In this document: positions 1 to 20,631 of the stretch, piece after piece
Numbering within the stretch: position 1 is the first letter of the stretch
Layout: the number at the start of each line of letters is the position of its first letter
Virus record (IMG/VR): IMGVR_UViG_3300031902_000378
Span: 1 to 20,631 of that record
DNA length: 20,631 nucleotides
Reading direction: 5' to 3' (one strand)
From: a virus
Program-made: the position numbers and the translations under genes
The notes under the pieces: generated by a model
Told to the model about the DNA's origin: nothing
The model's database searches: none
What the model saw: only the letters and a program-made list of their open reading frames with translations

Positions 1-690
1 TCGCAGCGCCATCGTCGTCCACCGGGCACCCGTGACGGTGAGCACTTCCCGGGCCCGCAGATCGGCCGCCAGGCCCGACAGCGTCAAGCCGTCGACAACC
101 CCCTGTGTGGCGCTGCGAACCTCGGCCGCCTCGATCTCGCGGACCGTGACGCCGTCCGGCTCGAACCCGAACGGGCGCCGCCCGCCGCCGAACCTCCCGG
201 ACTGGGCTTGCCTGATCCGCGCATCCGACACCCGCCGGGCGGTGTCCCGACTGCTCTTGTTGGCGACCGCGACCATGACCCGGGCCATGGTCACGTCCGC
301 GTCGGTCGCCAGCCGCAGACTCCCGGTGATCGACTCCACCGGGACCCGCTGGCCTTCCACGACGTCGATCAGGTCCTCAAGGTCACGCGGGTCACGGCAC
401 ACCCGGTCGAGATCGACGGCGAGCAGGCCGTCAGCCCGCCCGGCCGCCAGGTCTTCGAGCGCAGCGCGGAACGCTGGCCGGTAGGTGCGTAGCTCGGTCC
501 GGCCGTTCGGCAGCGTGATCTTGCGCCGCTTGAACGCGCTCGTGTTGTCCTCGGTGACCACCCGACCCACACCCCAGCCAAGCTGGGAAGCCTTGCGGCG
601 CAACGCTTTTTCTTGATCGTCTGTGCTGTGCGTGTCGTCGTCGTCAGAGTCGGAGATCCTTGCCAGCAAGGTTGCACGGATCGGAGTCAT
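1..690 (-). CDS. int: Large serine integrase, N-terminal part (cut by window edge)
   Basis: The minus strand is open for 230 codons from the ATG at 690 to the window edge, so the C-terminus is missing. The protein opens with the resolvase fold: LARIS places the catalytic serine at residue 13, and the later LDRVCRDPRDLEDLIDV carries the conserved Arg-Asp motif of the active site (near residues 91-107). From about residue 160, GRFGGGRRPFGFEPDG and GLAADLRAREVLTVTGARW match the start of the Recombinase domain (Pfam 07508 type) found only in large serine recombinases. Family members are usually 450-600 residues, so roughly half is visible. It would catalyse attP x attB recombination through a Ser-DNA covalent intermediate. 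A candidate attP begins 15 bp upstream of its start, the usual place in phages. Divergent from the early genes. Confidence 0.93.
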   Translation of the reverse strand, partial: MTPIRATLLARISDSDDDDTHSTDDQEKALRRKASQLGWGVGRVVTEDNTSAFKRRKITLPNGRTELRTYRPAFRAALEDLAAGRADGLLAVDLDRVCRDPRDLEDLIDVVEGQRVPVESITGSLRLATDADVTMARVMVAVANKSSRDTARRVSDARIRQAQSGRFGGGRRPFGFEPDGVTVREIEAAEVRSATQGVVDGLTLSGLAADLRAREVLTVTGARWTTMALR

Positions 691-984
691 GCCCCGATCT
701 TAGCGTGTCACAACCGAGGTTTCGGCTTGCCCGCACATGGGTTGTGACACACCCCCGACGCGGGCCGATGCATGGTCGTCAGCATCCTGAACAATTTTCA
801 TGATCCGCCCTCGCGCGAGTCCACGCTGCCCCCCGGTTGACATGGGCATGTGCACAACTTGAGGACGCTCCGGAGAGTGTGATCCTAAAATCTCGCGCAC
901 CCCCACGTGCGATCGTGGGCAACGGACGTCGTACAGTGGACGACATCGGTTGCCACAAGATCTTCGTGAGGGGCTCACACGATC
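691..984. promoter_or_regulatory. Divergent control region between int and the early genes
   Basis: No convincing gene lies here. Besides the attP candidate it holds several dyads: CTGAAC-AAT-TTTCAT at 787-801, a 10/12 match to the operator palindrome seen at 1556 and 2202; CTCGCGCGAG at 810-819; and CCCACG-N6-CGTGGG at 902-919. A consensus -35 hexamer TTGACA sits at 837-842, but no good -10 follows at normal spacing. TACAGT at 932-937 could be a -10 for rightward transcription into the gene at 985. Leftward, TAAGAT (702 to 697 on the minus strand) could be the int -10. The promoter assignments are weak; the dyads are directly visible. Confidence 0.45.
705..750. other. attP: Candidate phage attachment site attP
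   Basis: GTGTCACAACC (705-715) and GGTTGTGACAC (740-750) form a perfect 11-bp inverted repeat separated by 24 bp. The centre is GGC-TT-GCC (724-731), giving a non-palindromic TT dinucleotide exactly at the dyad axis. This is the architecture expected of a serine-integrase attP: outer arms 12-23 bp from the centre where zinc-ribbon domains bind, a weaker inner symmetry, and an asymmetric two-base crossover. It lies 15 bp upstream of the integrase start. The full symmetry suggests a site that has not recombined. The alternative is an operator for integrase autoregulation. Confidence 0.68.
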
Positions 985-1452
985 ATGCCGAACGATGGCG
1001 CACGCCAGGCCGCCCTACGCACGGTCGTATGGCGAGATCGCCGGTTCAACGAGCGGCAACGAACTCCCATGATCATTACTGCGGACGTCACCCGCGATGA
1101 TCTGCGCGACCTGCTCGCCGGAGCTGTCGACATCGACGCCGAGCACGTGGAGATCTTGGATGTTGAGCCCGCCGTGATCACTCCGGCCGGGCGGGTGACG
1201 CGCCCGCCGCGCACCCGGCACACCGACATGCCACAGAGCGACTGGCCCGACGACGTCGAAGGCATGCAGAAGTTGATCAAGCTGATGATGGATCGTCGGT
1301 GGCGGGTCCGGGACTCACACCCGGACGTCGCGGCGAGGATGGATACCGCCCTCGTGCAAGCCCGCAAGAAACTGGATCTTCTCAAGGATCAGGATCTCTT
1401 GCGGCAACAGACGCCACCCGCGCAGACGCGGGGACGACGTCGGGAGCCCTGA
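985..1452 (+). CDS. Unknown early protein, possible recombination or control accessory
   Basis: A 155-residue frame starts at the ATG at 985, with GAGGGG at 968-973 serving as Shine-Dalgarno 11 bases upstream. A second in-frame ATG at 1069 gives a 127-residue product but has no visible ribosome site. The protein has no domain I recognise. Its first half is acidic with short predicted helices, the middle is Pro/Arg-rich (RVTRPPRTRH), and the last 60 residues look like a charged helical hairpin (VEGMQKLIKLMMDRRWRVRD and RMDTALVQARKKLDLLKDQD) ending in a basic tail. It is the first gene to the right of attP, where phages often keep a directionality factor or regulator; that role is inference only. 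The function is unknown. Confidence 0.66.
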   Translation: MPNDGARQAALRTVVWRDRRFNERQRTPMIITADVTRDDLRDLLAGAVDIDAEHVEILDVEPAVITPAGRVTRPPRTRHTDMPQSDWPDDVEGMQKLIKLMMDRRWRVRDSHPDVAARMDTALVQARKKLDLLKDQDLLRQQTPPAQTRGRRREP

Positions 1453-1474
1453 TAACGATCACACGATCGTTACC
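1451..1474. promoter_or_regulatory. Inverted repeat after the first early gene
   Basis: GATAACGATC-ACAC-GATCGTTACC pairs at nine of ten positions, with a perfect inner 7-bp dyad AACGATC/GATCGTT. It begins at the stop codon of the gene ending at 1452. There is no T-run after it, so it may be a weak terminator or a protein-binding site. The CACACGATC inside it also occurs just before the start at 985 and, inverted, inside the promoter at 2166-2195. Confidence 0.45.
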
Positions 1475-1555
1475 CAGGGCACACGAACAGGTGCAGTGTG
1501 GCACAGATCGTGACCCCCGAAGTGGCGACAGATCATCGCGAAAGTGCGAGTCTGA

Positions 1556-1570
1556 CTGAACACAGTTCAG
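1556..1570. promoter_or_regulatory. Operator-like palindrome, copy 1 (CTGAAC-ACA-GTTCAG)
   Basis: A perfect 6-bp inverted repeat with a 3-bp spacer lies just upstream of the helix-turn-helix gene. The same 12 palindromic bases with the same spacer length recur at 2202-2216 beside another promoter. Flanking GA (GACTGAAC) is shared too. Two identical dyads in two successive intergenic regions suggest a common DNA-binding regulator, plausibly the product of the adjacent gene acting on its own promoter. Confidence 0.68.
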
Positions 1571-1593
1571 AGTGACTAGGGGTGGATCGGGAC

Positions 1594-2073
1594 GTGAGTG
1601 ACGAACAGGGCCAATCCGGACCAACATGGCTAGACACGGCGCAACTGGCCGCGTTCATGTCGTGGCGCTCCCCGGCCACGGTGCGCCGCGCCCTCTGGGT
1701 GACGCGTCGCAAGATCGATTACGGGGTCACCCTGGGAGCCCGGGACCTGCCGGAACCTGACGCGTACGTCGGCCGCTCGCCCCGCTGGAGGATCGAGAGC
1801 GCCACCACGTTCCGCACCGGGTACCGCACGCTCGAACCGGTCCGAGCTGTCCGGATTACTCGCAGAATGGTGCAATCCCTGCCCGTAGCGCAGGTGGCCC
1901 CGCGTGACGTCATCGTGCACGAGGACGGACGACTAGAGCACGTCATAGACGTTCGGCCCGCAGAGGACCGCGTGCGCCTGCTAGTGCGCGCCCGACGTCG
2001 GGACGCGGGCCGATGGCTGGTCCACCCGCCGGACGTCGAGTTGCCGATCTTCCGGCCCCCGCCCGAGCAGTGA
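1594..2073 (+). CDS. Helix-turn-helix DNA-binding protein (excisionase/MerR-like), candidate regulator
   Basis: The start is taken as the GTG at 1594 because AGGGGTGG (1578-1585) is well placed for it. A GTG at 1582 would lie inside that ribosome site and adds four residues. From 1594 the product has 159 residues. Near its N-terminus, WLDTAQLAAFMSWRSPATVRRAL has the pattern of an excisionase/MerR-type helix-turn-helix, and LPEPDAYVGRSPRWR, followed by a short helix, resembles the wing and second helix of that fold (the usual LP.PD..G..P.W pattern). The last 70 residues are beta-rich, containing DVIVHEDGRLEHVIDVRP, and resemble nothing I can name. An operator-like palindrome sits 24 bp upstream of the start. 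It could be an excisionase/directionality factor, an immunity repressor or an early regulator; the sequence does not decide between them. Confidence 0.8.
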   Translation: MSDEQGQSGPTWLDTAQLAAFMSWRSPATVRRALWVTRRKIDYGVTLGARDLPEPDAYVGRSPRWRIESATTFRTGYRTLEPVRAVRITRRMVQSLPVAQVAPRDVIVHEDGRLEHVIDVRPAEDRVRLLVRARRRDAGRWLVHPPDVELPIFRPPPEQ

Positions 2074-2076
2074 CCG

Positions 2077-2136
2077 CACCGCCCCTCCGGAGATCTTGAC
2101 GCGTGGCCCGCGTCGAGGCAGCCCGGGGGGGCGGTG
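2077..2136 (+). terminator. Nested hairpin after the HTH gene, likely terminator
   Basis: CACCGCCCC (2077-2085) pairs perfectly with GGGGCGGTG (2128-2136), and a second hairpin, GACGCG (2098-2103) with CGCGTC (2109-2114) around a 5-base loop, lies inside the large loop. The element begins four bases after the stop codon at 2073 and precedes the next promoter. There is no U-tract, which is common for terminators in high-GC actinobacteria. It could instead be an attenuator. Confidence 0.5.
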
Positions 2137-2165
2137 TCTGTTTCGGCGTAGATGTTCCCGAATGG

Positions 2166-2195
2166 GTGACTGATCGTGTGCTGTAGGGGTACATT
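2166..2195 (+). promoter_or_regulatory. Probable early promoter
   Basis: GTGACT (2166-2171) as -35 and TACATT (2190-2195) as -10 are separated by 18 bp. Each matches the sigma-70-type consensus at four or five of six bases. The operator-like palindrome starts six bases after the -10 and so covers the expected transcription start. It would drive the small-gene operon beginning at 2268. Confidence 0.5.
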
Positions 2196-2201
2196 CCCAG
2201 A

Positions 2202-2216
2202 CTGAACTAGGTTCAG
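2202..2216. promoter_or_regulatory. Operator-like palindrome, copy 2 (CTGAAC-TAG-GTTCAG)
   Basis: This has the same two 6-bp arms and 3-bp spacing as the site at 1556-1570, with a different spacer sequence. Its position across the expected start point of the promoter at 2166-2195 is the classic place for a repressor to block transcription of the early operon. Confidence 0.7.
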
Positions 2217-2267
2217 CCGACCGAAGCACCTTCAGCGCACGCCCGATCCCCCCCGTGAGGGAGCGCC

Positions 2268-2732
2268 ATGCCAGCACGAGCCGCCTTGCGCCCGGTCCCA
2301 TCGACCCCCCTGCGCCGCACGCTCTCGCAGCCCCGCCCAGCCCCCGAACCGGCCACCCCTGATGAGGTGCTCGCCGCCGCCGGGGACTGGACGCCGCAAG
2401 TGATCAAGTGCCGCGTGTCCCGGCACTGGTGGGACAGTCACACGGTCTACCGCGACCGTGGCACCGGCACCCTAGAGATTGTCGAGAAATGCGCGCGGTG
2501 CGCGAAAGTGCTGCGCCGACACGTCATTTCGGAACGCACCCGGGAACGCCTGACGGACTACTCATATACGTATGAGGATGGCTTTCTCGTCAAGGATTTG
2601 GGCCGCATAACCAAGGCCGGCCGCGTTCAACTGGAATTGTTGAGCCTGGCCGATTTCCCGGACGGGGACGACGCGCCCGCGAAGGCCAAGAAAGCACCGG
2701 CCCGCAAGACGGCAGCGAAAAAGGCGGGGTGA
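2268..2732 (+). CDS. Zinc-ribbon phage protein with lysine/alanine-rich tail
   Basis: A 154-residue protein with GAGGGAG just upstream of the ATG. Residues 1-30 are basic and proline-rich. A putative metal site follows: C48, H53 and H58 in KCRVSRHWWDSH, then C75 and C78 in CARCAKVLRRH with H85. The last 20 residues form a Lys/Ala tail (KAKKAPARKTAAKKAG) like those of histone H1-like and other nucleic-acid-binding proteins. Proteins with this Cys/His pattern are common small early genes in actinophages, but I know of no assigned function. It is the first gene of the early operon and lies just downstream of the operator/promoter at 2166-2216, so it would be among the first products made on induction. 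Nucleic-acid binding is inferred. Confidence 0.8.
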   Translation: MPARAALRPVPSTPLRRTLSQPRPAPEPATPDEVLAAAGDWTPQVIKCRVSRHWWDSHTVYRDRGTGTLEIVEKCARCAKVLRRHVISERTRERLTDYSYTYEDGFLVKDLGRITKAGRVQLELLSLADFPDGDDAPAKAKKAPARKTAAKKAG

Positions 2733-2739
2733 ACCGGCC

Positions 2740-3405
2740 GTGGTTTCGACAGTCGTCAAGATCCGCTATTGCGACACGTGCGTGCCGATCCTGAACCGCC
2801 GCGAGCCCGCGCAGGTCATGACCCTCCCGGAAATCTGGACGATCGGCGAGGATCAAGAATCCCTCTTGCTGGACGTGTGCGACAACTGCGCGCGCAAGCT
2901 GTCCCTAGCGACGTTTCTCGGTGTGCTGGAGGATCTCGGCCGCCCCTGCGATCCACGGGGCCGCCCCGTCGCTCGTCGGCGCGCTGAGACGTCCGACGAG
3001 CAGCCCCCGGACCCTGCGCCCGAGGACGCGCGCCAGGCCCCCCTAGACCTCGCAGGGGTCGCGCTGCCCGCCACCCGCGCCCGCCGCAACGTCCAGTATC
3101 CATGCCTGTGCTGTGACCATGACCCGTTCCACAGTTCCACCGACCTGGCGCAACACGCCCACCGCGCCCACGAGATCGACATGAACTTGATTTTCACGGA
3201 TAGCCGGTGTGCATTCTGCGGGCTGGTCATCGGGGCGACCGGGAAGGGTGGCGCCCGAGGCGTCGCCCAGCATTCCAAGCAATCGCACGGGTATGCCGTG
3301 TCGGCCGTTGATTCCTACCGGATCGCCATGGATCAGGGTGACCCGCACGGCGTGGTGTCCTCCGCCCTGGCCCGCGCGACCATTCATCGGGACGTGGCGA
3401 TATGA
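2740..3405 (+). CDS. Multi-zinc-finger protein with tandem C2H2 fingers
   Basis: A 221-residue protein starting at GTG 2740, with GGCGGGG nine bases upstream. The N-terminal module has C11-x2-C14 and C47-x2-C50, a likely four-cysteine zinc site. A Pro/Glu/Asp-rich linker spans about residues 75-110. Then come two C2H2-type fingers. The first is C122-x2-C125-x13-H139-x4-H144 with F130 and L136 at the canonical core positions. The second is C157-x2-C160-x17-H178-x4-H183. The C2H2 fold usually binds nucleic acid or protein; the target here is unknown. The stop overlaps the next start (ATGA at 3402-3405), so translation is probably coupled. The finger pattern is directly visible; a regulatory role is inference. 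Confidence 0.84.
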   Translation: MVSTVVKIRYCDTCVPILNRREPAQVMTLPEIWTIGEDQESLLLDVCDNCARKLSLATFLGVLEDLGRPCDPRGRPVARRRAETSDEQPPDPAPEDARQAPLDLAGVALPATRARRNVQYPCLCCDHDPFHSSTDLAQHAHRAHEIDMNLIFTDSRCAFCGLVIGATGKGGARGVAQHSKQSHGYAVSAVDSYRIAMDQGDPHGVVSSALARATIHRDVAI

Positions 3406-3662
3406 ATCAGCACGAGGACGCCACCCACTATGAGGGGCGATCGGCGGCCGGGCGGAAACCGAAAGATCCGGGCCCCGGTAAACATCTGTGGATCGTCACG
3501 GCGGCATGGGCGGTGACAGAACCGGAACGGTCGCAAGATCCGAACGCGCAATTCCTCATGGACCGCGAGAACCTCATAACGATCGCCGGGCCCGGGTGCT
3601 ATAAATGCGAACTCGAATGGACCCCCCTCGTCGAGAAAAGATATTGCCGTGGATCAGTCTAA
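3402..3662 (+). CDS. Small unknown phage protein with CxxC motif
   Basis: An 86-residue protein whose ATG overlaps the previous stop (ATGA). The N-terminal 30 residues are polar and basic. The core contains HLWIVTAAWAVTEPER, and the C-terminus has GPGCYKCELEW followed by YCRG, giving three cysteines that may bind metal or form a disulfide. I do not recognise a family. Its last 14 bases overlap the next gene, which starts at GTG 3649. It is part of the tightly packed early operon. Confidence 0.74.
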   Translation: MNQHEDATHYEGRSAAGRKPKDPGPGKHLWIVTAAWAVTEPERSQDPNAQFLMDRENLITIAGPGCYKCELEWTPLVEKRYCRGSV

Positions 3663-3810
3663 TTCCCCGGTCATTCTGCAGCTTGAGGTGCACGAGGACG
3701 GCACGCTCAGCGTCTGGCAACTAGAGGGGCGAACCGCCGATCAGGTGTCCGCCCTACTCCGGCACATCGCGGACCAGTTCGAGAGCGGAAAGGTACAGAG
3801 GATCGGATGA
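3649..3810 (+). CDS. Tiny unknown protein, first of a tandem paralogous pair
   Basis: A 53-residue protein starting at GTG 3649, inside the end of the preceding gene, and ending at an ATGA overlap with the next. It is related to its downstream neighbour: over 40 residues aligned without gaps, 15 are identical, including the shared PVIL start, the H..GT..V stretch and the LRH.A..FE ending. The predicted layout is a beta hairpin (VILQLEVHEDGTLSV) followed by one helix (ADQVSALLRHIADQFES). I do not recognise the fold. Similarity to the next gene, coding overlap on both sides and GC-biased codons support it as real despite its size. Confidence 0.74.
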   Translation: MDQSNSPVILQLEVHEDGTLSVWQLEGRTADQVSALLRHIADQFESGKVQRIG

Positions 3811-4016
3811 CCACACCTGTCATTCTGCGTATCGACCTGCACCCGGGCGGAACCGTAAACGTCGCCCTCGCTACGGGAATGGACCGGCCCGGTATTGCCG
3901 AGATGCTTCGACATGTGGCGCAGCATTTCGAGCCCACCGACGCGACCCACACCCTGCCGCCCGCCTGCTCGAAACAACTCATCACGATTATCAGGATGGA
4001 TGCGATCGAACCATGA
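3807..4016 (+). CDS. Tiny unknown protein, second of a tandem paralogous pair
   Basis: A 69-residue protein starting in the ATGA overlap with its paralog at 3649-3810. The shared core is PVILRIDLHPGGTVNV and IAEMLRHVAQHFE, again a beta hairpin plus helix. It has a C-terminal extension of about 25 residues, ending KQLITIIRMDAIEP, that the paralog lacks. Its stop overlaps the start of the secreted-protein gene (ATGA at 4013-4016). The function is unknown. The pair most simply arose by local duplication and then diverged. Confidence 0.78.
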   Translation: MTTPVILRIDLHPGGTVNVALATGMDRPGIAEMLRHVAQHFEPTDATHTLPPACSKQLITIIRMDAIEP

Positions 4017-4450
4017 ACAGAACATTCGCCCGGGCCGCGACGCTCGCCGCAACCCTGGCATGCCTGCCCGCCGCGACCGCCAGCGTTTCGGGTCCGCCCA
4101 GCGAACGGCACGGCGCGCAGCAGACGATAGGCATTGTGATCACGAGCGCGTGCGTCGGCGGGACCGACGGCTCAACGGCCATCGGCTTTCACCTCAGCAT
4201 CGCGCGTGGCCACGTGTGGGACCTGTTGCACGACACGGGAGCGGGGACCACGCAAGGCGGGGGCGGGGTGGACGTGCACGACGCCGTCACCGGGAAATGG
4301 TCCCGGGTGCCCACGGTGAGCGGCGGTGAGAATCACGTCCGAATCAACGCAACTCGAGATCTTCCCGGCGTGACTGTCGACCTGGCGCGCGTCAACTATT
4401 CAGGCTGGCAGTCCGAGCCGGTCCCGCCGTCCGACGTGAATTGCACGTGA
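4013..4450 (+). CDS. Small secreted protein of unknown function
   Basis: A 145-residue protein with a classic Sec signal peptide: basic start MNRTFAR, hydrophobic stretch ATLAATLACLPA, and an AxA-type site near ATA|SVS (about residues 22-24). The mature part is about 120 residues, beta-rich and Gly/Thr-rich, with only two cysteines (residues 47 and 144) that could form a disulfide outside the cell. The T-L-A-C in the signal lacks the usual hydrophobic residue at -3, so a lipoprotein is unlikely. It sits inside an operon of apparently cytoplasmic proteins with overlaps on both sides (ATGA, GTGA). An exported phage protein here could alter the host surface, for example superinfection exclusion, but that is speculation. 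Confidence 0.78.
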   Translation: MNRTFARAATLAATLACLPAATASVSGPPSERHGAQQTIGIVITSACVGGTDGSTAIGFHLSIARGHVWDLLHDTGAGTTQGGGGVDVHDAVTGKWSRVPTVSGGENHVRINATRDLPGVTVDLARVNYSGWQSEPVPPSDVNCT

Positions 4451-4698
4451 GTCTCTTGCATCCGTGCCCCCGTTGCCGCGCGGTAGCTCGACATACCGAG
4501 ACGCGTACGGTCGCCCGGAAACTGCTTACGGTCGGCATGAACGCGCACCGCATCGCCGAGACCTTTATGTGGCCTTTCCTCGTGTGTGACGAATGCGGGG
4601 GCCGGGAGCCTGCGCTGGAGGGAATGGCCGACCGCCTGAACGATTGGCTTGTGGAGGATCTCCCGCCACGGAAGGACGAGCATCAATGGTCACTCTGA
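4447..4698 (+). CDS. Small zinc-ribbon protein
   Basis: The start is taken as GTG 4447, in a GTGA overlap with the previous stop; a TTG two codons earlier is less likely. The product has 83 residues. CPRC near residue 7 and CDEC near residue 50 make a four-cysteine zinc ribbon, and a short acidic amphipathic helix follows (GMADRLNDWLVEDL). It is similar in style to several neighbours, but I cannot align it with any named family. Its end overlaps the next gene by 13 bases. Confidence 0.77.
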   Translation: MSLLHPCPRCRAVARHTETRTVARKLLTVGMNAHRIAETFMWPFLVCDECGGREPALEGMADRLNDWLVEDLPPRKDEHQWSL

Positions 4699-4940
4699 AT
4701 TGCCCAGAATGTGACGAGCCGATCTTACCGGGAGAGACGACGTCCGCCATGCATATAGTGCTCGACGTGGCATCGCGCACCGTGACGTCAATGCCCGCCC
4801 ACGTCGAATGCCTCTTGCGCCCGGTCATGAGTCACTATCTCCAGCAATGCACGTGCTACGTGCCCGGCCGTTCGCTGCGCGAGGAGGCCCGCGCTACTCA
4901 GCAGGCTATGCACGCGTTCGCGGTGAAACAATGGAACTGA
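4686..4940 (+). CDS. Small Cys-rich (zinc-ribbon-like) protein
   Basis: The start is taken as ATG 4686, preceded by GGAAGGACGAG; the frame stays open further upstream, but that would lie wholly inside the previous gene. It encodes 84 residues. CPEC near the N-terminus and HVEC about 30 residues later form a likely zinc site; QCTCYVPG adds two more cysteines. The C-terminal third is helical (REEARATQQAMHAF). No named family is recognised. It lies one base before the next start. Confidence 0.76.
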   Translation: MVTLNCPECDEPILPGETTSAMHIVLDVASRTVTSMPAHVECLLRPVMSHYLQQCTCYVPGRSLREEARATQQAMHAFAVKQWN

Positions 4941-4941
4941 T

Positions 4942-5250
4942 ATGCCTATCGGTTGGTATGGGCTCATCTGTGGCATCTGTTTCCGAGGGCTCACTCCGGA
5001 CACGTGTTACGTGGATTCCGACGGCCAGAAATGGGATATCTGTCCGGGACTGTGTGCTCAGCAAGCAGGGCTCATGACAATCGAGGGCAACGACGACGGG
5101 CCGCAAGTCTGGCGAGTCACCCGCACATGGTATGTAGAGGCTGACCGCGCGACGGATGCGCTGGAGTTGACCCAGGGTATCTATCACTCGGAATCGCAGG
5201 TGCTGGCGGTGCCGACGCCGCCCCCGGGTATTCCGGTGATCCGACCGTGA
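4942..5250 (+). CDS. Small zinc-ribbon-like protein
   Basis: A 102-residue protein starting at ATG 4942, one base after the preceding stop. CGIC near residue 10 and a second cysteine set around residues 22-41 (TCYVD, then CPGLC) suggest a metal site. The second half (VWRVTRTWYVEADRATDALE) has the look of a small alpha/beta domain of the type W.V.A.....A...., and the tail is Pro-rich. No family is recognised. The stop overlaps the next start (GTGA). Confidence 0.78.
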   Translation: MPIGWYGLICGICFRGLTPDTCYVDSDGQKWDICPGLCAQQAGLMTIEGNDDGPQVWRVTRTWYVEADRATDALELTQGIYHSESQVLAVPTPPPGIPVIRP

Positions 5251-5699
5251 ATCCTGAGGATATCCCGACACAACCGATGACTCTGCAGGATCTTTTCGAT
5301 GCCCTCGCCGAGGACCCGGGCGCCGAGGACGATGCATGGATGCACGGGGCGGACGCCTTTCAGGTTCAGATACCCGCCTTCGTTTATGAGCCGCTGTATT
5401 GCGACATGGACGGCCACCCGATAGGCATCCTCGAATGGGCCGGGCTGTTCGAGAAATCGGAACGCATCATCGCGCGCTCTCACGTCGGGCGCCGGTTCGT
5501 CTCCACCGTATGGATAGGAATAGCGCCGCACCCGTACGAAACGATGGTGTTCTATGTCTACCGCTCCGGAAAGTGGACGGCTCTAGATCAGGTTCGTTAC
5601 TCCACCATGGCGCAGGCTCGCGCCGGGCACGAACGCATTACGTGCGACGTGAAAGGACATGCCCGGACCTATCAAGCCCCGGGCCGACGCGAAAGGTAA
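5247..5699 (+). CDS. Conserved actinophage protein of unknown function
   Basis: A 150-residue protein starting at GTG 5247 in a GTGA overlap. The central part, VSTVWIGIAPHPYETMVFYV, closely resembles a motif that recurs in small proteins of many unrelated phages, where it reads STVWLG.......P..FETMVF. The motif's role has not been assigned to my knowledge. The N-terminus is acidic (LAEDPGAEDDAW). The C-terminus contains YSTMAQARAGHERI, which fits the usual '...T..EA..GH' ending of this family. Family assignment rests on motif memory only. Confidence 0.82.
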   Translation: MNPEDIPTQPMTLQDLFDALAEDPGAEDDAWMHGADAFQVQIPAFVYEPLYCDMDGHPIGILEWAGLFEKSERIIARSHVGRRFVSTVWIGIAPHPYETMVFYVYRSGKWTALDQVRYSTMAQARAGHERITCDVKGHARTYQAPGRRER

Positions 5700-5719
5700 G
5701 GAAACGGGGTGGCTTTTCA

Positions 5720-5893
5720 ATGGCTGCGCTCACTCACCCGTGCCAATGGTACGGATGTCCCCGAACAGACACCCGGCCATGGCTTGTCTACTATGCCGCC
5801 GTCCGAGATTACCTCGCCACCTATCTCTGCGACGAGCACCATTATCTCAGCCTCGAACTCGGGTACATCGATTCCGCCACCCTTCCCGGATGA
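5720..5893 (+). CDS. Tiny Cys/His protein, probable zinc binding
   Basis: A 57-residue protein starting at ATG 5720, with a GGGGTGG ribosome site eight bases upstream. CQWYGCP near residues 8-14 and CDEHH near residues 37-41 form a C..C/C..H type metal site around a hydrophobic core (PWLVYYAAVRDYLATYL). The stop overlaps the next start (ATGA at 5890-5893), which supports both genes. The longer readings of this stretch in other frames (for example from an ATG at 5659) would bury this gene and have poor composition. Confidence 0.72.
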   Translation: MAALTHPCQWYGCPRTDTRPWLVYYAAVRDYLATYLCDEHHYLSLELGYIDSATLPG

Positions 5894-6066
5894 CGGGCCA
5901 GAGAGTGAGTCCGGCGGACATCCTCCCCTTTCCGGCGGGCCACCTCCTGCTCGTCGCCCTCGTCATCGGCGCGACGATGTGTGACGCGGCATGGGCGCCG
6001 GGTGTTATGTGGCTCGCCTGGTGGCTCGGGACGTCCACCGATATCACCGGGCCCGAGGGTTCGTGA
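5890..6066 (+). CDS. Small membrane protein
   Basis: A 58-residue protein starting in an ATGA overlap. Two hydrophobic stretches, HLLLVALVIGATMC and GVMWLAWWLG, are separated by only a few residues, so it is either one long or two short membrane segments, with a polar end (TSTDITGPEGS). The function is unknown. It ends one base into the next start (TGATG). It could be a holin-like or inner-membrane effector, but it is far from the lysis genes in transcription terms because it lies on the opposite strand. Confidence 0.7.
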   Translation: MTGQRVSPADILPFPAGHLLLVALVIGATMCDAAWAPGVMWLAWWLGTSTDITGPEGS

Positions 6067-6245
6067 TGCGCGCGAGCAGCTCGCCACTAGGGCCCCCGGA
6101 ACGCCGCCCGTGGCGCATCGTGCGATGGTGGCGACGGCTCTACGGGCAATGGCGGTTGGCCGATCGGCGCTGCCCGATCTGCGGGGTGATCGACTGCCCG
6201 AGCGTCGAGCACGCCGAGGAGTGGCAGCAGATCACGGCATGGTGA
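6066..6245 (+). CDS. Tiny zinc-ribbon-like protein, last gene of the early operon
   Basis: A 59-residue protein starting at ATG 6066 (a GTG one codon earlier is possible). A basic, Trp/Arg-rich N-terminal helix (RRPWRIVRWWRRLYGQW) is followed by CPICGVIDCPSVEH, which offers three cysteines and a histidine for zinc. The basic helix could bind nucleic acid or membrane. No family is recognised. It ends just before a strong hairpin that separates it from the convergent late operon. Confidence 0.68.
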   Translation: MRASSSPLGPPERRPWRIVRWWRRLYGQWRLADRRCPICGVIDCPSVEHAEEWQQITAW

Positions 6246-6250
6246 GAGGA

Positions 6251-6292
6251 CGGGCACCGCTGGCCCACGGGGAGAGGGTCGCGCGGTGCCCG
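6251..6292. terminator. Hairpin between convergent operons, probable bidirectional terminator
   Basis: CGGGCACCGC (6251-6260) and GCGGTGCCCG (6283-6292) form a perfect 10-bp stem around a 22-base loop. The early operon ends at 6245 and the late operon ends at 6325, so a symmetric structure here can stop both. There is no U-run on either side. A second smaller dyad, GAGCCG (6308-6313) with CGGCTC (6321-6326), lies at the end of the holin-like gene. Confidence 0.6.
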
Positions 6293-6324
6293 CCCTCGTC
6301 TACGGGCGAGCCGTGGCTAGCGGC

Positions 6325-6531
6325 TCACAGCGGCGCACGGGGCCGCTGATCGGGCACGTACGGGGTGTTCGGTGTCGCGTAGACACCCGCGTACGTCGCT
6401 ACCGCGATGATCGCCGCGCCGACCTTGTCCCACGGGTCCGGGAGCAGCCCGACCGCCAGTGCCCCGGCGAGAGCGCCGAGGGCAGCAACGCCCGCCTTGC
6501 GGGCCACGCTCCACACCTTGTGCCATTGCAT
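6325..6531 (-). CDS. Holin-like small membrane protein
   Basis: A 68-residue protein starting at ATG 6531. After a short basic N-terminus (MQWHKVWSVARKAG) come two hydrophobic segments, VAALGALAGALAVGLL and VGAAIIAVATYAGVYA, separated by the turn PDPWDK. The polar C-terminus contains ATPNTPYVPDQ. The size, the two-segment layout and the 'YA(T/V)PN' ending after the second helix match the holin-like proteins common at the end of actinophage lysis cassettes. It follows an amidase endolysin and a GH18 protein on the same strand. It would permeabilise the membrane to release the endolysin. The assignment is by layout and context; there is no test of pore activity. Confidence 0.72.
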   Translation of the reverse strand: MQWHKVWSVARKAGVAALGALAGALAVGLLPDPWDKVGAAIIAVATYAGVYATPNTPYVPDQRPRAPL

Positions 6532-6540
6532 CGCGCGCCC

Positions 6541-8103
6541 CTACGCGAGGACGAGCGCGGATGCGGACCGGAAGAAACCCCAGGCAGGGTTATTGCCCGC
6601 AGCGCGACGGCACTCCCATTCGAAGAATCCGAGCAGCTCCGGGTGTGCGTCGAGGTTCGAGGCGAACGCCGAGAGGGCGACGTCCTGCGGCGAGGAATTC
6701 GGGTAGGACTCGCCCACCACGCGGCACATGAATCCCTGCACGAGCTTGCTGAGCGGGATTCCGGCGCCGGACACGCGGGAACACACGCTCTCCAGCACGG
6801 ACAGCAGTTGACTCGTGTTACCCGCCTCCGGGAAGTCGTAATTCATGGTGGCGAAATAGTCGAGGATGCCCGCGTCCGAGTGCGCCTTGCCGGACGCCAG
6901 CCACAGCGGCTCCAGCGCTCCCCACAGTCCGGCGGTTAGGCCGATACTGAAACTCGCGCCGTACTTCGCCTTGAGCTTCTGCGAGCACGAGAGCATTGAC
7001 GCGACGTTCCACGCGCTGGGATTCTCGAGATCGTAGTCAACGCCGTTGATCCCGTGCGCGTCGACCATGGCCACCACGGAATTGAACATCTGTGTCGCGT
7101 GCGTCTCGTTGAGCAGGCGAATGGTGTCATTGTTCGACGAGCCGCCGATACCGATAGCGACGACGCCACCAGCCGCGATGAATGCGTCAGTGCATGCCCG
7201 GTCGAGCCCGCCGCCGCCGTACGCGACGTTACCGGTACCCGATCCCGAGCTGTCGGCCATGCCGATCACGACGTGTGTTGCGGTGTCCCGGATGTCGGTA
7301 GGCCAGTCCGCCATGGCGGGGCCGTCCCACGAGTTGAGCCACATCGCCGCGACCTTGCCGCCGCCACCACCCACGGGGGGCGGGTCGATCGGGTCGCCGA
7401 GACTGAGAACGACCGCCGCGCCGACTGTGGCATAGCTGGACAGGTATGACGCCGCGTCGCCGTGGCCGGACAGGACATAGCCGGTCGCGGGGATCGTCGT
7501 CCCGACTTCGCTGCCCGAGGAGAGCCGGTCGTTGACGGCGGACACCTTGCCGTCGCCGCCGATGGTGACCTCCACCCCGTAGGAATTCGTCGTGGTGATC
7601 GTCTGCGGCGCCATGAGACGCACAAGCTCATTGACCCCACGCCCGCCCGGGTAAGAGCCGGTCGGGTTGGTCCCGGCGAGCGGGTAACTGTTCGTCCCGA
7701 TCGTCACGGTGTTGACGTCGCCGGTCGGCGCCGCCGTCACGGTGAAGCTCGCCCCGGTCGCGTCGGCCGGTGCGTACGCGGCCGGATCGGTGGGAGTGAA
7801 GTGCGCGCCGAGGGTGTGGGTTCCCGCCGTAGGGCTCACGTAGGCCGTGGCTGCCCCGGAGACGAGCGCCACGGGCTCAGAAACGCCGCCGCCGGTGAGT
7901 GCCACGGTCCCGGCCGCCGACGTCGGAGACGCCGTCACAGTGGCGCCGAGGGCGATGCCTTCGACCTGGGGTGAGACGGGGGTGACGTCGCCGAGGGAGA
8001 GGGTGACCTCTACCGCCGTAGGCGGGACGACGTCGCGTGAGGTGACGTCGATGTCATAGACGGTTCCGGACTCGTCGGAGCCCGTGCCAGTGATCTTTAC
8101 CAT
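6541..8103 (-). CDS. Multidomain Ig-like / phosphodiester-glycosidase-like / GH18 glycosidase protein
   Basis: A 520-residue protein with AAGGAA seven bases before the ATG at 8103. Residues about 45-125 form a bacterial Ig-like domain (GTVALTGGG, then AGTHTLGAHFTPTD). Residues about 128-234 resemble the N-terminal part of the bacterial phosphodiester glycosidase (NAGPA-like) family: SYGVEVTIGGDGKVSAVNDR and IPATGYVLSGHGDAASYL. After a PPPVGGGGG linker, residues 250-520 are a GH18-like barrel with VVAIGIGG and the signature NGVDYDLE. This matches DGxDxDxE, with the proposed proton donor E360 and with D356 and D358 present, but Asn353 replaces the first Asp. No signal peptide is seen. It lies between the endolysin and the holin-like gene, so it may be a virion-associated or accessory lysin attacking cell-wall or capsular sugar. 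The substrate is unknown. Confidence 0.84.
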   Translation of the reverse strand: MVKITGTGSDESGTVYDIDVTSRDVVPPTAVEVTLSLGDVTPVSPQVEGIALGATVTASPTSAAGTVALTGGGVSEPVALVSGAATAYVSPTAGTHTLGAHFTPTDPAAYAPADATGASFTVTAAPTGDVNTVTIGTNSYPLAGTNPTGSYPGGRGVNELVRLMAPQTITTTNSYGVEVTIGGDGKVSAVNDRLSSGSEVGTTIPATGYVLSGHGDAASYLSSYATVGAAVVLSLGDPIDPPPVGGGGGKVAAMWLNSWDGPAMADWPTDIRDTATHVVIGMADSSGSGTGNVAYGGGGLDRACTDAFIAAGGVVAIGIGGSSNNDTIRLLNETHATQMFNSVVAMVDAHGINGVDYDLENPSAWNVASMLSCSQKLKAKYGASFSIGLTAGLWGALEPLWLASGKAHSDAGILDYFATMNYDFPEAGNTSQLLSVLESVCSRVSGAGIPLSKLVQGFMCRVVGESYPNSSPQDVALSAFASNLDAHPELLGFFEWECRRAAGNNPAWGFFRSASALVLA

Positions 8104-8139
8104 CGGGTGTTCCTTCGTGGTGCGTTGTGGTGCAGGGGC

Positions 8140-8964
8140 TTACTGGTCCAATCGGGCCGCGAGAGCGTCGAGCAGGGCTTTCGCGTTTCCGGAGTCGGCG
8201 GGGAGCTTCGCCACGATCGCGTCTGCCAGCGCGTTGACGTCGATGTCTCCGGCGGTGACCGCCGCGAGCAGCGCCACGAGCCGCACATTGTCGGCATCTG
8301 CGCCCGCATAGAGCCGGGTGAGCAGGGTCAACGGATTGACCTTTTCGCCCTTGATCGTCAGCGGGTAATAGAGGATGCCCTGTTGAATCTTCTGAATGTC
8401 GTCGTCGTCGAGCGTCGCCATGACGCTCCCTCCTGCGAGTCGTGCGCGGATGCCAGGCCAGATCACGGATTCGAGCTGTTCGGCGCGGGCGGGCCCCGGG
8501 CACGAATGCGCCTGCGGATTCCATTCCTCGAACATGTTGTGATAGCCGAGTCCGCGCCCGTTCCACGCCGTGGCTTTCGTGGCGGGATTACCGGTCTGCT
8601 GGCACCACCATGTGCCCAGCCGAATCGAGCTTTCGATCTGCGCCGCCGAGAATCCCTCTTGCCAGCGCCCGCCGTCCGAGCATTCGATGCTCGTGGCGTA
8701 GGCATTGCCTGCCACCTGCGCGTCTGCCTGGTGGTCGAGCGTCTGCCATTGGTAGAGCACGCCGTCCAACCCGTCGGGGTCATAGCGCCCGCCGAGGCCG
8801 AAATGACTTTCCGTGCCGGAGTAGCCGGCCGCCTTAAACATATTTTCGGTACTGCCGAGATACCCGACCATGGTGTGCCAGATCAGCAACCGCGGAATGC
8901 CGATATTCGGCTCGGTCTGCGTTCCCAGCGGCCGGAATCGCGCACCGGGGTAGAGTAGTTGCAT
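8140..8964 (-). CDS. lysA: Endolysin, N-acetylmuramoyl-L-alanine amidase
   Basis: A 274-residue protein with GAGGGGA before the ATG at 8964. The N-terminal 165 residues fit the zinc-dependent Amidase_2/PGRP fold: LLIWHTMVG with ligand H30, SHFGLGG with H54, TSIECSD with E94, GLGYHNMF with second ligand H142, and AHSCPG with third ligand C155. It would cut the MurNAc to L-alanine bond of peptidoglycan. A second helical module starts near residue 180 (DDDDIQKIQQGILYY, then DVNALADAIVAKLP), of the sort seen in actinophage tail and lysin proteins; it may bind wall or form multimers. There is no signal peptide, so release would need a holin. It precedes the GH18 and holin-like genes in transcription order. 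Confidence 0.9.
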   Translation of the reverse strand: MQLLYPGARFRPLGTQTEPNIGIPRLLIWHTMVGYLGSTENMFKAAGYSGTESHFGLGGRYDPDGLDGVLYQWQTLDHQADAQVAGNAYATSIECSDGGRWQEGFSAAQIESSIRLGTWWCQQTGNPATKATAWNGRGLGYHNMFEEWNPQAHSCPGPARAEQLESVIWPGIRARLAGGSVMATLDDDDIQKIQQGILYYPLTIKGEKVNPLTLLTRLYAGADADNVRLVALLAAVTAGDIDVNALADAIVAKLPADSGNAKALLDALAARLDQ

Positions 8965-8976
8965 AACACTGTCCCC

Positions 8977-9522
8977 TCACAAGGGAATGACCGTGATGGT
9001 GCGATAGGCGAATGCCGCGTTAGCTGTCCCGGTCCCGCTGGACGCATAGCGCAGGGTGAACGTGTTCGAGCCCGGCGTGAGCCCCTGGCATAGATCAGCC
9101 GCCGACATCCGCACCTGCTGATTAGTGCCACCGACACGGAATCCCAACCCGGCCGACGCGTTAGCCGGGAGCGTCGAGGCACCGGTGACGTCGTAAGCCG
9201 CGTTCGCATAGTTGAATGCGGTCTGCGCAAGGATTGCCGAGATGAACACGAGGGCCGTCGTCCCCGTGTCGGCCGTGACCTGAGGGCCGATCGTGGCTAG
9301 ATCGGTGAACGCGTTGGATGTGGTGCTCTCGGTCGCCTGCACGAATGCCTGTGACGGCATCCGCGCGGCCACCGCGTTGGGCCCGGCGGACACGAACAAC
9401 TGTGACGATTGCGTGGCCTTCGCCGGGGCCGTCTCCAGCAAGTTGTCGCGCACATGGGTATTCCATTGCGCGGCGGTGAGGACGGACCCTGACACTGCCG
9501 TCATGGGAGCTGTCCAGCTCAT
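8977..9522 (-). CDS. Tail fibre/tip-like protein, paralog A
   Basis: A 181-residue protein. The N-terminus, MSWTAPMTAVSGSVLTAAQW followed by RDNLLET, is the short collar-type motif found at the start of many phage tail fibre and tip proteins (W..G..LTA..WN...RDN). The rest is beta-rich, with DLCQGLTPGSNTFTLRY near the end, as expected for a jelly-roll-like receptor-binding or capping domain. It is a clear paralog of the next gene upstream (9538-10080): 24 of the first 31 residues are identical, and DLCQGLTPG.NTFT is shared. It probably sits at the tail tip and may contact the host surface. The receptor cannot be predicted. Confidence 0.82.
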   Translation of the reverse strand: MSWTAPMTAVSGSVLTAAQWNTHVRDNLLETAPAKATQSSQLFVSAGPNAVAARMPSQAFVQATESTTSNAFTDLATIGPQVTADTGTTALVFISAILAQTAFNYANAAYDVTGASTLPANASAGLGFRVGGTNQQVRMSAADLCQGLTPGSNTFTLRYASSGTGTANAAFAYRTITVIPL

Positions 9523-9537
9523 AGCCTTTTCATCTCC

Positions 9538-10080
9538 CTAGAATGGCCACACGGTAAGCGTTCGCTCTTGGAACTGAATGGGCCCGCCGTCCGCGCGGTA
9601 TTTCGCGGTGAACGTGTTCGTCCCGGGTGTCAGCCCTTGGCACAGATCGACGCCAGTCATTCGCATCTGATCCGATGTGGTGGACCGCCAGCCCACGGCG
9701 CCCCCGTCGGCAGCAATTCGTGTCGTGGCACCGCTCACGGCGTAAGACATGTATCCGTACCAACCGCTGGACGTCTGATAGACGAAACGACACGAGGACA
9801 TGACCAGCGCCATCACGCCGGTATCCACGGTGACCACCGGGCCGACCGAGGCGAGATCGCTATAGGCGGGAACGTTGTTCAGGATCGTGACGCCGCTATT
9901 CGTCGCCTGCGACACCTGCCGGGCCGCGATGGAATTCTGCCCGGTCCCGCTGAACGTCTGCCCGTACGCGGACGCCTTAGCAACTTCCGTCTCCAGCAAG
10001 TTGTCCCGAAGATGAATGTTCCAATTGCTCGCAGTGAATACCGCGCCCGCTACGGCTGTCATGGGGGCTGTCCAGCTCAC
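9538..10080 (-). CDS. Tail fibre/tip-like protein, paralog B
   Basis: The start is taken as GTG 10080, in a GTGA overlap with the previous stop; the longer open frame upstream is Arg/Pro-rich and runs through another gene. The product has 180 residues. It shares the collar-like N-terminus (MSWTAPMTAVAGAVFTASNW then RDNLLET) and the near-C-terminal DLCQGLTPGTNTFT with paralog A, while the middle differs strongly (FVYQTSSGWYGYMSYAVSG here). That pattern, with conserved ends and a variable centre, suggests two tip proteins sharing an attachment mode but exposing different faces. It could form a hetero-oligomer or alternative receptor-binding units. Confidence 0.82.
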   Translation of the reverse strand: MSWTAPMTAVAGAVFTASNWNIHLRDNLLETEVAKASAYGQTFSGTGQNSIAARQVSQATNSGVTILNNVPAYSDLASVGPVVTVDTGVMALVMSSCRFVYQTSSGWYGYMSYAVSGATTRIAADGGAVGWRSTTSDQMRMTGVDLCQGLTPGTNTFTAKYRADGGPIQFQERTLTVWPF

Positions 10081-10400
10081 ACGGTCACCCCGTGTTCCGC
10101 GTTCTCGTCGAGCAGCTCGACAACGCTCTGACCGTGCGGGAGCCCGGCGCGCAAGGCGAGATCGTGACTGGGCGGGAACCAATTCCGGGTGTGAGGGATC
10201 GGGCGGAGACTCAGAACGGCCATGATGTCGGCCGCCGCGTCCGGCCATTCGACGTCAGCGAGCCTGCCGCAGTAGCCGCAGTGATAGCCCCCGCCAGGGG
10301 GTCCCAGAGCCTCCACGTTGCCGCACGCGGCCGGACAGTCGGCAACCCAGGCACCCGAGTACACCCACGCTCGTGCACGCGTGGTGAGCAGCGTTGCCAT
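10077..10400 (-). CDS. Conserved small zinc-ribbon protein of the tail region
   Basis: A 107-residue protein with GAGGGGCGAG upstream of the ATG at 10400. CPAACGN around residues 22-27 and YHCGYCGR around residues 40-46 make a zinc ribbon. The downstream part contains VEWPDAAADIMAVLSLRPIP, then RNWFPPSH and ENAEHGV. This order (zinc ribbon, V.WP....I...L..RP, RNW.P, EN..HG) is common to small proteins found next to tail genes in actinophages and prophages. I know of no proven function. It overlaps the next gene by four bases. Confidence 0.82.
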   Translation of the reverse strand: MATLLTTRARAWVYSGAWVADCPAACGNVEALGPPGGGYHCGYCGRLADVEWPDAAADIMAVLSLRPIPHTRNWFPPSHDLALRAGLPHGQSVVELLDENAEHGVTV

Positions 10401-10412
10401 GTCTCGCCCCTC

Positions 10413-11888
10413 TCAGTGTGCGAATCGGCCCGTGTTGAACTTGCCGTTCGTCGCGGCATTGAATGTGAAGACGTTGGCCGGATCGTCCGTGGTGGGTCCG
10501 ACCTTTTCGCAGCCGTACTGGGTTTCGAGATTTCGGTTACCCCCCCCGGCTCCGGTGATCGAGTGTTGGATCTGCTCGATATAGAAATTCGCGTTCAGCC
10601 CGGTTTCGGCATCGATGATCGTCACCAGGTCCGAGAGATCGCGGGTCAATTGCTGCAGCTTGATCGAGTCGGTAGCCCCCGTGAGCCGGACATTGACGAT
10701 CGGCAGCCGCTCGGATCGCTTGATGATCACGAGGTTTGCGACGGCGAATGCGTCTTGCGCGTCCGCCCATGGCGCATCGAACGGATAGGACCGGCGCCCG
10801 TACTTGGCAATGCTGGCCGCGTTCTCGACAACCACCTGAGTGGTGAATGCCACGGGCAGCAGAACGCCGTGCATCTCCAGTGCATCTATCCGGGCCGCGC
10901 CGCCCGCGTTCTCGGTGAAGGTGACCGCCGCAGCCTCGCCCGAGATGCGATTGAACGCCACATCGAACGACCCGAATCCGCTGCCCGCCCACACGACGAA
11001 TGTCATTCGCAGCAACGGGCTGTCGGTCTTCATGATCACGCTACGGGTTTCGCCCGGTCCCAGGTCGATCGAGGTGTCTGATTTCCACACCACGCCCGGA
11101 TCAGTAGGCAACCGCGTCTCGACATTGAATGACACCGAATTGATGACGTCGCGCCACCCGGCGTCATAGCCCAGCGGCCAGGAGAAACGGGGGTCGGCAC
11201 CCTTGTCTCTGAATACCGTCTGAACGACCTTCGACGCGGTGTCAGTGAGCCTGTGCGCCCGGTCCCGGTACACGAAATTGCCGGTCGTCGCGTCAACGGT
11301 GACGAACGACGGGGGCCCTTCCGAGTGGATCACCTTGAGAATGGCGTCCCACGCGTTCGTGCCCTCTTCCCACCACCAATGAATGACCGTTGTCCCCGGG
11401 TCGATGTCCCGGCCGCCGCTCCACCCGATCGCGTCGAGAATGCGGCCGATAGCGTCGCCGGTTCGGATGCCCGAATACATCCCGGTAGAGATGGTGGACG
11501 CGTTAAGGTCCGCGAGAACGTCTATGTGCGTGACCTTGAGCCGCCGGTTCCCCGGGGTCCCGTCAATGTCGAACTCGTCGAGGTGCCCCCGCCACAGAGT
11601 GTAGGAAACGGAATTGAACGTGGCGACGATAAGGGACTCCCGGGCGGGAGCAATCAAGCCGACGAGAGGTGAACTCGTGTTCTCGGGCGAGTAGTCCCGG
11701 CTCGTGTTGTCGAGATCGAACGCCGCCGACCCGGGGGTGATCGGCGCCAGGGCCCGTGACTGGTCCCGGCCGTATCGGATCGTGACCGGGGTATCCGCCA
11801 GGATGCGGGCCGTGACGTTGTCCCCAGTGCCCGTGAACGTGCCGTCCCCGGCCCAGTCGATCGAATAGACGTACGTGACGTTAGCCAT
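10413..11888 (-). CDS. Minor tail / tail tip protein downstream of the tape measure
   Basis: A 491-residue protein. The ATG at 11888 overlaps the tape-measure stop by one base (TAATG); the frame stays open upstream, but that would lie within the tape measure gene. It begins with a beta-rich region (VTYVYSIDWAGDGTFTG, then PVTIRYGRDQSRALAPITPG) of a kind often seen at the start of tip proteins of Gram-positive siphoviruses. GHLDEFDIDG and a helical region with DAIGRILDAIGW follow, and then VIHWWWEEGTNAWDAILKV. The position directly after the tape measure is where distal tail and tail-hub proteins are encoded. Only this one large gene is found there, so it may combine roles normally split between two proteins. 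The hub role is inferred from position and layout. Confidence 0.78.
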   Translation of the reverse strand: MANVTYVYSIDWAGDGTFTGTGDNVTARILADTPVTIRYGRDQSRALAPITPGSAAFDLDNTSRDYSPENTSSPLVGLIAPARESLIVATFNSVSYTLWRGHLDEFDIDGTPGNRRLKVTHIDVLADLNASTISTGMYSGIRTGDAIGRILDAIGWSGGRDIDPGTTVIHWWWEEGTNAWDAILKVIHSEGPPSFVTVDATTGNFVYRDRAHRLTDTASKVVQTVFRDKGADPRFSWPLGYDAGWRDVINSVSFNVETRLPTDPGVVWKSDTSIDLGPGETRSVIMKTDSPLLRMTFVVWAGSGFGSFDVAFNRISGEAAAVTFTENAGGAARIDALEMHGVLLPVAFTTQVVVENAASIAKYGRRSYPFDAPWADAQDAFAVANLVIIKRSERLPIVNVRLTGATDSIKLQQLTRDLSDLVTIIDAETGLNANFYIEQIQHSITGAGGGNRNLETQYGCEKVGPTTDDPANVFTFNAATNGKFNTGRFAH

Positions 11889-14227
11889 TACGCGACCCGC
11901 CCCTGGCGCTTGAGCCGGTCGAGTTTCTGGACGATCCATGAATCGACGTCGTCGCCGATGAGGGGGCCGTAATGATTGAAGATCACGGCGGCATTGCCGG
12001 AGCCTGCGCCCTCGCCCGGACCTAGCACCCGCTCCGGCGAACCGGTGCCATTGAATGCCGGAGTCCAGCCGGGCATGAGCCATCCGCCGGAATCGTATCC
12101 ACCGGCCCGGTTCCATCCCGCCGGACCACTTCCGTAACGCGATATTGTGTAGCGCACCGCAGCATAGATATTGGCAAGCGGATCATATATGCCTTTCCCG
12201 CGCAGCGCGCCCGCGTAAGCGTTGAACGTAGATCCAATGGTCTGCATAAGGCCACGCGAGGGATCTCCGGCCGCAGCGTTGCTATCCCAGTTGTTCACCG
12301 CGAACGGGTTGCCGCCCGATTCCCGATTCATTCTCATGAGCAGGCTGTACAGCCATGACTGCGGCGCCCCCGCCATCTGCAGCGCTTGCGAGGCGACACC
12401 CGCCCAGCGGGCCACGCCGCCCGGCACGCCGCCCGGGAACTTCACATCGCTGTCACCCGCGTTCCACGCACCGCCTAGCGCCGACATGGCTTTCTGAGAG
12501 AGCTGCCCCGCTTGAATCACGCCGGAGGTGACCATCTGACTGAGAGCCTGCGGCATCCCGCCGAAAATGGATTTCACGATGTCGGTGGGATTCGTCGACA
12601 TGAGCCCCTTCACGAGGCCCTGAATCATATTCTTGCCAAGCTCGATGAACACTCTCGACGGGGAGGACATGCCGAACGCGTGTTTCACGGCGTTGACAAT
12701 CTTGTCCTTGATGTTTCCCGCCCAGCCGATGACATTGCCCGCGATCTCTTTCGCCCCGTTGAGCAGGCCGTTCAGCGCGTCCCGGCCCGCCTGTAGCAGG
12801 AGAGTGCCGAGGTTGCCTAGCGCGCTCTTGATTCTTGCGGGCATTCCCATAAAGAAGGAAACGACTCCGCGGACGGCATCGCCTGCGCCTTCCTTGACCG
12901 CAATGAATCGCCCGATAACGAACGACACGGCTTTCACGATGGGATCAATGAGGTTCGCGTAAAGCGTGTTCCAACGGTCGCGAATGAATCCCACGATGTT
13001 CGCGACCCACGAGGAAACCAACTTGAATCCCGCGACCGCGATCTGACAGGCCGCCCAGACGATCAGCCGGAATTTCTCCGAATGCTGATAGGCGTAGATG
13101 ATGCCTGCCACGAATCCGGCGATCAGTAGAATGATGATGCCGATGGGGTTCGCGTTGAGAACGACGTTGAGAATGCCCTGCGCGGCGGCCCATGCGATCG
13201 TCGCAATGCGAATCACTTTATAGACCGTGTACATGGCGAGCAGGCCAACCGCGAGGGATTCCACGAGCGTCTTGTGGCTCTCATAGAATCCGAACAACGT
13301 TTTACCGGTCGTCACGATTGCGTCGAACGCGAGCCGCACGAGCTTGCCCGCGAGGACCAGCTTTCCGAAGCTCTCGGCCATGGGGCCCGTAGGGTCCTTA
13401 CCCTGTAGGGCCGCCATGAACACGCCTACGGCGTCGCTCGCCCACGCCAGGGCGGCCGGGAGCTTGTCCGCGAGCCACGCCACGAACGCCGAGACGTAAG
13501 GCAGGATCTTCTGTCCGACGGACCGCCCGAAGTCGTCCAGCACATCGCGGGCCCGCGCTAGTGACCCTGTAAAGCCACTGCCCGCCGCCTTAGCGGCTCC
13601 GCCGAACTCGGTGGACAGTTCGCCGAGAATGACTTTCTGAGCCCCCATGACGTCGCCAGCGGCCATCATCGTCTTGATCTGCGCCACCTGCTGGTCCGAG
13701 AGCTGCACCCCGACCTTTCGCAGCGCGGTAACACCCTTGATCGGATCGTTCAGCGCCTTACCGACCTGAATGGATGCGCTCTGTAGGTCGGTCCCGAGGG
13801 CCACGCTCATATCAAGCGATGCCTTCGTGGCCTGATTAAAGACGTCGTTGCCCTTGCCCGTTTCGTTCCGGACCCGGGTAAAGGTTGCCATCACGTTCTC
13901 AGCATTGATGATCAACGTCTCGTCGACACCCGACATGGATTCGAGTGACGCCGCCAGGGATTGCACGCCCGCTACGCTCATGTTCGAGACGTCGCCGGTC
14001 GACTTGAGGACCGCCGCCGTTTTCAGCGCGAGCGTCTGATAGTCGGCCGCATCCTTCACGCCCTTGACCAGGAACGCCGAGAGCAGGCCCACGCCTGCGA
14101 CAGCCGCGCCGCCCAGAGCTAGGCCGATCTTGCTGCCCAGGCCCTTGAAATTGTCGCCCATCTTATTGGCGACAGCGGACGCCTTGTCTTTCGCGATGAA
14201 ATTCCAGACAACGCTATTCTCACTCAT
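11888..14227 (-). CDS. Tape measure protein with lytic transglycosylase domain
   Basis: A 779-residue protein starting at ATG 14227 and overlapping the preceding gene by eight bases. It is the largest protein wholly within the tail block, with the usual tape-measure features. The N-terminus has alternating helices and a Gly/Ala hydrophobic segment (GGAAVAGVGLLSAFLV). A PhageMin-tail-type region contains LNDPIKGVTALRKVGVQLSD. Hydrophobic segments occur mid-protein (PIGIIILLIAGFVAGIIYAY). Near the C-terminus, residues about 605-700 form an SLT-like domain: LMRMNRESGGNPF places the catalytic glutamate at E636, followed by SRGLMQTIGSTF. It would set tail length and cut peptidoglycan during DNA entry. 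At about 1.5 angstrom per residue the full length corresponds to at most about 117 nm of tail. Confidence 0.93.
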   Translation of the reverse strand: MSENSVVWNFIAKDKASAVANKMGDNFKGLGSKIGLALGGAAVAGVGLLSAFLVKGVKDAADYQTLALKTAAVLKSTGDVSNMSVAGVQSLAASLESMSGVDETLIINAENVMATFTRVRNETGKGNDVFNQATKASLDMSVALGTDLQSASIQVGKALNDPIKGVTALRKVGVQLSDQQVAQIKTMMAAGDVMGAQKVILGELSTEFGGAAKAAGSGFTGSLARARDVLDDFGRSVGQKILPYVSAFVAWLADKLPAALAWASDAVGVFMAALQGKDPTGPMAESFGKLVLAGKLVRLAFDAIVTTGKTLFGFYESHKTLVESLAVGLLAMYTVYKVIRIATIAWAAAQGILNVVLNANPIGIIILLIAGFVAGIIYAYQHSEKFRLIVWAACQIAVAGFKLVSSWVANIVGFIRDRWNTLYANLIDPIVKAVSFVIGRFIAVKEGAGDAVRGVVSFFMGMPARIKSALGNLGTLLLQAGRDALNGLLNGAKEIAGNVIGWAGNIKDKIVNAVKHAFGMSSPSRVFIELGKNMIQGLVKGLMSTNPTDIVKSIFGGMPQALSQMVTSGVIQAGQLSQKAMSALGGAWNAGDSDVKFPGGVPGGVARWAGVASQALQMAGAPQSWLYSLLMRMNRESGGNPFAVNNWDSNAAAGDPSRGLMQTIGSTFNAYAGALRGKGIYDPLANIYAAVRYTISRYGSGPAGWNRAGGYDSGGWLMPGWTPAFNGTGSPERVLGPGEGAGSGNAAVIFNHYGPLIGDDVDSWIVQKLDRLKRQGRVA

Positions 14228-14741
14228 CGGCGTACTTCTCTACCATTGCCTTTATCGAGGCTTCGACTTGTCGCCCGACGGCCGGGGCCGACGCTTTCAT
14301 GACGTCGTCGAACCATCCGGCTTTACTCGTCTGCGTGACCGTGACGTCTTTCATTCCGTACACCGGGTGTTCCCATGAGCCGCGATTCATGAGCTGAGGG
14401 AGGCGACCCTGTGTGCCGAGCTTCTTTCGGGCGACGCGCACCCCGACGGACGGATTGCCGGACAGGCGAATCTGCAGGCTCGTCGCGTTCGCGATGTTGC
14501 GCCGTAGCCCGCCCCTCGTGAGCTTCTTTCCTTTCGAGGGCAGGCCGCGCGCCGTGGCTTTCGTCGTGGCGACGACGGGGTTAACCGCCGTGCGTAGCGT
14601 CTTGCGCAGCTCTTTCGGAATCGTCTTGCCGTCGCCGAGCGTCCTCAGCCCCTTGATGATCTGCGCAAGATCCCGCTTCGACGCGTCGGTAAGCTCCAGC
14701 TCCACGGAATTGTTCTTTCCGGTGCCGCCCAGGATTCCCAC
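14220..14741 (-). CDS. HK97 gp10-like / tail-associated small protein
   Basis: The start is taken as GTG 14741, with GGAGG eight bases upstream; a GTG at 14750 would leave that site inside the gene and adds three residues. The product has about 173 residues. The N-terminal half is helical and basic, and the C-terminal part, MNRGSWEHPVYGM then AGWFDDVMKASAPAVGR, carries the W.HPV.G and WF motifs of HK97 gp10-like proteins. That family usually sits in the neck region, but here it lies between the chaperone genes and the tape measure, as in some actinophages. It may help tail completion or initiation. The motif match is good; the exact role is uncertain. Confidence 0.75.
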   Translation of the reverse strand: MGILGGTGKNNSVELELTDASKRDLAQIIKGLRTLGDGKTIPKELRKTLRTAVNPVVATTKATARGLPSKGKKLTRGGLRRNIANATSLQIRLSGNPSVGVRVARKKLGTQGRLPQLMNRGSWEHPVYGMKDVTVTQTSKAGWFDDVMKASAPAVGRQVEASIKAMVEKYADE

Positions 14742-14746
14742 GTTTC

Positions 14747-14980
14747 TCACCTCCGGATCTTGAGTGCTCGCAAGAGTTCGATATCGTCGACGTTCACGGT
14801 TTCCGGTTCGCTCGCCAGGAACTCGTCGAGTTCGCTCGTGGCGGTATCCATGTCAGGCATGGTCGTTTCTTTCGAACCGCCTACCGCGATGATCACGGCG
14901 GCCACAATGCGATCCGTTAACACGCGCGCTTTCAGATCGTCGAGAATGAGCGCGTAAGCGACGTCGCACGTATCGGCTAC
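14747..14980 (-). CDS. Tail assembly chaperone, second ORF; start codon not canonical
   Basis: An open frame of about 77 residues overlaps the end of the first chaperone gene by four bases. It contains DVAYALILDDLKARVLTDRI and LDEFLASEPETVNVDDIELL, the helix, Pro/Glu-rich spacer and helix layout of the small gene that follows gpG-like chaperones in actinophages. A perfect AGGAGG (14993-14988 on the minus strand) is placed seven bases before the codon GTA at 14980, but no ATG, GTG or TTG occurs in frame nearby. The first ordinary ATG is about 40 codons in (KETT-MPDMDT). It may start at an unusual codon, be made by frameshift from the first ORF, or be a shorter protein. The 14980 start is the best fit to the ribosome site, not proven. 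Confidence 0.5.
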   Translation of the reverse strand, partial: VADTCDVAYALILDDLKARVLTDRIVAAVIIAVGGSKETTMPDMDTATSELDEFLASEPETVNVDDIELLRALKIRR

Positions 14981-15432
14981 TGAGATTCCTCCTGCCCGGC
15001 AGCAAGAATCGCCATCGCCAGGTCGGGCCGATTCTCCAATCGGCGCGGCACCCGCGAGGATGAGGCGACCGTTGATTTCGGCTCGGTGGTCGGCCGCCCA
15101 GGCGAGGAGTCGGACGGCCGCCCAGTAGGGCGGTTGGTCAGGTCCTCGAAAACTCCCTGAATAATCTCGACGAGAGTTTCGATACCGGTGCCGAAGCTCG
15201 CGGTATTCTTGAGAAAGACCTGATACTGATCGTGGCCAAGCAACATTTCGTAAAACTCGGCCATGAATGCGAGCGACTCGGGGCTCTCGGCGTCCTGCCC
15301 GTGGAGCCTGGCGACCTGGGACAGTTCGAGCGGGGTGAGTTCCCGGCACGTATATGCCGTGCCGTCCAGCTCGAACGTGACCGGCTCGGGCAGCTCGGTC
15401 GGTGCCTGCGTGTTGTACCGGCGTCCGCTCAT
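14977..15432 (-). CDS. Tail assembly chaperone (gpG-like), first ORF
   Basis: A 151-residue protein starting in an ATGA overlap with the major tail gene. It contains PVTFELDGTAYTCRELTPLE, an N-terminal region typical of Gram-positive phage tail chaperones, then FMAEFYEMLLGHDQYQVFLK and IETLVEIIQGVFEDLTNRP. A Ser/Pro/Thr-rich linker follows (GRPSDSSPGRPTTEPKS), and the end is RPDLAMAILAAGQEESQ. The chaperone position, between the major tail protein and the tape measure, fits. The second ORF of the pair begins at its stop codon. Many phages join the two by a programmed frameshift; I see no clear slippery heptamer here. Confidence 0.8.
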   Translation of the reverse strand: MSGRRYNTQAPTELPEPVTFELDGTAYTCRELTPLELSQVARLHGQDAESPESLAFMAEFYEMLLGHDQYQVFLKNTASFGTGIETLVEIIQGVFEDLTNRPTGRPSDSSPGRPTTEPKSTVASSSRVPRRLENRPDLAMAILAAGQEESQ

Positions 15433-16031
15433 GCGGCCCGCCCCGCCCCCGCCGCGAAAAAGTCGATCGGGATGCCGGACGCGGGAACCTCAAGATTCCA
15501 CGCCATGGGCAGGCCCGTAAAACTCGGCGCTTTCTTGAAATCCATGGTGACCTTGCCGGACGACAACGCCTGATAGCCGATGATGCGAACGGTGGAATCG
15601 AGCGACTCCCACCCGATCATGCTTCGGATTTCCGAGCCCGGAATCGGGGGACGGACGCGGGTCAACTGCGTTGCGCCGGTACCCGAGACGACCGTCGGCG
15701 CGGCCCCGTTGAGCGCCTTGGCAAGGTTGGCCATGGTGTAGTTCGCGAGAGCGAAACCGATGTTCGACGCGCGCGCCGTGGTGACATAGCGAATCGGGTC
15801 GAGGAACTCGGCAACGCTGATCGGCTGAACCGTCAGCTCATACTCGAACGATGACCCGTCCAGCGTGGCGCCCAGGTTCACCCACGGCGCGGCCCACGTG
15901 TCCGTGAAGACGGAACCGGCGACGATGCCGCCCACGCCTGCGCCGGGGATCGCGGTGAGCAGCGGGGCCCAGAACAGGTACCCCGGATCGGTGAGGACGA
16001 GCGGGGTAGCTGTTCCAGTGGGAACGGCCAT
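15429..16031 (-). CDS. Major tail protein
   Basis: A 200-residue beta-rich protein starting at ATG 16031. Features are a hydrophobic N-terminal part (GYLFWAPLLTAIPGAGVGGI), then WVNLGATLDGSSFEYELTVQ, and FKKAPSFTGLPMAWNLEVPA near the end. The length, the W..LG.T..G..F.Y.....P..V.E pattern, and the position directly before the tail chaperones and after neck genes match the tube-forming protein of actinobacterial siphoviruses. It would polymerise around the tape measure into the tail tube and should be one of the most abundant virion proteins. Its stop overlaps the chaperone start by four bases. Confidence 0.83.
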   Translation of the reverse strand: MAVPTGTATPLVLTDPGYLFWAPLLTAIPGAGVGGIVAGSVFTDTWAAPWVNLGATLDGSSFEYELTVQPISVAEFLDPIRYVTTARASNIGFALANYTMANLAKALNGAAPTVVSGTGATQLTRVRPPIPGSEIRSMIGWESLDSTVRIIGYQALSSGKVTMDFKKAPSFTGLPMAWNLEVPASGIPIDFFAAGAGRAA

Positions 16032-16047
16032 GATTGCCTCTTCTCCG

Positions 16048-16392
16048 TTACGGTGCGGAAAGGACAGCGACCGTTACGGACGCCGTGGGACTGGCAGTGA
16101 TGCCGACGAGCCCGTCGGCCGGATCGACGTAGGGCCATGCGTTCGGGACGCGGACGAACACCATTCCCGGAACGCTTCCCGCGATAGCCGGGAGACTGAC
16201 GATCGCCCGGTCGGAAACGACGAGATCGCCGTCGGCGGTGTCTGTGGCGATCAGGGTGAGAGTGACCGCGCTGGCGCTGGCGTTCTTGTAATGCAAGACG
16301 CTGCCCGGCGGCACTCGATCGGCCGCCGCTACGGCGGTGTAGACGGGGGCGAGTCCACCCCGGGGGATTGCCTGAACGACGAGAACGGCCAT
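16048..16392 (-). CDS. Small structural protein upstream of the major tail gene
   Basis: A 114-residue beta-rich protein starting at ATG 16392 in a TAATG overlap with the previous gene. It begins MAVLVVQAIPRGGLAPVYTA, has LHYKNASASAVTLTLIATDT in the middle, and ends VGITASPTASVTVAVLSAP. This 'VQxIPRxGL ... V(K)N... SVTVA' pattern recurs in short proteins placed in the neck/tail region of actinophages and prophages. It is probably a virion protein, perhaps decorating head, neck or tail tube. I know of no precise role. Confidence 0.75.
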   Translation of the reverse strand: MAVLVVQAIPRGGLAPVYTAVAAADRVPPGSVLHYKNASASAVTLTLIATDTADGDLVVSDRAIVSLPAIAGSVPGMVFVRVPNAWPYVDPADGLVGITASPTASVTVAVLSAP

Positions 16393-16712
16393 TACTCGCC
16401 CGCCCCCGCCTTGCTGCGCTTCGTCGGCGCGGCGTCCGGCTCGGGCTGGTCGAGGGTGCCGCGCGGCACGCTGGACGGGGGCTCGAACGCGAGGTTCCGG
16501 GGAGCCTGCTCCGCCTGCTCGACGGCGGTTGCTTTCTCGGCCGCCGGGAGTACCTGATCAGTGCGGACGATGCCGCGCGTCACGTGCGAGACCGGGACCG
16601 GATCGCCGGGGTTGAATGCCCGCACGCCGTCCAGCTCGATCACTCCGGCCGCGACATACACGAGCCATTCCGCCTCTTGCGCTTTCTGCCAATCCGCGAG
16701 TGCGTCAGTCAT
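16392..16712 (-). CDS. Small head-tail region protein
   Basis: The start is taken as ATG 16712, because AAAGGAGG lies at ideal distance; a start further upstream in the open frame would overlap the previous gene. The product is 106 residues. It contains AEWLVYVAAGVIELDGVRAF followed by NPGDPVPVSHV, a compact SH3-like beta region seen in short proteins of this position in actinophages. The last 45 residues are acidic and Pro/Ala-rich (AVEQAEQAPRN to KRSKAGAGE), probably disordered. A structural or neck role is inferred from location. Confidence 0.75.
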   Translation of the reverse strand: MTDALADWQKAQEAEWLVYVAAGVIELDGVRAFNPGDPVPVSHVTRGIVRTDQVLPAAEKATAVEQAEQAPRNLAFEPPSSVPRGTLDQPEPDAAPTKRSKAGAGE

Positions 16713-16725
16713 TGCCGAACCTCCT

Positions 16726-17193
16726 TTAGGTGGTGCTCGGTCGAGCAATGCACTCGATCCGGAAGACGACGCGCGCATACGCGCCTTGGCTGTCCTGAAC
16801 CTGGGTGAGCGCCCACGGCCCTAACCGCGCGCTGGCCAGTGCTGGCACGCCGAGGACGATCTGTTGCGGCGACGGGCGCAGGAGAGCCCGCACGGCGGTA
16901 CGCGTCGCCCACGCGCGCACCCGGACCGGTGACATGTCGTTCCCGCCGGTCACGGATTCGGCGAGGCAGAGAATCCCGAACGTCTCGCTATCGATGACAC
17001 CGGGCAGCATTCCCTCCGGGTTGTCCCCCTCGGCGGAGATCCCGGTTCCGTCGTCACTGGTCCCGATGAACAGTCGATCGAGTGCGGCTGTCTTCACGGC
17101 GGCCGGTCCGTCGACCACATAGACATTTGGCATACCCGCCGAGCACACGGCCACGAGGGCCGCGATCGTGTCGAGGGCGGTGGAATCGCTCAC
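16726..17193 (-). CDS. Tail terminator / neck-like protein
   Basis: The start is taken as GTG 17193, in a GTGA overlap with the connector gene. It encodes 155 residues. The layout (helix ALDTIAALVAVCSAG, then PNVYVVDGPAA, a strand RLFIGTSDD, and an acidic loop) matches the 'helix, V.DGP, LFVG..D' start of tail terminator-like neck proteins in actinophages. It ends with a beta strand YARVVFRIECIARP. Its place right after a gp6-like connector fits a head-closure or terminator role at the top of the tail. Confidence 0.74.
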   Translation of the reverse strand: MSDSTALDTIAALVAVCSAGMPNVYVVDGPAAVKTAALDRLFIGTSDDGTGISAEGDNPEGMLPGVIDSETFGILCLAESVTGGNDMSPVRVRAWATRTAVRALLRPSPQQIVLGVPALASARLGPWALTQVQDSQGAYARVVFRIECIARPSTT

Positions 17194-18023
17194 CCGATCT
17201 GCCCCCCGATCGCCTCGGACTGCAGAATTTCCAGGACGGAACGGGGTAGCGTCCACGTCGTGCCCCGGAAATTGAACGCCGCGTCATCCTCGGTCACCGA
17301 TCGGGGGCCGACCATGCTTGACCCGCGCTGCGTTTCCCAGAGGTGATCGAGCACGGCTTTCGCGCCGTGGAGAATGGCAGGTGTCACGATCTGCCGCCCC
17401 GCCAGGAACGTCACCTCATACGGCCCCATCCGGAAGGGAATGCCGCTGCGCCGCTCGATAACCCACGTGATCGGGTCTAGCCGGATGTCCGTGAGCGCGA
17501 TGGTTTCCCCGTAGTTCGTCCACGGCTTGACCGACGTAATCTCGATCACCGGGCCGTGGCGCAGGGCGATGCCGCGCCCGCCGCCCTCGCAGCGTTCGAT
17601 GACGGTGCGCGGGATGACCGGGCCGACGAATTGCTCGACAATCCCGGTCACGACATTCAGAAATTCGCCGATCTCGAGATCGTTACTGCTGTCGGCGTCC
17701 GGTTCGTTGAGATACCGTTTCGCCTCGGAGATCGACATGAGCGCGCCGGATTCGGCGGGGGCCACGTTGAACGTGAATGCACCCGTTGTCACGGGGGATG
17801 TGGTGGACCAGAAACCGGTATAGCGGCCCGCCTGCGCGGTGGTGTAGTCGAACGTCAGGTGACCCGTCACGACCGGCGGTAGCACGATGACGGGCGCGGG
17901 AACGACCGGCGCCCCGTCCGGACTGACGAGCGCCAGGGTTGCGGTGACCGGATTCGTGGGGGCGCCATTGGCGTCCACCACGTCATAGGTGAGTCGCCGC
18001 TGAGATCCCACGGTGAGGCTCAT
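17190..18023 (-). CDS. Head-tail connector (gp6-like) with N-terminal Ig-like domain
   Basis: A 277-residue protein, with GAGGGA upstream of the ATG at 18023. Residues 1-95 form a beta-sandwich-like domain (LTYDVVDANGAPTNPVTATL, then GAFTFNVAP). After ESGALM starts a gp6-type connector: SISEAKRYLNEPDADSSNDL, IGEFLNVVTGIVEQFVG, and later FRMGPYEVTFLAGRQIVTPA with ILHGAKAVLDHLWETQRG. HK97 gp6-like connectors are usually about 110-190 residues, so the N-terminal domain looks like an added decoration. It would form the ring between portal and tail. The connector part is well supported; the Ig-like label is by appearance. Confidence 0.82.
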   Translation of the reverse strand: MSLTVGSQRRLTYDVVDANGAPTNPVTATLALVSPDGAPVVPAPVIVLPPVVTGHLTFDYTTAQAGRYTGFWSTTSPVTTGAFTFNVAPAESGALMSISEAKRYLNEPDADSSNDLEIGEFLNVVTGIVEQFVGPVIPRTVIERCEGGGRGIALRHGPVIEITSVKPWTNYGETIALTDIRLDPITWVIERRSGIPFRMGPYEVTFLAGRQIVTPAILHGAKAVLDHLWETQRGSSMVGPRSVTEDDAAFNFRGTTWTLPRSVLEILQSEAIGGQIG

Positions 18024-18027
18024 GGAT

Positions 18028-20394
18028 TCATCCCTCGCTCGTCGCGTAGGCCGCGAGATCGACGTCAGCCGAACCGCTCGCCGCCGCGCGCGACCCGGGC
18101 AGCGATTGCGGGCCGGGCGATATCCCGGCGGTGCCGTTGTGCGCCGGGCGCGAGCCGGGCCGGGCCCCGGGGCCGTGCGCCGCCCCGGGCACGCCGCGCG
18201 TGGTCGGCTCGGAGTCCGCCAGCGCGGTCCCGTAGAGAACCGGGCCGATCAGGGCCGCCGTCGCCGAGCTGCCCGCGTTCGCATGCGCCAGGGCGACCGC
18301 GAACCGGGCGACCACGCCCACGGCGGTAGCTGCCCCGTGAAGCGCCCCGATTGCGGCGCCCGTCCGGTTGACCACGGCGCTAGCGCTGGCCCCTGCAGTG
18401 ACCACAGCGCCCGCGCTGGGACCCCCTGCGGCTGCCACGCCTGCCGCGACGGCGCCCGCCGTGACGGTGGCGCTGCCCTGCGCGTATCGAGCGACCTGGG
18501 CGAGGGCGACGGCGCCCGCGACCGCCGCGCCGCTCGCGCTGGCCAGCGCCGCCACCTGGCCGACGGCTACCGAGCCCGCCGCTACCTGGCCGCTCGCCGT
18601 GGCGGTGGGTGCGCCCCCGCCGATCGCCGCGACCGCGACCGCTCCGGCCACAGCGACGCCGGTCCCGGCCCCGGCCGCGCCGACCTGGGCGAGCGCGACG
18701 CCTGCGGCCACTGCAGCCCCGCCAGCGGCCCCGGATCGAGCGACGGTGCCAGTAGCCGCACCCGTGGCCACGGTGGGCGCGGCAGCGCTGGCAGCGGTTC
18801 CCGTGACCGCTTGCGCGGTTCCCGTTGTGGCGCTCGTGCCGAGGGCAGCGCCGAACCGGGCGACCCGGGCCGTCGTCGTCCCGGCCGCGTGGACAGCGCC
18901 GGGAGCGGCGCCGTTCAGGTTGATCACGGCGACGTCGATCCGAGCCGTTGCGGTGGCCTGCGCGGTGACGGTTCCCGCCCCGGTCGCGGGGACGTCGACA
19001 ACCGGCGCGCTGTAGGTCTGCCGGAACCGCAGCGCGATACCGGGGCCGCGCGCATAGGTGGTCGTGCCCGCCGCCGTTGCCGTCATCGTCGCGGGGCCCG
19101 TGGACGGGCCGCCCGTGCATACCGCGTACGCGACGAAACCGCCGATGCGGTTACCGATGGTGGATCGGGCATCGACGATTTCCGTCACAGGCCCGAACGT
19201 GGCGCCGGGAGCGGTCACGGATTCCAGCGAGTAGGACGTCACGGCCGACGTGCCCGCCGTGAATGCACCGAGGGCTAGATCCCCCTCAATGAATCCCGGG
19301 TCGGACGACAGTGTCACGGATACCGCCGCGCCCGCCGTGACGTCCGAACCGGTCACCCCCGGGTCGGTGCCCTCCCATTGCGCATCGGAGCAGGTAAGGC
19401 ACACGATCGCCGCCCACGCCACAGAGTTCACGCCGAGGGTTACCGCGAGAGTTCCGGATTCCGTGCCGTCTACGGTGTCTTTCGTGAACGCATAAATGTT
19501 CGTGTTGCCCTGCGTGGTGGACAGCGTCGACCCGAACCCGCCCGCGCCTTTCAGCATCCCGTGTGCCGTCCAGCCGCTCGGGGTGGTGACCGTGCCGCCG
19601 TTCGCCGTAGTCGGTTTCTGTCCGACGATCAGGACCAGCCGGTCACCCGCGCTGATACCCGTCGGATAGCCGGGGGCGATCGACGTTGCGCTGGCGACGG
19701 TGCCGACCGCTTTCGTTCCCGTGGAGACGTAGGTAACGACGCCGTGCGTCGGCGGGGTGATCGGGCCGCCGACGCCGTCCGTGATGACGATGGAATCGAA
19801 AACGACAACGCCGTCAGCCGCGCCCGTCGGTCCGGACACGAGCGTGACGAGCCCGCTTGTAAATGGGGCGCTCGAATCGGTGGCGCTGGAGTCCCAGATT
19901 TCTGGTTCGGCATTGGCGGCCGGCCACACGCGCCACTGATGAAGATCACCCACAATCTGGAACCGAAAGCCGTAATCCACGCCCGGGGTGAGCGTCATGG
20001 ATTTCGGGGTGCCGACGTTCCCGGTTCCCGTGCCGCCCCACTGCACAATCTTCGCTTCGACAAGCGTGCCCGAGGACGTGAATTCGAGCATGTAACCGTC
20101 ACTGCCGTCAGTGCCCCCGGCCGCCTGCTCGCGCAGCCACACGTAGGCGTGCGTCTCACCATTGCCGCTGTCGAGATTGACGATGCCGCTGACTTCGACG
20201 TCAGTGACGTCGGCGTGATTCCACGACAGCCGGTAACTCCCGGCGTACTCGGTCGCCGTGCCGTTGTCGAGCCGGAGTCGGTTGTTCTGGAGGGTGGCCG
20301 TCGCCCCGGCCGTCACGTATCGCGCGAGCCAATCCGCGCCGACCGCAGACGTGCCGTTAGAGCCGGTGAAATCCGCCGACAGATATATGGTCAT
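18028..20394 (-). CDS. Large virion protein with LamG-like domain and Ala/Gly/Val repeat domain
   Basis: A 788-residue protein with GGGAGG nine bases before the ATG at 20394. Residues 1-207 resemble a concanavalin/LamG-like beta sandwich: MTIYLSADFTGSNGT, DGYMLEFTSSGTLVEAKIV, and FDSIVITDG at its end. Residues about 217-460 form a second beta-rich domain (SAGDRLVLIVGQKP, TTPSGWTAHG, WAAIVCLTCSDAQW). Residues about 466-720 are almost only Ala, Gly, Val, Thr and Ser in imperfect repeats of about 20 residues. The final 65 residues are Pro/Gly/Ser-rich. It sits upstream of the connector gene, where actinophages often carry head or collar decoration proteins. It may be a fibre or surface-binding protein; the function is not known. 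Confidence 0.8.
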   Translation of the reverse strand: MTIYLSADFTGSNGTSAVGADWLARYVTAGATATLQNNRLRLDNGTATEYAGSYRLSWNHADVTDVEVSGIVNLDSGNGETHAYVWLREQAAGGTDGSDGYMLEFTSSGTLVEAKIVQWGGTGTGNVGTPKSMTLTPGVDYGFRFQIVGDLHQWRVWPAANAEPEIWDSSATDSSAPFTSGLVTLVSGPTGAADGVVVFDSIVITDGVGGPITPPTHGVVTYVSTGTKAVGTVASATSIAPGYPTGISAGDRLVLIVGQKPTTANGGTVTTPSGWTAHGMLKGAGGFGSTLSTTQGNTNIYAFTKDTVDGTESGTLAVTLGVNSVAWAAIVCLTCSDAQWEGTDPGVTGSDVTAGAAVSVTLSSDPGFIEGDLALGAFTAGTSAVTSYSLESVTAPGATFGPVTEIVDARSTIGNRIGGFVAYAVCTGGPSTGPATMTATAAGTTTYARGPGIALRFRQTYSAPVVDVPATGAGTVTAQATATARIDVAVINLNGAAPGAVHAAGTTTARVARFGAALGTSATTGTAQAVTGTAASAAAPTVATGAATGTVARSGAAGGAAVAAGVALAQVGAAGAGTGVAVAGAVAVAAIGGGAPTATASGQVAAGSVAVGQVAALASASGAAVAGAVALAQVARYAQGSATVTAGAVAAGVAAAGGPSAGAVVTAGASASAVVNRTGAAIGALHGAATAVGVVARFAVALAHANAGSSATAALIGPVLYGTALADSEPTTRGVPGAAHGPGARPGSRPAHNGTAGISPGPQSLPGSRAAASGSADVDLAAYATSEG
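18235..18999 (-). repeat. Region coding about 12 imperfect 20-residue Ala/Gly/Val repeats
   Basis: The repeat domain covers residues about 466-720 of the 788-residue protein. Clear units include GAAPGAVHAAGTTTARVARF, GAAGGAAVAAGVALAQVGAA, GAGTGVAVAGAVAVAAIGGG and GAAIGALHGAATAVGVVARF, mostly 20-21 residues (some 23). At DNA level the units are only partly alike, so this is an old protein repeat rather than a recent tandem duplication. The pattern suggests a stacked beta structure or a flexible fibre. Extreme GC also makes long false frames on the plus strand here. Confidence 0.7.
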
Positions 20395-20426
20395 GGGACA
20401 TCACCTCCCCGTAAGGTGCTGTGAGA

Positions 20427-20631
20427 TCAGGCCGCGATCGGCGAGTAATTCAGGCTGAGAGCCGTCAGGGTGAGGGTGTTCGTTCCGACCCATGCCTGAG
20501 GCGTGGTGAGCGCGATCGACTGCAGGAATGTCGCGCCATTCCATAGCGACACGTGCGAGATGTTTTCCGACGTCCCGCCGTTGGTCCACGCGGGTACGGC
20601 TGAGGCATTCATGGTGGGCGTGGTGGGAGTC
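20427..20631 (-). CDS. Structural protein, C-terminal part (cut by window edge)
   Basis: The frame is open to the right window edge, and its codons continue upstream of the internal ATG at 20612 (TPTTPT precedes it), so the start probably lies outside. The visible 68 residues contain AWTNGGTSENISHVSLWNGA and FLQSIALTTPQAWVG. This matches the C-terminal half of a short phage virion protein family in actinophages, with '.THVSL...A.GG.F..S..L..PQ....GDT' layout. It ends 32 bases before the next gene. The exact role (fibre or head decoration) cannot be set from this fragment. Confidence 0.65.
   Translation of the reverse strand, partial: TPTTPTMNASAVPAWTNGGTSENISHVSLWNGATFLQSIALTTPQAWVGTNTLTLTALSLNYSPIAA

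What the first reader, a model, noticed from the sequence alone, without database searches (positions are those of the whole stretch)
705..750. Intact attP-like site beside the serine integrase
A perfect 11-bp inverted repeat with a 24-bp spacer has a GGC-TT-GCC centre and lies 15 bp from the integrase start. Arms at 12-23 bp from the dyad fit the zinc-ribbon contacts known for attP sites of large serine integrases. The predicted crossover dinucleotide is TT (727-728). This gives a concrete recombination site for an integrase that may be new.
Basis: partly seen in the sequence, partly recalled or inferred. Interest (0 to 1): 0.7.

Follow-up and report, generated by a model that had tools for sequence, protein, structure and literature searches.

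The report
Phage attP site beside serine integrase
A short palindrome next to a phage integrase gene is almost certainly the site where this phage joins its host's chromosome, and relatives of the integrase repeatedly insert inside one codon, the ATP-binding lysine codon of many unrelated host genes.

Summary
In detail: GTGTCACAACC (705-715) and GGTTGTGACAC (740-750) form a perfect 11-bp inverted repeat with a 24-bp spacer centred on GGC-TT-GCC (TT at 727-728), 14 bp from the start of a large serine integrase cut off by the window end. It is the only such repeat in the window. The attP reading holds. I reconstructed attP/attB from both ends of nine elements with related integrases (46-61% identical). 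A profile built from those nine attPs, window excluded, scores 727-728 at 38.5 bits; the next best site in the window scores -0.5. The related integrases share an unexpected target. In eight of nine pairs, and in about 40 int-side junctions, the crossover falls in the lysine codon of a Walker A motif (GGC-AAG, Gly-Lys) in unrelated P-loop NTPases: TadA/T2SSE, ABC, NB-ARC, HelD-like, ComM, AAA, EF-Tu. The window core GGCAAG fits this, so its attB is probably a Walker A Lys codon in an actinobacterial host. A sister clade uses comEA with a GA core. The window's host and real attB remain unknown, and nothing was tested biochemically.

The parts
1..690 (-). large serine integrase, N-terminal 230 aa (catalytic domain, ARIS serine at residue 13), gene cut off by the window end
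   Evidence: translation; Pfam Resolvase 5e-17; PHROG integrase 4e-34; Arg11 and Ser13 invariant in nine relatives
703..752 (.). attP, about 50 bp, both halves intact
   Evidence: sequence; scores 38.5 bits with a half-site profile from nine attPs of relatives, next best site in the window -0.5
705..715 (+). left arm GTGTCACAACC, integrase-proximal outer half-site (RD-ZD linker and zinc-domain contact region by analogy with LI integrase)
   Evidence: contact map from PMC3783163; arm consensus TGACAC in relatives
740..750 (+). right arm GGTTGTGACAC, exact reverse complement of the left arm
724..731 (+). core GGC-TT-GCC; on the integrase strand GGC-AA-GCC, which matches GGC-AAG (Gly-Lys of Walker A)
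   Evidence: same core in reconstructed attPs of L014, L016, L039, L013
727..728 (+). predicted crossover dinucleotide TT (AA on the integrase strand)
   Evidence: intersection of attP/attB identity over nine pairs is exactly AA/TT

Best explanation
The palindrome at 703-752 is the attP of the phage's large serine integrase. A dimer binds it, one subunit per half. The recombinase domain sits near the core and the zinc domain on the outer arms, by analogy with LI integrase. It is synapsed with an attB, cut with a 2-nt stagger at TT/AA (727-728), rotated and rejoined. Shown here: site, symmetry, position, and match to the attPs of related elements whose recombination junctions map to the same central AA/TT. 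Inferred: binding, cleavage and the window's own attB. The most likely attB (about 0.7) is the Walker A lysine codon (GGC-AA|G) of a P-loop NTPase gene in an actinobacterium, because eight of nine reconstructed relatives and about 40 int-side junctions lie exactly there. Having both halves uninterrupted, with phage genes on both sides, means the sequenced molecule was not integrated at this site (excised, circular or packaged form).
For: Geometry and uniqueness. Nine attL/attR pairs whose host flanks rejoin to open frames, with the crossover narrowed to AA/TT (Pfam of six rejoined proteins). Profile from those attPs: 727 scores 38.5, runner-up -0.5; arms alone also rank 727 first of 20,579 positions. 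Intact palindromes at the same distance (about 30-45 bp) upstream of int in viral contigs L002, L004, L007, L106; L106 core is GGTC-TT-GCC. Walker A junctions in further loci from an independent genome search, with NTPase families by Pfam. Arms-only placement lands on a Walker A Lys codon in 10 of 23 untrained junctions (score >=9) against 9 of 2000 random stretches.
Against: No attL/attR or attB for the window phage itself. The nearest integrases are only about 60% identical and the window lacks the C-terminal DNA-binding half. The catalytic-domain tree places the window next to L013, which uses the same AA core in a DUF222/13E12 gene, not a P-loop gene, with weak support. Other close relatives use other cores or targets (L025 CT, L182 GT, L205 TG, L184 beta-lactamase family). 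L013's arms are one bp closer to the centre.
Confidence: 0.92

Rival explanations
1. It is attP with the TT crossover, but attB is not a Walker A codon: the window integrase targets another gene that happens to hold GGCAAG or CCAAGAC, as L013 does in a DUF222/13E12 gene.
For: L013, among the closest relatives (60-61% identical), rejoins to a DUF222 gene across ACC-AAG-ACC; L184 inserts in a beta-lactamase-family gene. The catalytic-domain tree puts the window next to L013.
Against: L013's arms are shifted by one bp and fit the profile poorly (leave-one-out -23 and -28), whereas the window's arms and core match the Walker A group.
Confidence: 0.25
2. It is an operator: a palindromic binding site of a dimeric repressor that controls the integrase promoter, not a recombination site.
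For: Perfect symmetric arms a few bp upstream of a start codon are also typical of operators. Nothing here measures what binds the site.
Against: In relatives the same kind of site at the same distance is split by integration with host sequence replacing one half. An operator would not be halved at its centre, with the other half at the far end of the element.
Confidence: 0.03
3. Chance palindrome with no function.
For: About 0.55 perfect 11-bp inverted repeats with spacer <=40 are expected in 20.6 kb.
Against: About 0.002 is expected at this distance from int, and the sequence matches a profile trained on other elements by 38.5 bits.
Confidence: 0.01

Closest known systems
Large serine integrases of actinophages (phiC31, phiBT1, TG1, Bxb1 type) and their attP sites
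   Same: N-terminal resolvase domain; relatives carry the Recombinase domain and one a weak zinc-ribbon match; attP of about 50 bp beside int, dinucleotide crossover, attB inside a host coding sequence
   Different: No integrase in the PDB matches relative L014 by sequence. Best annotated phage records are 30-39% identical. The target in relatives is one codon shared by unrelated genes instead of one gene.
Listeria LI/A118 integrase attP (PMC3783163)
   Same: pseudo-palindromic attP; outer 9-bp zinc-domain motif at positions 16-24 from the centre, where the window arms lie (12-22)
   Different: different sequence, different target (comK, from general knowledge), different core dinucleotide
LSR clusters that target the magnesium chelatase (ComM) gene, and multi-targeting LSRs (PMC10083194)
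   Same: Some relatives found here (L186, L190) also insert in ComM, at its Walker A Lys codon. That paper also describes LSR clusters with several targets and a TT core.
   Different: The main text names neither Walker A nor P-loop (0 hits). Here one integrase group uses the same codon in many NTPase families.
comEA-targeting serine integrases (sister clade here: L009, L028, L029, L032, L044 and others)
   Same: same integrase family, same attP position, in-gene target
   Different: GA core, arms TAACCTATC, single target gene; one clade in the tree

Membership tests
Large serine integrase (LSR) | N-terminal resolvase/invertase catalytic domain with serine nucleophile | tested here: met
   Pfam Resolvase 5e-17; Arg11 and Ser13 invariant
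Large serine integrase (LSR) | long C-terminal half with Recombinase and zinc-ribbon domains | tested here: inconclusive
   Window truncated at residue 230. Four relatives carry Recombinase PF07508, and one a zinc-ribbon match just under its cut-off.
attP of a serine integrase | pseudo-palindromic site of about 50 bp adjacent to int | tested here: met
   same arrangement in L002, L004, L007, L106
attP of a serine integrase | attL/attR hybrids switch sequence at the central dinucleotide | tested here: inconclusive
   Met for nine elements with related integrases; no integrated copy of the window phage was found.
attP of a serine integrase | integrase binds and recombines the site | not testable with these tools
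   needs an in vitro or in vivo assay
Walker A-targeting integrase group | attP arms and core of the group (GGC-AA/TT-GCC; TGACAC at 17-22 nt) | tested here: met
   38.5 bits with the group profile, halves 16.7 and 21.8
Walker A-targeting integrase group | insertion at the Lys codon of a P-loop | not testable with these tools
   host and attB of the window phage unknown
comEA-targeting sister clade | GA core and TAACCTATC arms; membership of the clade | tested here: not met
   window core is AA/TT and arms are TTGTGACAC; in the tree the window lies outside that clade

The most novel reading that the evidence does not exclude
The window integrase belongs to a widespread actinobacterial group of serine integrases whose attB is the Walker A lysine codon itself. 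A short DNA core (GGC-AA-G) that evolution keeps fixed because the protein motif is fixed lets one attP core be reused on ABC transporters, secretion ATPases, STAND regulators, helicases, AAA proteins, ComM and even EF-Tu, so related phages can switch genes and hosts without changing the crossover dinucleotide.
Probability: 0.7. Interest if true: 0.7.

Novelty: new variant of a known kind. Interest (0 to 1): 0.58.

Why it matters
It turns a bare palindrome into a testable integration system (integrase gene, attP, crossover dinucleotide, predicted class of attB) and suggests a general rule. A site-specific integrase can follow a conserved protein motif instead of a conserved gene, by recognising the codons that the motif forces. 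That would explain broad host and target ranges, predict insertion sites in new genomes, and supply a set of integrases with related cores for engineering actinobacteria. It also means that lysogeny by these phages inactivates an NTPase gene each time.

Tried and rejected
(1) Operator-only reading: rejected because relatives are cut at the centre of the site. (2) Far ends of L018, L037, L046, L050, L070, L021, L031, L019: not found within the DNA fetched (contig ends or element >50 kb), so only their int-side junctions count. (3) Whole-window megablast against phage records: no match, so no close phage supplies an integrated copy. (4) Arms-only placement of the centre is noisy because some relatives have arms shifted by one bp (L013, L183, L178, L018); the full half-site profile is clearer. 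(5) Literature: searches that paired serine integrase/recombinase or prophage attB with Walker A, P-loop, magnesium chelatase or comEA gave no paper describing this rule; subscription journals and supplements were not searched. (6) The window's specific attB gene cannot be predicted, since attP and attB share only the AA/TT core plus 1 to 6 bp.

Full report
Observation. The sequence at 705-750 is exactly as described: GTGTCACAACC, 24 bp, GGTTGTGACAC, with GGC-TT-GCC at the dyad and TT at 727-728. The integrase starts at 690 on the minus strand and is truncated by the window end after 230 residues. It has the resolvase catalytic domain and matches the PHROG integrase family. The window holds no other perfect 11-bp inverted repeat with a spacer up to 40; Markov sequences of the same size hold 0.55 on average. 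Right beside the integrase start the chance expectation is roughly 0.002.

Relatives. The window belongs to a 20.6-kb virus record with no close match among phage records. Its integrase is roughly 40-62% identical to many integrases in actinobacterial genomes and viral contigs and only 30-39% identical to those of annotated Streptomyces and Microbacterium phages. Relatives with complete genes carry the Recombinase domain, and one a weak zinc-ribbon match.

Intact attPs. Viral contigs L002, L004, L007 and L106 have a palindrome centred about 30-45 bp upstream of the integrase start, the same place as in the window. L106 reads GTGCATTACAACCCGGTAGTGGTC-TT-GCCCACTCGGCGGTTGTAATGCAC. The position is conserved while the sequence of the arms differs, as expected of attP sites with changing specificity.

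Prophage junctions. In chromosomal relatives only the integrase-proximal half is present and host sequence begins at the centre. For nine elements both ends were found (L013, L014, L015, L016, L020, L023, L027, L033, L039). Joining the host flanks gives one open frame each time. Pfam domains span the junction in T2SSE, ABC, BTAD/NB-ARC and DUF222 proteins; the HelD-like protein of L020 matches UvrD-type helicase and AAA models. Each pair shares a short stretch between attP and attB. Combined, the only positions shared by all nine are the two central ones, AA on the Walker A strand (L020, L023, L027 and L033 set one edge; L039 sets the other). Caveat: the far ends were located by requiring the same dinucleotide and arm complementarity or a Walker-type reading frame. 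The open frames across the junction and the Pfam domains are the independent check.

Profile test. A half-site profile built from those nine attPs, with the window excluded, scores the window's 727-728 at 38.5 bits (halves 16.7 and 21.8). The next best of 1219 AA/TT-centred sites scores -0.5. With the core left out, the arms alone still rank 727 first of 20,579 positions.

Target rule. In eight of nine pairs the AA lies in the lysine codon of a Walker A motif...GTGTG[K]TT in TadA-like ATPases...GPNGAG[K]TT in ABC transporters...GIGGVG[K]T in STAND regulators...GAPGTG[K]T in a HelD-like helicase. One-sided junctions extend this to EF-Tu, ComM (Mg chelatase) and AAA proteins, about 40 distinct junctions in all. 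Arms-only placement, which ignores core and host sequence, lands on a Walker A Lys codon in 10 of 23 untrained junctions at score >=9, against 9 of 2000 random stretches. The exception among the pairs, L013, uses AA in a DUF222 gene (TT[K]TW), so what is recognised is DNA and not protein function. A separate clade inserts in comEA with a GA core; it forms one clade, and the window lies outside it. The arms and core of the window are those of the Walker A group.

Mechanism. Shown: the site, its symmetry, its match to attPs of related elements, and the crossover dinucleotide in those elements. Inferred from serine integrase biochemistry (PMC3783163): dimer binding, zinc-domain contact with the outer arms, 2-nt staggered cleavage, subunit rotation. 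Inferred from the group: attB is probably a Walker A Lys codon. On the integrase strand the core is GGC-AA-GCC, so the prediction is that int and the interrupted NTPase gene are read in the same direction, as in L014, L033 and L039 (AA on the int strand) and unlike L015, L016, L020, L023 and L027 (TT).

Known or new. The attP itself is a new member of a known kind. Durrant et al. (PMC10083194) report magnesium chelatase as a frequent LSR target and describe multi-targeting LSRs, but the main text mentions neither Walker A nor P-loop, and the paper searches found no statement of the rule. Targeting one conserved codon across unrelated NTPase families therefore looks like a new variant, with the reservation that subscription papers and supplements were not searched.

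Noticed in passing
L070 (Actinoplanes sp. NBRC 103695), junction just upstream of int; L240, L241: An element of this group interrupts an EF-Tu gene at its P-loop Lys codon. The same genome holds another tuf copy (91% identical over 119 aa) and a more distant one (76%), which probably makes the insertion tolerable. An integrase fragment with a stop lies about 1 kb from the 91% copy (G021:C74:5119-5406).
   Followed up: partly
L009, L028, L029, L032, L035, L040, L041, L044, L045, L049, L052, L060: A sister clade of serine integrases is inserted near the 3' end of comEA (GGCATCGGC-GA), in Streptomycetaceae, Streptosporangiaceae and others, with attP arms TAACCTATC.
   Followed up: partly
L013 (Micromonosporaceae MAG): Element inserted in a DUF222/13E12-type gene, the same gene family that carries the phiRv1 attachment site in Mycobacterium (the phiRv1 comparison is from memory, not tested).
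   Followed up: partly
L050 and L195; L196, L197 and L198: Near-identical P' half-sites sit next to different host NTPase genes (for example HelD-like and NB-ARC type), suggesting that closely related integrases switch between genes that share the Walker A core.
   Followed up: no
window 6541-8103 and 8140-8964, minus strand: Two neighbouring genes in the tail region match a glycosyl hydrolase 18 domain (weak, below cut-off) and an Amidase_2 domain, possibly cell-wall-degrading tail or lysis proteins.
   Followed up: no
window 18028-20394, minus strand: A 788-aa protein next to the head-tail adaptor gene has no PHROG match and a long Ala/Val/Gly/Thr-rich C-terminal half.
   Followed up: no
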